Assembly: GCF_018327705.1 (NCBI RefSeq) | Contig: NZ_BNEM01000002.1 | Location: 4,340,001 to 4,404,000 of the forward strand | Source: Catellatospora sp. TT07R-123 | Lineage (GTDB): Bacteria > Actinomycetota > Actinomycetes > Mycobacteriales > Micromonosporaceae | DNA: 64,000 nt | Direction of reading: 5' to 3' | In this document: positions 1-64,000 of the stretch, one piece after another | How the letters are laid out: each line of letters opens with the position of its first letter | Numbering within the stretch: position 1 is the first letter of the stretch | Position numbers and translations under genes: made by a program | The notes under the pieces: model-generated | Database searches by the model: none | Told to the model about the DNA's origin: nothing | What the model saw: only the letters and a program-made list of their open reading frames with translations

Positions 1-616
1 ACGTCCCCGAGGGTATCGGGTCGCCGAACGCCGCGGCACGTCCGGTCCGCAGGCAGGTGGCGAGCCACTGCGCCCACGCGCCCGTCGCGCGGGCCGACTC
101 GATCCCCATGAGCAGCACCGCGTAGTTGCCGAACCCCGGGTGGTCGGGCCGGTCGTGGCCGGTGCCGCGCAGCATGGCCGCCTCCTGCTCCCACTCGTCC
201 AGCAGGTCGCGCTGGCGGGCGGCGATGCGGGCGTACAGGTCGGCCATGGCCACCGGATCGGCGCTGTTCGCCGCGTACGCCTTCAGCACGGTCTCGCTGC
301 GGGGCGCCACCACCGGCGGCCGCACCAGCCACTCGCCCAGGGCGGCCAGCCCGGCCGGGGTCAGCGTGTACGTCTTCTTCGCCCGGGGGCCCGGACCGGC
401 ACCCTCGGCCAGCTCGACCCACGTCGCCGCCGCGAGCCGGGCCAGCTCCGGATAGATCTGGCTGTGCTTGGCGGTCCAGAAGTGGCCGATCGGGGACTTC
501 ATCCGCTGCGTCAGCTGGTAACCGGTCGCCGGACCCCGGGTGAGCAGCGAGAGCAGGGCGTAACCGAGCGCCGAACCGGACACCGATGCCGAATCGTCAC
601 CGTCGCGCGCCCGCAT
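1..616 (-). CDS. PadR family transcriptional regulator (3' end outside window)
   Basis: The reading frame opens with ATG at 616 behind a GAGGAGG ribosome binding site and stays open for 205 codons to the window edge, so the C-terminus is missing. Residues about 15-85 form a PadR-type winged helix: a first helix beginning ALGYALLSLL, a GPATGYQL turn, and a wing leading to KKTYTLTPAGLAAL. The remainder is a helical C-terminal domain that would dimerise. PadR proteins are usually ligand-responsive repressors of nearby genes. The divergent esterase lipoprotein starts only 57 bases away, so it is a plausible target, but no operator was identified. Family assignment is firm; the ligand is unknown. 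Confidence 0.85.
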   Translation of the reverse strand, partial: MRARDGDDSASVSGSALGYALLSLLTRGPATGYQLTQRMKSPIGHFWTAKHSQIYPELARLAAATWVELAEGAGPGPRAKKTYTLTPAGLAALGEWLVRPPVVAPRSETVLKAYAANSADPVAMADLYARIAARQRDLLDEWEQEAAMLRGTGHDRPDHPGFGNYAVLLMGIESARATGAWAQWLATCLRTGRAAAFGDPIPSGT

Positions 617-673
617 CGCGCCTCCTCACTATGTAACTTCTGACATGTCGACTCTGACATAGGGGGGATTCAC

Positions 674-1540
674 GTGAAACATTTCGCCGTGCTGCTGACC
701 CTCGCCACCGTACTCACGGGCTGCGCCGCCACCGGCGAGCCACCCACGACCGCCGCCCCGCCCAGCCCGGCCGTGAGCCTGCCGCCCGAGCACCCGGGGC
801 CGGGCGGCCACGACCTCGCCCTGCTGCACGGCGGGGTGCGCCGCGACTACCGGCTGCACGCCCCGCCCGGCTGGACCCCGGGCACCGTGCTGCCGCTGGT
901 GCTGGTCTTCCACGGACAGCCCGGGACCGGCGCGGACGCCGAAAGGATCAGCCGGATGACACCGGTCGCCGACGCGAAGGGCTTCCTCGTCGCGTACCCC
1001 CAGGGGTTCGGTGAGCGCTGGAACACCTCGGCCTCCGGCGGCGCCGACGACGTCGGCTTCGTCGCCGCCCTGCTCGACCACCTGTCGCGCGACTGGGGCG
1101 CCGACCCGAAGCGGACGTACGCGGCGGGCTTCTCCAACGGCGCCGCGTTCACCTACCGGCTCGCCCGCGACCTGCCGGGGCGCTTCGGCGCGCTCGCGCC
1201 GGTCAGCGGCCGCATCGAGACCGAGCGGGACGCCGCCCCGCCGCTGGCGACGCCGGTCTCCCTGCTGACCTTCCAGGGCAGCGTCGACCGGTTCGCCGGC
1301 TCCTGGCCGGGCACCAACAACCTGTGGCGCCGCCTGGCCGCCTGCGGCGAACCCGCCGTCCGCACCCTGAACGGCCCGCACGGCAAGGCCCACCGCTACA
1401 CCGCCGCCTGCGCCGGGGGCACCGAACACGTCGTCTACAGCGTGATCGACATGGGCCACGACTGGCCCGTCGGGGGCGATCACCCGGTAGACGCCGACAC
1501 CCTCATCTGGGACTTCTTCACCCACCACCCCCTGCCCTGA
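674..1540 (+). CDS. LpqC-like secreted esterase lipoprotein (PHB depolymerase family)
   Basis: The 288-residue protein has a lipoprotein signal with a lipobox ending at Cys17 (LTGC), then a Pro/Thr-rich linker and an alpha/beta hydrolase domain from about residue 40. The nucleophile elbow GFSNG places the catalytic Ser at 154; a later GHDWP motif places the likely catalytic His near 262, and an acidic residue lies near 207. This matches the polyhydroxybutyrate depolymerase/feruloyl esterase group known as LpqC. It is probably anchored outside the membrane and cleaves ester bonds; the substrate cannot be read from the sequence. The gene is followed by a strong terminator shared with the convergent paa operon. 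Confidence 0.85.
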   Translation: MKHFAVLLTLATVLTGCAATGEPPTTAAPPSPAVSLPPEHPGPGGHDLALLHGGVRRDYRLHAPPGWTPGTVLPLVLVFHGQPGTGADAERISRMTPVADAKGFLVAYPQGFGERWNTSASGGADDVGFVAALLDHLSRDWGADPKRTYAAGFSNGAAFTYRLARDLPGRFGALAPVSGRIETERDAAPPLATPVSLLTFQGSVDRFAGSWPGTNNLWRRLAACGEPAVRTLNGPHGKAHRYTAACAGGTEHVVYSVIDMGHDWPVGGDHPVDADTLIWDFFTHHPLP

Positions 1541-1550
1541 GGTGAGGTGA

Positions 1551-1596
1551 GGAAGGGCACCTTCCACCGCGTGATGCGGTGAGAAGGTGCCCTTCC
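1551..1596. terminator. Bidirectional terminator between esterase and paaE
   Basis: A 13-base arm at 1551-1563 pairs perfectly with 1584-1596, and an inner 6-base stem (1565-1570 with 1576-1581) extends the hairpin. It lies between the stop codons of two convergent genes, so it probably ends transcription from both sides. Confidence 0.8.
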
Positions 1597-1609
1597 TCGT
1601 CTCTCCAGC

Positions 1610-2662
1610 TCAGGCGTCGAAGTCGAGGGCCAGGTCGTCGCTGGTGGGGGTCGACTGGCAGGTCAGCACGTATCCGGCGGCCAGCTCGTCGGGCTCAAGG
1701 GCCCAGTTCGCCGCCATCTCCACCGAGCCCGAGACCACCTTGGCGCGGCAGGTCGAGCAGACGCCGCCCTTGCAGGCGTACGGCAGCTCGCCGCGGTGCC
1801 GCAGCGCCGCGTCCAGCACCCGCTCGCCCCGCTCCATCGCGAACTCGGTCGACCGTCCGTCCAGGAGGATCCGGACGCCGACCGTCCCGCCGCCCTCGAC
1901 CGCGGCCGCCAGTGGCGGCGGCTCCTCGGCGTGGAACAGCTCCACGTGCACCCGCCCGGCGGCACCGACCGCCGCCAGCGCCTCGCGCGCCGAGCGCACC
2001 ACACCCAGCGGCCCGCACAGGAACCACTCGTCCACCGCCGCCAGCTCGAACGCCTTCAGCAGCGCCGTGGTGCGGTCGGCGTCCAGCCGCCCGGACAGCA
2101 GCTCGCTGGGCTGCATCTCCCGCGACAGGACATGGACCAGCTGCAACCGCCCCGGGAAGCGGTCCTTCAGGTCCGCCAGCGCGTCGGCGAACATCACCTC
2201 GGCGGCGCTGCGGTTGCCGCACAGCACCGTGAACGTGCTGCCCGGCTCGGTGCCCAGGGCGGTGGCGGCCAGCGACAGCACCGGGGTGACCCCGGAGCCG
2301 GCCACGATCGCGCCGTAGCGGCGGGCGCGGGCCGGGTCGAGCTCGGTGGTGAACCGGCCGAGCGGCGGCAGCACCGCGAGCGGCTCGCCGGGCGCGAGCT
2401 CCTGCGCCCGGGTCGAGAAGGCACCGCCCGGCACCCGCTTCACCCCGATCGTCAGCAGGCCGTGCTCACGCAGGTCGGCAGGCGTCGAGCAGATCGAGTA
2501 CGACCGCCGCTCCGCCTCGTCGAGGCGCACCGTCACGTGCTGTCCCGGCCGGAACGCGAACACCTCGCGCAGCGGCTCGGGCACCGCCAGGGTCAGCGCC
2601 ACCGCCGACGGGGTCAGCTGCTCGACGGCGGCCACGGTCAGCTCATGGAAAGTCGGGCTCAC
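1610..2662 (-). CDS. paaE: 1,2-phenylacetyl-CoA epoxidase reductase subunit PaaE
   Basis: The 350-residue protein has a ferredoxin-NADP reductase-like FAD domain at about 1-110 with an RSYSI motif for FAD, an NAD(P)-binding domain at about 115-240, and a C-terminal plant-type [2Fe-2S] domain. The cluster ligands are Cys297, Cys302, Cys305 and Cys335. PaaE passes electrons from NADPH to the diiron oxygenase PaaA, which epoxidises phenylacetyl-CoA in aerobic phenylacetate breakdown. It is the last gene of paaABCDE; its GTG/ATG region lies within a few bases of the end of paaD, so the two are probably translated together. Confidence 0.95.
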   Translation of the reverse strand: MSPTFHELTVAAVEQLTPSAVALTLAVPEPLREVFAFRPGQHVTVRLDEAERRSYSICSTPADLREHGLLTIGVKRVPGGAFSTRAQELAPGEPLAVLPPLGRFTTELDPARARRYGAIVAGSGVTPVLSLAATALGTEPGSTFTVLCGNRSAAEVMFADALADLKDRFPGRLQLVHVLSREMQPSELLSGRLDADRTTALLKAFELAAVDEWFLCGPLGVVRSAREALAAVGAAGRVHVELFHAEEPPPLAAAVEGGGTVGVRILLDGRSTEFAMERGERVLDAALRHRGELPYACKGGVCSTCRAKVVSGSVEMAANWALEPDELAAGYVLTCQSTPTSDDLALDFDA

Positions 2663-2665
2663 GGC

Positions 2666-3148
2666 TCACAGCTTCTTGATCGCGTTGAACGGTTCGAGGC
2701 AGCCGTGGCAGCGCCACAGCGATTGGCACGGCGTCGAGGCGTACCGGCTGAGCTGCACCACCACCGGTCCGTCGGCACCGGCCGAGCCGCCCGCGCAGTG
2801 CGGGCAGGACGGGGTGCCGCCCTCGCCGGGCGCGGCGATGCCCGTGCGGCGCAGCGCGGCCCACCCCGACTCGGTGATCATGTCGGTGGACCAGGCCGGG
2901 CTGAGCACGGTCCGCACCCGCGCGTCCGGGTAGCCGCCCGCGGCCAGCGCCGCGCGTACGTCGTCGGCGATGGCGTCCATCGCCGGGCAGCCCGAGTACG
3001 TCGGCGTGATGACCGCGGTGACCCGCCCGTCCGCGCCGGTCTCGACGCCGCGCAGGATGCCCAGCTCGGCGATGGTGATCACGCGCAGCTCCGGGTCGGG
3101 GACGGCCCCGGCCAGCTCCAGCGGGTCACGCAGCGCGGTCGTGTTCAC
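2666..3148 (-). CDS. paaD: 1,2-phenylacetyl-CoA epoxidase subunit PaaD
   Basis: The start is GTG at 3148, overlapping the paaC stop by four bases (GTGA), giving 160 residues. The N-terminal half is a MIP18/DUF59-type domain (DPELRVITIAELGI, then TYSGCPAM). The C-terminal half has two pairs of cysteines (CPHC and CHGC) plus further Cys residues that probably bind zinc or an iron-sulfur cluster. PaaD is needed for a working PaaABCE complex and is thought to help assemble its metal centres. An open frame continues upstream through paaC but has no homology there, so the short start is preferred. Confidence 0.9.
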   Translation of the reverse strand: MNTTALRDPLELAGAVPDPELRVITIAELGILRGVETGADGRVTAVITPTYSGCPAMDAIADDVRAALAAGGYPDARVRTVLSPAWSTDMITESGWAALRRTGIAAPGEGGTPSCPHCAGGSAGADGPVVVQLSRYASTPCQSLWRCHGCLEPFNAIKKL

Positions 3149-3855
3149 CACGACGCCCCGGGGTGGGCGCGGTGCAGTGACTGCATCTCGGCCAGCAGGA
3201 AGCCCAGGTGCTCGGTGTGCTGCCCGGTGCGGCCGCCGGACGGTTGCCACCGGTCGGCGGGGCGGGTCAGCGTCGCCTGCGCGAGCACCGGTTCCACCAG
3301 TGCCAGCCAGCGCTCCCGGATGCCCTCGGTCAGCTCGTGCGCGTACGGCCACACCGCGTCGAGCGCCTCCTGCATGCGCAGGTGCGACTCCGGCGTGCCG
3401 TCGCCCAGCCGCAGCACCCACTGCGTCGCGTGGTCCACGTGGTACGTCGACTCCTTGACCGCCTTCGCCCCGATCGCGGCCGCCAGCACGTCGTCCCCGG
3501 CGGCCAGGTCGGTGTAGCGCAGCAGCTGCGCCGCCGACAGCAGCAGCAGCCAGGCCGTGGTCCAGCCGAAGTCCAGGTCGCCGCGGGCCGGGCCGAGCGG
3601 CAGCTCCGCCAGCAGGCAGTTGCGGAACTCGTGGTCGGCGCGCAGGTAGGCGAGCTCGTCCTCGGTGCGCGGCGGGTCCAGCCGCTCGCCCGCCGCGGTC
3701 AGCAGCAGCCGGGCGGCGCCGAGCTGGTCGAGGGCGATGTTGGCCAGCGCCACGTCCTCCTCCAGCGTGGGCGCGCGCGACACCCACTCGGCCAGCCGCT
3801 GCGCCGCGATGAGCGCGTCGTCGCCGAGGGCGAGCAGGTCAGGTGTGGTGCTCAC
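3145..3855 (-). CDS. paaC: 1,2-phenylacetyl-CoA epoxidase structural subunit PaaC
   Basis: This 236-residue all-helical ferritin-like protein begins at GTG 3855, overlapping the paaB stop by GTGA. The region LADDALIAAQRLAEW and the long helices that follow match PaaC, the subunit that pairs with PaaA but has lost the diiron site. It stabilises the catalytic heterodimer. The overlapping stop-start junctions on both sides show tight translational coupling within the paa operon. Confidence 0.93.
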   Translation of the reverse strand: MSTTPDLLALGDDALIAAQRLAEWVSRAPTLEEDVALANIALDQLGAARLLLTAAGERLDPPRTEDELAYLRADHEFRNCLLAELPLGPARGDLDFGWTTAWLLLLSAAQLLRYTDLAAGDDVLAAAIGAKAVKESTYHVDHATQWVLRLGDGTPESHLRMQEALDAVWPYAHELTEGIRERWLALVEPVLAQATLTRPADRWQPSGGRTGQHTEHLGFLLAEMQSLHRAHPGASW

Positions 3856-4133
3856 AGGTGTGCCACCCCTTCGGGCAGCTCGTAGAAGGTCGGGTGCCGG
3901 TAGATCTTGTCGGCGGCCGGGTCGAAGAAGGGGTCCTTCTCGTCCGGGCTCGACGCGGTGATCTCCGCGGCGGGCACGACCCAGATGGAGACGCCCTCCT
4001 GGCGGCGGGTGTACAGGTCACGCGCGTGCCGCAGCGCCATGGCCGCGTCGGGCGCGTGCAGGCTCCCGGCATGGGTGTGCGCCAGGCCGCGCCGCGGCCG
4101 GATGAACACCTCCCACAGGGGTTCCGTGCTCAT
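3852..4133 (-). CDS. paaB: 1,2-phenylacetyl-CoA epoxidase subunit PaaB
   Basis: This 93-residue protein starts at ATG 4133, which overlaps the paaA stop (ATGA). The motif [20 protein letters not shown] is characteristic of PaaB, followed by a compact alpha/beta fold that ends [10 protein letters not shown]. PaaB bridges PaaAC dimers in the epoxidase complex. Length and motifs are normal for the family. It would be missed if the much longer overlapping minus-strand frame were taken as the gene. Confidence 0.93.
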
Positions 4134-5164
4134 GCGTCCACCAGTTCCTTCCGGTTGCTCGCCTTGGCCGCGTACGCGGCGGACGCCTCGCGCACCCAGG
4201 CGCCGTCGGCGTGGGCGCGGTTGCGGTGCGCCATCCGCTGCCGGTTGCACGGGCCGTCGCCCTTGACCACGCGCATCAGCTCGCCGAAGTCGGGCGAGGT
4301 GTAGTCGTAGTGGCCGCGCTCGTCGTTCCAGCGCAGTTCCGGGTCGGGCAGGGTGAGCCCGAGGATCTCGGCCTGCGGCACGCACATGTCGACGAAGCGC
4401 TGGCGCAGCTCGTCGTTGGAGAAGCGCTTGACCTTCCACGCCATCGACTGCGCGGAGTGGGTGGAGTCGGCGTCGGGCGGGCCGAACATGGCCAGCGACG
4501 GGTACCACCAGCGGTCGACCGAGTCCTGGGCCATGGCCCGCTGCTCGGGCGTGCCCTGGGCCAGCACGTACAGCGACTGGTAGCCCTGGCGCTGGTGGAA
4601 GGACTCCTCCTTGCACACGCGGATCATGGCGCGGGCGTACGGCCCGTACGAGCAGCGGCACAGGGGGACCTGGTTGACGATGGCCGCCCCGTCCACCAGC
4701 CAGCCGATCGCGCCGACGTCGGCCCAGCTCAGCGTGGGGTAGTTGAAGATCGAGCTGTACTTCTGCTTCCCGGTGAGCAGCGCCTCGTTCAGCTCCTCGC
4801 GGCTGACGCCCAGCGTCTCGGCCGCGGCGTAGAGGTAGAGGCCGTGGCCGGCCTCGTCCTGCACCTTGGCCAGCAGGATCGCCTTGCGGCGCAGCGTCGG
4901 CGCGCGGCTGATCCAGTTGCCCTCGGGCTGCATCCCGATGATCTCGGAGTGCGCGTGCTGGGCGATCTGGCGGATGAGCCCCGCCCGGTACGCCTCCGGC
5001 ATCACGTCGCGCGGCTCGATCTTCTGGTCGGCGGCGATGACGGCGTCGAACGAGGCCGGCCCGTCGAGGGCCCGGTCGGCGGCGGCACGCAGCGCCGCCT
5101 CCGCCTCCTCGACCTCGCCGAGCAGGCTGTCCGCGCCCGCGACGCCAGGCATCGGGGTGTCCAT
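4130..5164 (-). CDS. paaA: 1,2-phenylacetyl-CoA epoxidase catalytic subunit PaaA
   Basis: With the start at ATG 5164 the protein has 344 residues. It is the ferritin-like diiron oxygenase of the Paa complex: the motif [13 protein letters not shown] supplies an ExxH metal ligand pair, and a second one comes from [14 protein letters not shown]. It inserts one oxygen atom into phenylacetyl-CoA to give the 1,2-epoxide. A TTG at 5203 would add 13 unlike residues, so ATG 5164 is preferred, though no clear Shine-Dalgarno sequence precedes it and the message may be leaderless or nearly so. It is the first gene of paaABCDE, with a palindromic possible operator just upstream. Confidence 0.95.
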
Positions 5165-5223
5165 GCGGCCAGTGTTACAGGGCTGCGCCGATATGCGCAA
5201 CAACTGTCACAACCAGCGTCGCT

Positions 5224-5235
5224 GATTGCGCAATC
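5224..5235. promoter_or_regulatory. Palindromic candidate operator of the paa operon
   Basis: The 12-base perfect palindrome GATTGCGCAATC lies about 60 bases upstream of paaA. A second TTGCGCA half-site lies at 5193-5199, next to a CATAT sequence that could be a -10 box. Spacing fits a repressor site for a phenylacetate-responsive regulator; no regulator gene is visible next to the operon. Confidence 0.4.
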
Positions 5236-5425
5236 CTGACTACGTTCCGTCGCAATCGACAGGCTCGCCCGTGACCTGCGTCACCGGAACAAGCCGGTTC
5301 ACGCTCGGGCAAGACCGGCATAAAGGCAGCTCCCAGCGTTGCGGCCTAACTTTGTTCACGTTCCGGCGGGCCCCTCGCCGGGATGTGCACCCCTGACAGC
5401 GACGTCACCCCCGAGGAGCACCCCC

Positions 5426-6433
5426 ATGCCCCGGCGTACCCCCTTCACTGCCACGACCACGGCGCTCGGCGTTATGGTCCTGGCAGTGCTGATCCCATCC
5501 GCGGCATCGGCCCTCACCGGCTCGGAGGCCACCGTGGTGAGCGCTGTCCCGGCACCGGCCCAGCCCGCGACGAGCCCGGAGCCCGCGGCCTCCACCCCGG
5601 CCGCGACGGCCGCCGCCAGCCCGAGCACCGCCGCCGCGAGCCCCTCGACGACACCCGGGCCCGCGACCACCCGGCACGTCAGCAACCAGCGGCCGAGCCG
5701 GTCGCTGGTCGCGGGGCGGGTCACGCTCGACTACCAGGGCGACTTCATCGGCTGGGCCATGCTCGACCGGCACACCGGCGAGGTGGTCGCGGCCAAGAAC
5801 GCGAACCAGACCAGCAGCACCGAATCCATGATCAAGATCTGGCTGGTCTCGGACTACCTGCGCCGCGCCGCCGAGAGCGGCCAGACCGTCACCCAGGACT
5901 GGCTCACCAAGGCGAGCGACGCCGTCCGCCACTCCGACGACCGGGCCGCCCAGGCCCTGTACGTCGCGAACGGCAAGGACGAGTCGGTGCGCCGGATGAT
6001 CGAGATGTGCGGCATGACCGACACCTCGGCGTACCCCTCCTGGTGGAGCCGGACCCAGATGTCGCCGCGCGACGCGCTGCGGCTGGCCTCCTGCGTCGCC
6101 GACGGCACCGCCGCCGGGCCGCAGTGGACCGGCTGGGTGATGTCCGAGATGCGCCAGGTCGAGGGGAGCACCGCCCCCGCTGACCAGCAGGCCACCCGCG
6201 GCGGCGGCCGGTGGGGCATCATCGACGGCGTGCCGGGCACCGTCGCCCGCACCCTCGCCATCAAGAACGGCTGGACCGCCATCGGCGCCGACAGCAACTG
6301 GCACCTGAACTGCCTCGCCGTCAGCGACGACTGGATCATGAGCGTGATGACCCGTTACCCCGTCGAAAACGGGCTGCAGTACGGTGCCGGCGTCTGCGCC
6401 AGCGTCGCAGGTCAGCTCCTGCCGAGAGCCTGA
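5426..6433 (+). CDS. Exported serine hydrolase, class A beta-lactamase-like (copy 1)
   Basis: ATG 5426 follows a GAGGAG ribosome binding site and gives 335 residues. An N-terminal signal peptide is followed by a low-complexity Ala/Ser/Pro/Thr stretch to about residue 90. The domain has a serine beta-lactamase/transpeptidase layout: SMIK (Ser134, Lys137), an SDD-like motif in HSDDRAAQALY, and a KNG motif with Lys280 in place of KTG. The nearest description is a serine hydrolase related to class A beta-lactamases or PBP-type peptidases acting outside the cell. It is a paralogue of the next gene, probably by tandem duplication. Whether it cleaves beta-lactams or wall peptides cannot be told. Confidence 0.75.
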   Translation: MPRRTPFTATTTALGVMVLAVLIPSAASALTGSEATVVSAVPAPAQPATSPEPAASTPAATAAASPSTAAASPSTTPGPATTRHVSNQRPSRSLVAGRVTLDYQGDFIGWAMLDRHTGEVVAAKNANQTSSTESMIKIWLVSDYLRRAAESGQTVTQDWLTKASDAVRHSDDRAAQALYVANGKDESVRRMIEMCGMTDTSAYPSWWSRTQMSPRDALRLASCVADGTAAGPQWTGWVMSEMRQVEGSTAPADQQATRGGGRWGIIDGVPGTVARTLAIKNGWTAIGADSNWHLNCLAVSDDWIMSVMTRYPVENGLQYGAGVCASVAGQLLPRA

Positions 6434-6479
6434 CCGCCCCACCCCCCGTGCCACCCGCTCTTCCCCCCGGAGCCCCCTC

Positions 6480-7442
6480 ATGAAGCAGTTGATGACCCGA
6501 CGCCGTGCGCTGCTGGCCGGCGGCGCCGGCCTGGCCGCGCTGACCGGCGGCGGCTTCTGGCTGGCCTCCCGCGGCGAGACCGGCACCCCCGGCGTCCTCG
6601 GCACCACCCTGCCGTCGAACTCGCCCACCCCGTCGGCGACGGCGTCGCCCGCGGCGTCGGTCTCGCCCAGCCCGAGCCGCGAAGCCGCCGGGACCGTGCC
6701 GGTGCAGCCGGGTGCGCCCGGGATCGAGCACGCGTCCCTGACCGAGACGACCACCGGTCTGGTCAGCGTCAACGTCTCGCACTGGTGGAGCTGGGCGCTG
6801 ATGGACCGGTCGTCGGGCCGGATCATCGGCTCGCCGAACTTCCACCAGACCAACATGACCGCCTCGATGATCAAGGCGTGGCTGGCCGCGGACTACCTGC
6901 GCCGCGCCACCGAGTCCGGCACCACCCCGAGCACCGCGCGCATGAACATGATCAGCACGATGATCCGCGACAGCGCCAACGAGCCCGCCTCGACGCTCTA
7001 CGGCGAGCTGGGCCGCTCGGCCACCATCGGCCGCCTCGTCTCGATCTGCAAGCTCACCGACTCCCGGGCCGGTGACGGCTGGAGCACCACCCAGCTGTCC
7101 GCCCGCGACACCTGCCGCATCGCCAACTGCATCGGCAACGGCACCGCCGCGGGGCCCCGGTGGACCACCTGGCTGGTCAACGAGATGCGCAACGTACGCG
7201 GTGACGGCGACTTCGGCATCCGCCGGGCCTGGCCCGCCGACGAGCAGAAGACCATCGCCATCAAGAACGGCTGGGTCGACCGGCAGGCACTCGGCTTCTG
7301 GACCGTCAACTGCATGGCCCTGGGCGACACCTGGACCATGGCGGTCATGACCCGGCCCCCGCTGAGCAAGCCGTGGTCCGCCGGCGGCGACATCGCCAGG
7401 TCCGTCGCCACCCAGCTCCGCACCGCCACCGACCTGGTCTGA
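6480..7442 (+). CDS. Tat-exported serine hydrolase, class A beta-lactamase-like (copy 2)
   Basis: The 320-residue protein starts at ATG 6480, with a second in-frame ATG at 6492. Its N-terminus has a twin-arginine signal (MTRRRALLAGG), then a Ser/Pro/Thr-rich linker. The catalytic layout matches copy 1: SMIK (Ser129, Lys132), DSANEPASTLY in the SDN position, and KNGW (Lys262). The two proteins share many blocks, such as AWLAADYLRRA and the GTAAGP region, so they arose by tandem duplication, yet one has a general-type signal and the other a Tat signal. Export by different routes may separate their roles. The gene is followed by a long palindromic element. Confidence 0.75.
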   Translation: MKQLMTRRRALLAGGAGLAALTGGGFWLASRGETGTPGVLGTTLPSNSPTPSATASPAASVSPSPSREAAGTVPVQPGAPGIEHASLTETTTGLVSVNVSHWWSWALMDRSSGRIIGSPNFHQTNMTASMIKAWLAADYLRRATESGTTPSTARMNMISTMIRDSANEPASTLYGELGRSATIGRLVSICKLTDSRAGDGWSTTQLSARDTCRIANCIGNGTAAGPRWTTWLVNEMRNVRGDGDFGIRRAWPADEQKTIAIKNGWVDRQALGFWTVNCMALGDTWTMAVMTRPPLSKPWSAGGDIARSVATQLRTATDLV

Positions 7443-7504
7443 CCCCACCCGCCGCGCGCCGCGCCCCCGGGCGGGCGCGCGCTGGGCGTGATCACGCTGG
7501 GCGT

Positions 7505-7575
7505 GATCGTGCAGTTTCGGGGAAACTGCACGAATTCACGCGCCGATTCCAGCAGTTTCCCCGAAACTGCATGAT
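7505..7575. repeat. Intergenic palindromic element, family A, copy 1
   Basis: Arms of about 25 bases at 7505-7529 and 7552-7575 surround a 22-base centre. The arm core GCAGTTTCGGGGAAA recurs at 27393 and 30845. In this copy each arm is also nearly self-complementary. It sits between the convergent serine hydrolase and mqnA genes and may double as a terminator. Confidence 0.75.
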
Positions 7576-7616
7576 CGACCCGCCTGCCCCCGGCGGGGGT
7601 GGCAGGGCGGGCCCGG

Positions 7617-9706
<2,090 letters not shown>

Positions 9707-9726
<20 letters not shown>

Positions 9727-9756
9727 GTTTCACAGTATGTCTTTCACATCGCGCTG
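9707..9756. promoter_or_regulatory. Perfect inverted repeat overlapping the MFS gene start
   Basis: Two identical 20-base arms in opposite orientation (9707-9726 and 9737-9756) flank a 10-base centre. The left arm contains the start codon and codons 1-6 of the MFS gene. As DNA it could be an operator for the neighbouring ArsR-like protein; as RNA it would form a hairpin hiding the start codon. Confidence 0.65.
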
Positions 9757-9784
9757 AAGCAATAGGCCGACGCCGCTGTCCGCT

Positions 9785-10357
9785 TCAGTCCAGCGGGACC
9801 GCCCGGACCTGGAGCACCGAGCGCCGCGACCCCTCGGGCGGGTCGTTCTGTCGCACGCTCTTCTTGTACGGCTCCAGCATCTCCAGCATCTTCGCGGTGA
9901 TGTCCCTGAGCTCGGCGGCGGTCACCAGCAGCACGGTCTCGCTCATCAGCGCCGCGTCGTACCACTCCGGCGCCTCCTCGGCCGCCTTCGCGACCCACTG
10001 CCGGACCCGCTCGTCGCCGCGCGCCAGGAACACGTCGGTCACCGCCCGCTCGGCCGCCTTGGCCTCCGAGTCGGCGCCCCGCTCCAGCTCTATGGAGTAC
10101 CCCCGCATGCGGGTCCGCCAGACGCGCTCGCGCCCGTCGCCGCGGCTCGGTGCGTCCTCGATCAGACCGGCCTTGGCCAGCGCGCGCAGGTGGTAGCTCG
10201 TCGCACTAGGCGACAGGCCGACCACTCCGGCGCACTCGGTGGCGGTCACGTCTTCGACGCTGCCGGCAAGGTGCTCCATGATCGCGATCCGGGCGGGATG
10301 CGCCAACGCGCGCATCACCGCGGGATCGGTGATCCTCAACTGTTCCCCAGCGCTCAC
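9785..10357 (-). CDS. ArsR-like winged-helix transcriptional regulator
   Basis: The 190-residue protein starts at GTG 10357. Residues about 8-90 form an ArsR/HTH_20 winged helix (ALAHPARIAIMEHL, then TATECAGVVGLSPSATSYHLRAL and the wing ending ERVWRTR). The C-terminal helical part, about 100-175, includes ELRDITAKMLEMLEPY. There is no obvious metal-binding Cys cluster, so it is more likely a small-molecule or general regulator than a metal sensor. It lies 59 bases upstream of the MFS exporter on the same strand and next to a large inverted repeat that could be its operator. Confidence 0.82.
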   Translation of the reverse strand: MSAGEQLRITDPAVMRALAHPARIAIMEHLAGSVEDVTATECAGVVGLSPSATSYHLRALAKAGLIEDAPSRGDGRERVWRTRMRGYSIELERGADSEAKAAERAVTDVFLARGDERVRQWVAKAAEEAPEWYDAALMSETVLLVTAAELRDITAKMLEMLEPYKKSVRQNDPPEGSRRSVLQVRAVPLD

Positions 10358-10502
10358 CCGTAAAGAAAATCACGTGCGGCGGGCAAATGAGCAACTAACA
10401 TGGTCGGTCGATTCCTTCCCTCTCTCTGGCACTGCCGACAGCGCCCGCCTCTCAGGCGCAGAGCCGGGCGGCCGCACCTCCCGCCACGACCAGAGGACCT
10501 CC

Positions 10503-12530
10503 ATGCAGACCGACATCTCCCCCGCGATCCGCCGCGCCCTGAACGGCCCCGCCGGGCTCGACACCGAGCGCGAGCACCTGGCCGAATCGCGCGCCGCGCT
10601 GGCCGCGATGCGCCGCCGCGCCGAGGAGCTCTTCCACGTCGGCGACCGGGTCGCCGGGGACGCGTACACCGCCGAGCAGCTCGGGCGGCAGATGGCCCAG
10701 CGCATCAAGGAGCTCACCGACGACCCGGCCGCGCCGCTGTTCTTCGGCAAGCTGACCATGGCCGAGCCGGAGGTGTGGCACATCGGCCGCCGCCACGTCA
10801 CCGACACCGCGGGCGAGCCGCTGGTGCTCGACTGGCGCGCACCCATGTCGCAGCGCTTCTACCAGGCCAGCGCGAGCGAGTCGCAGGGCGTCGCGGTGCG
10901 GCGCCGGTTCGGCTGGGCGCCGGGCGCGCCCGGCGAGCCGACCACGCTGACCAGCTTCGAGGACGAGCACCTCGACCAGGGCCAGGAGCTCGGCACCGGC
11001 AGCGCCATCCTCACCGCCGAGATCGAGCGGCCCCGCGTCGGGCCGATGCGCGACATCGTCGCCACCATCCAGCCCGAGCAGGACGAGCTGGTCCGCGCCG
11101 GGCTGGAGGACACCATCTGCGTACAGGGCGCGCCCGGCACCGGGAAGACCGCCGTCGGGCTGCACCGTGCGGCGTACCTGCTCTACCTGCACCGGGAGCG
11201 GCTGCGCCGGTCCGGCGTGATGATCATCGGGCCGAACCGGTCGTTCCTGAACTACATCGCGGCGGTGCTGCCCGCCCTCGGTGAGATCGAGGTCGAGCAG
11301 GCCACCATGGCCGACCTGCTCGACACCCCGGTCCGGGGCACCGACAGCGACGAGGCCGCCGCCCTCAAGCACGACCCGCGCATGGCGCAGGTGCTGCACC
11401 GGGCCCTGTGGAACCGGATCGACCGGCCGCGGGGCCCGATCGGCATCTCCGACGGGTCGTACAAGTGGCGGATCGACGAGGGCGTGCTGCGCCGCGTCGT
11501 CGACGAGGTGCGCCGCGAGCAGCCCGGCTACGCCGTCGGCCGGGAACGGGTGCGCGCCCGGGTGGTGGGCCTGCTCCAGCGGCAGGCCGAAGCCCGCCGC
11601 GCCGAGTCGCCCGCCGACAGCTGGCTGCGCAAGATGGGCAAGAGCAAGCCCGTCGTCGAACTGCTGGACCACTGCTGGCCCGCGGTCACCCCGCCGCAGG
11701 TCGTGGCCGAGCTGCTCGGCGACCCCGAGCGCCTGCGCGCCGCCGCCGACGGTGTCCTCACCGACACCGAGCAGGAGGCGCTGCGCTGGGCGAACCCGCC
11801 GCGTACGGTCAAGCAGGCGAAGTTCAGCGCCGCCGACGCCGTGCTGATCGACGAGGTCGCGGGGCTGCTCGACCGGCAGCCCGGCTTCGGCCACATCGTC
11901 GTCGACGAGGCGCAGGACCTGTCCCCGATGCAGGCCCGCGCGCTGGCCCGGCGCAGCACCCACGGCTCGCTCACCATCCTCGGCGACCTAGCCCAGGGCA
12001 CCGCCCCGTGGTCGGCCCGCGACTGGCGCGACACCCTGACCCACCTCGGACGGCCCGACGGCAGGGTGGTCGCGCTGAGCACCGGCTTCCGCGTGCCCGC
12101 CGCCGTCGTCGCCCTGGCCAACAAGCTGCTGCCGGAGCTCGACGTGCAGGTGCCCCCCGCCCGCTCACTGCGCCGCGACGGCTTTCTGGAGATCACCGAG
12201 TCCGCCGACGTCGCCGCGGCGGCCCGCGCCGCTTCGGCCCTCGAAGGCTCCATCGGCGTCATCGCCGCCGACGCCGACATCCCGGCGGTCATGGCCCAGC
12301 TCCGCGAGGCGGGCCTCGACCCGTCCGATCTCGACGGCGACGGCCGCCTGGTCGTCGTCCCCGCGACCCTGGTCAAGGGCCTGGAGTACGACCACGTCAT
12401 CGTCGTCGAGCCCGCCACCATCGTCGCCGCCGAGCCGCGCGGCCTGCACCGCCTGTACGTCGCCCTCACCCGCGCCGTCACCAGCCTCACCGTCCTGCAC
12501 ACCCACCCCCTCCCCACCGCCCTCCGCTAA
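10503..12530 (+). CDS. HelD-like superfamily 1 helicase (RNA polymerase-associated)
   Basis: Starting at ATG 10503 the protein has 675 residues. It has a helical N-terminal arm, a UvrD/Rep-type ATPase with Walker A GAPGTGKTAVGL near residue 209, Walker B VVDEAQDLS near 466, and late motifs STGFRVP and VKGLEYDHVIVV. The layout matches HelD, which binds RNA polymerase and recycles stalled complexes; some actinobacterial relatives (HelR) protect against rifamycins. No rifamycin-associated inverted repeat was recognised upstream, so a resistance role is not supported. It is divergent from the ArsR-like gene. Confidence 0.85.
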   Translation: MQTDISPAIRRALNGPAGLDTEREHLAESRAALAAMRRRAEELFHVGDRVAGDAYTAEQLGRQMAQRIKELTDDPAAPLFFGKLTMAEPEVWHIGRRHVTDTAGEPLVLDWRAPMSQRFYQASASESQGVAVRRRFGWAPGAPGEPTTLTSFEDEHLDQGQELGTGSAILTAEIERPRVGPMRDIVATIQPEQDELVRAGLEDTICVQGAPGTGKTAVGLHRAAYLLYLHRERLRRSGVMIIGPNRSFLNYIAAVLPALGEIEVEQATMADLLDTPVRGTDSDEAAALKHDPRMAQVLHRALWNRIDRPRGPIGISDGSYKWRIDEGVLRRVVDEVRREQPGYAVGRERVRARVVGLLQRQAEARRAESPADSWLRKMGKSKPVVELLDHCWPAVTPPQVVAELLGDPERLRAAADGVLTDTEQEALRWANPPRTVKQAKFSAADAVLIDEVAGLLDRQPGFGHIVVDEAQDLSPMQARALARRSTHGSLTILGDLAQGTAPWSARDWRDTLTHLGRPDGRVVALSTGFRVPAAVVALANKLLPELDVQVPPARSLRRDGFLEITESADVAAAARAASALEGSIGVIAADADIPAVMAQLREAGLDPSDLDGDGRLVVVPATLVKGLEYDHVIVVEPATIVAAEPRGLHRLYVALTRAVTSLTVLHTHPLPTALR

Positions 12531-12728
12531 CCCAACATCGGCGCCCACCCAACATCGGCGCCCGCCCAAGATCGGGCCAACCCAAGATCGGGCAACTTGC
12601 CGGGCAATCGGGCGTATCTTGGGCGCTCATTCGCCCGTCTGCCCGGCAAGTTGCCCGATCTTGAAGTGACCCGGGCCGACCGGGATGGGACGGGTGGAGG
12701 GTGGTGGTGGGCGGGCGCGCGTGCTGCC
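12531..12728. repeat. Repeat-rich spacer with long palindrome (family B)
   Basis: A perfect 24-base inverted repeat pairs 12583-12606 with 12640-12663 around a 33-base centre that contains a smaller inverted repeat. It is preceded at 12533-12592 by imperfect tandem copies of an AACATCGGCGCCC/AAGATCGGG unit. It lies between two genes on the same strand. Confidence 0.7.
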
Positions 12729-14072
12729 ATGAAGGGCATGGCGTGGACGGGGGAGACGGCGGTCAGCCGGCGGCTGGTGCTCGGTGCGACGGCGGCGGCG
12801 GGCGCAGTGGCGTTGGGCGGGGTCGCGGCCTGCGACGACGACCCTCCGAAGCCGACGGAGCGCGGCGGGGTGCCGCCGCTGGACCCGCAGGACTGGGACG
12901 GCGTACGAGCCCACTTCGCGCTCGACCCCGCCGTCGCGCACTTCGACGCGTTCGTCTTCGCCAGCCCGCCCGCCGCAGTCCGCGCCGCGATCGAGAACCA
13001 CCGCACCCAGCTGGACCGCGACCCGCTGACCTACCTGCACGCCAACGAGGTCGCCCGCGACGCCCAGATCACCCAGGAGGCGGCGCGATATCTCGGCGGC
13101 AGCGGCGAGCTGTACCTCACCGACTCGACCACGATGGGCCTCGGCCTGCTCTACGGCGGCCTGGTGCTGCGGCCGGGCGACGAGGTGCTCACCACCGAGC
13201 ACGACTTCTACTCCACCCACGAGTCGCTGCGGCTGCGCGCCCTGCGCGACGGGGTGAAGGTGCGCCGGGTGCGCCTCTACCAGGATCCGGCTGCGGCAGG
13301 CATCGACGAGATCGTCGCCGCCCTGGTCGCCGGAGTCACCCCGAAGACCCGGATCGTGGCGGTGACCTGGGTGCACTCCAGCACCGGCGTACGCCTGCCG
13401 ATCCGGGAGATCGCCACCGCGCTGGCCGGGCTCAACCGCGACCGCGCCCCGCAGGACCGGGCGCTGCTGTGCGTCGACGGGGTGCACGGGTTCGGCGCCG
13501 TCGACGCGGGCCCGGCCGAGCTGGGCTGCGACTTCCTGGTCTCCGGCTGCCACAAGTGGCTGTTCGGGCCGCGCGGCACCGGCATGGTCTGGGGCAGCGA
13601 GGCCGCCTGGCAGCGGTTCCAGCCGGTGATCCCGCCGTTCGACAACGCCAGCATCGGCGCCTGGCTCGGGTTCGGGCCGGGTCCGGCGGGAAGGGTGCCG
13701 CCGTCGCCGGGCGGCTACCACGCGTTCGAGCACCGCTGGGCGCTGCGCGAGGCGTTCGCGTTCCACAACGCGCTGGGCCGCGACCGGGTCGCGGCGCGCA
13801 CCGCGCAGCTGGCGGCCGCGCTCAAGGCGGGCCTGGCCGAGCTGCCGGGAGTACGGCTGATCACGCCGCGCTCGCCCCGCGTGTCGGCGGGGCTGGTCTG
13901 CTGCGAGCTCGCGGGCACCACCCCTGAGGCGGCGGTACGCGCGCTGCGCACCAGCGGCATCGCGGCCAGCGCGACCCCGTACAACCCGTCCTATCTGCGG
14001 CTGGGCACCAGTATCGTGAACAGCCCGGCGGAGGTCGACCGGGCGGTGGCGGCGGTGCGGGCGCTCAGCTGA
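12729..14072 (+). CDS. Exported PLP-dependent aminotransferase class V-fold protein
   Basis: With ATG 12729 the protein has 447 residues; ATG 12738 is an alternative. The N-terminus carries a twin-arginine signal (SRRLVLGATAAAG) ending in AAC, so it could be a Tat lipoprotein. The rest is a class V aminotransferase fold: an STTMGLGLLYGGL cofactor loop, DGVHGFG with the ring-stacking Asp/His, and the PLP lysine Lys276 in SGCHKWLFGPRG. It is closest to the isopenicillin N epimerase/cysteine desulfurase-like group. Export of a folded PLP enzyme by Tat is reasonable but unusual. The substrate is unknown. Confidence 0.8.
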   Translation: MKGMAWTGETAVSRRLVLGATAAAGAVALGGVAACDDDPPKPTERGGVPPLDPQDWDGVRAHFALDPAVAHFDAFVFASPPAAVRAAIENHRTQLDRDPLTYLHANEVARDAQITQEAARYLGGSGELYLTDSTTMGLGLLYGGLVLRPGDEVLTTEHDFYSTHESLRLRALRDGVKVRRVRLYQDPAAAGIDEIVAALVAGVTPKTRIVAVTWVHSSTGVRLPIREIATALAGLNRDRAPQDRALLCVDGVHGFGAVDAGPAELGCDFLVSGCHKWLFGPRGTGMVWGSEAAWQRFQPVIPPFDNASIGAWLGFGPGPAGRVPPSPGGYHAFEHRWALREAFAFHNALGRDRVAARTAQLAAALKAGLAELPGVRLITPRSPRVSAGLVCCELAGTTPEAAVRALRTSGIAASATPYNPSYLRLGTSIVNSPAEVDRAVAAVRALS

Positions 14073-14832
14073 GCCGCACCGGCACCACGATCGGGCCGTA
14101 CTCGCCCGCGATGACGCGCACCCTCGCGCGGTAGTGGCGGCCCAGCAACTCCTCGGTGAGCACCTGCGCGGGCGGCCCGTCGGCGGCGACGCGGCCGTCG
14201 GCCAGCAGCACCAGGCGGTCGGCGTACTCCCCGGCCACGGACAGGTCGTGCATGGTGGCCAGCACGGTCAGCGCGTGCTCGCGGCGCAGCCGGTCGACCA
14301 GTTCCAGCACCTCCTGCTGGTGCCCGATGTCCAGGGCGGAGGTGGGCTCGTCGAGCAGCAGCAGCGGCGCGTCCTGGGCCAGCGCGCGGGCCAGGAACAC
14401 CCGCTGCCGCTCGCCGCCGGACAGGGTGGCCAGCTCGCGCGCGGCGAACCGGTGCAGGTCGAGCTGGTGCAGCGTCTGCTCCACCTTGGCCAGGTCGCGG
14501 GCGGACTCGCGGCCCAGCGTCGGGATGTACGGCGTGCGGCCGAGCAGCACGTAGTCGAGCACCCGCATGCCGGGCGGCACCACGGGCTGCTGCGCGACGG
14601 TGGCCACGAGCTGGGCGCGGCGGCGGCGCGGGAGGGCGGCGGTGCTCATACCGTCGATGGTCACCACACCCGCGTGCGCGACCGTGCCGCTCAGCGCGCG
14701 CAGCAGGGTGGATTTTCCCGCGCCGTTCGGGCCGATCACGGTGACCCACTCGCCCGCGGCGACGCTGAGGTCCACCCCGTGCAGGATCTCGGTGTCGCCG
14801 AGGGTGACCCGCACCCCGTCCAGGACCAGCAT
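14065..14832 (-). CDS. ABC importer ATP-binding protein, probable cobalamin (BtuD/FecE-like)
   Basis: The 255-residue ATPase has Walker A GPNGAGKST, signature LSGGERQRV, and Walker B LLLLDEPTSALD followed by the switch His. It belongs to the FecE/HmuV/BtuD group that powers uptake of iron chelates, heme or cobalamin. It is the last gene of a three-gene set and starts at ATG 14832, right after the permease stop. A cobalamin riboswitch precedes the binding-protein gene of the same set, so vitamin B12 or a corrinoid is the likeliest substrate. It converges with the aminotransferase-like gene and overlaps its end by 8 bases. Confidence 0.9.
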   Translation of the reverse strand: MLVLDGVRVTLGDTEILHGVDLSVAAGEWVTVIGPNGAGKSTLLRALSGTVAHAGVVTIDGMSTAALPRRRRAQLVATVAQQPVVPPGMRVLDYVLLGRTPYIPTLGRESARDLAKVEQTLHQLDLHRFAARELATLSGGERQRVFLARALAQDAPLLLLDEPTSALDIGHQQEVLELVDRLRREHALTVLATMHDLSVAGEYADRLVLLADGRVAADGPPAQVLTEELLGRHYRARVRVIAGEYGPIVVPVRLS

Positions 14833-15858
14833 CTACAGGCTCACCCGCCGGGTGGTGCGCAGCACCAGCACGAAGAACGGCGCACCGAAGAACGCGGTGA
14901 CCACGCCGATCGGCAGCTCGCCGGGGGCGATCAGGGTGCGCGCGGCCAGGTCGCACAGCGTCAGGAAGGCGGCGCCGAACAGCAGCGACAGCGGCAGGAT
15001 CGACCGGTACGAGCCACCGGCCAGCAGCCGCACCACGTGCGGCACGATGATGCCGACGAACCCGATCAGCCCCGACACGGCGACGGCCGCCGCGGTGCCC
15101 AGCGACGCCGCGGCCAGCAGGATCAGGCGCGAGCGCTGCGGATGCAGCCCCAGCCCGGCCGCCTCGTCGTCACCGACGCTGAGCACGTCCAGCTCCCGCC
15201 GCAGGGCGAGCACGACCACCCCGGTGACCAGGGCGTACGGCAGCAGCAGCCGCACCTCCTGCCAGCCGTCGGTGGCCAGCCGCCCGAGCAGCCAGGAGTA
15301 GACCTCGCGGATGGTGTCCACGTTGCGCTGGAGCAGGTACGTCTGGATCGCGGCGAGGAAGCTGGAGACGGCGACCCCGGCCAGGATCAGCGTCGCCGAT
15401 GACCGGTCCCGGCCCCCGGCCATGCCGAGCAGGTAGGTGACCAGCACGGCCCCGCCCGCGCCGAGGAAGGCGGCGGGGGCGAGCAGGGCGCGGTTGTCGT
15501 ACGCGATGGCCATGGTGGCGCCGAGTCCGGCCCCCGCCGCGACGCCGAGCAGGTACGGGTCGGCCAGCGGGTTGCGGAAGACGCCCTGGTAGCAGCCGCC
15601 GGCCAGGGCCAGCATCGCCCCGACGAGCAGCCCGAGCACCGCGCGCGGCAGCCGCAGCTCGGTGATGATCGCGATCTCACGCGGGTTGAGCCCGGAGTTC
15701 AGCCGTACCCCCGGGATGAGGTTGAGCAGCTCGATCGCGACCGACCCGGGCGGCAGCGACACCGGCCCGAACGCCACCCCCGCCACCAGCGCGACGACCA
15801 CGGCGCCGACCCCCGCCGCCAGCCACCCCGCCCGCAACCCCGCAGTCCGCACACTCAC
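14833..15858 (-). CDS. ABC importer permease, FecCD family, probable cobalamin (BtuC-like)
   Basis: The 341-residue protein has about 9-10 membrane helices and FecCD features: LPPGSVAIELLN and LRLPRAVLGLLVGAMLALAG near the N-terminus, and the coupling segment GLIGFVGIIVPHVVRLL. The start is GTG 15858. It forms the membrane channel for the FecE-like ATPase encoded immediately downstream. The binding-protein gene lies upstream, separated by 109 bases that hold a long palindrome. The riboswitch upstream of that gene suggests cobalamin as the cargo. Confidence 0.9.
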   Translation of the reverse strand: MSVRTAGLRAGWLAAGVGAVVVALVAGVAFGPVSLPPGSVAIELLNLIPGVRLNSGLNPREIAIITELRLPRAVLGLLVGAMLALAGGCYQGVFRNPLADPYLLGVAAGAGLGATMAIAYDNRALLAPAAFLGAGGAVLVTYLLGMAGGRDRSSATLILAGVAVSSFLAAIQTYLLQRNVDTIREVYSWLLGRLATDGWQEVRLLLPYALVTGVVVLALRRELDVLSVGDDEAAGLGLHPQRSRLILLAAASLGTAAAVAVSGLIGFVGIIVPHVVRLLAGGSYRSILPLSLLFGAAFLTLCDLAARTLIAPGELPIGVVTAFFGAPFFVLVLRTTRRVSL

Positions 15859-15875
15859 CTCGAAATCAGTCTGTC

Positions 15876-15936
15876 GTCGATCATGAACTTATGGCCGGGA
15901 CGCGCCGTCGAGCCGTGCCATAAGTTCATGATCGAC
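15876..15936. repeat. Long intergenic palindrome (family C) inside the importer operon
   Basis: Perfect 20-base arms at 15876-15895 and 15917-15936 flank a 21-base centre; the arm core is ATCATGAACTTATGGC. It lies between the binding-protein stop and the permease start, so it could attenuate transcription or stabilise the upstream message. Confidence 0.7.
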
Positions 15937-15967
15937 GCGGAGAAAGGGGCCGGGGCCCGGGGCCGGC

Positions 15968-16909
15968 CTAGGCGGCGGGGATGGTGGCGGTGGCGGTGGT
16001 GATGGCGCGGATGAGGTCGACGATGCGGGGGCCCCAGCGGGAGGCGATGTCGTCGTCGAGGGCCACCACCTGGTTCTTGGTGACGGCGGTGATGGTGGAC
16101 CAGCCGGCGCGGGCCTTGACGGTGTCGGCGTTCTGGGTGCAGCACTTGGTGTCGGCGAGGAAGATCAGGTCGGGGTTCGACTTGACCAGGGATTCCGCCG
16201 TGAGCTGGGGGTAGCCGGTGCCCTTGGTGTCGGCGGCGTCGGCGACGTTGGTGAGGCCGGCCAGCGTGAACAGGGAGCCGATGAACGTCTTCGAGGTCAC
16301 CGAGTACAGCGTCGGGTCGAGCTCGTAGTAGTAGGTCAGCGGCTTGCTGCGCTGCGGCAGGTCCTTGACCAGCTTCGCGATGTCGTCCTTCATCTGCTGC
16401 GCCACGGCGGCGGCCTGGTCGGCGTGGCCGGTCAGCTTGCCCAGGTCCTTGAGCTGGGCGTACGAGTCCTCCAGCGTCACCGCGGCCGGGGCCAGGAACA
16501 CCGGGATCTTCAGCGCGGTCAGCTGGGCCACCACGTTGTTGGCGTCGCCGCTGAGCACGACCAGGTCGGGGCTCTTGGCCGCGATCGCCTCGGCGTTGGG
16601 CTGGAAGCCCGACAGGTCGGTCTTCGGCACCCCGGCCGGGAAGTTCGACTGGTCGTCGACGGCGGTGACCTGGCCGCCCGCGCCGACGGCGTACAGCATC
16701 TCGGTCGCGGTCGGCGACAGCGAGACGATCTTCACCGGCTGGGCGGGCAGGGTGACCGAACCGACCGTCACCGGGTATGCGGCGGCGGCGCTGGACGGGC
16801 TGGGAGTGGCGGCCGGGTCCTCGGTGGTGGCGCAGGCGGCCAGCGCGGCGACGAGGCCGGCGGCGGCGAGCGCGCCGAGGGCGCGGCGGCGGAAACGGTG
16901 CTGGAACAC
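15968..16909 (-). CDS. ABC importer substrate-binding lipoprotein, probable cobalamin (BtuF-like)
   Basis: The start GTG 16909 follows a strong GGAGG site and gives 313 residues. A signal peptide ends in a lipobox (LAACATT), followed by a Pro/Ser-rich linker and a cluster A-III binding protein fold: IVSLSPTATEMLYAVG, then DLVVLSGDANN and a second lobe with PDLIFLADTKCC. Such proteins bind siderophores, heme or B12 outside the membrane. The cobalamin riboswitch directly upstream favours a BtuF-like role. It is the first gene of the importer set, followed by a palindrome, the permease and the ATPase. Confidence 0.88.
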   Translation of the reverse strand: MFQHRFRRRALGALAAAGLVAALAACATTEDPAATPSPSSAAAAYPVTVGSVTLPAQPVKIVSLSPTATEMLYAVGAGGQVTAVDDQSNFPAGVPKTDLSGFQPNAEAIAAKSPDLVVLSGDANNVVAQLTALKIPVFLAPAAVTLEDSYAQLKDLGKLTGHADQAAAVAQQMKDDIAKLVKDLPQRSKPLTYYYELDPTLYSVTSKTFIGSLFTLAGLTNVADAADTKGTGYPQLTAESLVKSNPDLIFLADTKCCTQNADTVKARAGWSTITAVTKNQVVALDDDIASRWGPRIVDLIRAITTATATIPAA

Positions 16910-17122
16910 GGGTGATCCTCCTGTCGGTCGAGGTAGGTCTTCGCCGACAGGGCTGGGATCGAGAAAAGGGGCGCCCGGTCTGCGAGACGCCCTTCCTCGA
17001 GAGCGTTGTTCGCGACCGTCGCAGGCGACCTGGCTTGCCCACCCCTGGCGGGGCGGGATCACAGTTGCGGGACAGCGCCGGGTTCGCACCGGCTTCGCTG
17101 CGGAGCGGTCAGCGACACGCTA
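16910..17122 (-). promoter_or_regulatory. Cobalamin riboswitch and expression platform
   Basis: On the minus strand, from about 17120 to 17010, the leader has the conserved B12-aptamer blocks: GCCGGTGCGAACCCGGCGC, the CCCGCAACTGT core (17062-17072), and AAGCCAGG. Next comes a GC-rich hairpin (about 16992 to 16966) with a CTTTTC tail, resembling a terminator. Then a second hairpin (16921-16927 with 16944-16950) ends immediately before the GGAGG site of the binding-protein gene. Bound cobalamin should lower expression of the importer. Confidence 0.92.
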
Positions 17123-17155
17123 GTACATGCCGCTGCCCGCACCGCAAACGTGCAG

Positions 17156-17440
17156 TCACGAGTGTGACTTCTCCGGCTCCGCCTCGGCGGGGACGTCGTC
17201 GCCCGCGAGCGCCGCGCGGAGGTGCTCCTTCTGCTCCCGGCGGCGGTCCACCGCGCCCTCGACCTGGGCGGACACGTCGTCGCGCAGGTTGCGCAGCAGG
17301 AACCAGCCCGCGGCCGCCGACACCACGATGGCGATCATCAGCTTGACGGGCAGGCTTATGACGGGGACGAACCACAGGGCCGCGAAGACGGCCAGGAACA
17401 GGCCGAGCCTGGCCAGGGTGTACTTGACAGCAGCACTCAC
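17156..17440 (-). CDS. DUF4229 family small membrane protein
   Basis: The start GTG 17440 gives 94 residues: two membrane segments (about 10-25 and 32-50) and a charged C-terminal tail with a short predicted coiled coil (VEGAVDRRREQKEHLRAAL). It matches the actinobacterial DUF4229 group, whose function is unknown. It is the third gene of an apparent minus-strand unit with mqnE and another membrane-protein gene, an arrangement I recall from related actinomycetes. A link to quinone or membrane metabolism is inference from position only. Confidence 0.75.
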   Translation of the reverse strand: MSAAVKYTLARLGLFLAVFAALWFVPVISLPVKLMIAIVVSAAAGWFLLRNLRDDVSAQVEGAVDRRREQKEHLRAALAGDDVPAEAEPEKSHS

Positions 17441-17460
17441 CCGACCAGGGTATCGGCAAG

Positions 17461-17874
17461 TCAGCGATTCACGAACGCAAGGCCCGTGTGCCACACCACG
17501 GCGTAGACCACGGTCGCGACCAGCGCGCCGAGGGCACCGGAGACCAGCGCGGGCAGCCCGGCCGCGAAGCCCGTCGCGAGCACGCCCAGGCCGACCCCGA
17601 CCACGGCCGCCAGCAGCGCGGTGGGCAGCCGGGCGGACCAGTCGCGGGCCGCCCGGAACTGCTCGACGAAGATCATCGCCGGGAAGACCGCGGCCAGCCA
17701 GCCGTTGAGCGAGCCGAAGCGGCCCAGCCCGAGCAGGGCGAAGACCCCGTCGAAGACGGCCATGGCCGCCACCGACAGCAGCACGCCGACCACCGTGTAC
17801 GCGAGCAGATCGGTCAACGCGACGATCTTGCCCGACTCGTCCCGCTGGGGACCGCGGACCGCGGACTCGGCCAC
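17461..17874 (-). CDS. Integral membrane protein of unknown function
   Basis: The start GTG 17874 lies two bases after the mqnE stop, so the two are probably co-translated. The 137-residue product has four strongly hydrophobic stretches (about 24-42, 56-72, 84-104 and 112-134) and no soluble domain. No family could be named. The open frame continues upstream through mqnE but without homology, so only the last 137 codons are taken as real. Position between mqnE and the DUF4229 gene suggests shared expression. Confidence 0.65.
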   Translation of the reverse strand: MAESAVRGPQRDESGKIVALTDLLAYTVVGVLLSVAAMAVFDGVFALLGLGRFGSLNGWLAAVFPAMIFVEQFRAARDWSARLPTALLAAVVGVGLGVLATGFAAGLPALVSGALGALVATVVYAVVWHTGLAFVNR

Positions 17875-17876
17875 GC

Positions 17877-19046
17877 TCAGGCCCAGACCTGCTGCGGTTC
17901 GGCGCGGCGCTCGGCCAGGCTCTGCGGCCGGCCGTACTCGCGCACGACCTGGTAGCGGGTGTCCCGCTCGACCGGCTGGAAGCCGGCGTCCCAGATCAGG
18001 TGCAGCAGGTCGTCGCGGTGCATGGTGTTCGGCGTGCCGTACGAGTCGGCGTCGTGCGTGATCTTGTATTCGACCACCGAGCCGTCCAGGTCGTCGACGC
18101 CGAAGTTCAGCGACAGCTGCGCCACCGACAGGCCGTGCATGACCCAGAAGCACTTGACGTGGTCGAAGTTGTCCAGCATCAGGCGCGACACCGCGAACGT
18201 CTTGAGCGACTCGGCGGGCGAGGCCATCGTGGTGCGGGCCTGGATCCGGTTGCGGACCTTGCCGTCGGCGCTGTCGTGGAAGTCGTGCTGGTAGCGCAGC
18301 GGGATGAAGACGGTGAAGCCGCCGGTCTCGTCCTGCAGCTCGCGCAGGCGCAGCACGTGGTCGACGCGGTGGCGCGGCTCCTCGATGTGGCCGTACAGCA
18401 TCGTCGAGGGGGTGCGCAGGCCCTTGCTGTGCGCCAGCCGGTGGATGCGCGACCAGTCCTCCCAGTGGCAGGCGTGGTCGACGATGTGCTGCCGGACCTC
18501 CCAGTCGAAGATCTCGGCGCCGCCGCCGGTCAGCGACTCCAGGCCCGCCTCCATCAGCTCGTCGAGGATCGCGTCGGCGGTCAGGCCGGAGATCTTCTCG
18601 AACCACTGCACCTCGGTCGCGGTGAACGCCTTCAGCTTGACGTTCGGCAGCGCCTGCTTGAGCTCCTTGAGCACGCGCGGGTAGTAGCGCCACGGCAGCG
18701 TCGGGTGCAGACCGTTGACGATGTGCAGCTCGGTGAGCTGCTCGTCCTTCATCTCCAGCGCCTTGGCGACGGCCTGCTCCACCCGCATGGTGTAGGCGTC
18801 CTTCTCACCCGGCTTGCGCTGGAACGAGCAGTATGCGCAGCTCGCCGAGCAGACGTTCGTCAGGTTCAGGTGCCGGTTGACGTTGAACATCACCCGGTCG
18901 CCGTTCTTCTCCGTCCGAACGTGGTGGGCCAGGCGTCCCAGCCAGGCGAGATCGTCACTCGCGTACAGAGCCTCGCCGTCCTCGCGCGTCAGGCGCTCTC
19001 CGGCATAGACCTTCTGCTCCAGCTCACGCTTCAAACCCACGTCCAT
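17877..19046 (-). CDS. mqnE: Aminofutalosine synthase MqnE
   Basis: The 389-residue radical SAM enzyme starts at ATG 19046. The cluster motif CxxxCxxC is at Cys66, Cys70 and Cys73 (CSASCAYC), followed by an AdoMet-binding glycine region LTGGGAEIF and FIPLRYQHDF. MqnE joins the MqnA product to S-adenosylmethionine, giving 6-amino-6-deoxyfutalosine, the second step of the futalosine menaquinone route. It heads a minus-strand set with two membrane-protein genes. The sequence fits MqnE rather than the later radical SAM enzyme MqnC by its FQRKPGEKDAYT region. Confidence 0.9.
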   Translation of the reverse strand: MDVGLKRELEQKVYAGERLTREDGEALYASDDLAWLGRLAHHVRTEKNGDRVMFNVNRHLNLTNVCSASCAYCSFQRKPGEKDAYTMRVEQAVAKALEMKDEQLTELHIVNGLHPTLPWRYYPRVLKELKQALPNVKLKAFTATEVQWFEKISGLTADAILDELMEAGLESLTGGGAEIFDWEVRQHIVDHACHWEDWSRIHRLAHSKGLRTPSTMLYGHIEEPRHRVDHVLRLRELQDETGGFTVFIPLRYQHDFHDSADGKVRNRIQARTTMASPAESLKTFAVSRLMLDNFDHVKCFWVMHGLSVAQLSLNFGVDDLDGSVVEYKITHDADSYGTPNTMHRDDLLHLIWDAGFQPVERDTRYQVVREYGRPQSLAERRAEPQQVWA

Positions 19047-19176
19047 GGGAGCCAGCGTACGACGCCCGGTCCGGACCCCTTACCGTGCCCTGGTCCGACG
19101 CCGACGCGACACCTGACCGACGCCTGGTCGACACCGGACAGGGTCGACACCGAGGGCGAATTCAGGTAGGAACTTC

Positions 19177-20592
19177 ATGGGACCAACGGGGAGGATGGGG
19201 CCTGCGATGTCGAACCGCCGTCGTGTGACCGGACGTCACGGCCAGACCGCTCTCGGTTCGGCTGTGCTGAGCGCGGTGATCGCCGGAGGCGTGGCGTTGC
19301 CCGCCGCGGCCGATCCGCCCATCGGCGCGAAGATCACCGCAGTTCCCGACGGCGGCGAGCACCCGGCCTACGAGACCCCGCCGATGCTGCCCACCGGGCG
19401 CCTCAGCATGCCCGTGGCGCTGCCCGCCACCCCCAAGGAAGCCCTCACCGCGCAGTACTACGCGGCCGACCTGGAGCTGTCGGTGCTGCACGCGCGCCGC
19501 AGCGAGCTGGAGCAGCAGTACACCAACGCGATGGTCGCCAAGGCGATCGCCGACTACGCCTGGCGCAACACGGCCGACCGGCTGCGCGAGGCGAAGCAGG
19601 CCGCCGAGGCGGCCGCGGTCTCGGCCTACCAGCACTCGGCGCACCACCCGGAGCTCGACGATTCGCTGGCCCAGTGGGGCGAGCTGAGCAAACTGCTGCC
19701 CCGCCCCGCCGACGCCCCGCCCGCCACCGAGGCGGCGCTGCGCGACCTGGCCCGCGCCCAGATCGAGGAGCGGCAGGCGTTCGGCGTGCTGGCCGCGGCC
19801 ACCGACACCGAGCAGCGGATCACCTCCGAGCTGTCCGCGCTGGTCAAGGAGTGCGGGCGCAAGGAGGCCGCGTTCCTCGAACTCAAGCGCCGCCTGGCCG
19901 AGCTCCAGTCCGAAGAGGACCGGCTGCGCGAGCTCCAGGAGCAGAACCTCGGCAACTACGACGCCGGCAAGAGCAACGCCGGGCTCGTCGCCGCGGCCAA
20001 GGCGCGCCAGGCGGTGATGTTCGCGCTGTCGCAGCGCGGCAAGCCGTACGTGTGGGGCAACGAGGGCCCGAACTCGTACGACTGCTCCGGCCTGGTCTGG
20101 GCGTCGTACCGGTCGGCGGGCATCACGCTCAACCGGGTCGCCCGCGACCAGTACTACGGCACCCGCCAGAAGACCGTCAGCAAGTACGCGCTGCTCCCCG
20201 GCGACCTGCTGTTCTTCGCCACCGACCCGAGCGACTGGCGCACCATCCACCACGTCGGCATGTACCTGGGCGACGGCAAGATGGTGCACGCCCGCACCAC
20301 CGGCGATGTGGTGAAGATCGCATCGGTGAACCTCTACAGTGTCGACTTCGCGACCCGCGTGGTGGACGCGCTGCCCGCCCCGGCGACGCCGTCGCCGTCC
20401 GCGTCGGCCAGCCCGCGCCCGTCGGCCAGCACCAGCCCGACCCCCGGCGCGTCGACCTCACCGAGCCCGTCGGCCAGCCCGAGCCCCAGTTCCAGCCCTT
20501 CGCCGGAGGCCCCGGCGTCGCCGTCGCCGTCCCCTTCGCCCTCACCGAGCCCGGCCGCCGAGAGCATCCCGCCCTCGACCGAGCCGCAGTGA
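19177..20592 (+). CDS. NlpC/P60 family cell-wall endopeptidase with coiled-coil stalk
   Basis: The 471-residue exported protein starts at ATG 19177 behind AGGTAGGA; ATG 19207 is an alternative. After a signal peptide, residues about 95-265 form long charged helices of coiled-coil type. The NlpC/P60 domain (about 275-390) has catalytic Cys303 in YDCSGLVW and His359 in HHVGMYLGDGKM. The last 80 residues are a Ser/Pro/Ala tail. The layout resembles RipA-type D,L-endopeptidases that cut peptidoglycan during division, with the coiled coil able to mask the active site. It stands alone on the plus strand. Confidence 0.88.
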   Translation: MGPTGRMGPAMSNRRRVTGRHGQTALGSAVLSAVIAGGVALPAAADPPIGAKITAVPDGGEHPAYETPPMLPTGRLSMPVALPATPKEALTAQYYAADLELSVLHARRSELEQQYTNAMVAKAIADYAWRNTADRLREAKQAAEAAAVSAYQHSAHHPELDDSLAQWGELSKLLPRPADAPPATEAALRDLARAQIEERQAFGVLAAATDTEQRITSELSALVKECGRKEAAFLELKRRLAELQSEEDRLRELQEQNLGNYDAGKSNAGLVAAAKARQAVMFALSQRGKPYVWGNEGPNSYDCSGLVWASYRSAGITLNRVARDQYYGTRQKTVSKYALLPGDLLFFATDPSDWRTIHHVGMYLGDGKMVHARTTGDVVKIASVNLYSVDFATRVVDALPAPATPSPSASASPRPSASTSPTPGASTSPSPSASPSPSSSPSPEAPASPSPSPSPSPSPAAESIPPSTEPQ

Positions 20593-20804
20593 CGGCGAAC
20601 ACCGGCAGAACGGGAACAACCGGTCATCCGGCGTGACTCTGGATACACCGACGGGCTATTGCCGGGCGGTTCCGTTGGCGCAACCCGTACACTCATTGGG
20701 TTGATCTGGGCGCGCTCACCGCGCCCTCGAGCGTTCCTGCGGGTGACTTGCAGCGGCACTAGGCCGCGCGGCGCGGGGATGCGCCACCCGAGAGGTATCA
20801 CGCT
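20593..20804. other. Leader region of the DEAD-box helicase gene
   Basis: This 212-base spacer carries no gene. It includes a short inverted repeat around GGGCGCGCTCACCGCGCCC (20708-20726) and a GAGAGG ribosome binding site at 20790. The length suggests a structured 5' leader, as often seen for stress-induced RNA helicases, but no known riboswitch was recognised. Confidence 0.4.
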
Positions 20805-22472
20805 TTGACTCAGCACGACCCTGCCCTGTTCCCGTCCGTGTTCGACATCAACATCGACGGCTCGAAGGCCGGCTCCGACGGCCCGAAGGTCGACGCCGAG
20901 GGCCTGACGGGCGCCTCCGACGAGCAGCCCGCCGCGGCGGCCCTGCCCGGCTTCGCCGAGCTCGGCGTGCCGCGCCCGCTGGTGCGCGAGCTGGACCGCG
21001 CCGGCATCACCCGCCCGTTCGAGATCCAGGCCGCCACGCTGCCCGACGCGCTCGCCGGGCGCGACGTGCTGGGCCGCGGCCAGACCGGCTCGGGCAAGAC
21101 CCTCGCGTTCGGACTCCCGCTGCTGGCCCGCCTCGCGCAGGGCAAGCCGGCCCGCCCGCACCACCCCAAGGCTCTGATCATGGTGCCCACCCGCGAGCTG
21201 GCGATGCAGGTCGCCGACGCGCTGCGCCCGCTGGCCAAGGCCATGGAGCTGTACCTGAGCACCGCCGTCGGCGGCGTGCCGTACGACCGGCAGATCATCG
21301 GCCTGCAGCGCGGTCTCGACCTGCTCGTCGCGACCCCCGGCCGGCTCGGCGACCTGATCGAGCGGGGCGCCTGCGCCCTGGACGACATCGAGATCACCGT
21401 GCTGGACGAGGCCGACCAGATGGCCGACATGGGCTTCCTGCCCGAGGTCACCGAGCTGATGTCCAAGTGCCCCGCCGAGGGCCAGCGCCTGCTGTTCTCG
21501 GCCACTCTGGACGGTGACGTGGACACGCTGGTCAAGCGGTTCATGACCAACCCGATCACGCACTCGACCGCGCCGCCGGCCGCGTCGGTGTCCACCATGG
21601 ACCACCTGATGCTGCTGATCGCGCCGCAGGAGAAGTTCAAGGTCACCGCTGCGGTCGCCAACCGTCCCGGTCGGACGATCATGTTCGCGCGTACCCAGAT
21701 GGGCGTGGACCGACTCGTCGGGCAGCTGCGCGAGGTCGGCGTGCGCGCGGGCGGCCTGCACGGCGGCAAGACCCAGCGGGTGCGCACCCGGACCCTGGCC
21801 GAGTTCAAGGAAGGCCGGATGAGCGTCCTGGTCGCCACGGACGTCGCCGCGCGCGGCATCCACGTCGACGGCGTCTCGCTGGTCGTGCACGTGGACCCGC
21901 CGAAGGACCCCAAGGACTACCTGCACCGGGCCGGCCGCACCGCCCGCGCCGGCGAGTCCGGCGCGGTGGCCACGCTGGTGCTGCCCAAGCAGCGCCGCAC
22001 CACCCTGGCCATGATGGAGAAGGCCGGCGTCGACAAGCCCGCCGAGCACCGGCTGCGCGTCACCGACGAGAAGCTGGTCGAGCTGACCGGGGCTCGCGAG
22101 CCCTCCGGCACGCCGGTGGTCGACGAGCCCGAGCCGCGGTTCGCCCGCGGTCAGCGCCGCGACGGCGGCCGCGACTTCCGTGGCGGCGACCGGGGCGGCT
22201 TCCGCAGCGACCGCGGCGGTGACCGCGGTGGTGACCGGGGCGGCTTCCGCAGTGACCGCGGCGGTGACCGGCCGTTCCGCAGTGACCGCGGTGGTGACCG
22301 GCCCTTCGACCGGGACAACCGGGGCGGCGGGCAGGGCTTCGACCGCGGCGGTCGCGACGACCGCGGTTTCCGCGGCGGCAGCAGCTTCGACCGGGACCGC
22401 CGCAGCGGCGGCGACCGCGGCCCGCGCCAGTTCGGCGAGCGCCGCCCGGCCGCCTCGGCCCCGGGCGCCTGA
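20805..22472 (+). CDS. DEAD-box ATP-dependent RNA helicase with RGG-like tail
   Basis: The 555-residue protein begins at TTG 20805. It has the Q motif (RPFEIQAATLPDAL), motif I QTGSGKT, PTRELAMQ, the DEAD box in VLDEADQMADMG, SAT, and the C-terminal ARTQMGVD, VATDVAARGIH and HRAGRTARAG motifs. Residues about 445-545 are a Gly/Arg/Asp-rich tail with repeated GGDRGGFRSDRGGDR units that would bind RNA. It probably unwinds RNA duplexes in ribosome assembly, decay or cold adaptation. The DNA for the tail is itself repetitive. It converges with the cysteine desulfhydrase gene across a strong terminator. Confidence 0.92.
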   Translation: MTQHDPALFPSVFDINIDGSKAGSDGPKVDAEGLTGASDEQPAAAALPGFAELGVPRPLVRELDRAGITRPFEIQAATLPDALAGRDVLGRGQTGSGKTLAFGLPLLARLAQGKPARPHHPKALIMVPTRELAMQVADALRPLAKAMELYLSTAVGGVPYDRQIIGLQRGLDLLVATPGRLGDLIERGACALDDIEITVLDEADQMADMGFLPEVTELMSKCPAEGQRLLFSATLDGDVDTLVKRFMTNPITHSTAPPAASVSTMDHLMLLIAPQEKFKVTAAVANRPGRTIMFARTQMGVDRLVGQLREVGVRAGGLHGGKTQRVRTRTLAEFKEGRMSVLVATDVAARGIHVDGVSLVVHVDPPKDPKDYLHRAGRTARAGESGAVATLVLPKQRRTTLAMMEKAGVDKPAEHRLRVTDEKLVELTGAREPSGTPVVDEPEPRFARGQRRDGGRDFRGGDRGGFRSDRGGDRGGDRGGFRSDRGGDRPFRSDRGGDRPFDRDNRGGGQGFDRGGRDDRGFRGGSSFDRDRRSGGDRGPRQFGERRPAASAPGA

Positions 22473-22505
22473 GCGGGTCACCACTCCCGCATAGCAGCAC
22501 CGATC

Positions 22506-22537
22506 AAGGCGCAGGTCACCCGACCTGCGCCTTTGTC
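22506..22537. terminator. Bidirectional terminator after the DEAD-box helicase
   Basis: A perfect 12-base stem (22506-22517 with 22522-22533) with a four-base loop is followed by a short T run on the plus strand and preceded by A residues. It lies between convergent genes. Confidence 0.88.
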
Positions 22538-22552
22538 GTCTCCTGCGGCGGG

Positions 22553-23644
22553 TCAGTCCTGCCAGGTGCCGGTGGCGAGGAAGTGGCGGACGACGTCGAG
22601 CGGCGCGGTCAGGTCCAGGCCCTGCTCGGCCAGCCACTGGTCGTCGTAGTACGTGTGGGCGTAGCGCTCGCCGCCGTCGCACAGCAGCGTCACCACCGAG
22701 CCGGTCTCGCCCCGCGCCAGCATCGCGGCGATCAGCCCGAACGCGCCCCACAGGTTGGTGCCGGTCGAGCCGCCGACCCGGCGGCCCAGCACCTCGGAGG
22801 CGATCCGCATCGCCGCCAGCGAGCCCGCGTCGGGCACCCGCACCATCCGGTCCACGATCGCGGGCTGGAACGACGGCTCCACCCGCGGGCGGCCGATGCC
22901 CTCGATCCGCGAGCCCTTGCCGGTGACCACGGACCAGTCACCCGCCTCGTAGGCGGGGTAGAACGCGGAGTTCTCGGGGTCGACGACGCAGACCTTGGTG
23001 CAGTGGCGCTGGTAGCGCACGTACCGGCCGATGGTGGCCGACGTGCCGCCGGTGCCCGCGCCGACGACGACCCAGGCCGGGATCGGGTGCCGCTCCAGGG
23101 ACAGCTGCTGGAAGATCGACTCGGCGATGTTGTTGTTGCCCCGCCAGTCGGTGGCCCGCTCGGCGTAGGTGAACTGGTCCATGAAGTGCCCGCCGCGGTC
23201 CTCGGCCAGCCAGCGCGCCTCGACGACGACCTGCGACGGGTCGGCCACCAGGTGGCACTCGCCGCCCTGGAACTCGATCAGCTCGCACTTCTCCTTGCTG
23301 GTCGAGGCGGGCATCACCGCCACGAACGGGAGCCCCAGCATGCGCGCGAAGTAGGCCTCGGAGATCGCCGTGGAGCCCGAGGACGCCTCGACGATCGTGG
23401 TGCCGGAGCGGATCCAGCCGTTGCAGAGGGCGTACAGGAACAGCGAGCGGGCCAGCCGGTGCTTGAGCGAGCCGGTGGGGTGCACCGACTCGTCCTTGAG
23501 GTACAGGTCGATGCCCCAGGCCGCGGGCAGCGGGAACGGCAGCAGGTGGGTGTCGGCGCTGCGGTTGGCGTCGGCGGCCACCTTCGTGATCGCCTCGGTC
23601 ACCCAGGCGCGGGCGTCGTCGCAACACCGGTCAAGCTGCTCCAT
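22553..23644 (-). CDS. cds1: PLP-dependent cysteine synthase-fold enzyme, Cds1-like L-cysteine desulfhydrase
   Basis: The 363-residue protein starts at ATG 23644. It has the fold type II layout: PLP lysine Lys61 in [10 protein letters not shown], the [13 protein letters not shown] substrate loop, and [16 protein letters not shown] for the cofactor phosphate. Sequence features ([30 protein letters not shown]) resemble mycobacterial Cds1, which splits L-cysteine into hydrogen sulfide, ammonia and pyruvate, rather than ordinary CysK. It may support sulfide-based redox protection. The AsnC-type regulator just upstream on the same strand could respond to an amino acid such as cysteine, but this is inference. 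Confidence 0.82.
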
Positions 23645-23696
23645 GCGAGGACCGTAGCAGCGTCAGCCCCTTACCAGCCAGCCTCGCAGGCTGGGC

Positions 23697-24143
23697 TCAG
23701 ACGAGCGGGCGGGGACGGCCTTCCCACGTGGTGGACAGCGCGATGGCGGTACGGGTGCGGGCCACGCCCCGGGTGCGCTGGAGCTTCACGATCAGGTGCT
23801 CCAGCTCGGTGATCGTGCCGACCCGCGCCTTCACCAGGTACGACTCCTCGCCCGCCATGAAGTAGCAGGACTCCAGCTCGGGGAACTCGCCCAGCGCCTC
23901 GCGCAGGTCGTCGCTGTCGGCGCCCGAGTCGGCCACGATGCCGATCAGCGCCGTGACGCCGAGGTCGATGGAGCTGGGCTCGACGTCGGCGTGGTAGCCG
24001 CGGATCACCCCCGACGCCTCCAGCTTGCCGACGCGGTCGTGCACCGCGGGCGCGGACAGGCCGACCTGGCGCGCGAGCTCGGCGTACGAGAGGCGGGCGT
24101 TGCCGCGCAGCAGGTCGAGTAGGTTGCGGTCGATGGCGTCCAC
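23697..24143 (-). CDS. Lrp/AsnC family transcriptional regulator
   Basis: The start GTG 24143 gives 148 residues, normal for the family. Residues 1-60 are an AsnC-type HTH (DAIDRNLLDLLRGNARLSYAELARQVGLS). Residues about 70-140 are an RAM ligand-binding domain with the ESCYFMAGEESYLVKAR strand pair. Lrp/AsnC proteins sense amino acids or related effectors. It lies between the cds1-like gene and divergent bldC. Earlier in-frame starts would add residues unlike the family. Confidence 0.88.
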   Translation of the reverse strand: MDAIDRNLLDLLRGNARLSYAELARQVGLSAPAVHDRVGKLEASGVIRGYHADVEPSSIDLGVTALIGIVADSGADSDDLREALGEFPELESCYFMAGEESYLVKARVGTITELEHLIVKLQRTRGVARTRTAIALSTTWEGRPRPLV

Positions 24144-24363
24144 ACAGAGCACCTTAGAGGCAGTTTCTTCCAGAGTGGGCACGGAGGTGCCGATCTTCGG
24201 GCAATATACGAATGAGGTTCGCAACGTAGTAAGCGAACCCCCCAAAAGGTACATACAACCATTTTGGGGACACCATTCGATGATGGTGCTCTAATTGGGC
24301 GTACGGCCCAGCGGAGATGGCCCGGGTTTCCCGTACCACCTCCGTCGACGCGAGGAGGTGGGC
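24144..24363. promoter_or_regulatory. Divergent promoter region of the AsnC regulator and bldC
   Basis: This spacer is more A/T-rich than its surroundings. It has an 8-base inverted repeat CCCCAAAA/TTTTGGGG (24240-24247 with 24262-24269) and a second one, CACCAT/ATGGTG, starting at 24271. These may be regulator-binding sites or leader structures of bldC. Confidence 0.45.
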
Positions 24364-24645
24364 GTGGACACGGGAGATCGCCTGTTGACACCTGGCGAGG
24401 TGGCCGCGCTGTTCCGGGTCGACCCAAAGACGGTGACCAGATGGGCAGCGGCCGGACGCATCGGCAGCATCCGCACACCCGGCGGGCACCGCCGGTTCCG
24501 CGAGTCGGAGGTGCGGGCCCTGCTGGAGGGCGAAGGCGAGTTCGAGGACGAAGACGTTCCGCCGCCACCCGCCGCCCCGCCCGGCCAGACCGGCCCCAGC
24601 GGGAACGGCACCGTCCGACCGACCGCGGGACGGCCGACGTACTGA
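24364..24645 (+). CDS. bldC: BldC-type developmental transcriptional regulator
   Basis: GTG 24364 follows GAGGAGG at 24351-24357 and gives 93 residues. Residues about 7-57 are a MerR-like winged HTH (LLTPGEVAALFRVDPKTVTRWAAAG, then RTPGGHRRFRESEVRALL) matching BldC. The C-terminal 30 residues are acidic then Pro/Gly-rich, as usual. In Streptomyces BldC binds tandem direct repeats and delays entry into development. The DNA-binding part is highly conserved, so a similar role is likely. The spacer upstream is AT-rich and structured. Confidence 0.9.
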   Translation: MDTGDRLLTPGEVAALFRVDPKTVTRWAAAGRIGSIRTPGGHRRFRESEVRALLEGEGEFEDEDVPPPPAAPPGQTGPSGNGTVRPTAGRPTY

Positions 24646-24797
24646 AACATTCCGTCCAACCCGGACAGTACTTTCCGGACGGGGGAGGACAGGACAACCC
24701 TCTGGGTCGTAACCTCATCACGCGGCGCTGACCCGGCGCCTGTCACGGGCCACCGTACGGCGTGGCCCGTGCCGGACCTGAGGATACGAGTCGCCGC

Positions 24798-26144
24798 ATG
24801 CCAACCAACCGGCGCGCCGCCCAGCTACTCGCCGCCACCTGCACGGCTCTGGAAGACGCCGTCATGCGGCACATGCCCGCCGGGCCCTACCGCGACTTCA
24901 CCGCCTGGGCGTACTCCGCCGACAACCCCCGCCGCCACGAATACCTCCAGAGCTCCGGCGTCATCCAGCTCGTCACGATGACCACCGGGCTGCTCACCGG
25001 CCTGGTCGAGGAGGACGACTGGCCGGTGCTGCTGCACTTCGCCGGGCTCATGAACTGCTACCAGGTGTTCGAGGTCGTCTCGGACAACCTCGCGATCGGC
25101 CTCGGCTCGCCCCGGCTCGGCGCCCCGCAGCGCGAGCGGCTCGACCTCGTCACCGCCGTCAACCGGGCCATGCTCCAGGCGATCACGCCCGGCAACCGTA
25201 CGCCCGCGATGCTCCTGCTGGCCGGACCCGCCCGCGAGGCCGCGCGGCACGCCTCCGGCTTCGACCTGAGCCTCGCCCGCGCCAAGCACGCCGGTATGGC
25301 CGAGGAGTACGCGCGCCACGTCGCAGGCGCCGGACGCACCGCGCCCATGCTGGACGAGCTCGAATACGGCGTCTGGTCGGCGCTCATCGGCAACATCGAG
25401 AGCTGCCGCGACCTCGTCGACGCCCTCGCCGGGACCGACACCGCCGTCATCGTCCGGCAGGGGCTGGCCGACCGGTACCGGGCCGCCGACCGGACCCTGC
25501 GCGCCACCCACCTGTCCCGGCTGGAACTGGCCGTGCTCGGCGAGCACAGCATCCTGGTCACCCCGACGCTCGCGTTCTTCATCGGGGTGCTGTGCGAGGC
25601 GCTCGTGCCCGCCCCCGGCTACCTGCGCGCCCTGGGCGACGGCACGCTGGCCGACCTGTACGCCGACGCGGCCGTGCTGGTCCGGTTGCAGAACGACATC
25701 GGCTCCCGGCTGCTGCGCCTGCCCGCGCTCCAGCAGAACTCGCTGATCCAGCGGCTGGCCGTCGCGTGCGCCCAGAACGGGGCGAGCACCGCCGAGGACG
25801 CGCTCGGCGTCCTGGCCACCGCCACCACCTCCAGCAGCCCGGAGCCTGACCCGCTCTTCACCCGCCTCCAGAAGGACATCGACAACGCCGAGAGCAACCT
25901 CGCCCTGTGGCACATGCGCCGGGCCGGGGACGCCGAGGGCGCGCTGCGGGCGCTGGCCGACAGCCTCACCTACTACGCCGGGCTGTACGCCCAGCACAGC
26001 GCGCGCCTGGCCAACGGCCTGGGCGAGCTCGACGAGCGGACCGGCGACCGCCGCGCGGGCACGATCGTGGACCGCTTCGTCCGCTTCCACGAGCGCATGT
26101 ACGCCCACCGCCACACCGACCCCATCGGCGAGTACGCGGTCTAG
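24798..26144 (+). CDS. Conserved all-helical protein of unknown function with an NDxxS motif
   Basis: From ATG 24798 (GTG 24762 possible) the protein has 448 residues, almost entirely predicted helix, without signal peptide or clear membrane segment. No family could be named. The segment LVRLQNDIGSRLLRL (Asn299, Asp300, Ser303) resembles the NDxxS metal-binding motif of class I terpene synthases, and an acidic EEDDW stands at 71-75, but the spacing and the missing third acidic residue make this weak. Its stop overlaps that of the convergent SRPBCC gene. No membrane or cofactor motif gives a better clue. Confidence 0.7.
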   Translation: MPTNRRAAQLLAATCTALEDAVMRHMPAGPYRDFTAWAYSADNPRRHEYLQSSGVIQLVTMTTGLLTGLVEEDDWPVLLHFAGLMNCYQVFEVVSDNLAIGLGSPRLGAPQRERLDLVTAVNRAMLQAITPGNRTPAMLLLAGPAREAARHASGFDLSLARAKHAGMAEEYARHVAGAGRTAPMLDELEYGVWSALIGNIESCRDLVDALAGTDTAVIVRQGLADRYRAADRTLRATHLSRLELAVLGEHSILVTPTLAFFIGVLCEALVPAPGYLRALGDGTLADLYADAAVLVRLQNDIGSRLLRLPALQQNSLIQRLAVACAQNGASTAEDALGVLATATTSSSPEPDPLFTRLQKDIDNAESNLALWHMRRAGDAEGALRALADSLTYYAGLYAQHSARLANGLGELDERTGDRRAGTIVDRFVRFHERMYAHRHTDPIGEYAV

Positions 26145-26617
26145 CCGCCCGGCACCGAGGCCTCGATGACCGCCGGCACGCGCCGGAAGTAGCGCCGGGC
26201 CAGCAGCGACAGCACCGGGCTGAACAGCGGCCCGAGCCACGACCACGGCCGTACCGCGGCCACCTCCGCCACCAGCCGGAACGCGGTCCGCCCCGGCTCC
26301 AGCGCGGTCCACTCGTAGTGCGCGGTGTACGGCAGGCGCCCCTGCCGGACCGTGATCGTCTGCGTGACCGGCGGCTGCTGCGCCACGACCTCCAGCCGGA
26401 TCACGTCACGCACCCCGAGCAGCACGGTGTCCAGCTCGTACACGGTGCCGACGCCGCCGTCCCCGGTCAGCCGCGCGGCCGCCCGGACCCCGCCCCACCA
26501 CTGCGGGTCGTGCCGCAGGTCCGACAGGTACCCGAAGACCTGGGCGATCGGGCGGTCCACCACGATCCGCACCGCCACCCGGAACTTCGCCGATCCCGCC
26601 CCCGCTCCATTGGCCAT
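26141..26617 (-). CDS. SRPBCC (START-like) family protein
   Basis: From ATG 26617 the protein has 158 residues. The pattern VAVRIVVDRPIAQVFGYLSDLRHDPQWWGGV at the N-terminus, a beta-rich middle and a long C-terminal helix define the SRPBCC/polyketide cyclase-like fold with a hydrophobic ligand pocket. Such proteins bind or process lipids, polyketides or similar ligands. It ends on overlapping stop codons with the convergent unknown helical gene and is divergent from ubiX, 58 bases away, so a link to quinone handling is possible but unproven. Confidence 0.8.
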   Translation of the reverse strand: MANGAGAGSAKFRVAVRIVVDRPIAQVFGYLSDLRHDPQWWGGVRAAARLTGDGGVGTVYELDTVLLGVRDVIRLEVVAQQPPVTQTITVRQGRLPYTAHYEWTALEPGRTAFRLVAEVAAVRPWSWLGPLFSPVLSLLARRYFRRVPAVIEASVPGG

Positions 26618-26675
26618 GATCGAGGCTAGGCGGCGCCGCTCCGGCCGGTCAACGGCGGCGGCTAGTGTCGGTGGC

Positions 26676-27323
26676 ATGCCCGCTGCCGAGTCACCCCGTA
26701 CGCCCTGGATAGTGGGGGTGTCCGGCGCGTCCGGGACCCCGTACGCCGCGGCGGTGCTGCGGGCGCTGCTGGCCGGCGGGCACGCGGTCGACCTCGTGGT
26801 GTCCCGGGCGGCGCGGCTGACCATCCTCGACGAGACCGGGCATTCGCTGCGCGACGCGCACTGGCGCGAGGACCTGGCGCTGTGGCTGGACCACCCGCTG
26901 GACGGCGCGGACCTGCGCTACTGGCCCGCGGGGGATCTCGCGGCGGGACCGAGCAGCGGGTCGTACCGGGCCAGGGGCATGATCGTCGTCCCGGCCTCGA
27001 CCGCCGCCTGCGCCGGGATCGCGCTCGGCCTGTCCAAGGACCTGCTCCAGCGGGCCGCCGAGGTCAACCTCAAGGAGCGGCGGCCGGTCGTGGTCGTGCC
27101 GCGCGAGACACCGGTCACCCGCAGCCACCTGCTGCACCTGGTCGAGCTGATCGACTCGGGCGCGGTGGTGCTGCCCGCCAGCCCCGGCTTCTACGGCATC
27201 GGCGCCAAAGCGCAGGCTCAGCAGCTCGTCGACTTCGTGGCGGGCAAGGCCCTCGACGCCGCCGGCATCGACCACGACCTGCTCACCCGCTGGACCGGCC
27301 ACCTCGGCACCCGCCCGACCTGA
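26676..27323 (+). CDS. ubiX: UbiX-family flavin prenyltransferase
   Basis: The 215-residue protein starts at ATG 26676. It has the UbiX signature: an FMN site VGVSGASGTPYAA, a VVPASTAACAGIALG loop, a VVPRETPVTRSHLLHL segment, and the C-terminal DFVAGKALDAAGI. UbiX makes prenylated FMN, the cofactor that activates UbiD-type decarboxylases. The matching UbiD and prenyltransferase MqnP are encoded convergently at 27566-29937, fitting the late decarboxylation step of futalosine-type menaquinone synthesis. Confidence 0.92.
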   Translation: MPAAESPRTPWIVGVSGASGTPYAAAVLRALLAGGHAVDLVVSRAARLTILDETGHSLRDAHWREDLALWLDHPLDGADLRYWPAGDLAAGPSSGSYRARGMIVVPASTAACAGIALGLSKDLLQRAAEVNLKERRPVVVVPRETPVTRSHLLHLVELIDSGAVVLPASPGFYGIGAKAQAQQLVDFVAGKALDAAGIDHDLLTRWTGHLGTRPT

Positions 27324-27392
27324 CCCGCACCCGCGCCGCCACACCCCGCGCCACCCCGCGCCGCGTCCGCGCCCCGCGCGGTGGGTGCGAGG

Positions 27393-27456
27393 GTGCAGTT
27401 TCGGGGAAAGTGCTGGAATCGCGGCCAAGATTCGCGCACTTTCCCCGAAACTGCAC
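27393..27456. repeat. Intergenic palindromic element, family A, copy 2
   Basis: Perfect 21-base arms (27393-27413 and 27436-27456) carry the GCAGTTTCGGGGAAA core around a 22-base centre, which itself contains GAATC/GATTC. It lies between convergent ubiX and mqnP. Confidence 0.8.
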
Positions 27457-27565
27457 GGATCTTGAGGGCCTGGACGCGGCGGGCGGACGGCGGCGGACGC
27501 GGCACGCCGAACGCGGCGCGGCGCGCGGCCCCGGGCAGGGGACGCGCGCCGCGAGGTGGGCTCGG

Positions 27566-28468
27566 TCAGGAGATGACGAGGGCGAGCAGGGCGAAGGCGA
27601 ACAGGGCGATGCCGACGAAGCCGTTGGCGGTGAAGAAGGCCCGGTTGACCTTGGACAGGTCGGTCGGGGTCACGATGACGTGCTGGTACGCGAACGCGCC
27701 CGCCGTCAGCGCCAGCCCGATCCACCACGGCCAGCCCAGCCCGACCCACACCCCGAAGAGCACGAACAGCACGAACGTGACCACGTGCACGGCGGTGGAG
27801 ATGCGCAGCGCGTTGGCCACGCCGTAGCGGGCGGGGACGCTGCGGACCCCGATCTGCCGGTCGATCTCGGCGTCCTGGCAGGCGTAGATCAGGTCGAAGC
27901 CGCCGATCCACAGCCCGACGGCCAGCCCGAGCAGCCAGGCCGGGCCGGACCCGGCGAACGTGCCGGTGACCGCGAGCCAGGCGCCGATCGGGCCGACCGC
28001 CTGCGCCAGCGCCAGGATCGCGTGCGGCCAGTTCGTGAACCGCTTGCCGTACGGGTACAGCACCAGCGGCACCACCGCCAGCGGCGCCAGCAGCGCGCAC
28101 AGCGGGTTCAGCGCCAGCGCCGCGCCCATGAACACCACCAGCGCCGCGATCGCGCCCAGCCACGCGGTCCGGACGCTGACCGCGCCGGTGACCAGTTCGC
28201 GCTGGGCGGTGCGCGGGTTGCGGGCGTCGATGTGCCGGTCGATGATCCGGTTCGCGGCCATCGCGAAGGTGCGCGCGCCGACCATCGCGACCGTGATCAG
28301 CAGCAGGGTGATCCAGTCGACGCGGCCGAGGACGCGGTCCATGGCCACGAGCGCGGACAGGTACGCGAAGGGCAGCGCGAACACCGAGTGCTCGATCGCG
28401 ACCAGCTTGAGGAAGGCCTTGACGTGGCCCCCGCTCGGTTTGTCGGCCAGGGTGGCGGTGGCGCTCAT
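27566..28468 (-). CDS. mqnP: Menaquinone biosynthesis prenyltransferase MqnP (UbiA family)
   Basis: The 300-residue membrane protein starts at ATG 28468, overlapping the ubiD stop (ATGA). It has about eight or nine helices and the two UbiA acidic motifs: NRIIDRHIDARNPRT (about 79-93) and DLIYACQDAEIDRQIG (about 194-209). MqnP attaches the prenyl chain to the naphthoate in the futalosine menaquinone route. Coupling with ubiD and the ubiX gene next door supports this assignment over heme O or ubiquinone relatives. Confidence 0.92.
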   Translation of the reverse strand: MSATATLADKPSGGHVKAFLKLVAIEHSVFALPFAYLSALVAMDRVLGRVDWITLLLITVAMVGARTFAMAANRIIDRHIDARNPRTAQRELVTGAVSVRTAWLGAIAALVVFMGAALALNPLCALLAPLAVVPLVLYPYGKRFTNWPHAILALAQAVGPIGAWLAVTGTFAGSGPAWLLGLAVGLWIGGFDLIYACQDAEIDRQIGVRSVPARYGVANALRISTAVHVVTFVLFVLFGVWVGLGWPWWIGLALTAGAFAYQHVIVTPTDLSKVNRAFFTANGFVGIALFAFALLALVIS

Positions 28469-29937
28469 CTGAACCCGTACTCCTTCCAGCGCTTGTCGAC
28501 CTTCGAGACGACCTCGGGGGACATCCGCATCTCCTCCGGCCAGCCGCGCGTGTAACCCTCGGTGGGCAGCTTGCGGGTCGCGTCGACGCCGGCCTTGCCG
28601 CCCCAGAACTGCTGGTACGACGCGTGGTCCAGGTGGTCGACCGGCCCCTGGGTCAGCACCAGGTCGTGGGCGTAGTCGACGTTGCCGAAGGCGCGGAACG
28701 CCACCTCCTGGAGGTCGCGCGGGTCGCAGTCGTCGTCCACCACCACGATCAGCTTGGTGAGGCTGAGCAGGTGGGCGCCCCAGACCGCGCTCATCACCTT
28801 CTGCGCGTGCTTCGGGTACCGCTTGTTGATCGCCACGACCAGGCAGTTGTGGAACACGCCCGCCTCGGGCATGTGGTAGTCCACGATGTCCGGCACCAGC
28901 AGCTTGATCAGCGGCAGGAAGATGCGCTCGGTGGCCCGGCCGATCGGCCCGTCCTCCTGCGGCGGCTTGCTCGTGATGATCGAGTGGTAGACCGGGTCGC
29001 GGCGCATCGTCATGCACTCGACGTGCAGCACCGGGAACGGCTCCACCGGCGTGTAGAAGCCGGTGTGGTCGCCGAACGGGCCCTCGGGCAGGCGCTCGCC
29101 GGGCTCGACCCAGCCCTCCAGGATCACGTTGGCGCTGGCGGGCACCTGCAACGGCACGGTCAGGCAGTCGACCAGCTCCACCCGCTCGCCGCGCAGGAAC
29201 CCGGCGAAAAGGTACTCGTCGATGTCGCCGGGCAGCGGGGCGCTCGCCGCGTACGACACCACGGGGTCGCTGCCGAACGCGATCGCGACCGGCAGGCGCT
29301 CGCCGCGCCGCTCGGCCACCGCGTGGTGCGCCGTGGAGTCCTTGTGGATCTGCCAGTGCATGCCGACGGAGTTGTGCGAGTGCTGCTGGAGCCGGTAGAG
29401 GCCCAGGTTGCGCTTGCCGGTCTCCGGATGCTTGGTATGGGTCAGCCCGTAGTTGTGGTAGATGCCGCCGTCGCCCGGCCACATCACCAGCCCCGGCAGC
29501 AGGTTCAGATCGACGTCGGAGCCCTTGAGCACGACCTCCTGGCACGGAGCGTTCTTGACCTTCTTCGGCGGCACCGACTTGAGCTGGAGCACCTTGCCCA
29601 GCCCGTCCAGCATGCCGCTGAAGCCGACCGGCAGCTCCGGCTTGACCAGCCCGCCGATGCGGGCGCCGATCTCGTCGAAGTCCTTCACGCCCAGCGCCAT
29701 CGCCATCCGGCGGTCCGAGCCGAAGATGTTGATCGCCAGCGGCATCGAGCCGCGCGTCGGCCGCTCGAACAGCAGCGCCGGGCCCTTGGCCCGCACCGTA
29801 CGGGTGACGATCTCGCTGATCTCCAGGGTGGGATCGACCGGGGCCTTGACCCGGTGCAGCTCACCGGCGCGCTCCAGCGCGTCGAGGAAACCCTGCAGGT
29901 CGTCGAAGGGAAAGCGCGGTGCGGCCATGCCCGCCAT
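28465..29937 (-). CDS. ubiD: UbiD-family decarboxylase for menaquinone biosynthesis
   Basis: The 490-residue protein matches the UbiD family in length and motifs: an N-terminal DLQGFLDALERAGELHRV, the prenyl-FMN/Mn/K-binding region around NYGLTHTKHPETGKRNLGLYRLQ, and EGPFGDHTGFYTP with the acidic catalytic network. With prenyl-FMN from UbiX it would remove the ring carboxylate of the (prenylated) naphthoate. The start is ATG 29937, with ATG 29928 as an alternative. It is translationally coupled to mqnP. Confidence 0.92.
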   Translation of the reverse strand: MAGMAAPRFPFDDLQGFLDALERAGELHRVKAPVDPTLEISEIVTRTVRAKGPALLFERPTRGSMPLAINIFGSDRRMAMALGVKDFDEIGARIGGLVKPELPVGFSGMLDGLGKVLQLKSVPPKKVKNAPCQEVVLKGSDVDLNLLPGLVMWPGDGGIYHNYGLTHTKHPETGKRNLGLYRLQQHSHNSVGMHWQIHKDSTAHHAVAERRGERLPVAIAFGSDPVVSYAASAPLPGDIDEYLFAGFLRGERVELVDCLTVPLQVPASANVILEGWVEPGERLPEGPFGDHTGFYTPVEPFPVLHVECMTMRRDPVYHSIITSKPPQEDGPIGRATERIFLPLIKLLVPDIVDYHMPEAGVFHNCLVVAINKRYPKHAQKVMSAVWGAHLLSLTKLIVVVDDDCDPRDLQEVAFRAFGNVDYAHDLVLTQGPVDHLDHASYQQFWGGKAGVDATRKLPTEGYTRGWPEEMRMSPEVVSKVDKRWKEYGFR

Positions 29938-29982
29938 CCTAGAGTGGCGTCACCGGGGGTTCCGCGCGCAGTTGACGCAGAT

Positions 29983-30828
29983 GTGAAGCCCCCCATCTCG
30001 GGCCTGCTGGCGCTGACCCTCGCGCTCGGCGGCCTGACCGGCTGCGCCCCCACCGAACCGGACCTGCCGTGGTGTCCGCGCGGCGAGGCCGCGTCCACCC
30101 ACGCGCCCACCGCGCCGCCCAGCCGCGCCAACGCCTGCCGGGCCCGCGCCACGCAGCTGGAGCCGGTGCTGAGCGCCCCCGCCCGGCCGTCGCTGCCGGT
30201 GCCCCGCCCCGGCTACCACCACCTCGGCGCGACGTCGGCCGGACGCTGGTCGGGCGTGCTCGGCCGGATCGAGGTACGCGACACCGGCGTCCGCCCCGGC
30301 ACCATGGACTTCGTCGCCGCCCGGTTCATGGCCAAGTCCGGCGACGGCCCGGACGGCGTGGCCTGGCTGGAGGCCGGGTGGTCCGAGACCGGCTGGTCCG
30401 GGGACGGGCGGCAGCGCGTCTACACGTACGACACCAACACCAGTGCCTGGTCCTTCTACGACCAGTACGCGGTCCTGCCCGGCGAGCGCCTCTGGGTCTA
30501 CCTCCAGACCGAGGGCGACGCCGAACGGCCGCTGTGGCAGGCGTGGCTGTGGTGGGGCGACTCGTGGCACCTGCTGGCCGAGCAGGCCCTGCCGCTGACC
30601 GGCCGCGCCCGCATCGAGCAGTACGTCGAGCTGCACACCGACCCCGCCCAGCCCACCGCGCTCGCCCTGCCGGAACTCTCCGTCGACAGCGTCCAGCTCA
30701 AGGACGGCCCCGCCGGCCCGCTACGCCCCTGGCAGGCCGACATCCCGACCGCCCCCGGCACCCCCGCCGACGGCTACTGCCTCCACTGGCGCCACCACTA
30801 CGACACCTGGACCGCCACCACCTGCTGA
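29983..30828 (+). CDS. Putative lipoprotein of unknown function
   Basis: GTG 29983 gives 281 residues starting with a short lipoprotein signal (LALGGLTGCAP). The mature part is rich in Trp, Gly and aromatic residues (about 90-200: WLEAGWSETGWSGDG, WQAWLWWGDSWHL) and looks beta-sandwich-like, perhaps carbohydrate-binding or concanavalin-like. No family could be assigned. It is divergent from ubiD, 45 bases apart, and ends before a family A palindrome. No signature gives its role. Confidence 0.65.
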   Translation: MKPPISGLLALTLALGGLTGCAPTEPDLPWCPRGEAASTHAPTAPPSRANACRARATQLEPVLSAPARPSLPVPRPGYHHLGATSAGRWSGVLGRIEVRDTGVRPGTMDFVAARFMAKSGDGPDGVAWLEAGWSETGWSGDGRQRVYTYDTNTSAWSFYDQYAVLPGERLWVYLQTEGDAERPLWQAWLWWGDSWHLLAEQALPLTGRARIEQYVELHTDPAQPTALALPELSVDSVQLKDGPAGPLRPWQADIPTAPGTPADGYCLHWRHHYDTWTATTC

Positions 30829-30844
30829 GCGGAACGCGGGTTTC

Positions 30845-30908
30845 GTGCAGTTTCGGGGAAAGTGCGGGAATCTTGGCCCGCTTATCGACACTTTCCCCGA
30901 AACTGCAC
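30845..30908. repeat. Intergenic palindromic element, family A, copy 3
   Basis: Perfect 20-base arms (30845-30864 and 30889-30908) with the GCAGTTTCGGGGAAA core surround a 24-base centre. Like the other two copies it lies between convergent genes. Confidence 0.8.
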
Positions 30909-30931
30909 GAACGCGCGGAGGAGGAGAAGGG

Positions 30932-31909
30932 CTAGTCGAGGCCGCCGTAGGAGTGGAGGCCGGTGAAGAAGATGTTGACGCCGAACAGGTTCATCAGCAT
31001 CGTGACGAACCCGAGCACGGCGATCCAGGCGGTGACCGAGCGCTTCACGCTGGGCGTGGCGCGGGCGTGCAGGTAGGCCGCGTAGACCACCCACGAGATG
31101 AACGCCCAGACCTCCTTGGGGTCCCAGCCCCAGTAGCGGCCCCAGGCCGCCTCGGCCCAGATCGCACCGGCGGTGACGCCGAAGGTCCAGATCGGGAACG
31201 CGAACGCGTGCAGCCGGAACGACAGCCGCTCCACCGCCTCCGCGTTGGCCAGCCGCGCGCCGAACGCGTACAGGAAGCCGCGCTTGCCGGCGTCGTAGCC
31301 GGAGCGGACCAGGTACATGGCCGAGGCCGCGCCGCCGACCAGGAACAGCGAGGACGAGGTCGCGACCGAGCCGATGTGCACGACGAACCAGTACGAGTCC
31401 AGCGCCGGCACCAGCGGCCCGACCGGGGTGTAGAGCACCATCCCGGCCACGCCGACCAGCAGCACCTCGACCAGCATCACGAACAGGCCCAGGTGCCGCA
31501 CCTGCGGGTTGCGCCACAGCGTGACCAGCCAGACCGCCACGCCGAGCAGGGTGACCGCGAGGACGTACTCGTACATGTTGCCCCACGGCACCCGGCCCGC
31601 GGCCAGGGCGCGGGTGACGATGGTGCCGACGTGGGCCAGGGCGCCGACGACCGTGACGATCGCGGCGGCGCGGCCGATCAGGTCGGCGTTGATCGGACGC
31701 CGGGGAGCGGCGGGTGCGGGCGGGGCCGCGTACGGTGACTCCTCCACGACCGGCGGGCCGCCCGCGCCGACCAGCTCACGGGCCGGGGCGGCGGCGGCCT
31801 TGGCGATCACGCCGCGGCCGCCGAAGGAGTACTCGGCGGCGTGCAGCAGCATCGCCACGACGTACGACATGATCGTGACGATGAGGAGGTTGTCGGAGAG
31901 CGCAGCCAC
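30932..31909 (-). CDS. ccsB: Cytochrome c biogenesis protein CcsB (CcsA/ResC type)
   Basis: The 325-residue membrane protein starts at ATG 31909, next to the resB stop. It has about eight helices and the heme-handling tryptophan motif WGRYWGWDPKEVWAF that defines the CcsA/ResC family. With ResB it exports heme and joins it to apocytochromes c outside the membrane (System II). The linker at about 30-70 is Pro/Ala-rich. It is the last gene of a minus-strand operon: phosphatase, tlpA, ccdA, resB, ccsB. Confidence 0.92.
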   Translation of the reverse strand: MAALSDNLLIVTIMSYVVAMLLHAAEYSFGGRGVIAKAAAAPARELVGAGGPPVVEESPYAAPPAPAAPRRPINADLIGRAAAIVTVVGALAHVGTIVTRALAAGRVPWGNMYEYVLAVTLLGVAVWLVTLWRNPQVRHLGLFVMLVEVLLVGVAGMVLYTPVGPLVPALDSYWFVVHIGSVATSSSLFLVGGAASAMYLVRSGYDAGKRGFLYAFGARLANAEAVERLSFRLHAFAFPIWTFGVTAGAIWAEAAWGRYWGWDPKEVWAFISWVVYAAYLHARATPSVKRSVTAWIAVLGFVTMLMNLFGVNIFFTGLHSYGGLD

Positions 31910-33457
31910 TTAGCGTCGCCACCTTTCGACCAGCGAGGCGAACTCGTCTTGGAATCCCGGGTATTCGGTGCGTGGCAGGCCCCCGGCCTGCGCCGTGCCG
32001 TCGGGGTGCAGCTTCAGCCACACCCGGCGGCGCCGGCCGTACAGCGACAGTGGCAGCCCGACCAGCAGCAGGATCACGCCGACGAGCACGATCTGCTCGC
32101 CCGGGTCGTGCCGGATCGACACGGTGATCCACTGGCGGGTGCCGACGAACTCCAGCCGGCTGCCGTCGGGCAGCGTCCAGGTCTCGCCCTTGCGCAGCAG
32201 CTTCGCCTCGCCGTAGCGCTTGAGCCGCCCGGCCTCGATCTGCCGCTTGTCCAGCTCGTAGACCGAGCCGGTGATGCCCGCGTCCAGCCCCAGGTCGCCC
32301 CGGTACGCGGTGAGCACCAGGACGGGGTTGCGCTCCAGCGGGAAGTCCGACACCAGGTACGGCGCCTTGTCCCGGGTCGGCAGGTAGCGGCCGTCGAAGC
32401 CGATCTGGGCGCTCTTGTCCCCGCCGTTGGCGTCGGGGAACATCGCCACGCCCAGGCTGGTCAGCGTGCCGTCGGTGAACGGGAACGGCGCGACGGTCTC
32501 CTGCGTGACGCCCTTGGCGTCGGTGTAGCGCAGCACCGGGGCGTAGCCGTGGCCGAGCAGGTACACGTTGGCGCCGTCGAGCCGCAGCGGGTGGTTCACC
32601 GCGAACGTGCGGCTGCCCAGGTCCGTGCCGTGCGCGTCGGTGACCTGCGTGGTCGCCTGGAACGAGATCGGGCTGCCGTTCTCGCGGAAGTCGGCCTTGA
32701 AGTCGGTGAGTTCTAGGCAGAACCCGGCCAGGTCGGCGGGGCCGACCTGCGGGCCGAGCCCGTACTCGTCGAACTGCTGGAGGGTGCTGCAGAACGCCTG
32801 GTCGGGGCCGACCACCAGGAGCCGGTTGGCGTGCCAGCCCCACTGCGCGCCGATGCCCACGCCGATCAGGATGACCAGCAGCGAGCTGTGGAACAGCAGG
32901 TTCCCGGCTTCCTTGAGGTAGCCCTTCTCGGCGGCCAGGGTGACGGTGCCGTCGGGCTGCTCGCGGCGCACCGTACGCCAGCCCTTGAGCGCGGCCCGCG
33001 CCCCCGCCTCGTCGACGTTCAGCTCGGCCGACTGCGGCAGCCGCTCCAGCCGCCGCGGCGCGTCCGGCGGCGGGGTGCGCAGCGCGCGGACGTGCTCGGC
33101 CAGCCGGGGCGTGACGCAGCCGATCAGCGAGGTGAACAGCAGCAGGTAGATGGCGGCGAACCAGGGCGAGGCGTACACGTCGAAGCCCCACAGCCGCTCC
33201 AGCACCGGTGCCAGGTCCGGGTGGGCGGCGTAGAACTTCGCCACGTCCTCGGTCTTGACCGCGTGCTGGGGCAGGACCGACCCGGGGATGGCCGCGACGG
33301 CGAGCAGGAACAGCAGCACCAGCGCGGTGCGCATGCTGGTCAGCTGGCGCCAGCCGTTGCGGGCCGCGACGAGCGCGGCCACCACGAACCTGGGGGTACG
33401 CCCGGGCGGCGGCCCCGCCTGCGCCGTCTCGACCGGCGCGTCGACGTCGGTGCTCAA
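31910..33457 (-). CDS. resB: Cytochrome c biogenesis protein ResB
   Basis: The start TTG 33457 overlaps the ccdA stop (TTGA) and gives 515 residues. There are three N-terminal membrane helices, a large extracytoplasmic domain (about 175-440) with PGSVLPQ, FHSSLLVILIGVG and GHGYAPVL motifs of the ResB family, and a final membrane helix near 455-475. ResB partners CcsB in System II heme ligation. A longer frame reaches 33835 but runs over ccdA without homology. The overlapping start and the rare TTG codon suggest translational coupling. Confidence 0.92.
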   Translation of the reverse strand: MSTDVDAPVETAQAGPPPGRTPRFVVAALVAARNGWRQLTSMRTALVLLFLLAVAAIPGSVLPQHAVKTEDVAKFYAAHPDLAPVLERLWGFDVYASPWFAAIYLLLFTSLIGCVTPRLAEHVRALRTPPPDAPRRLERLPQSAELNVDEAGARAALKGWRTVRREQPDGTVTLAAEKGYLKEAGNLLFHSSLLVILIGVGIGAQWGWHANRLLVVGPDQAFCSTLQQFDEYGLGPQVGPADLAGFCLELTDFKADFRENGSPISFQATTQVTDAHGTDLGSRTFAVNHPLRLDGANVYLLGHGYAPVLRYTDAKGVTQETVAPFPFTDGTLTSLGVAMFPDANGGDKSAQIGFDGRYLPTRDKAPYLVSDFPLERNPVLVLTAYRGDLGLDAGITGSVYELDKRQIEAGRLKRYGEAKLLRKGETWTLPDGSRLEFVGTRQWITVSIRHDPGEQIVLVGVILLLVGLPLSLYGRRRRVWLKLHPDGTAQAGGLPRTEYPGFQDEFASLVERWRR

Positions 33458-34248
33458 ATGCTCACCTCGCCCACGCCGAAGTTGGTCTGCAACCAGATCA
33501 CGAAGTCGCCCCAGGCGCCGCTCATCAGGGCGATCCCGACGGCGATCAGCATCGCCCCGCCGATGCGGGTGACCCAGCGCGAGTTGCGCCGGATGAACCC
33601 GACCACGGCGCCGAGGCGGCGCATGCCCAGCCCCAGGGCCAGGAACGGGATGCCGATGCCCAGGCAGTACGCCAGCCCGAGCACGACCGCGCGGGCGGTG
33701 CCCCCGCTGACGCTGGCCAGCGCCCCGACCGCGCCCAGGGTCGGCGACACGCACGGCGCCCAGCTCAGCGCGAACACGGCGCCGAACACGGGGGCACCCC
33801 ACAGCCCGGCCTGCGGCAGGCGCTGGAGGCGCCACTGCGTGTCCAGGCCCGGGATCACCCCGAGGAAGGCCAGGCCCATCAGCACGATCAGCGCGCCGAC
33901 GACCGTCTGGAGCAACCGGTCATGGGTGAGCAGCATCCGGCCGACCTGCGCGAGCACCAGCGTCGTGGTCAGGAAGACGGCGGCGAAGCCCGCCGTGAAC
34001 AGCAGCGTCCCGGCGACGACCCGGCCCCGGCGCGCGGTGCCCTGCCCGGTGCGGTCCTCGCCCAGGGTCGCGTCGAGGTCGGCACCGACCAGGCCGGTGA
34101 CGTACGACAGATACCCCGGCACCAGCGGCAGCACGCAGGGCGACAGGAAGCTGGCCAGCCCGGCCAGGGCCGCGACGGCGACGGCCGCGATCAGCGGTCC
34201 GCCGGTGACGACCGAGGCGAAGTCCAGATTCGTTGACGGCACGGCCAT
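33454..34248 (-). CDS. ccdA: Cytochrome c biogenesis protein CcdA (thiol-disulfide membrane reductase)
   Basis: From ATG 34248 the protein has 264 residues with six or seven membrane helices. Two essential cysteines are present: SFLSPCVLPLVPGYLS in helix 1 and SWAPCVSPTLGA in helix 4. CcdA carries reducing power across the membrane to the thioredoxin-like TlpA/ResA, which keeps apocytochrome CXXCH sites reduced. The start overlaps the tlpA stop (TGATG). Confidence 0.93.
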   Translation of the reverse strand: MAVPSTNLDFASVVTGGPLIAAVAVAALAGLASFLSPCVLPLVPGYLSYVTGLVGADLDATLGEDRTGQGTARRGRVVAGTLLFTAGFAAVFLTTTLVLAQVGRMLLTHDRLLQTVVGALIVLMGLAFLGVIPGLDTQWRLQRLPQAGLWGAPVFGAVFALSWAPCVSPTLGAVGALASVSGGTARAVVLGLAYCLGIGIPFLALGLGMRRLGAVVGFIRRNSRWVTRIGGAMLIAVGIALMSGAWGDFVIWLQTNFGVGEVSI

Positions 34249-34814
34249 CAGGAGGCCTGCTCGGCGGCGATCTCCTGGACGATCGGGGTGAGCTCGGCGA
34301 CCGAGGTCGCCTTGCGGATCGCCGCGGCGACCCTCCCCTGCCGGTCGATGATCAGGGTGGACGGGGTGCCCGCGGGCGGGATCTCGGTGAAGCGCAGGGC
34401 CAGGCGTCCGGCCGGGTCGTAGATGCTCGGGTAGCTGGTCTTGGCGGACTCGAACGCCTTGGCCTTGTCCCGGTCGTCGCGGTGGTTGACCCCGACGAAC
34501 TCGACGCCGGACGCCTTGGTCGCCTGGTAGACCTGCTCCAGGTCCGGCGCCTCGCGCCGGCACGGCGCGCACCAGCTGGCCCAGAAGTTCAGCACGACCA
34601 CCTTGCCGCGCAGCGCGGCCAGGTCGTAGCCGCCGCCGGCGAGCAGGTCACCGGTGACGGCGGGAGCGGGCTTGCGATCGCCCGGCGGGATCCGCAGCAC
34701 CACGGCGGTGTCGGCGTCGTCGACGCCGCAGCCGGTCAGCGCGAGCGCCGCGGCACCGGCGAGGGCCAGCACGGCTCGGCGCGAGTGGGGGCGAGCAGTC
34801 ACGCGCCCCATCAT
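34248..34814 (-). CDS. Thioredoxin-like lipoprotein TlpA/ResA
   Basis: From ATG 34814 the protein has 188 residues: a signal peptide ending in a lipobox (ALTGCG), then a TlpA/AhpC-TSA fold with the active site [13 protein letters not shown]. It reduces disulfides in apocytochromes using electrons from CcdA. The start overlaps the stop of the phosphatase gene (ATGA); a GTG at 34802 is an alternative. Operon position fits the ResA role. Confidence 0.9.
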
Positions 34815-35440
34815 GCCCCGCGCCCGGCTCCGGTTCCCAGGTGGGCTGCCGGCTCGGTGTATGTGATCTGCACCAACCGGTCGTCGTCGAAGACGAAGGA
34901 GGTCAGGCTGGCCAGCCCGCACTGGCGGCGGCGCGGGTCGTGCCAGAGGCGGCGGCCCTCCAGCGCGGTGCGCAGGGTCCAGATCGGAAGCTGGTGGGAG
35001 ACGCAGACCGCCTCGTGGCCGCGGGCGGCGTCGCGGGCGGCGTACAGCGCGCGGGTCATCCGCACCGCGATGTCCCGGTAGGCCTCGCCCCAGCTGGGCC
35101 GGAACGGGTTGCGCAGCACCCGCCAGTTACGTGGGTCACGCAGCGCGCCGTCTCCGGCGCCGACCCGCATGCCCTCGAAGTAGTTCGCGCTCTCGATCAG
35201 GTCGGGGTCGGTCGCGACGGGCAGCCCGAACTGCTCGGACATCGGCTGGGCGGTCTCGATCGCGCGCTCCAGCGGGCTGGAGACGAGGTAGGTGACGTCG
35301 TGCTCGGCCAGGGCGGACGCGGCGGCCTTGGCCATCTGGCGGCCGAGGTCGGACAGCTGGAAGCCGGGCAGGCGGCCGTACAGGATCTTGGTGGGGTTGT
35401 GGACCTCACCGTGGCGCAGCAGGTGGACCGTGGTTCGCAT
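34811..35440 (-). CDS. Histidine phosphatase family protein (phosphoglycerate mutase-like)
   Basis: The 209-residue protein has the catalytic LLRHGEV motif at about 8-14, the second-site SSPLERAIETAQP, and the later HQLPIWTLRTAL segment that supplies the second His. These are small-molecule or phosphoprotein phosphatases of the PGM superfamily. The gene is next to hemL and starts the cytochrome c maturation operon, a common actinobacterial layout. Its substrate is not known. Confidence 0.88.
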   Translation of the reverse strand: MRTTVHLLRHGEVHNPTKILYGRLPGFQLSDLGRQMAKAAASALAEHDVTYLVSSPLERAIETAQPMSEQFGLPVATDPDLIESANYFEGMRVGAGDGALRDPRNWRVLRNPFRPSWGEAYRDIAVRMTRALYAARDAARGHEAVCVSHQLPIWTLRTALEGRRLWHDPRRRQCGLASLTSFVFDDDRLVQITYTEPAAHLGTGAGRGA

Positions 35441-35453
35441 GGCGCGGTCCGGT

Positions 35454-36776
35454 TCAGGCCGCGGCCGCGGCGCGGGCGGCGTGCGGCAGCGCGCGGGCGA
35501 TGTGGTCCAGCGCCTCCTCGCCGATGGCGCCGGAGACGAACCACGACTCGTACGCGCTCGGCGGCAGGTAGACCCCCTGCGCCAGCATGCTGTGGAAGAA
35601 GGCCCGGAACGCGTCCACGTTCTGCGTCTTCGCCCCGTCGTAGTCGCGCACCTCGGCGTCGGTGAAGAAGACCGAGAACATGCTGCCCGCGGTGGCGAGC
35701 CGGTGCGGCACCCCCGCCTCGGCCAGCGCCTTGGTGGCCAGCTGGCCGATCGTCGCCGCGGTCGCGTCGAGCCGGGCGTACAGCGCGTCGTCGGCCAGGC
35801 GCAGCGTGGCCAGGCCCGCGGCGCAGGCCAGCGGGTTGCCCGACAGCGTGCCCGCCTGGTACACCGGCCCGGCCGGCGCCAACCGGGACATGACCTCGGC
35901 GCGGCCGCCGAACGCGGCGGCGGGCAGGCCGCCGCCCATGACCTTGCCGAACGTCCACAGGTCGGCGTCGACGGGCTCCAGCCCGTGCCAGCCCGAACGG
36001 GACACCCGGAAGCCGGTCATCACCTCGTCGACGATGAGCAGCGCGCCGTGGCGGTGCGCGATCTCGGCCAGCCCGGCGTTGAACCCGGGCAGCGGCGCGA
36101 CCACGCCCATGTTGCCCGCGGCCGCCTCGGTGATGACCGCCGCGATGTCCGGCCCGTGCGCCGTGAACGCCTGCTCGACGGCGGCCAGGTCGTTGTACGG
36201 CAGCACGACGGTCTCGCTCGCCCCGGCGCCGGTCACCCCGGGCGTGTCCGGCAGCGCCAGCGTGGCCAGGCCGGACCCCGCCGCGGCCAGCAGCGCGTCC
36301 ACGTGCCCGTGGTAGCACCCGGCGAACTTGATGATCTTGGTGCGCCCGGTGAACCCGCGCGCCAGCCGGATCGCCGACATGGTGGCCTCGGTGCCCGAGT
36401 TGACCAGCCGGATCTGCTCGGCGGCGGTCCGTGCGACCAGTTCCTCGGCCAGGTCGACCTCGCCCGGGGTGGGCGTGCCGAAGCTGGTGCCCCGGGTCGC
36501 GGCGTCCTGGATGGCGGCGACCACCTCGGGGTGGGCGTGGCCCAGCAGCAGCGGGCCCCACGAGCAGACCAGGTCGACGTAGCGGCGGCCGTCGGCGTCG
36601 AACAGCCAGGGACCCTCGCCGCGGACCATGAACCGGGGCACGCCGCCGACCGCGCGGAACGCCCGGACGGGCGAATTCACCCCGCCCGGAACGATGGCGG
36701 CCGCCCGGTCGAAGAGCTCCTGGGAGGCGGGTGCGTCTGCCGGGTAGCGGTCCACCGGCTCATTCGTGTCGATCAC
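35454..36776 (-). CDS. hemL: Glutamate-1-semialdehyde 2,1-aminomutase HemL
   Basis: The 440-residue PLP enzyme starts at GTG 36776. It matches HemL through [11 protein letters not shown] near the N-terminus, [14 protein letters not shown], the DEVMTGFR cofactor motif, and the PLP lysine Lys278 in TFGKVMGGG. It converts glutamate-1-semialdehyde to 5-aminolevulinate, the tetrapyrrole precursor in the C5 pathway. Closeness to the cytochrome c genes links heme supply and heme use. Confidence 0.95.
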
Positions 36777-36786
36777 AGCATTCGGA

Positions 36787-37974
36787 TTATGGCACGCGGT
36801 ATGCCGTCAGCGGCTCCCGCAGGTGCGCCGGGGCGGCCTGCACCACAGCCGAGCCCCCGCGGGCCAGCAGCACCTCGCGCAGCGTCTCCAGCACCATGGT
36901 GAGCTGGCCGGTCGGCAGATCGGCCGGGATCGCGGCCCACGCGTGCCCGAACCCGATGCTGCCGCGCACGGGCACCGGCATGCCGACGGCGTCGGCCAGC
37001 ACGTAGCAGATCGAGTGCAGGTAGCCGTCCGGGACGTGCAGCTTCACCGCCACCTCGTCGGAGCGGAACGGGTAGCGGCCCCACCACACCGGCGCGCGCT
37101 GCGCCAGGTGCGCGCGGTCGCCGAGGCGCTCCAGCAGCCGCCGGGTCCGGTCGGCCACGCTCACCTCGGACCCCTCGAACAGCACGGCCAGGGCACCGGT
37201 CGCGTCGCGGCGCGCGGACGCCTGGGCGCCGCGCCGGACGCCCGGCAGGTCCAGCTCGATCGCGGTCGGCGCCAGGTGCGCGGCGAGCACCTCCTCGCGC
37301 AGTTCGGGCACGCGCAGCGGCTGCTCGACCGGGCACACCACCCAGGCACCGGCCGGGGGCTGCGGGTAGGTCCGCAGCGTCACGTCGACGATGAGGCTGG
37401 CGTGGTGCGGGCGGCCCGGACTGGTCCAGCGCAGGTCGAACACGCCGGTGCCGAGCAGCCGGGCCCGGTCGGCCAGCGTGGTGACGGTGCCGTCGGGCAG
37501 GACCACGGTGGCGTCGGCGACCTGCACCGCGGGCGGGCCGTACAGGTGGGCCAGCGGGCCGAACTCGGCTGTGGCCAGCACGCCGCCGAAGGTGGCCCGG
37601 TCGGTCGGCGGGTCCAGCGCGAGGCGGCGCCCGAGGCGGGCCACCGTGTCCTGGGCGGCCGCGACGGACTCGCCCGCCCCGACGGTGACCTGCTCGCTGC
37701 CCGTGTCGTAGCTGGTGCGGGCGAGCCCGGCGGTCTCCACGACCAGGTCGACCGTGTCGGCCGGGTCGGCCCAGGCCAGTTTCGAACCGCCGCCGTACGG
37801 CAGCACCGACATCCCCGACCGGTACGCGCAGCGCATCATGGCGGAGGCTTCGGCCAGATCGCGCGGGGTGGCTACCTGTCGCACCGCCATGCCGTCGAGC
37901 CGGTCACCCGGACGGACCGGGCCCAGCCGCGACAGCTCGTCCACATCGGACCCATCACGCACCGGTGCCGCCAT
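36787..37974 (-). CDS. FAD-binding oxidoreductase (GlcE-like, PCMH fold)
   Basis: From ATG 37974, preceded by GGAG, the protein has 395 residues. The N-terminal half is a PCMH-type FAD domain: [15 protein letters not shown] and [27 protein letters not shown]. The C-terminal half resembles the FAD-linked oxidase cap. It is similar to the GlcE subunit of glycolate oxidase, but no GlcD or GlcF gene is nearby. It is divergent from the peptidase gene. The substrate is unknown. Confidence 0.82.
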
Positions 37975-38194
37975 CTCACGCTCCAACCGCGATGGTGCCT
38001 GTATGACAAGTTGACTCCGCCGGAAGGCGGGACGCGATACGCCAGAGAGTCACTTTTCCGCATAGTGGAAAAACTCACTTTTCCCGGCACCGCGCAACCG
38101 AGCTTGTTCGAACGTGTGTTCGATATTACGCAACCTGTCCGGGTACGGCAATCACCGCTGCTGCCTGGCCTGTCGGCCCGGTAGCGTTACCGCC
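37975..38194. promoter_or_regulatory. Divergent promoter region with LexA box and TTTTCC repeats
   Basis: The 220-base spacer separates the FAD oxidoreductase and oligopeptidase genes. It carries two direct copies of TCACTTTTCC (38051-38060 and 38076-38085) with an inverted GGAAAA between them, and a palindrome matching the actinobacterial SOS box at 38108-38123. Confidence 0.55.
38108..38123. promoter_or_regulatory. LexA (SOS) box
   Basis: TCGAACGTGTGTTCGA matches the actinobacterial LexA consensus TCGAAC-N4-GTTCGA at all twelve fixed positions. It lies 72 bases upstream of the oligopeptidase start. Confidence 0.7.
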
Positions 38195-40303
38195 ATGACT
38201 TCCGATCTCCTCGGCGCGCCGGGCAAGCCCCCGGTCGCGCAGCGGATGGCGAGCACCCGCAGCCACCACGGCGACGACGTCCTGGACGAGTACGCGTGGC
38301 TGGAGGTGAAGGAGGACCCCGCCGTCCTGGACTACCTGAAGGCGGAGAACGCGTGGACCGACGCGGCCACCGCCCACCTGTCGGCCCTGCGCGACACCCT
38401 CTTCAACGAGATCAAGGGCCGCACCCAGGAGACCGACCTGTCGGTCCCCGTCCGCAAGGGCTCCTACTGGTACTACAGCCGCACCGAAGAGGGCCGGCAG
38501 TACAGCATCTTCTGCCGCCGGGCCGTGGCCGAGGGCGAGACCGCCCCGCCGATCCCGCCGGACGGCGCGCCGCTGGCGGGCGAGGAGATCCTGCTCGACG
38601 GCAACAAGCTGGCCGAGGGCCACGACTACTTCTCGCTGGGCACCTACAACATCAGCCCGGACGGGCGGCTGCTGGCGTACTCGACCGACTTCGACGGCAG
38701 CGAGCGGTTCACGCTGCGGGTGAAGGACCTGGCCAGCGGCGACCTGCTGCCCGACGAGGTCGCCGACACGTTCTACGGCTCGGCCTGGTCGCTGGACGGC
38801 TCGACGCTGTTCTACCTGACCGTCGACGAGGCGTGGCGGCCGCACAAGGTGTGGCGGCACGCGGTCGGCACCACCGGCGCCGACGAGCTGGTGTTCGAGG
38901 AGCCCGACGAGCGGTTCTGGATCGGCGTGGAGCTCGGCCGCTCGCAGCGGTTCATCCACATCGACGTGCACAGCAAGATCACCAGTGAGGTGTGGCTGAT
39001 CCCGGCCGACCGTCCCGGCGACGCGCCGCAGGTGATCAAGCCGCGCGTGCAGGGCCTGGAGTACTCGGTCGAGTCGCAGGGCGACCGGCTGCTGATCCTG
39101 CACAACCGTGACGCCGAGGACTTCAGCCTGGCCGAGGCGCCGGTGGACGACCCGGCGGACTGGCGCGAGCTGATCGCGCACGAGCCGGGGGTACGCCTCG
39201 ACGACGTCGACGCGTTCCACGACCTGATCGTGGTGTCGCTGCGCCGCGACGGCCTGACCGGCCTGCGCCTGCTGCCCTCAAGCGGCGACCCGGTGGACCT
39301 GTCGTTCCCCGAGCCGCTGTACACGGTCGGCCTGTCGGTGAACCCCGACTACCACGCCGGCCAGCTGCGGCTGGGCTACGCGTCGATGGTCACCCCGGAC
39401 TCGATCTACGACTACGACCTGGCCACCGGCGCCCTGCTGCTGCGCAAGCAGAAGCCGGTCCTGCCCGGACCGTCCGGCGTGCCGTACGACGCGACCCGCT
39501 ACGAGCAGCACCGCGTCTGGGCGACCGCCGAGGACGGCACCCGCGTGCCGATGTCGGTCGTCTGCGCGGTGGGCACGAAGCTCGACGGGGCCAACCCGTG
39601 CCTGCTCTACGGCTACGGGTCGTACGAGTCGAGCATGGACCCGTGGTTCTCCATCCCGCGGCTGTCCCTGCTCGACCGCGGCGTCGTGTACGCCGTGGCG
39701 CACGTGCGCGGCGGCGGCGAGCTGGGCCGCCACTGGTACGACGAGGGCAAGATGCTGCACAAGCGCAACACGTTCACCGACTTCGTCGCGTGCGCCCGGC
39801 ACCTGGCGGCGTCGGGCTGGACCAGCGCCGACCGCATCGTGGCCCGCGGCGGCTCGGCCGGTGGCCTGCTCATGGGCGCCATCGCCAACCTGGCCCCGGA
39901 CGCGTTCACCGGGATCGTGGCGCAGGTGCCGTTCGTCGACCCGCTGTCGTCGATCCTCGACCCGTCGCTGCCGCTCACGGTCACCGAGTGGGAGGAGTGG
40001 GGCAACCCGCTGGAGGACGCCGACGTGTACTCGTACATGAAGGGCTACTCGCCCTACGAGAACGTGGCCGACCTGAAGTACCCGGCCATCCTCGCGGTGA
40101 CCAGCCTCAACGACACCCGGGTCCGCTACAGCGAGCCCGCCAAGTGGATCGCGAAGCTGCGCGCCACCGCCGCCGCCGGGGACTACCTGCTCAAGACCGA
40201 GCTGGGCGCCGGTCACTCGGGCCCGTCGGGACGCTACGACGCGTGGAAGGAAGAGGCGTTCGTGGGCGCCTGGACCCTGGACCGGTTCGGCCTGGCCGGC
40301 TGA
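38195..40303 (+). CDS. S9A prolyl oligopeptidase family, oligopeptidase B-like
   Basis: The 702-residue protein from ATG 38195 lacks a signal peptide. An N-terminal segment and beta-propeller (about 75-410) precede a C-terminal alpha/beta hydrolase domain. The nucleophile is Ser554 in ARGGSAGGLLMGA, the catalytic His is His674 in GAGHSGPSGR, and the Asp lies near 640 in LNDTRV. EEWGNP and YSPYENV match oligopeptidase B, which cuts short peptides after basic residues in the cytoplasm. A consensus LexA box upstream hints at SOS control, which would be unusual. A strong terminator follows. Confidence 0.88.
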   Translation: MTSDLLGAPGKPPVAQRMASTRSHHGDDVLDEYAWLEVKEDPAVLDYLKAENAWTDAATAHLSALRDTLFNEIKGRTQETDLSVPVRKGSYWYYSRTEEGRQYSIFCRRAVAEGETAPPIPPDGAPLAGEEILLDGNKLAEGHDYFSLGTYNISPDGRLLAYSTDFDGSERFTLRVKDLASGDLLPDEVADTFYGSAWSLDGSTLFYLTVDEAWRPHKVWRHAVGTTGADELVFEEPDERFWIGVELGRSQRFIHIDVHSKITSEVWLIPADRPGDAPQVIKPRVQGLEYSVESQGDRLLILHNRDAEDFSLAEAPVDDPADWRELIAHEPGVRLDDVDAFHDLIVVSLRRDGLTGLRLLPSSGDPVDLSFPEPLYTVGLSVNPDYHAGQLRLGYASMVTPDSIYDYDLATGALLLRKQKPVLPGPSGVPYDATRYEQHRVWATAEDGTRVPMSVVCAVGTKLDGANPCLLYGYGSYESSMDPWFSIPRLSLLDRGVVYAVAHVRGGGELGRHWYDEGKMLHKRNTFTDFVACARHLAASGWTSADRIVARGGSAGGLLMGAIANLAPDAFTGIVAQVPFVDPLSSILDPSLPLTVTEWEEWGNPLEDADVYSYMKGYSPYENVADLKYPAILAVTSLNDTRVRYSEPAKWIAKLRATAAAGDYLLKTELGAGHSGPSGRYDAWKEEAFVGAWTLDRFGLAG

Positions 40304-40320
40304 GCCGCGACTGCCGCAAC

Positions 40321-40360
40321 GAGAACGCCCCCCGCCGGTGATCCGGCGGGGGGCGTTCTC
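40321..40360. terminator. Bidirectional terminator between peptidase and PKD protein genes
   Basis: A perfect 18-base stem (40321-40338 with 40343-40360) with a four-base loop lies between convergent genes. It is the strongest simple hairpin in the window. Confidence 0.9.
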
Positions 40361-40369
40361 GTCTGTTCG

Positions 40370-43300
40370 TCAGGCAGCCGCGACAGTCACCTGGACCGTG
40401 GTGGTCCCGGCCTTGCCCCAGCCGTCCGTGACGGTGAGGGTCACCGTGTAGGTGCCCGCCGCCGTGAACGTGTGCGACGGGGAGGCGGCGGTGCTGTTCG
40501 CCGTGCCGTCACCCCAGACCCACAGGTAGGTGCGAGTGTCGGTGGTGTTGGCGTCCGTCGAGGCCGCACCGGAGAAGTTGCACGCCAGCAGGGCGCACGA
40601 CGGGGTGCCGATCACCGCGACGGGTGCCACGTTGCCCGCGGGCTCCGTGATCGTCACCGGCGTGGTCTTCGTCGCGGTCGCGCCGTACTCGTCGGTCACC
40701 GTGAGCACCACGTTGAACGTCGCCGCCGAGGTGTACGTCTTCGTGGCCACCGCGCCCGAGCCGGAGCCCTGGCCGAAGTTCCACGAGTACGTCAGCGCCG
40801 GGGTGTTCTCATCGGTCGAGGTGCGGCCGTCGAAGGTGCAGACGTTCTGCGCGCACGACACGGTGAAGTTGGCCACCGGCGGGTTGTTCGGCGGGACGGT
40901 CACGGTCACGTGCACGTCGGCAGTCGGGTTCGTCGCGAACCCGTGCTGGTCGACGCCGCGCACCCGGACGGTGTAGCTGCCGGCCGGGATGACCGGGGTG
41001 GTGTACGAGTAGTTCGAGCCGGGCGAGCCGGGCGAGTTGAGGAACGCGGTCCGCCAGCTCTCCGAGGTGCTCGTGAACGTGCCGGAGGAGCTCATGTACC
41101 GGCCGTTGCCGTCCACGATCGCCACCTGGGCCTGCGCGATCTGCTGGTCGTCCTCGACCCGGCCGCTGACGAAGATGCGCGCGTCGGTGAACGTCGCACC
41201 CTCGATCGGCGCCATCAGGGCCGTGGTCACCGTCGGCGGCAGGTCACCCGGGAAGATCTGGTAGGTGGCCGTCGCGCCGGTGGTGCTGGTGTCCTGCTGG
41301 CCCGCGTTGTCGTAGGCGTACGCGGTCACGGCGTAGTTGCCCTGGCTGGGCAGGTTCGCACCGAGGGTCCAGGTGGTGCTCGTGCCGCCCGGCGTGGCCA
41401 GGACCGCGTCGCGGGTGGCGAACGCGGCGCTCAGCGTGCCGTCGGCCTGGAGGTACCGGCTGCTCGCGGTCTCCCGGAAGGCGACCTTGACACTCGCCAC
41501 GCCCTTGTCGTCGGTCGCGGTGCCGGCGATGTTCAGGTTCAGCACCTGGCTGACCTGGTTGCCGGTCACGTTGAGCAGGCCGTTCGGCGGGGCGTCACCG
41601 GGGATCTGGGCGTTGATCGTGAGCTTGCCCTGGTTGCCGCTGCTGGTCTCCAGGCCCACGTCGTCCACGGCCTTGACCGAGAACGAGTAGGTGCCCTGCT
41701 TCAGGTTGAACGGCGTGGTCCACGACCAGTTGGTGGTGGTGGCGTTGAGGTTCAGCGGCGTGACGCGGAACCAGCCCGCCTGCACGTCGGTGCTCCAGGT
41801 GCCGTCCGAGGCCAGGTTCTCGCGCGTGGTGCTGTTGCGCAGCTGGATCTCGACGCCGAACAGGTTCTGGTCGTCGGAGGCCGAGCCGGAGAAGGTCACC
41901 GGGCCGCCGGGCGCCACGGTCAGCGGCGCGGTCGCGGTCGGCGGGTTCATCACCGCGGGGCTGGTGACGTTGACCGACGGCGCGATGCCGGTGGTGCTGA
42001 CGATCCAGGTGCGGTCGCTGGTGTCCAGCGACGACTGGCCGACGGTGTCGACCGGCACGACCTGCATCTGCCACGGGCCCTCGTACGGGACCTCGACCTC
42101 GACCGACCAGGTGGTGTTGGTGCCGCCCACCACGTCCGGCGTGATCCGGAACGAGTTGTAGGTGGCGCCCGCCGAGCCGTCGTCCTGCACGTACCGGTTG
42201 GTGTTGGTGTCGCGCAGCGTGTAGCTGAGCGAGTTGACACCGAAGTCGTCCGTGGCGGTGCCCGTGACCGTGAACGTGGTGGTCATGACCGGGCTGGCCG
42301 GGCCGGTGATCGACGCGGACGGCGTACGGTCGTCGAGGCTGAACGTCTCGAACTTCTTGATCGCCTTGGTCGCGTCGCTCTGGCCGTTGACCGCGAACGC
42401 CTTGGCCTGCACCTTGATCGCGTGGTTGCCCGCGACCGTCAGCGGCAGCGACCAGGTCGTGTTGACCGCGTTCGGCGACGCCAGGTTCGTGTTGATCACG
42501 GTCGCGGCACCCCAGGTGACCAGGTCCTTCTGCAGGTACCGGTTGTTGGCGGTGTCGATGATCTCCAGCTGGACGCGCGAGACGCCGCTGGTCGCGGTCG
42601 CCGTGCCCGTCAGCGTGAACTGCTGCCCGGCCGGGTAGACGTACCCCTCGACCGGCGAAGTGATCTTGGTGTCGTACGGCGAGGCCGCCGGGATCGTGTT
42701 GAAGTCGTAGAAGGCGACCCGGCCGACGTTGAAGCCGCCCTGCGTGGTCGCGTCGCCGCCGGCGAACAGACCGCGCGGGGTGACCAGCATCGCCTTGTTG
42801 CCCTCGAACGAGTTCGAGCCCGGGTTCCACTCCAGCGCCTTGCCGTTGGCCGGGTCGAGCGCGCCGATGTGGTCGCGCCGGACGACCGCGTCCCCGAGGC
42901 CGTAGCCGCCGAGGCCCTGGCCGGTGCCGTAGCCGACGTTGTCCAGGCCCGGCCACGGGTCCGGCGCCAGCTGCGACTCGTTCCACGAGAAGTGGCCGCC
43001 GACGTAGACCGCGTTCTCCGCGATCGCCACCGAGTACACCGAGTCGAAGCAGCGCGCGATCCACAGCGGCTGCACGTTGTCGTTGCCCGCGATGGGCAGG
43101 GCGACCACGGTGTCGTTGATCGGGGGCCGGTCACCGCCGGAGCCGCTGGTCACGACCATGTACTGGTCGTTGGGGGCGATGTCGCCCGCGTACGCCCGCT
43201 GGATGCCGCCGACGAACTGGAGGTTGTCCTCCCACAGCCGGGTGCGCCAGGGCAGCAGCTGGTTGTTCGTGGTGTTGATCAGGCCGACGCCGTAGCGGTC

Positions 43301-44062
43301 CTGCCCGGCGATCTTGCGGCCGGTGTGCACGACCATCAGCTTGCTGTCGTCGTGCGAGAGCACCAGGGCCTGCACGGTCAGGGCGCCGTCGACGCCGATG
43401 CCGCCGGACAGGTCGTTCTGGAAACCGGTCACCACCGCGCCGGTCGACGCGTTGACCGCGGCCAGGCCGACCTTCGCCACGTTGTTGATGGTGGTGAACT
43501 GCCCACCGATGTACAGCGTGGTGTTGGTGGCCGCCAGCGCGGTGCCCGCGCCGTTGGCGTTGGCGGTGAAGCCGGCCACCGGGGCGCCCGTGGTCGGGCT
43601 GATCGAGGCGACCTTCTTCTTCGACACACCGTTGATGGTGGTGAAGCGGCCCGCGACGAACAGCTTGGTGCCGTCGGGCGAGGCCTCGATCTCGGTCACG
43701 CCGCCGCCGCCGAAGACCGGCTTGAAGCTGGCGTCGACCAGGCCGGTGTCGATGTTGTACGACGCCAGGTAGGCCTGGTTGTAGTTCGTCGTGTTCGTCG
43801 ACGTGGCGTTCTTGATCGACGTGAACGTGCCGGCGATGAAGACCCGGTTGCCGATGTACTCGATGTCCGTGATCTCACCGGTCGTGATCCGCGGCGTGTT
43901 CGTCCGCGGCAGGTCCGGCACCAGCTTCGTGTGCCCAGGCTTGGGCTGGGCCGCCGTGGCGGCCGGGGCGGTGGCGACGTTGAAGGCGACCACAGCCAGA
44001 ACAGGTAGCGCTCCGGCTAAGGACGCTGCTACGACAGATGCCACGCTCTTGCGCGCGCGCAC
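40370..44062 (-). CDS. Large secreted protein with propeller-like, Ig-like and PKD domains
   Basis: GTG 44062, behind a GGGGG site, gives 1230 residues. A signal peptide spans about 1-40. Residues about 60-470 hold repeated motifs such as VAGRFTTINGV and GGQFTTINNV, typical of delta-60/propeller-type repeats. Residues about 500-1050 contain serial Ig-like modules, several beginning like NRYLQ or SRYLQADG. The last 170 residues are two PKD domains (NVCTFDGRTSTDENTP... and LACNFSGAASTDANTT). It is probably a cell-surface or matrix protein that binds polymers. It is divergent from the polysaccharide-lyase-like gene across 513 bases. Confidence 0.85.
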   Translation of the reverse strand: MRARKSVASVVAASLAGALPVLAVVAFNVATAPAATAAQPKPGHTKLVPDLPRTNTPRITTGEITDIEYIGNRVFIAGTFTSIKNATSTNTTNYNQAYLASYNIDTGLVDASFKPVFGGGGVTEIEASPDGTKLFVAGRFTTINGVSKKKVASISPTTGAPVAGFTANANGAGTALAATNTTLYIGGQFTTINNVAKVGLAAVNASTGAVVTGFQNDLSGGIGVDGALTVQALVLSHDDSKLMVVHTGRKIAGQDRYGVGLINTTNNQLLPWRTRLWEDNLQFVGGIQRAYAGDIAPNDQYMVVTSGSGGDRPPINDTVVALPIAGNDNVQPLWIARCFDSVYSVAIAENAVYVGGHFSWNESQLAPDPWPGLDNVGYGTGQGLGGYGLGDAVVRRDHIGALDPANGKALEWNPGSNSFEGNKAMLVTPRGLFAGGDATTQGGFNVGRVAFYDFNTIPAASPYDTKITSPVEGYVYPAGQQFTLTGTATATSGVSRVQLEIIDTANNRYLQKDLVTWGAATVINTNLASPNAVNTTWSLPLTVAGNHAIKVQAKAFAVNGQSDATKAIKKFETFSLDDRTPSASITGPASPVMTTTFTVTGTATDDFGVNSLSYTLRDTNTNRYVQDDGSAGATYNSFRITPDVVGGTNTTWSVEVEVPYEGPWQMQVVPVDTVGQSSLDTSDRTWIVSTTGIAPSVNVTSPAVMNPPTATAPLTVAPGGPVTFSGSASDDQNLFGVEIQLRNSTTRENLASDGTWSTDVQAGWFRVTPLNLNATTTNWSWTTPFNLKQGTYSFSVKAVDDVGLETSSGNQGKLTINAQIPGDAPPNGLLNVTGNQVSQVLNLNIAGTATDDKGVASVKVAFRETASSRYLQADGTLSAAFATRDAVLATPGGTSTTWTLGANLPSQGNYAVTAYAYDNAGQQDTSTTGATATYQIFPGDLPPTVTTALMAPIEGATFTDARIFVSGRVEDDQQIAQAQVAIVDGNGRYMSSSGTFTSTSESWRTAFLNSPGSPGSNYSYTTPVIPAGSYTVRVRGVDQHGFATNPTADVHVTVTVPPNNPPVANFTVSCAQNVCTFDGRTSTDENTPALTYSWNFGQGSGSGAVATKTYTSAATFNVVLTVTDEYGATATKTTPVTITEPAGNVAPVAVIGTPSCALLACNFSGAASTDANTTDTRTYLWVWGDGTANSTAASPSHTFTAAGTYTVTLTVTDGWGKAGTTTVQVTVAAA

Positions 44063-44575
44063 AGTTGACCCCCACACCCCTAGGAATCTTGGAAAAGGAA
44101 AAGACCAGTAAAAACAGGCTCCCCTGGGAAGCCTACGGAGCACCCTGTCAGGTCACCGCTCGGTCGGGAATGGCCTCTTCGTTTCTCCGCAATAGCCGAC
44201 CGGTCTATAACAACCTGATAACCGGTCCTTCACGGTGGAAGCCCGACCGCGGCACGTCCGACCACACCAGACATTCAACGGGTATCGCCGCAGCCTGCAC
44301 CTATCGCCACGTGAAGATCCACCAGGTGTCGCGCCGGGCTGTGGCGGCCGCCGACCGAGGTGTGTTCTCGCCCACGACACACGTCCGGTTCGCGACAGAT
44401 CCACCGACTCCGCACGCGCTGTCACCCCGCGATGACGTCGCGCTGCGCCAACCCTCCACCCTGATGGATCCGGTCGGGCCCGCCCTGCCCTGATCGGCGT
44501 GCATCTATTGAAGTTTATTTTCATGACTGATTTACTCAAGCGAATTTTTCACCATACCCAGGATGGAAGGTCCGC
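44063..44575. other. Divergent spacer between two secreted-protein genes
   Basis: No gene is supported in this 513-base stretch. It contains a 7-base inverted repeat GACCGGT/ACCGGTC (44198-44204 with 44221-44227) around an AT-rich centre, and an AT-rich segment near 44505-44550 that probably holds the promoter of the lyase-like gene, followed by a GGAAGG ribosome binding site at 44565. Confidence 0.5.
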
Positions 44576-46285
44576 ATGAGCACCCCCCTGCGCCGCGCGC
44601 TGGCCGCCGTGGCGATCACGATCGCCGGGGTCGCCGCCGCGCCGGCCGCACCGGCGGTCGGCGCCCCCGAACCCGGCATGAACGTCATCTGGTCGACCGA
44701 CTTCAGCAACGGCTGGGCCGGCTGGCTCGACACCCCCTGGAACGACCAGCCCCAGGGTGCCGTCGCCCGGCCGACCGTGCAGCCCTCGCCGGACGGGCAG
44801 GGCCGGGCCGCGCGGTTCTACCTGGCCGGCGGCCAGCAGCGCAACGAGTCGCAGCCCACCGCTGCGCAGAACATCACCGAGGGCCAGACCTACATCGTCC
44901 GGTTCACCGACTACCTCGCCCCCGGTTTCCCGACCGCCACCGGCGACTGGCAGGTGGTCATGCAATTCAAGAACGACTCGACCGGTTCGCCGCCGATCGA
45001 GATCAAGATCGGGCACGGCAAGTACGCCCTGGACGGCAACAACGGCGCCTGGTCGTACGACATCGGCAACGCCGTGACCGGGGTGCCCATCACCATCACC
45101 GTGCGGGTCACGTTCTCCGCCAACGCGGGCACCGCGGTGATGGACGCCTGGTACAACGGCGTGCAGACCGTGTCCGGCCAGCACCCCAAGGGCGCCGGCA
45201 CGCTGTACTCCGGCCAGAACAGCTACCTCAAGACCGGCCTCTACCGCAGCACCGCGATCAGCCAGGCCGGGGCCCGGTACATGAAGAGCCTGGTCATCGC
45301 CACGCCGGGCACCGGCACCCCGCCGCCGGTCACCGGGACCGAATACCACGCGGGCTCGGCCACCGACTTCAACGGCGACGGCCGCAGCGACGTCGTCACC
45401 TTCACCAAGGGCGCGCTCGCCGACGTGTACGCCGCGACGTCGACCGGCACCGCGTTCACCGGCACCAGCGTCAAGTGGAACGACTACTTCGGCCTCGACG
45501 GCGAGCAGCAGTCCACCGGCGACGTGAACGGCGACGGCAGGGACGACGTCGTCACCTTCGCCAAGGGCGGCACCGACGACGTGTACGTCGGCCTCTCCAC
45601 CGGCACCGCTTTCGCCGCGGGCGCCAAGTGGCACGACTCCTTCTCACCTGGCGCGCAGGTGCCCGCCGTCGGCGACGTCAACGGCGACGGCAGGGCCGAC
45701 CTCGTCTCGTTCAGCCACGACGGCGACGCCGACGTGTGGGTAGCCCTGTCCACCGGCACCTCGTTCGGGCCCGCGGTGAAGTGGTACGAGTTCTTCTCGG
45801 TCGCGGGCGAGTACCCGGGCCTGGGCGACGTCGACGGCGACGGCCGGGACGACATCATCACCTTCACCCAGGGGACCAACGCCGACGTGTGGGTGGCCCT
45901 GTCCACCGGCACCTCGTTCGGCACCGCCGCGATCTGGCACGACCTGTTCGCGGTCGGCGCCGAGCAGCCGCGCATCGGCGACGTCGACGGCGACGGCAGG
46001 GACGACATCGTCACCTTCACCTGCGACGCCAACGCCGACGTATACGTCGCGAAGTCCAACGGCAGCGCGTTCACCGGCACCACGGTGAAGTGGAACGACT
46101 TCTTCTGCCTGGCCGGGGAGTTCCCGTACCTCGGCGACGTCAACGGCGACGGCAGGGACGACATCATCGTGTTCACCAGGGGCAGCACGTACGGCGTGTA
46201 CGTGGGGCTGTCCAACGGCAGCTCGTTCGCGGGCGGCGTGAAGTGGCACGACTACTTCGGCGTGCCGGGCGAGACCACGCTCTGA
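44576..46285 (+). CDS. Secreted polysaccharide-lyase-like protein with FG-GAP repeats
   Basis: The 569-residue protein starts at ATG 44576 with a signal peptide to about residue 30. Residues about 35-240 form a beta-jelly-roll like the PL20/heparin lyase-type polysaccharide lyase group (GWLDTPWNDQPQG, GDWQVVMQFKND, VRVTFSANAG). Seven FG-GAP/VCBS-type units of about 49 residues follow, each with a calcium-loop motif such as DVNGDGRDDVVTF. The repeats would fold into a beta-propeller. A polymer-binding or degrading role outside the cell is likely; catalytic residues were not verified. Confidence 0.8.
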   Translation: MSTPLRRALAAVAITIAGVAAAPAAPAVGAPEPGMNVIWSTDFSNGWAGWLDTPWNDQPQGAVARPTVQPSPDGQGRAARFYLAGGQQRNESQPTAAQNITEGQTYIVRFTDYLAPGFPTATGDWQVVMQFKNDSTGSPPIEIKIGHGKYALDGNNGAWSYDIGNAVTGVPITITVRVTFSANAGTAVMDAWYNGVQTVSGQHPKGAGTLYSGQNSYLKTGLYRSTAISQAGARYMKSLVIATPGTGTPPPVTGTEYHAGSATDFNGDGRSDVVTFTKGALADVYAATSTGTAFTGTSVKWNDYFGLDGEQQSTGDVNGDGRDDVVTFAKGGTDDVYVGLSTGTAFAAGAKWHDSFSPGAQVPAVGDVNGDGRADLVSFSHDGDADVWVALSTGTSFGPAVKWYEFFSVAGEYPGLGDVDGDGRDDIITFTQGTNADVWVALSTGTSFGTAAIWHDLFAVGAEQPRIGDVDGDGRDDIVTFTCDANADVYVAKSNGSAFTGTTVKWNDFFCLAGEFPYLGDVNGDGRDDIIVFTRGSTYGVYVGLSNGSSFAGGVKWHDYFGVPGETTL

Positions 46286-46290
46286 GCTGC

Positions 46291-46324
46291 GGCGGGGAGG
46301 GCGCGGACCGCGGCCCTCCCCGCC
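46291..46324. terminator. Terminator hairpin after the lyase-like gene
   Basis: A perfect 12-base GC-rich stem (46291-46302 with 46313-46324) has a 10-base loop, starting six bases after the stop codon. No T run follows, as is common in actinomycetes. Confidence 0.75.
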
Positions 46325-46424
46325 ACATCGCGTTCGGATCCGCCGCGAACCTGCGGCACGCCGAGTGGGGTTAGTCGAAGTGGTGGTCGGCTGTGAACCG
46401 ACCGACCATCGGTGGCAATCGCTG

Positions 46425-46740
46425 ATGGCGCTGACTGCTACCTGCCCGAACGCGCCGAGCGGATTAGGCCCGGCTGCGCCAGCTCGGGCAGCACCGTTCG
46501 CGGCTGGTGACCGAGCTGACCGCCTGTCGGCAGCAGATCGCCGACCTGCTGTCGTGCTGCCGGCCAGCGGCGCTGTCATGCGCGGCCGAGCCGCTGGAGT
46601 GCACGTCGTGGCTGGCGTGCCTGGCCGCGGCGGTCGACGGCGGCGACCCGGCGGTACTGGCCGATGACCGGCATGCGTTCGCCGCCGCGGCCCGCCGCCA
46701 CCTGTCAGGGTGGGGCGCCAGCCGACTGAGGTCAGGATCG
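46425..46740 (+). pseudogene. Decayed transposase-like fragment
   Basis: Around 46475-46570 a plus-strand frame reads RQLGQHRSRLVTELTACRQQ and continues with a helical segment; a later stretch AAARRHLSGWGASRLR resembles a transposase middle region, possibly IS110-like. No full-length frame, ends or target duplication could be seen. It lies between a strong terminator and the LLM oxidoreductase and marks the start of accessory DNA. Identification is tentative. Confidence 0.3.
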
Positions 46741-46790
46741 CCGACCGGGTATGCCGAACCACGGGTCAGCGCCCAGCGGTCGATGTTCGG

Positions 46791-47729
46791 TCATCGGTCC
46801 TCGTCCCTGATCGTGGCGCGGACCGCCGAGAGGGACACGTCTTGCCGGAGCCCGGGCAGCACCTCGCGCGCGATCCGCTCCAGGATCCGCTGGTCCCCGG
46901 CGTACGGTGGATCGGTGCGCGGGAACGGAACTACCAGATCGGTGATCCCCAGCTCGCGGCACCAGGCCACCGTCTCCTGGAAGGACTCCACCGATGCCAG
47001 CGGCGGGTTGACGCGATCGCTGTTCAACAGCAGTGTGCGCAGGGTTCCCGGATCCCGTCCTTCTTCAGCACAGATCGCCCACAGCTGACGCAGTTGAGCA
47101 GCTATCACTGCTGGCCGAACACCCGGCGCTAGGAGTCCCGGGCTGGGGGATGAGCCATTGGTGACCCAGATGTCGGCGTGCCGTGCAGTCACGCGCATTC
47201 CCGCGGGTCCTCCAGCCGCGACGGCGATCGGCAGTGCGCGTCCCGGTCCACAGGCGGGGTCCATGCGGGCCTCCACCGCCTGGTAGTGCTCTCCGGCGAA
47301 ATTGACGACCGGGCGGCTCAAGCACTCGTCGGCAAGCCGGACGAACTCCGAGAATCGCGCGGATCGCTCGGCTGGGGATGGCTCGGCGGCCCCCAGCACT
47401 CGAGCGTCGGCACCCCCCGCCCCGGCGCCGATGCCGAGAGTGAACCGCCCACCGGAAAGATCCCGTAGAGCCAGGGCCTCCTTGGCCAAAGGCACCGGAT
47501 GCCGGAAGTTCGGCGTGGATACCATCGTCCCGATCCCGATTCGCTCGGTCGACACCGCTGCAGCTGCCAACGTCGGCATTGCCGCGTACCAGCGGTCGTC
47601 GATCAGGTCACGCCAGGCGATGTGATCATAGGTCCAGGCGTGATCCAGGCCCCACTCGTCGGCACGTTGCCAGTCCCGACGCGCCGTGCGCCATTCCGCG
47701 GCCGGCAGGATCACCACTCCTACACGCAT
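46791..47729 (-). CDS. LLM class flavin/F420-dependent oxidoreductase
   Basis: The 312-residue protein begins at ATG 47729 with AAGGGGGG upstream. It has the luciferase-like TIM barrel: the N-terminal VGVVILPA strand, WTYDHIAWRDL, RIGIGTMVSTPNFRHPVPLAKEALALRDLSGGRFTLGIGAG, and PIAVAAGGPAGMR. Members use FMN or F420 to oxidise or reduce small molecules. The family cofactor choice cannot be settled here. A 54-codon ORF overlaps its start by 10 bases, so translation may be coupled. Neighbouring genes are remnants, so its pathway is unclear. Confidence 0.88.
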   Translation of the reverse strand: MRVGVVILPAAEWRTARRDWQRADEWGLDHAWTYDHIAWRDLIDDRWYAAMPTLAAAAVSTERIGIGTMVSTPNFRHPVPLAKEALALRDLSGGRFTLGIGAGAGGADARVLGAAEPSPAERSARFSEFVRLADECLSRPVVNFAGEHYQAVEARMDPACGPGRALPIAVAAGGPAGMRVTARHADIWVTNGSSPSPGLLAPGVRPAVIAAQLRQLWAICAEEGRDPGTLRTLLLNSDRVNPPLASVESFQETVAWCRELGITDLVVPFPRTDPPYAGDQRILERIAREVLPGLRQDVSLSAVRATIRDEDR

Positions 47730-47884
47730 TCCGAGCCCCCCTTACCAGAACTGTCATCAAGCGGCAGCCCAGCCAGGAACTGGTCGAGGTCTAGGTGGCG
47801 GGCTGCGGTGAGGTTTGCAGCCGTGTTCACCGTGGTTTCGTCTCGCTCTCGACCAGGCTTCGGGAGCTTCGCAGCCCGCGTCAT
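47720..47884 (-). CDS. Small ORF overlapping the LLM oxidoreductase start
   Basis: An ATG at 47884 opens a 54-residue frame beginning MTRAAKLPKPGRERDET and ending GSECV. It overlaps the LLM gene start by 10 bases, typical of coupled genes. The middle part, ARHLDLDQFLAGLPL, is amphipathic, and the tail SSGKGGSECV holds Ser, Gly and one Cys. It could be a small regulatory protein or a modified-peptide precursor, but no known leader motif matches. The upstream ribosome binding site is weak. Confidence 0.4.
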   Translation of the reverse strand: MTRAAKLPKPGRERDETTVNTAANLTAARHLDLDQFLAGLPLDDSSGKGGSECV

Positions 47885-48139
47885 TCCAATGCAGACGCCA
47901 AAGTGGACACTATCAGAACATCGACGATTCCATGATCGTTATGTGAGTGCGGTCGTGAAAGGACGGTCACGCAACCCCAAAGGCAGGATGACTCCCGCGT
48001 CTCGGCAAAGTCGGGACGGTTGGTGATCGGGGTAGCGATGAACGCCAGGATCTGCCGCCACCAGGTGTGCACCCTTCCCACCCGTCTTGTGTACGCCATG
48101 GCGCTCGCGGTGCAGGCAGCTGTCTGGCTCACGGTCCTG

Positions 48140-48430
48140 CTGAGCCGGGTCCCATGATCGTGGGCCTGGCGCTGGCAGTGCTCGGTGCTCGGTGCTACTT
48201 CGACCGCGCTAAGCGTCGTGGGCAGCATCGTTCGCCAGATGCTGACCCCGGCAGACCTCCTCGGGCGCGTCAGCGCGGTCAGCCGACTCTTGGGCTTGGG
48301 TGCCGCCGCACTGGGTGCTCTAGCCGGTGGTGCGATTGCCCACGTCGGCGGGTTGTCCGCCCCGTCCGTCGCCGCGGCAGGCATACTGCTCGCCTGCGCT
48401 GCCGCATTCCTGCGTCGTGAGTCTCCGGCC
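48140..48430 (+). pseudogene. MFS transporter C-terminal remnant with 7-base duplication
   Basis: Two neighbouring frames together read as one C-terminal MFS region: PMIVGLALAVLGA, then TSTALSVVGSIVRQMLTPADLLGRVSAV and a final helix pair to about 48420. The frame switch coincides with a tandem duplication of CGGTGCT (48183-48189 and 48190-48196); removing one copy restores the frame. The N-terminal half is missing. Confidence 0.6.
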
Positions 48431-48529
48431 TGCCGGAAGTGGGGGTGTACGGCCGCCGTCTCGCCAACTCGATCGCACGGTCTAGGTGGCGAGCCTGGAG
48501 ACGGGGACTTCCGGTACCCTGACGCGGGA

Positions 48530-48567
48530 GGGCTGCTAGCTCAATGGCAGAGCTGTGGACTTTTAAT
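48530..48567 (+). pseudogene. Truncated tRNA-Lys: 5' half only
   Basis: Thirty-eight bases are identical to the 5' half of the intact tRNA-Lys at 60744-60818, ending within the anticodon arm just after TTTTAAT. The orientation is opposite to the intact gene. The upstream bases CCGGTACCCTG also resemble the sequence before the intact tRNA, so its promoter region is partly shared. No 3' half follows, so it cannot make a tRNA. Confidence 0.85.
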
Positions 48568-48802
48568 GCGCAGCATAGGGCTCCCATTTGAGTAGCTCAG
48601 CCTCGTTAGGCGTTGCTCAGAATTGCGCAAATAACATCACCAGGTCAACGCGACCGTGACTCGCCATTGAGCCTCTGAGCTGGTCCAATGCCTCACCGTT
48701 GATCGCTATTCCGCATGAGTAAGCAGGCTTTGGAGCAGCAACGGAGCAGCACGGATCGAATTTGCGCAGCCTCCCGGGTTGCCGATGAGGAGAAGTTGGC
48801 TC
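48568..48802. other. Left island end with attachment-like repeat
   Basis: No gene is seen in these 235 bases. A 23-base sequence GGAGCAGCAACGGAGCAGCA... at 48732-48754 recurs with three mismatches, in the same orientation, at 60670-60692 near the integrase end. It may be an integrase arm-binding site. Confidence 0.4.
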
Positions 48803-49642
48803 TCAGTCCCACTCGCGGCCGAGGAGCGCAAACGCCATCGCGATCAGTGCTTGCCCGTCGCGGCGGTTGAAGTCGATCTTTTCTGTGACTTCGTCGCCAT
48901 GTGGTGCGGCGTTGAGCACGCCGAGGACAGCGTGAAAGGCTGCCGCCCAGCGCTGGGACTTGTCGCGCTGCTGAGCGGGAACGTCCTTGAAGCTCTTCTC
49001 CGTCGGGATGGATTCGATCTCGCGGAAGCGGTCGACGGCTCGGCGGAGTGCCACTGCGGCGTCCTGGTCCCGGTTATCCCGGTAGGCAACTTCCGCGTCC
49101 CGCAGGAACCCGACCACGGACGCCATGCCACCGTGGCCGTTGCCTACGGCGGGTACTGCCACGGTGAAGTGCGCCATCCGCTCTACGCCAGCGAGTTGCC
49201 TTAGCCATGCCGCCCGGTCCACCCGGGCTGGGTAGGGCTGGGGGTTGAACATCGGATAGGTCTTGCCCTGGTACACGAGGGTGGCGTTGACGCGCAGTTC
49301 GAGCGTGAAGTCGTCACCTCTGCGCATATCCTCGATCTGCCAAAGCTGATTATCTGATATCGGCAGCACGATGTGCCCAGTGTTGTCGATGTTCAACGGG
49401 CGCAACAGCAGAGGCTCCGCGTGGGTCCAATTGCAGAGCCACCGGCGCGGACGCGTCCCGCCGCTGACGACGACGGCCTCACCCGAAAGAAAGAGGAAGC
49501 CGCCTGTCAGCTCGTGCTGCCTGACGGTCGCAGTTAGATGCAGCCCATGGCTCGCCGCCCCTGGATGAAGCTGCGGATCGCGGAAGCCGACCAATACCTG
49601 ATGGTCAACTTTCTCGACGTCGAACTTGAGACCGATGTTCAT
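48803..49642 (-). CDS. Unknown protein downstream of qatD
   Basis: Using ATG 49642 (GTG 49648 also possible) the protein has 279 residues. An earlier GTG at 49882 would add 80 residues of unlikely composition. The first two-thirds look beta-rich (KFDVEKVDHQVLVGFRDPQ, GGFLFLSGEAVVVSGG, FTLELRVNATLVYQGKTYPMF). The last third is helical (DAAVALRRAVDRFREIES). No family or catalytic motif was recognised. It follows the four Qat genes on the same strand after a 246-base gap. Confidence 0.65.
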   Translation of the reverse strand: MNIGLKFDVEKVDHQVLVGFRDPQLHPGAASHGLHLTATVRQHELTGGFLFLSGEAVVVSGGTRPRRWLCNWTHAEPLLLRPLNIDNTGHIVLPISDNQLWQIEDMRRGDDFTLELRVNATLVYQGKTYPMFNPQPYPARVDRAAWLRQLAGVERMAHFTVAVPAVGNGHGGMASVVGFLRDAEVAYRDNRDQDAAVALRRAVDRFREIESIPTEKSFKDVPAQQRDKSQRWAAAFHAVLGVLNAAPHGDEVTEKIDFNRRDGQALIAMAFALLGREWD

Positions 49643-49888
49643 GCTCACAAGCAGTAATCCTTGCACCCGGGAATGGAGCGGGGCATCTCGGTTTCCTGGG
49701 CGGCCCCGCCGAAGGGTCTGGCACATACCGGTCGCTGACGTGGACGCGGGACCGGAGAGGCGCAGGGCACCACATTTGAGGGCGCCCTCGCCTCTGCCGG
49801 CGTAGAGGTCGCCGAACTCGCGGCTGCGCGCCACAGGATGGACTTGCCGCTCCGTCAAGTTGCCACCAACGATGCGGTACACCCAGCT

Positions 49889-50653
49889 TTAGGGCACGAT
49901 ATCCATCGTTCGCTGCAGCGCCGACGGGAGGCGTTCCAGCGCCTTCGACCGCTGCGCAAGATCCGCTAGGTTGCGGTACCACATTAACCGGACCTCGCTT
50001 TGCGGAACCCCGATGAGGCTCATCAACCGAGTCTCCAGATAGTCAATGTCGCCTGGGATCTTTGCCTTTATGGATCTCCGGCTACTTGGAAAGTCCGTCT
50101 CGGGCAGCATCCTGTTAGCCGGAATAAGCTTGAGCTGATCATCGGTCATTGCAGCATTAACCGAGAAGAAGCAGCCGGTCTCCGTGGCCCGATCGACCTC
50201 GGACGGGGCACCGGTGAACCAGTGCAAGATCACGCCTGGATGCGGAGTCTGTTCTAACAGCTCCACCAGCTCCGCGGTACGTCCTGTGCTGTGCAGCGAA
50301 AGCATCACCGGCTTTCCGCGGCAAGCCTCAAGGATTGTTGCGAGAGCGGTTTGCTGTGGTCCGAGTGGTGCTGAGCGGTCGAGTCCTACTTCGCCTATGA
50401 GCACGTGCTGTTGAACGGCGGCTCGTATTCCCTCTGCGGTCACGAGAGCGGGTGAGGTCTTTAGGCCGGGATGCGCACCGTAGCCCCAGACTATGGTTTC
50501 ATCCGCACGCCGAACGGCCACGCGGGCCTCGGCAGGACTGCGGGTCATCGCGAAGATAAAAGCGCCTCCGAGTCCGGCGACCTGGGGCCTCGTGACGTCG
50601 GGTGCTATGTGGGCGTGGCAGTCCAGACGGGGTAGGTCAGGGACGTGGGACAC
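49889..50653 (-). CDS. qatD: QatD: TatD-family metal-dependent hydrolase
   Basis: The 254-residue protein starts at GTG 50653, overlapping the qatC end by 17 bases. Metal ligands expected for TatD are visible: His13 and His15 (CHAHI), a Glu in LIGEVGLD, His in MLSLHSTG, His in HWFTG, and Asp in PETDFPSSR. TatD proteins are DNases or related hydrolases. Together with the KAP ATPase, QatB and a QueC-like protein it completes the QatABCD anti-phage system; QatD is the presumed nuclease-like effector or processing enzyme. Confidence 0.9.
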   Translation of the reverse strand: MSHVPDLPRLDCHAHIAPDVTRPQVAGLGGAFIFAMTRSPAEARVAVRRADETIVWGYGAHPGLKTSPALVTAEGIRAAVQQHVLIGEVGLDRSAPLGPQQTALATILEACRGKPVMLSLHSTGRTAELVELLEQTPHPGVILHWFTGAPSEVDRATETGCFFSVNAAMTDDQLKLIPANRMLPETDFPSSRRSIKAKIPGDIDYLETRLMSLIGVPQSEVRLMWYRNLADLAQRSKALERLPSALQRTMDIVP

Positions 50654-51905
50654 TGCGAAGCTCCTTCAGGCCGCGGTTGCAGATGTCGATGACGGCGTCG
50701 AAGTCGGTGCCGACCGGCCACATGCCTGAAGCGAGAACGCGGTACTCGTCGAAGCCCGCTTCAACGGCGTAGCACCAGGCGGCGATGTCATGGCGGCGGT
50801 AGTCGAGGAACCGCTGTCGTGACTGCTCGGGTAGTACATCCATGAGGTAGGTCGTCTGGTCCTCGCGCCCGCCGCCGACGAAGGCGCCTCGTCTTACCAG
50901 GCAGGCGACGCAGAGTCCGCAGTTGAGGTTGGCGTTGCCGCCCTTGAGGCGCCCGGCGTTCGGCTTTGCGCAGGACAGGGTCGCGGCGGCGAGGGTGGCA
51001 TCGTCTGGGTCGTGTGGCCGCAGTGCAGCAGCTACAAGCTCGCCCTTCGTCATGTGCCCATACGGGTTTGTGACCGCGATGTGAGCGAGGCGGAGTTCGC
51101 TCAGAAGCTGCTTGAACTGGTGGAAAGTCCATGGGTGGGTCGACCGTGTGGTGAGCGGCCCGCCGCGGGAAGGCTCAAGCGGTGGATTGATGCTGGTAAA
51201 CCCATTCTCCGGCATAGTGACCCGCTGGGCCTCGCGGCCCGTAGCGGCGGCTACGCCGAGTGCCATGAACAGCAATGACCGGGTCCGCGGGGTCGCTTCC
51301 TTGATCTTCAGCAGTGGTCGAAGGGCGAGGCGCTGGTACTCCGCCGTGGGCCTGCGCTGCTGGATCGCCTGCCGGACAGCGGACTGGGCGCGCCGTACGG
51401 CGTTCGACGGGTCGCGATGACCCAGGTAGAGCACTCCCTCGGGCTCGCCCAGTTGTAGCAGCGCTCCGCACAGTGAATCCAGACCCCCCGACAGCAGGCT
51501 TACCGCCTCCACCGCGGTGCCAGGTGCGGCCAGCCGGTCCTTTAGCTTCTTCGCCGAGACAACCTGCAGGCGCCAGGTATCCCCAGTAAGCCAGTGCAGA
51601 AGGTCAACGGCGGTGTCGAGCGCTGGCTGCGTCCATTTACTGGAGTCTTCGAGGTGCACGATGATGCTCAGATCCCGGCAGAGCAGTTGGCCGGATCTGC
51701 GGGTGACTCGGTCGGCCACATACGCGGCTGTGACCACCCGCAACAGATCCCGTGCGGTGACAGGGACGTTGCCAAGCTCGGCCATGTCCCACCCGAAGTC
51801 GGCCTGCATGGTCACGGTCGACCCAGCGGCGAGGGGCCACTCAACGAGCGTCGCAGACTCAACCACGCCCGAGGCGCCCCCAGGCACCAGCTCAATAGCG
51901 TTCAT
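50637..51905 (-). CDS. qatC: QatC: QueC-like 7-cyano-7-deazaguanine synthase homologue
   Basis: The 422-residue protein starts at ATG 51905, overlapping the qatB stop by four bases. An N-terminal extension of about 130 residues precedes the QueC-like domain. The PP-loop SGGLDS is at 139-144, and a zinc-type cysteine set occurs at about 314-337, including NCGLCVAC. QueC makes a nitrile-bearing deazaguanine from ATP and ammonia; in Qat and related defence systems a QueC-like protein is recruited for phage resistance, by chemistry that may modify a protein or nucleotide. Confidence 0.9.
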   Translation of the reverse strand: MNAIELVPGGASGVVESATLVEWPLAAGSTVTMQADFGWDMAELGNVPVTARDLLRVVTAAYVADRVTRRSGQLLCRDLSIIVHLEDSSKWTQPALDTAVDLLHWLTGDTWRLQVVSAKKLKDRLAAPGTAVEAVSLLSGGLDSLCGALLQLGEPEGVLYLGHRDPSNAVRRAQSAVRQAIQQRRPTAEYQRLALRPLLKIKEATPRTRSLLFMALGVAAATGREAQRVTMPENGFTSINPPLEPSRGGPLTTRSTHPWTFHQFKQLLSELRLAHIAVTNPYGHMTKGELVAAALRPHDPDDATLAAATLSCAKPNAGRLKGGNANLNCGLCVACLVRRGAFVGGGREDQTTYLMDVLPEQSRQRFLDYRRHDIAAWCYAVEAGFDEYRVLASGMWPVGTDFDAVIDICNRGLKELRSVPRP

Positions 51906-52678
51906 GCGCTGCCCCTGATGCCTAGGACCCGGAATGTCTTGGATGCGAGCTTACTGGCGAATTCGATGAAGCCCTGAACCGTCAACTTGGCTTTTTCGGT
52001 TACACGGCCTGCGGCGATGTGGGCGTGGAGGTACTTCCGTGCGTCTTCTTCGATCTGTTTAGCCCGCTGTGGCGTGACGGTGTTCTCACGGCGCTGGGAA
52101 GTCAGCTCCACAAGTACCTGCTCGTAGGCGAGGTTCTCGATGAAGAGTTCTACCCGGTCTTCAAGGCTTATATCCTCCTTGGCCTTCAGGACCTCAGCCA
52201 TCGTGCGCATGGTGGCCGCGCGAAGCGCCACCTCATCTGGATGGCTTGGTGCTCCGAGTACGGCATCGGCGATGTAAGCGCACTGGGCACGCGCACTCGG
52301 CAGGGAGCGCAGATGATCAAGGTCGAGACCGAGCTCCTGCAACGTCGCAGCGTCACCGCCTCGCAGCGCCTGAGCGCCGGCAATCGCCGCAGCTCCCCGC
52401 CCGACCTGCCTGCTGACGTTGCGGGCACCGCCCCCTCCCGTCCGAGAGCTGGAGGAACCTCCGCCGCCGGATCCCGCCCGACCGGGCAGGAGCGAGCCAA
52501 TCGGGCCAGGTGATCCCTGCGCCGATCCCGCCGACAGCGCCTTCAGCAAGGTGTCGACGAACTTCTCCACCTGCGAGGGTCTGGGCGGTGACGGAGAGTC
52601 GACCATGTCACCGTACGAGTCGTGCACCGCCTCCCATGAGTTCGCGCCGCTGCCGCCGTAAGCCCCTGATGTCCCCAT
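51902..52678 (-). CDS. qatB: QatB component of the QatABCD defence system
   Basis: The 258-residue protein starts at ATG 52678, two bases after the qatA stop. It begins GTSGAYGGSGANSW with a small Gly/Ser-rich N-terminus, then a low-complexity Gly/Ser stretch at about 60-85, and a helical C-terminal domain (VLGAPSHPDEVALRAATMRTM, then a long charged helix). This fits QatB, whose role is not established; the Gly-rich N-terminus is a family feature. Assignment rests on both sequence layout and position between KAP ATPase and QueC-like genes. Confidence 0.85.
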   Translation of the reverse strand: MGTSGAYGGSGANSWEAVHDSYGDMVDSPSPPRPSQVEKFVDTLLKALSAGSAQGSPGPIGSLLPGRAGSGGGGSSSSRTGGGGARNVSRQVGRGAAAIAGAQALRGGDAATLQELGLDLDHLRSLPSARAQCAYIADAVLGAPSHPDEVALRAATMRTMAEVLKAKEDISLEDRVELFIENLAYEQVLVELTSQRRENTVTPQRAKQIEEDARKYLHAHIAAGRVTEKAKLTVQGFIEFASKLASKTFRVLGIRGSA

Positions 52679-52680
52679 CG

Positions 52681-54450
52681 TCAGAAGCGCCCTTCGAGGA
52701 GTTCCTCGCTGGCCGCTCTCGCTACGCGCTCATCGATGCCCGGTGTCTCAGCCAGCGCAGTCAGCACGTCGCGGAGCTTCGCCAGGAACACAACGTGGTG
52801 AGTCTGAATCGCTCGCAGCACAGCTGGCGCGGTCAGTGCCTGCGCGGCAGCTTGAGCGTGGCGCTGTTCACCCTCGATAATCAGCTGAAGCGAGTTGATG
52901 ATGAACCCGGCGTCGTCGGTGCGAGACAGCGCGTCGCAGAGTCCCTGAACAACAGTGTCCTGATCTGCGGCCGGCAAGCCCAGAACTCGCTGTACGGCCG
53001 CCTTGCGCGTCGACTCCGACGGATCGCACAGCAGCTCGATAAGTTCGAGCTGAACCGCACTGACCGCGCCGCCGAACCGGACGTCGCTCTTGAGTGTCGA
53101 GGCGACACTGAGATAGCGATCAACCGCATCTGCCTGGTCCCTCAGCGAGGGAGCGTGAGCAGCCCACGCCTTGGTGTCCCCGACACCCTCTGGCGCGGTA
53201 GCACCCTTCTTGCCCTGAGCCCAGTCCTCCCATGCGCCGACGAGCAGCTTGCGCTCAGCCTTACCCTTGCCAGCAAGAGTCTGAAACGCCTCCGAGTACC
53301 GAAGCTCGAGAAGGTACAGCTTCACCAGGACATCCAGCCGCAGCTCTGCGCCAGCGAGGGTAGCCAGGTGCTCGCGCACCGCCATCGCATTCAAGAACCG
53401 CTTGATCGCGCGCGGGCTGCTCCACACGTCGGCCGCCAGGCCGGAAGCGATGCTGCGGGCAAGCGACAGTTGTTCGACGGTGGGCTCACTCTTCGACTCG
53501 TCGACAACAACGTAGGGCGCCTTGCCCGCCCTGCGGCGTACCCCAGAGGCAGCGATGATCTCCTTGTAGCGCTTACCGGTTATCGAGCCGGAATTACACA
53601 GGAGCAGTGCGATGTATGCCTCGGCCTGCTCAAGGGACAGCTGCGGCAGCGTGACCGGGATCTGCACGATCTTCTCGGTGTAAAGCTTCGCGAACCCTCC
53701 ACGTGCCGACCCGCGCAACTCCAGTTCGACGCCATCCTTGATCAGGTCCTGATCAGCGGCGATCACGAAAGCCATCTTCTTCACTGACAGGAACAGCTTG
53801 ATCGACTCCATGGTAGCCATGATCGTCGGGGGCAGACACCGGTCCAGGTCATCAACCAGCACGACCACCCGAGTAAGGCCATCGATAGCCTTCATGAGCT
53901 GCTCAAACTGTTGCCTGAAGCCCGCCATCCCTTGCATGACCTCATCGGCGTCGCTCGTCTTCTCCTTCGGCGTCAGGGCATCGACGAGGCCGTTTAGGTC
54001 AAGTGACACGCTTACGGCGCTACTGACGAGAGCCTTGGCTACACGCCCCCAGGCAATTCGCTTACGGAGATCGTTCAGTTTGCCGCCGAGTTCCGCGGCC
54101 TTGTCCTTGAGTGACTTCTGCCCGTTCACATAAGTCTGAAGGCAGTCGAGCACCTGCGCGATGAGAGTACCGCGCATGTCCTCAGCGTTTTGAAACTCCC
54201 ACGGATCGATGCGTACCACGAGGATGTTCCCGTGTTTTGAAAGCTCCTTGTCGATGAGATTCAAGGCGGTTGACTTCCCGCCACCCCAGGCACTGTGGAT
54301 TCCTACCGTCACCGGGTCGAGACCACCCGACGACACGATTCTGGCTACGACCCCTGCGACTGCGTCGAAGCCTAGGAGGTCTTCCAACGCCGGGTTGTCA
54401 TCGTAGAGGGATGCGCTCATGACAACAGCAGAAGTCAATGGGGTGCTCAC
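52681..54450 (-). CDS. qatA: QatA: KAP family P-loop ATPase
   Basis: The 589-residue protein has GTG 54450 or ATG 54420 as start; neither has a convincing ribosome binding site. Walker A GIHSAWGGGKST is at 50-61, followed by RIDPWEFQ, and Walker B VVVLVDDLDR near 195-204, the pattern of KAP NTPases. A hydrophobic stretch lies within the KAP insertion near 138-155 (KALVSSAVSVSLDLNGLV). QatA is the ATPase of the QatABCD anti-phage system and probably senses infection or drives assembly. GC content is slightly lower here than in the housekeeping part of the window. Confidence 0.9.
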   Translation of the reverse strand: MSTPLTSAVVMSASLYDDNPALEDLLGFDAVAGVVARIVSSGGLDPVTVGIHSAWGGGKSTALNLIDKELSKHGNILVVRIDPWEFQNAEDMRGTLIAQVLDCLQTYVNGQKSLKDKAAELGGKLNDLRKRIAWGRVAKALVSSAVSVSLDLNGLVDALTPKEKTSDADEVMQGMAGFRQQFEQLMKAIDGLTRVVVLVDDLDRCLPPTIMATMESIKLFLSVKKMAFVIAADQDLIKDGVELELRGSARGGFAKLYTEKIVQIPVTLPQLSLEQAEAYIALLLCNSGSITGKRYKEIIAASGVRRRAGKAPYVVVDESKSEPTVEQLSLARSIASGLAADVWSSPRAIKRFLNAMAVREHLATLAGAELRLDVLVKLYLLELRYSEAFQTLAGKGKAERKLLVGAWEDWAQGKKGATAPEGVGDTKAWAAHAPSLRDQADAVDRYLSVASTLKSDVRFGGAVSAVQLELIELLCDPSESTRKAAVQRVLGLPAADQDTVVQGLCDALSRTDDAGFIINSLQLIIEGEQRHAQAAAQALTAPAVLRAIQTHHVVFLAKLRDVLTALAETPGIDERVARAASEELLEGRF

Positions 54451-54657
54451 CTTCGGGGCGTGTGGAGGTAGCCAGGGATGTTACGACCCCAGGTGGCGGC
54501 CTAGCGGACGCTCCTGAAGTCAACGCGACGGTAGCCCGACGGGCCGACAGTTGGCGCACCACGATCTTGGCGGCCGCGGTTCAGGTACGGGCCATACGTT
54601 GCGTCGTTGCGGAGGGAAGCAGCCTCGGGCAGCCGGTAGTGCTGCCGCTACGGCGCA

Positions 54658-55596
54658 TCAGCCACCCCATCGGCGTCGGCGGGGAACTTCCCGCACGGGG
54701 ATTTCGGACAGGTCGAGCGGCCGGTCGACGACGGGTCGGGATTTCTCCGGGGTTATCCGGTCTTGTTCGTGCTCGTCGCTGAAATGTATGGCCCTGGTCT
54801 TGTCCCCGGCGCGTTCGAGCGCGGCGATGAGTTCGGTCACCAGCAGGTCGAGTCGGCGGGCCTCGGCTTCGGCGGCGATCAGGCGTTCCTGGAAGGTCAC
54901 CGCCCGGTGCCCGCACCACTGGCGGAGCAGTTCGTGCCGCGGTCGGTGGTGGCTCAGGTACCAGTGGTACTCCCACTGGGGCGATGTCGTCTCAGGCTCG
55001 CCGGTCAGGTAGTTCCTGCGTTCGGAGCCGTGCTTGCACTTGTGGCGTAGTTCGGTCTCCTGCTCGACGACCCAGTTCAGCACCGGCATCGGGGTGTGCC
55101 GACACGCTGCCTCGGCAATCGCGAGCGTTCCGGTGCGCGAGAGCATGATCGCGCCGTCATGTTCGAACCACGGCCCAGCGGCCAGAATCTCTTTGGTCTT
55201 GAGCCCGATGAGGCTGGCGAGGCCTTCGAGGTCCCGGATCCCGGTGGCGTCGCGCACCGATGACCACTCCAGTTCCGCGATGTCAGCAGGCACCAGAAGC
55301 TCGAACACCATACCGACGCAGCTCTGCTCGACCTCGTCAAGGACGCAGTCGTCGATACGCTGCCAGTTGGCCATCAGCGCGTCGTACGCCTCGACGCCCT
55401 CCCACCGGACCCGCAAGCGGCTGCCGGGAACGGTTTCGCTCTTGCGCTGCGGGTCGTCCGAGAAGGCGACCTCGACCCGGACGCTCTGCTTGCCGGGCGT
55501 TACCGAAACTATGCGTACACGCTCGGACGGCGCGTTGTCGCGCGCCCGGTAAGCCCACTCGTCTCCGACGACGTACTGCGAGGGATCAACCCGCAT
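54658..55596 (-). CDS. Unknown conserved actinobacterial protein upstream of the Qat genes
   Basis: The 312-residue protein begins at ATG 55596 (MRVDPSQYVVGDEWAYRAR). Its N-terminus looks like a small beta-barrel (RVRIVSVTPGKQSVRVEVAF), the middle is helical, and HRPRHELLRQWCGHRAVTFQERLIAAEAE forms a long helix. I recall similar proteins in Streptomyces without a known function. It is on the same strand as the Qat genes with a 207-base gap, so it may share the island without being part of the system. Confidence 0.65.
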   Translation of the reverse strand: MRVDPSQYVVGDEWAYRARDNAPSERVRIVSVTPGKQSVRVEVAFSDDPQRKSETVPGSRLRVRWEGVEAYDALMANWQRIDDCVLDEVEQSCVGMVFELLVPADIAELEWSSVRDATGIRDLEGLASLIGLKTKEILAAGPWFEHDGAIMLSRTGTLAIAEAACRHTPMPVLNWVVEQETELRHKCKHGSERRNYLTGEPETTSPQWEYHWYLSHHRPRHELLRQWCGHRAVTFQERLIAAEAEARRLDLLVTELIAALERAGDKTRAIHFSDEHEQDRITPEKSRPVVDRPLDLSEIPVREVPRRRRWGG

Positions 55597-55682
55597 GGCA
55601 GCCCATCTCCACCAGTAGATGTTTCGTCGCCCGCACGATACCGCGCCGAGCGGCGCTCACTTTCTTCTCGCGGTGGCGATAC

Positions 55683-57143
55683 CTACTGCCGCCACCACTG
55701 CTTCTTGCCGGCGAGGCCGGGATGCCAGGGGTTCTGGTACGACTCTCGCGGATCATTAGGAAGGTTGCCGGATCGGTACTCTTTGTCCGGGCGGTGCGGG
55801 CTCCACCCTTCAAGGAACGCGCGCAGGTCGTCAGGACCCGGGTCGACGTCGAAGCGCACGCCTGCCAACGACGACGGTTCGACAGTGGGGTCGATACGTT
55901 CCGCTTCGGCATTGCCCCAGGCGATCCACTTCACAAGGTCGCCAGCGCCTGTGCCGCTGTCGGCGAGTTGCTGCAGTTCCGTGCAGAACCGCCGGAGTTC
56001 CTGCGCCCGGGTCCACGCGTCGAACGCTGATCTGAAGGTGTCCTGCCGGATCTTGGCTACCGCCTTACGGCGGGCGGAGACGATGGCCGTCTCCCAGCGG
56101 CGGCGCTTGTCGTCCTCCTGCCGCTGCCACTTCTCCATCTGCTGCTCGTTCTCGCGCCGCTGCTCCTCGCGCCGCTTGCGATCCTCGGCGTCAGCGGTCT
56201 CGATGTCGTCGAGCAGCTGGCGAACACGGGCCCGGAATGTCTGGGGCCGCAGCCCAGTCCACTCTTCGCGCTTGTCGTACGAGCGCTGCATGAGGATGCG
56301 AATGCGCCCTGAGGGCACCGAGTCGAACTCGGGGATCTTGTTGATCGAGGGGTTGCGCCTGTTGTCCCGGATCTCCTCGGCCGTGGGCTGATGGGGGACC
56401 TTGTCGTACTCCTCGCTGATGTGCAGCGGACGGGTGATGCCGTGCATGGTGAGCATCAGCCGCGGATTGCGGCCCTTGGTGTTCAACTCGACCTCGTGGC
56501 CGGCCCGGCGTGCCTCGTCGACCAGGCACAGCGCCAAGGTGACGGCGTCTTCGCGCGCCGGTTCCGTTACCAGGCACCAGCCGGTCTGGCTTCTCAGCGC
56601 GGCGGCGATCTGCTCCGGATGACGTATCTGGTGGCGGGCGTTGAGCCGGATCCGGTTCCAAGCGGTGTCATCGGACTGGGCTGTGTCGGCCAGGCGGATG
56701 ACGATGTCACCGTGGTCGCGACCGGTGTGCTGCAGCTGGTATCCGTCGGGCACGAGACTGTTGCTCTGGGCGGCGTGGATGGCCCGGCGAAAAGTGCGGC
56801 GGCTGGCCGCGTCGGGGGCCTCGATACGCAGGATCCGGTCCGGCGCCTCCTGCAGGCGACGGATTAGATCGCCTGCCTCCTTGAGCGGGTTTCCCTTCAA
56901 CTCGGGATCCTTGCCTACTGGCCGGTTCGGATAGCCGCCGTGTTGCAGGTAGTGCCGTCCGGCATCCGTGATCACCGCCGACCAACCGCCGCCCTTGCGG
57001 CTGACGGTCACCAGGCGCCGGCTGGCCAACGCGCGACCCGTCAAACGCTGCCCGGCGAGCTCAGCGGCGCTGAGATCGTTGCCATCGCCAACCAGCCGCA
57101 AGACCGTCAACTGCCGCTCATTAAGTGGGGTCCACCGATCCAT
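55683..57143 (-). CDS. Unknown protein with N-terminal winged-helix-like domain and coiled coil
   Basis: From ATG 57143 the protein has 486 residues. Residues 1-70 look like a winged helix (LNERQLTVLRLVGDG, AELAGQRLTGRALASRRLVTVSRK). Residues about 325-385 are a highly charged coiled coil (RRENEQQMEKWQRQEDDKRRR). The C-terminus is Trp/Pro-rich. No catalytic motif was seen. It is the first of the minus-strand genes leading to the Qat operon, 86 bases before the 312-residue protein. I recall the two as neighbours in other actinomycetes, but could not check this. Confidence 0.65.
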   Translation of the reverse strand: MDRWTPLNERQLTVLRLVGDGNDLSAAELAGQRLTGRALASRRLVTVSRKGGGWSAVITDAGRHYLQHGGYPNRPVGKDPELKGNPLKEAGDLIRRLQEAPDRILRIEAPDAASRRTFRRAIHAAQSNSLVPDGYQLQHTGRDHGDIVIRLADTAQSDDTAWNRIRLNARHQIRHPEQIAAALRSQTGWCLVTEPAREDAVTLALCLVDEARRAGHEVELNTKGRNPRLMLTMHGITRPLHISEEYDKVPHQPTAEEIRDNRRNPSINKIPEFDSVPSGRIRILMQRSYDKREEWTGLRPQTFRARVRQLLDDIETADAEDRKRREEQRRENEQQMEKWQRQEDDKRRRWETAIVSARRKAVAKIRQDTFRSAFDAWTRAQELRRFCTELQQLADSGTGAGDLVKWIAWGNAEAERIDPTVEPSSLAGVRFDVDPGPDDLRAFLEGWSPHRPDKEYRSGNLPNDPRESYQNPWHPGLAGKKQWWRQ

Positions 57144-57936
57144 AGCTCACTCTGTCTCCACCTTTGGCAGCCGTGCAAGCACGCGCACGAGCGAACCAAT
57201 CGACCGCATCGCGTTGCCACCATCTACGACGACATGCCTGAGCTGGCCGTCACCCGCGTGGCTGCGCGGCACTCCCCACGTGCGTCGCGCCAGGTCCGCG
57301 ACCGTTCGAAGCCCGGATGCGTGATGAGAAACGCGGTGGCCCGCCTGGTCCTCCCCAGGCGGGCTGCCTCCCATGTCACCTGCTCTTCTGCTCCCACCGT
57401 TCCGCCACGTCGTCACACGCCTTGGTGGCCTGAACCCCGGCGCCCACCTCGACAGCAGATCCCTGAGCGGCACCGTGGTCGCCGCTAACGCGCGCTGCTC
57501 ACAGTCAAGGCCACCGCGAACCGGATCCGGGGCCGGGGCGGCCACTATGACACTCGGGTCACCCCGCGTATGCGAGAGCAGGACCTGGCCGGACACCGAC
57601 GTCAGCAGGCCCAAGTCATCCGCCTACGCAGGAACAGCCGCCAATTTGCGGCAGAATCCGGCCGAGTTGCGGGTCACCCGCACGTGCCGGACCAGTCTAT
57701 TTCTGCAAGTTTGAAGTGCTTTGATCCTGTTCATCCGGAATACCCTGAAAGTAGCCGTAGAGGCGAGAAGCATATTCACGCTGTGGAGATCACCATGGAA
57801 CTCAAGGCACGGATGACATGCCCTGGATGGACATAGCGGTTGCTGACAACTTGAACTGGCCCGGTATTCCCGCAGCTGAGTACTGGCAACAGGGCCGCCA
57901 ACCCGGCGACTTCCACGTCCATCTTGACCACTCTGA
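57144..57936. other. Gene-poor stretch in the island
   Basis: Short frames exist on both strands, but their translations are rich in Arg, Pro and Ser with no domain-like pattern, and none has a good ribosome binding site. I see no supported gene in these 793 bases. Composition is less GC-rich near 57700-57900, suggesting foreign or decayed DNA. Confidence 0.4.
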
Positions 57937-58473
57937 TCACGTGTGCCCGGTAACATCCGGCAACATCGGGGCAGGAAACAGGCCAGCAGTCAGCGACGCT
58001 GCCGCGCTTAGGGCGGAAGTAAGGATATCGGCGTCTTCGGCGTCCGTGCCCCGCGCCGCCAGCACGGTGACGTGCCCAGCGAGCAAGGCAGTCCGTACAC
58101 GCAGTCGGTCGGACAGCGACGCATCCGGGCGGAGCATAAGCTGCGTCGCCCGTTCGAACCGCTGCGTCGCACCTTCACGGCCGGTCGACAGCGCGGTACG
58201 CAGCACGGTCTGGTTCGCCGCCGCGAACCTGATGACGGGCAGCGCCTGCCCTGCGGTTAGCGCGAGCCATCCGCCCAGCAGGTCGGACGAGCGCTGCGCC
58301 GACGGCGGCTGCCCGGCGGCGGCGTCGAGAAGCTCGTCGAGGGCGCGCAGGAGTCCGTCAAACAGACTGGTGACGATCGCGTCCTTGCTCTCGAAGTGGT
58401 AGTACAGCGCAGCCTTGGTGATGCCCAGTTGCTCGGCGATCTCACGCATCGCCGTGGCGTCGTAGCCGCGCCG
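57937..58473 (-). pseudogene. TetR family regulator truncated at its N-terminus
   Basis: The frame encodes a TetR protein from the turn before helix 2 onward: GYDATAMREIAEQLGITKAA, then YYHFESKDAIV and a full C-terminal ligand domain. The usual first helix with its start codon is missing. At about 58473 the sequence changes to an unrelated plus-strand gene end. A GTG or ATG further upstream could still start a chimeric product, but it would lack helix 1 and probably not bind DNA normally. Confidence 0.65.
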
Positions 58474-58475
58474 CT

Positions 58476-58607
58476 TCGATCGGCTGCCACTCCGCCGACG
58501 GCACTCTGCTGGCCTACGGGGCCCGACCGCACCTGCCACCCCTGCTGCGCTGGCTCGCTGAACTCACCCCATCACCCCCACCGGAGCACACCCATGCCCT
58601 CACCTGA
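58476..58607 (+). pseudogene. C-terminal fragment of a gene upstream of xis
   Basis: The plus frame reads SIGCHSADGTLLAYG and continues to a TGA at 58607, overlapping the excisionase-like gene start by 14 bases. This coupling is what a real upstream gene would show, for instance a replication initiator in an integrative element. Its 5' part is missing, replaced by the TetR remnant at about 58475. Confidence 0.5.
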
Positions 58608-58827
58608 CCAGTGGACCGAAGACGCGATCCGCGCCCTCGGGACCTTCACCACCCTGCAAACCGCCGCCCGAATCTTCGGCATCTCCCAGGCCACCGCCTA
58701 CCGCCTCGCCCGCGACAACGAGTTCCCTGTCGCGGCGATCAAAGTCGGCGGCGGCTGGCGCGTTCCCGTCGCCGCGATCCTCGCCGCCGCCCACCTGCCC
58801 ACCGGCGACGCCACCACCGCGACTTGA
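58594..58827 (+). CDS. Excisionase-like helix-turn-helix protein (Xis)
   Basis: From ATG 58594 the protein has 77 residues. It holds an excisionase/MerR-type HTH (TLQTAARIFGISQATAYRLARDNEF) and a wing (AAIKVGGGWRVPVAAI). Such a gene just before a tyrosine integrase is typical of actinomycete integrative elements, where Xis biases the integrase towards excision. It lies 81 bases upstream of int on the same strand. Confidence 0.8.
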   Translation: MPSPDQWTEDAIRALGTFTTLQTAARIFGISQATAYRLARDNEFPVAAIKVGGGWRVPVAAILAAAHLPTGDATTAT

Positions 58828-58908
58828 TCAATCCGCTGAGTCGAGCCCTGATCAACACCGCCCGCGGATCCGAAATCCGCAGCCCGCCCGACAGAAAGCG
58901 CAACAGTC

Positions 58909-60432
58909 ATGACCGCTGAAGGAACCATCAACAAGTGGTGCACCTGCAAGGACACCAACGGCAAACGACTCAATGCCCGGTGCCCCGGACTGCGCCGCTC
59001 CGACGGCAAATGGCACACCACCCACGGCACCTGGATCTACCAGCTCGAACTCCCACGGACCCGCGACAACAAGCGCCGCCAGCTGCGCCGAAGCCCCGCC
59101 GCGAGCAACAGCCGCGACGCCGCAGTCGCCGAACGCGACCACGCCAAGAACCTGCTCATGCTGGCCGGCGACGACACACTGCTCGCCGACGAGATCGCCA
59201 CCATGCTGCAGGCCGTGCCCAGTGGCACCCCGCTGCCCGACCGCGACACCGTCGCCCGCAGGGTCCGCGCGGGCATACCAGCCAACGTCAGCATCACCGT
59301 CGCCGACTACCTCACCCGCTGGATCACCGAGCGGGTCATGGACGACAACACCCGCAGCGGCTACGACGGCCACATCCGCAACTACCTGATCCCCCACCTC
59401 GGCAAGATCCGCCTCGACCGACTCAACGTCACCCACCTCGACGAGATGTACGCGAAGATCGTCGCCCGCAACGTCGAGATCGACGCCGCCCGCACCAGCC
59501 CCGACCGGCTGGTCCGGGCGAGCGTCAAAGGCAAGAAGCCGATCGGCGCGGCCACCATGACCCGCATCCGCGCCACCCTGCGCAAGGCCCTCAACGACGC
59601 GATCCGCAAGTACCGCTACATCGAGTTCAACCCCGCCCGCCACGTCGAGCTACCCACCGCCGAACAAGCCAAAGCCCGCCTCTGGACCGACGCCCGCGTC
59701 CGCGAATGGCGCAAGACCGGCATCGTCCCCTACCCCGTCATGGTCTGGACCCCCGACCAGGCCGCCGCCTACCTCGACTACACCGAGGAACACGACCCCG
59801 AGCTCTACCCGCTCTACGCGTTCGTCCTACGACGCGGCCCACGCCGGGGCGAGGCCGTCGGCATCAGCAGACCGCAGATCGACCTCGACGAAGCCAGCGC
59901 GACCATCACCCACCAGATCGCCACGCACAAGTACAGGCCGATCTACAAACCGGTCAAAACTCGCACCGGTGACCGCGTACTCGCCCTCGACTCCGACACT
60001 ATCGACGACTTCCAGACGTACAACATCCTGCGCGCCCACTGGGAAGAGACCGCAGGGCCGGCCTGGCCGCGCACGGTCCCGGTCACCACCCCCGTCGACG
60101 GCGGCGGCTACAAGACCATCTACGTGGACCTCTACTTCCGCCAGCCCGACGGCAGCGCCTGGCACCCCGACACCGTCTCCGAACGCTTCGAACGCAACGT
60201 CCGCAAGGCGGACCTACCACCCGTGGGCATCCACGACGGCCGACACGGCGCCGCTACCTACGCCAAGGCCGGGGGTGCGAAGATGGAGGACATCAAGGAG
60301 CAGCTTGGCCACTCCACCATCGCCATCACCGCCGACATCTACACCTCGCTGCTCCGCGAACTCGAGCGGGCTACCGCCGAGAACACCGCCAACGTCCTCA
60401 AGCGCAGACGCCGCGTTAAGCAGAACGTGTAG
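58909..60432 (+). CDS. Tyrosine recombinase/integrase of a tRNA-associated element
   Basis: The 507-residue protein from ATG 58909 has an N-terminal zinc-finger-like arm (CTCKDTNGKRLNARCPG), an SAM-like core-binding domain (about 125-270), and a catalytic domain. Active-site residues are visible: Arg312 in LRRGPRRGEAVG, His442 and Arg445 in HDGRHG, His468 in LGHSTIAITADIY, and nucleophile Tyr478. All are intact, so it may be functional. It points towards an intact tRNA-Lys 311 bases downstream, the probable attachment site. Confidence 0.93.
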   Translation: MTAEGTINKWCTCKDTNGKRLNARCPGLRRSDGKWHTTHGTWIYQLELPRTRDNKRRQLRRSPAASNSRDAAVAERDHAKNLLMLAGDDTLLADEIATMLQAVPSGTPLPDRDTVARRVRAGIPANVSITVADYLTRWITERVMDDNTRSGYDGHIRNYLIPHLGKIRLDRLNVTHLDEMYAKIVARNVEIDAARTSPDRLVRASVKGKKPIGAATMTRIRATLRKALNDAIRKYRYIEFNPARHVELPTAEQAKARLWTDARVREWRKTGIVPYPVMVWTPDQAAAYLDYTEEHDPELYPLYAFVLRRGPRRGEAVGISRPQIDLDEASATITHQIATHKYRPIYKPVKTRTGDRVLALDSDTIDDFQTYNILRAHWEETAGPAWPRTVPVTTPVDGGGYKTIYVDLYFRQPDGSAWHPDTVSERFERNVRKADLPPVGIHDGRHGAATYAKAGGAKMEDIKEQLGHSTIAITADIYTSLLRELERATAENTANVLKRRRRVKQNV

Positions 60433-60519
60433 CCATCACCCAGGCGTGCCGACCGTTCGGATCCCGCCGCCGAACCGTCGGCACGACGACTCCTTCGTCC
60501 ACACCCTGTGGATAATCTG

Positions 60520-60535
60520 TGGAACATATGTTCGT
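60520..60535. promoter_or_regulatory. Near-consensus LexA (SOS) box downstream of the integrase
   Basis: TGGAACATATGTTCGT matches the actinobacterial LexA consensus at 10 of 12 fixed positions, with a perfect GAACATATGTTC core. It might link element mobility to DNA damage, but it lies after the integrase rather than before xis. Confidence 0.35.
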
Positions 60536-60577
60536 TTGGCCAGGTGGCGGTGGCTGGATGCTTCCGAAGGACCGTTC

Positions 60578-60614
60578 GCACCTCGACGCCACCGATCTTG
60601 TGGCGTCGAGGTGC
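60578..60614. terminator. Hairpin after the integrase gene
   Basis: Perfect 15-base arms (60578-60592 and 60600-60614) with a 7-base loop lie about 145 bases after the integrase stop. No T run follows. It could end transcription before the oppositely oriented tRNA. Confidence 0.55.
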
Positions 60615-60669
60615 GGCTGGCAAATTGCCAGACTTCTTCGGAATAGCCCGAATCGCTGGAGGAGCAGTT

Positions 60670-60692
60670 GGAGCAGCATCGGAGTAGCAAGG
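60670..60692 (+). repeat. Right copy of the 23-base attachment-like repeat
   Basis: GGAGCAGCATCGGAGTAGCA... matches 48732-48754 at 20 of 23 positions, in the same orientation. The two copies lie just inside the two tRNA-derived ends of the island. Confidence 0.45.
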
Positions 60693-60743
60693 GCCGTTTT
60701 ATTCACGCCAAGCTATGAATAAAACGCGTTTCCGCAGGTAAAG

Positions 60744-60818
60744 TGGTGGGCCGCCGGGGACTCGAACCCCGAACCTATGGATTAAAAGTCCACAGCTCTG
60801 CCATTGAGCTAGCAGCCC
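60744..60818 (-). tRNA. tRNA-Lys (anticodon TTT)
   Basis: A full cloverleaf is present on the minus strand: acceptor GGGCTGC/GCGGCCC, D arm, anticodon loop CTTTTAA with TTT, T arm CGGGG-TTCGAGT-CCCCG, discriminator A, and an encoded CCA. The 5' half is duplicated in inverted orientation at 48530-48567. It is the likely attachment site of the integrase-bearing island. Confidence 0.95.
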
Positions 60819-60869
60819 GCGCCCACCCAGGCTACCGGACAGCACCCAAAGGCCGACACCAGGTTCAGC

Positions 60870-61711
60870 GGACGGCCCGCCGCGTCCACCCCGGCCGTGC
60901 GGGCACCCTTGTTACTCCGCACCCGGTCCCACGCCACCAGAAGGAACGCGGGATCGGCGACGAGATTGAACAGATCGTCGAACCTGCGATGAGGATCATC
61001 ACGGGCCCACTGGTGCAGCTTGGTCTGGATCTTCAGTACCCAGATCTCGGCCGCATCAGGGCCGACTCCAGTTCGTCGGTGTTCACCGGCGCACTCCTGA
61101 CATTCCAACCCCCGCACTGCCGACTTGCTGGCCCCCTTCGTCTTGCGGCCGGCTCTCCCGACCTCCACGGCGGGTCGTCACGCCCGCGACTACTACGGGG
61201 CCTCCGTCCCACCCGGCGCCATCAGCAGACGACGCGCCTGCCCGTTCCCGCGCTGGCCGCGCGGGACGACGGCGACACCGAGCGGTTCCCACGTTCACCA
61301 CATGCCGATCGACGGGGTCGGCGTCCAGCTTTGCCCCTGCGGCATCGCCACGATTACGCCGTGGGCCTTCACCGTGGCCTCCCACCCAGGAACCGGTAAT
61401 CCCGATGAGGAGTTCCCGACCGGCCACGCCGGACGGTGCGCACCGCATCCCAGCCCACATCCGCCAGGTTCGAGCTGGTGGGTCGTTGAAGAGGCTTTAC
61501 ACACCGGTTTCTCACGTACGCCTTTCCGTCTCCGCTTGCCGGACCCGTACCGTCTGGCAGTACCAGCACGTCCCGGCTTTGTCGGGGCTGCTTGCCGCCC
61601 TCCCCGGCGTCTCCCGGATCAGGCTGCCCCCAGCGTTCACCCGGTTGCCACGACAGCCGGGCGGTGGAGTCCTTTCACCTCCACACGGTCATGCAGCGCC
61701 TCGTGGCGCAC
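60870..61711 (-). mobile_element. Group II intron, 5' part with reverse transcriptase N-terminus
   Basis: On the minus strand the intron begins at about 61711 with GTGCGCCACGAGG, followed by typical domain I sequence. Then comes the start of the intron-encoded protein, whose N-terminal reverse transcriptase part reads VLKIQTKLHQWARDDPHRRF and continues to NKGARTAGVDA near 60880. The rest of the protein and the intron 3' end are missing. The truncation lies about 50-60 bases from the tRNA-Lys. Confidence 0.7.
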
Positions 61712-61774
61712 TCCAGAGTCCACCCACGCTCTGGTCACGGTCGGGGTGTTCTTGAGGACTTCGTCGAGCAGCCA
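61712..61774 (-). pseudogene. Transposase remnant (IS5-like) interrupted by the intron
   Basis: Directly upstream of the intron 5' end, the minus strand reads WLLDEVLKNTPTVTRAWVDSG, resembling the catalytic region of IS5-family transposases. Only about 21 codons remain, so identification is tentative. It is the likely 5' exon of the inserted intron. Confidence 0.4.
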
Positions 61775-62171
61775 TGACGCACATGGCGTTGTCGGAGGCC
61801 GAGATCAACCGTCGGGCGTTCGCTTTCCAACGCTTATACATGGCAGTGCTCGCCTTCGGCGGGATCTATGCGCACCAACTCCTCGGGCCCGCCCGCCAGC
61901 CCGAGCCCGATGCGGGGGCTCCATCTCACGCACCTGAGCCTCCCTCGAAGACCATCACGGCCCGATCTTCCCGCTTGGCGGCCACGAGGGCGTACTACGG
62001 TCCGCGCGCAAGAGGCGAGTGGTCCGCCGGCTTAATTATGATGTTCGTGTGCCGACTGGAGGTCCAGGTCGGACCATCGCGATCGGATGCTTAAGTCCGC
62101 CAATGCTTCTTGCACGTGGCTACCGCCACGGTGATACGTTATGCCGCAAGCGCGCGGCAGGGGGACACGCG
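61775..62171. other. Spacer and probable promoter of the SARP-type regulator
   Basis: No gene is supported. The stretch from 62100 holds a possible -10 (GATACGTTAT) and a TGCCGC/GCGGCA inverted repeat (62142-62147 with 62154-62159) just before the GGGGGA ribosome binding site of the next gene. Confidence 0.4.
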
Positions 62172-64000
62172 GTGGAAATCCGAGTTCTTGGACCAGTCGA
62201 GGCATGGCAGGATGGCCTGCCGATCTCGTTCGCGAGGCGGCAGCAACGATTGCTGCTGGGCATTCTCGCGCTGGAGGCGAACCACCTCATCCTCAGTGAC
62301 CGCTTGATCGATCTGCTGTGGGACGACTCGCCGCCCTCAAACGCCCGCGCGGTGGTGCAGAGCCGCATATCGGAACTGAGAAACATCCTTTCCCTGACTC
62401 GGCGCGGGGATGTCGGCTGCGAGCTGGCAACTCATGGCAGCGGCTACATCCTTCGCATATCTCCCCAGTCGGTCGACGCCCACCAATTCCGAGCGATGGC
62501 GACCGATTGGCGCCGCGGTGGATCAACGGAGGACGCCCGGCTCGCACTGCGGGGAGCCCTCGATCTTTGGCGCGGACCTGCGCTGGGCGGATGGTTGGCC
62601 GGGGACTCCTACAACGCGCTCTGCCGCGGCCTGGAGTCTGCACGACTGACCGCGACCGAGGATCTCTTTAAGATCGAACTGCAGCTTGGGCGGCATTACC
62701 AGGTCGTGGACGAACTTATGGAGGCGGCCTCGGCGAACCTGGCGCGCGAGCGGCTGGTCGGCCTGGCAATGCTGGCGCTGCACCGAGCCAGCCGCAGTGC
62801 AGACGCGTTGCGCATCTATGACACCTGCCGCCGCTGGCTCAGCGACGAACTGGGCGCGGATCCGGGCAACGACCTGCAGGAGTTGCACGTCGCCATCCTG
62901 CATGGCACCCAGGCGCTTGACCATGTGCCATCCGAAACGCCTGCGGTCCAGGTCAGCCGGCCCACGATCCAGGAGGCGGCGGCTGCGACCTCCGCCGACT
63001 TCACCGTCGGCGTGCCACGCCTGCTGCCGCCGACCATCGGGGACTTCGTCGGGCGGGCTTACGAGATCGCGGTCATTCGCGAGGTTCTTACCGCCGGGAC
63101 GACCGGCAACGTGGCGGTGGTGGCCGTCTCCGGCCCGGGTGGGGTGGGTAAGACGGCACTGTCCGTTCGCGCCGCCCAGAGCCTACGGGAGGAGTTCCCC
63201 GACGGGCAGTTGTACGCCGATCTGCACGGTGTCGACGAAACCCAGGCGCTGGGGACCTCCGACGTAATCGGCAGGTTCCTGCGGGCGCTGGGGGTGGACG
63301 GGCTGTCCGTCCCGACCACCCTGGAAGAGCGGGCGAAACTGTACCGGGACCTGCTGGCCGACCGCCGGGTGCTGGTGGTTCTGGACAACGCGCGCAGCGA
63401 CGACCAGGTCTTGCCGCTGATCCCGGGCACCCCGTCCTGCGGTGTCCTGGTCAACGGCCGTGCCCGGCTGGGAGCGACCCTCGGGGCCCGGATGCTGAGC
63501 CTGGAGGTGCTCGAGGTGGACCAGGCGACCAGCTTGCTGGAGCGCATCGCGGGGCAGCCACGGGTGCAGGCGGAGCCGGAGGCGGCGGGGGATCTCGCGC
63601 GGCACTGCGGCTACCTGCCGCTCGCCCTGCGCGTGGTCGGGGCTAAGCTCGCCGCCAAGCCGCACTGGAACATCGAGAAGCTGGTCCGCCTGATGTCGGA
63701 CGAACGGGGCAGGCTCGACCACTTCGCGCACGGCCACCTCGACGTCCGAGCCAGTATCGCACTGAGCTTCACCGGGCTATCGGCACACGCGCGACAGCTG
63801 ATGCGCCGACTCGGTGACTTCGACCTGCCCGACGTCACGGTCTGGGCCTGCGCCGCGCTCATGGGGCTGTCCGTCAACGCGGCCGAGGACGTGCTGGAGG
63901 AGCTATTCGATGCTCAGCTGATCGAGGCGCGGCAGTACGACATCGCGGGCTTTCCACGCTACCGCCTGCATGACCTGGTCCGGCTGTTCGCGAAGGGCAA
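62172..64000 (+). CDS. AfsR/SARP-type regulator with NB-ARC ATPase domain (3' end outside window)
   Basis: GTG 62172 follows AGGGGGA and the frame stays open to the window edge (609 codons). Residues about 1-90 are an OmpR-like winged helix (VEIRVLGPVEAW, RQQRLLLGILAL). Residues about 95-245 are a bacterial transcriptional activator domain (DAHQFRAMATDW, ALRIYDTCRRWLSDELGADPG). An NB-ARC ATPase follows with P-loop SGPGGVGKTAL near 321 and VLVVLDNARSDDQVLPLIPG. A TPR region probably follows outside. Such proteins usually activate antibiotic or other secondary-metabolite genes. Confidence 0.92.
   Translation, partial: MEIRVLGPVEAWQDGLPISFARRQQRLLLGILALEANHLILSDRLIDLLWDDSPPSNARAVVQSRISELRNILSLTRRGDVGCELATHGSGYILRISPQSVDAHQFRAMATDWRRGGSTEDARLALRGALDLWRGPALGGWLAGDSYNALCRGLESARLTATEDLFKIELQLGRHYQVVDELMEAASANLARERLVGLAMLALHRASRSADALRIYDTCRRWLSDELGADPGNDLQELHVAILHGTQALDHVPSETPAVQVSRPTIQEAAAATSADFTVGVPRLLPPTIGDFVGRAYEIAVIREVLTAGTTGNVAVVAVSGPGGVGKTALSVRAAQSLREEFPDGQLYADLHGVDETQALGTSDVIGRFLRALGVDGLSVPTTLEERAKLYRDLLADRRVLVVLDNARSDDQVLPLIPGTPSCGVLVNGRARLGATLGARMLSLEVLEVDQATSLLERIAGQPRVQAEPEAAGDLARHCGYLPLALRVVGAKLAAKPHWNIEKLVRLMSDERGRLDHFAHGHLDVRASIALSFTGLSAHARQLMRRLGDFDLPDVTVWACAALMGLSVNAAEDVLEELFDAQLIEARQYDIAGFPRYRLHDLVRLFAKG

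Follow-up and report, generated by a model that had tools for sequence, protein, structure and literature searches.

A divergent QatABCD operon on an actinomycete integrative island may point to a QatC partner other than host-made CDG

The QatABCD defense system was reportedly described by Gao et al. in 2020. 7-Carboxy-7-deazaguanine (CDG), a precursor of queuosine, is made by QueE. Papers from 2026 leave open which group QatC adds to QatB, favoring or proposing CDG conjugation. In one, QatC is proposed to attach CDG to the N-terminal glycine of QatB (PMC13329287); another leaves the QatBC reaction unresolved, and reports that QatBC alone is enough against some phages and that Gly2 of QatB and S156/S161 and T278/T280 of QatC are required (PMC13279940). 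The same paper presents Cap9 of type IV CBASS, like QatC, as a QueC-family enzyme that acts on the N-terminal glycine of its partner, although Cap9 lacks the N- and C-terminal extensions of QatC (PMC13279940).

The window analyzed here, a 64,000-nucleotide stretch of the Catellatospora sp. TT07R-123 genome, contains adjacent genes for a KAP ATPase, QatB, a QueC-like protein and a TatD protein, the QatABCD gene set, all present at positions 49889-54450 (Table 1). The order of the genes, their motifs and their matches to profiles identify this segment as a complete QatABCD operon. The original prediction had proposed this layout from four nearly abutting or overlapping minus-strand genes, and the coordinates bear it out: qatA and qatB lie 2 nt apart, qatB and qatC overlap by 4 nt, and qatC and qatD overlap by 17 nt. 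The caveat is the weak match of QatB. Among the defense-system profiles suggested as a check, the PADLOC models for QatA, QatC and QatD matched their proteins, and QatB matched no PADLOC model and only NCBIfam NF041924, below threshold. No CD-NTase of type IV CBASS was found among the 10 proteins scanned here with PADLOC and Pfam.

Table 1. Positions of the Qat genes and island features within the window
Feature	Position	Strand	Description
qatA	52681-54450	minus	KAP-family P-loop NTPase, 589 aa, GTG start
qatB	51902-52678	minus	helical protein, N-terminus MGTSGAYGGSG, 258 aa, putative QatC substrate
qatC	50637-51905	minus	QueC-like PP-loop enzyme, SGGLDS, four zinc-type Cys, T-R-S-T-H-P active-site motif, 422 aa
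qatD	49889-50653	minus	TatD-family hydrolase, 254 aa, GTG start
Island integrase (tyrosine recombinase)	58909-60432	plus	Pfam Phage_integrase 1.9e-8, Phage_int_SAM_3 7.9e-5
Excisionase-like helix-turn-helix protein adjoining the integrase	58396-58827	plus	Pfam HTH_17 2.2e-9
Intact tRNA-Lys(TTT)	60744-60818	minus	ARAGORN; Rfam RF00005 68.8 bits
38-bp exact 5' half of tRNA-Lys(TTT)	48530-48567	plus	inverted relative to the intact gene; alignment

Three of the four proteins match family profiles, as anticipated. QatA matches its PADLOC model (E = 7.7e-64) and Pfam KAP_NTPase (8.5e-40), and its Walker A and B motifs, common to most of 85 aligned QatA sequences, are seen in the alignment. QatD matches its PADLOC model (7.5e-28) and Pfam TatD_DNase (9.2e-22), and the residues that we take to be its metal ligands (the two His of HxH, Glu, His, His and Asp) show no variation across all 86 QatD proteins aligned. 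QatC matches its PADLOC model (1e-62) and Pfam QueC (7e-6), is homologous to the solved QatC structures 9zee (E = 1.8e-33) and 9vlk in a PDB search, and contains the SGGLDS motif and four zinc-type cysteines. Against the model of canonical QueC, the preQ0 synthase (TIGR00364), it scores 12.2 bits, far below the equivalog cut-off of 150.3.

The assignment of QatB draws on position, N-terminus and weak profile matches, because the protein scores below curated cut-offs (NF041924, 28.9 bits, E = 9.6e-7, cut-off 100) and found no QatB in PDB profile and fold searches, whose fold library ends in April 2026 and may lack QatBC entries. NF041924 is matched at E<=0.01 by three of seven clade members. 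A single-sequence PDB search retrieved a QatB chain, 9vll, as a weak match (E = 0.015), and hhalign aligned the protein with a Delftia QatB at a probability of 96 over 134 columns. An MGTS start occurs in the protein encoded upstream of QatC in 83 of 90 rows, this one included. The AlphaFold2 model (mean pLDDT 80.5) places helices at residues 11-26 and 34-50 and falls below 50 at residues 5-8, 52-67 and 69-73; sequence and model together are consistent with the MGTS N-terminus and flexible tail of QatABCD.

Because all four proteins score below their NCBIfam cut-offs (QatA, 254.8 versus 600 bits; QatC, 234.5 versus 280; QatD, 106.9 versus 230; QatB as above) and a Ser takes the place of QatC Thr280, which the literature describes as invariant, the operon is, judged by its sequence, a divergent actinomycete member of the known QatABCD system. 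Thr278 is kept, and Ser occupies the Thr280 position in 13 of 99 QatC proteins. The P. aeruginosa and E. coli systems (PMC13279940) share with this locus all four genes and their order, the MGTS N-terminus of QatB, the SGGxDS motif and zinc-type cysteines in QatC, a TatD-type QatD and a KAP-type QatA. This locus is set apart by its low sequence identity, by Ser at the Thr280 position of QatC and by a host that lacks recognizable QueE, QueC and TGT. QatC here is 26-30% identical to five aligned non-actinomycete plasmid relatives and 59% identical to that of its closest relative, Actinocorallia sp. API 0066, whose locus has all four genes and the same T-R-S-T-H-P motif. The divergent scores could indicate a silent or decaying island passenger that is inactive in this host; the four open frames, the intact motifs and the retention of the same four genes in Actinocorallia make this improbable. 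The neighboring genes at 48803-49882, 54658-55596 and 55683-57143 were considered as extra Qat subunits and rejected: phmmer found none of them in other Qat loci, and the Actinocorallia locus has no matches to them. A scan of viral contigs with QatC gave nothing useful.

The original prediction was silent on the queuosine pathway, which appears to be missing from this host. At E<=1e-3, the host genome has no match to PF06508 (QueC), TIGR03365 (QueE, the single QueE model on which its absence here rests) or PF01702 (TGT), models that match 12, 10 and 14 of 14 control genomes, respectively. The Actinocorallia host likewise lacks QueC and TGT matches, and its only QueE match is a 20.5-bit radical-SAM hit. 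QueE, QueC and TGT all go unrecognized in nine of the ten named actinomycete Qat hosts judged, four of them with weak radical-SAM matches.

These counts depend on how QueE is recognized. At a plain E<=1e-3, TIGR03365 matches 40 of 48 named genomes. Eight of these were set aside as generic radical-SAM proteins (at most 28.2 bits, with the N-terminal part of the model uncovered), including four of the nine actinomycetes counted as lacking QueE (L012 [Actinocorallia], L023, L024 and L080). The criterion, a match starting at model position <=12 with at least 36 bits, was chosen after the raw matches had been seen; it leaves the same 32 genomes that TIGR04322, applied to these 48, finds at a plain E<=1e-3. 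QueE is thus absent by either model from 16 of the 48, of which 13 also lack full-length QueC and nine also lack TGT; the three with full-length QueC may be false negatives.

In a class sample of 393 genomes, none of the 11 hosts with both QatB and QatC has a QueE match. Raw TIGR03365 matches occur in 91 genomes, none of them among the 11, and 26 pass the criterion. Since few genomes of the class carry QueE at all, zero of 11 is no depletion and indicates no more than that Qat can be retained without QueE. L092 and L093, both among these hosts, have identical QatC. Two lone QatC-like genes that lack QatB or QatD matches and share a long branch on the tree (L050 and L103) were not counted as Qat, nor was a partial 23.3-bit match (G382). 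Dropping L050 and L103 favors the reading that host CDG is not the substrate, because both hosts have QueE; with L103 retained, QueE is found in one of 12 Qat hosts and in 25 of the remaining 381 genomes (Fisher p = 0.57).

The QatC core is largely the same with and without QueE. Among 38 positions whose conservation reaches 97% or more across 31 QueE-positive hosts, 29 are identical in all 27 QueE-negative hosts; the other nine vary among the latter, as at F213 (24 of 27). In a Leifsonia pair, QatC is 96% identical and only one host has QueE. QueE status is clustered by lineage on the QatC tree (11 changes versus about 20 in shuffles). Because Qat operons with this largely unchanged core sit in hosts without recognizable QueE, and here also without QueC and TGT, host-made CDG is probably not the QatC substrate. 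Naturally occurring Qat operons whose hosts have no recognizable CDG pathway argue against CDG conjugation and make the proposal testable.

Conjugation of CDG to QatB, as Cap9 conjugates it to the CD-NTases of type IV CBASS, is favored by the QueC fold, the need for Gly2, the position that AlphaFold3 gives the tail and the proposal already in print (PMC13279940, PMC13329287). It would require that hosts without the pathway use an unrecognized QueE or import a 7-deazaguanine, either of which could explain the missing QueE. This host does have one PTPS (QueD-family) gene, but no queC- or queE-like ORF was seen in its 3.4-kb locus, where the neighbors are dehydrogenase-like and glycosyltransferase-like by eye. 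Relative to Cap9, the CDG-binding Tyr/Asp is replaced in QatC by Thr/Thr, here Thr/Ser, and because TGT is also absent, no other use is evident for an imported base. With QueE found neither in this host nor in the 16 genomes above, we consider CDG conjugation rather unlikely. Supply of a 7-deazaguanine intermediate by the infecting phage, with QatC sensing que-carrying phages, would also account for Qat in queuosine-less hosts; lambda and T4, however, are not known to carry queE. Some bacteriophage DNA does contain 7-deazaguanine derivatives (PMC13329287), but in E. coli a P. aeruginosa operon is active against both lambda and T4 (PMC13279940), and we give phage supply very little credence.

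Our overall reading, a complete, divergent QatABCD defense operon on an integrative island whose QatC partner is not host-made CDG, appears reasonably likely. The genes with their motifs and order, the lack of recognizable pathway genes and the conserved QatC residues are observed; we infer the defense activity of this copy, its chemistry and its substrate. Judging from the homologous systems that have been studied, QatB and QatC would form the core, with QatC binding QatB, its PP-loop site activating a substrate with ATP and the enzyme modifying the N-terminal glycine of QatB exposed once Met is removed; QatA (KAP NTPase) and QatD (TatD nuclease) may widen or regulate the phage range. Rather than host-made CDG, the partner would more likely be a common metabolite or the ATP-activated QatB tail. 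We lean slightly toward a QatC that uses no 7-deazaguanine and acts as an ATP-dependent N-terminal modifier, its partner being either a carboxylate metabolite present universally or QatB's own GTS tail. In the tail variant, an ATP-activated peptide carbonyl would be captured by a Thr/Ser hydroxyl or an amine. If QatC needs no 7-deazaguanine, Qat would confer immunity by modifying a protein, through a chemistry different from the deazaguanylation of CBASS.

The operon was also predicted to sit on an island with an integrase and two tRNA-Lys-derived ends. The integrase, the intact tRNA-Lys and a 5' half identical over tRNA positions 1-38 (100% in a genome search) are present, but the ends do not form a plain pair of direct repeats: the half-tRNA on the left is inverted, and the pieces of tRNA-Lys are spread over about 40.5 kb, reaching past the window to a 3' part at G000:C2:4429057-4429107. 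The inversion rules out a simple direct-repeat att pair within the window. The excisionase-like protein scores 21.8 bits against TIGR01764 (excise; cut-off 28.8), and its helix-turn-helix lies at residues 86-130; the listed start codon may be too far upstream.

The four-gene arrangement is not chance, because three of its genes strongly match the PADLOC Qat models. All four lie where the original prediction had placed them, and the putative metal ligands proposed for QatD are the same in 86/86 aligned QatD sequences. The QatB assignment held in part: this gene matched the NCBIfam QatB model only, at E = 9.6e-7 and under the cut-off. It has an MGTS start and the right position in the operon, and its AlphaFold2 model, built from 20 sequences, shows an all-helical fold whose tail is poorly predicted (mean pLDDT of 80.5); a Foldseek search of the PDB with this model gave no match at E≤0.001. 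QatC aligned to the crystallised QatC chains 9zee (E = 1.8e-33) and 9vlk (E = 9.7e-31).

Scanning genome contigs with a 10-sequence QatC alignment confirmed at least 113 loci, 80 of which were kept; the closest QatC among the matches listed is from Actinocorallia (59% identity). An MGTS start lies upstream of QatC in 83 of 90 QatC rows (the window and 89 loci), MGTK takes its place in two (L024 and L080) and neither is found there in five (L003, L037, L050, L066 and L087). At the Rhodococcus plasmid locus (L003, 7083–7933), the annotation places two hypothetical proteins in the QatB position. Pairs of a QatB-like gene (MGTS or VGTS start) and QatC occur in three genomes of a single genus (L129–L131, around L100–L102), with no QatA or QatD by profile within 16-kb stretches; these are possibly natural two-gene QatBC systems. 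QatC-like genes stand alone, without QatB or QatD hits, at L050 and L103, and both hosts have QueE; the Thr motif is ATRSMHP in L050 and missing from L103.

The Catellatospora assembly (9.17 Mb, two contigs, 100% complete, 3.18% contaminated) gave no QueC, QueE (TIGR03365) or TGT match at E≤1e-3. It contains a PTPS-family (QueD-like) gene (L002, G000:C2:2932272–2932652), which adjoins dehydrogenase-like and glycosyltransferase-like ORFs, with no que cluster visible around it. Among 48 named host genomes, mostly isolates and drawn from 50 of the 80 kept loci, 40 had a raw TIGR03365 match, and 32 had one starting at model position ≤12 with ≥36 bits. The same 32 matched TIGR04322 at a plain E≤1e-3, leaving 16 without QueE by either measure. 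Nine of these are actinomycetes that also lack a QueC match and TGT; weak TIGR03365 hits in four of them (L012, L023, L024 and L080) are read as other radical-SAM enzymes. Four further hosts (L028, L043, L045 and L062) have TGT and no full-length QueC, and three (L029, L054 and L076) have full-length QueC and may be QueE false negatives. By our readings, QueE, QueC and TGT are all missing from nine of the ten named actinomycetes with a Qat operon (L012–L016, L021, L023, L024, L040 and L080). The sole exception, one of a Leifsonia pair (L014), has QueE, a weak QueC (64.7 bits) and no TGT; its QatC shares 96% identity with the QatC of L016, and the L016 host has none of the three.

QatC matched in 13 of 393 genomes sampled evenly across the class, the Catellatospora genome included. 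Once a partial match and a QatC-like gene standing alone, with neither QatB nor QatD, were set aside, 11 hosts remained, eight with QatB, QatC and QatD and three with QatB and QatC only; MGTC stands in the MGTS position at L098, and the QatC sequences of L092 and L093 are identical. A QueE match, raw or filtered, occurs in none of these 11 hosts, which is no depletion because the baseline is 26/393. The sample shows only that QueE is dispensable for keeping Qat. According to PMC9262613, on Streptomyces, streptomycetes lack both TGT and the genes of the Q pathway.

Across 31 QueE-positive hosts, 38 QatC columns reach 97% conservation or more, and 29 of these columns are identical in 27/27 QueE-negative hosts, including SGGxDS, R207, R209, T253, H257, P258 and the zinc-type cysteines; the other nine vary somewhat, including F213 (24/27) and R254 (23/27). 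On a QatC tree that includes L050 and L103, QueE status changes 11 times, with at least ten changes forced by starred branches, and is clustered by lineage (shuffled mean of ~20 changes). The simplest reading of these sequence comparisons is a single QatC chemistry in both kinds of host, which would mean that its substrate is not host-made CDG. In the parts available, PMC13329287 treats QatC, by proposal, as a carboxydeazaguanylation enzyme, and PMC13279940 favors an NDG-like modification and leaves the reaction open; among the papers listed by our literature searches, none concerned Qat in Q-less hosts. Published T278 and T280 correspond to T253 and S255 of the window (numbering from the solved chains). 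Serine occupies the T280 position in 13/99 QatC sequences, the window's clade included, so the term 'invariant', applied to T280 in the available text of PMC13279940, needs qualifying.

Features of the island; coordinates above 64000 lie past the window's right end
Feature	Position	Strand	Detail
Predicted genes	46791–88226		third-position GC 0.68–0.90
tRNA-Lys 5′ half, exact	48530–48567	+	38 bp
Qat genes	49889–54450	−	
Second arm of the inverted repeat (tRNA-Lys 5′ half)	60781–60818		perfect, 38 bp
Short ORF	60809–61168	−	
Right part (L124, L125)	64001–88226		
tRNA-Lys 3′ part	89057		positions 25–75, 92%
ORF right of island	89298–90347		
Next ORF	90344–92773		third-position GC 0.82

Third-position GC is 0.96–0.98 in three ORFs left of the island and one right of it. 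The tRNA-Lys 5′ half and 3′ part flank ~40.5 kb; an intact tRNA-Lys (minus strand) and the integrase sit between them. Compared with a relative's tRNA (L126), the 3′ part matches in the T-arm, where the intact copy differs, and the intact copy matches in the anticodon stem, where the 3′ part differs. A crossover close to the anticodon loop, with an inversion or another insertion afterwards, would fit this pattern. The 38-bp inverted repeat bounds a 12-kb segment with the integrase and Qat, and might allow its inversion. By eye, the short ORF looks like part of a reverse transcriptase of the group II intron type. The right part encodes a radical SAM enzyme, M16, S8 and S9 peptidases and an MFS transporter, likely a RiPP-type peptide natural-product cluster on the same island as Qat. 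One ORF in this stretch is YcaO-like by eye.
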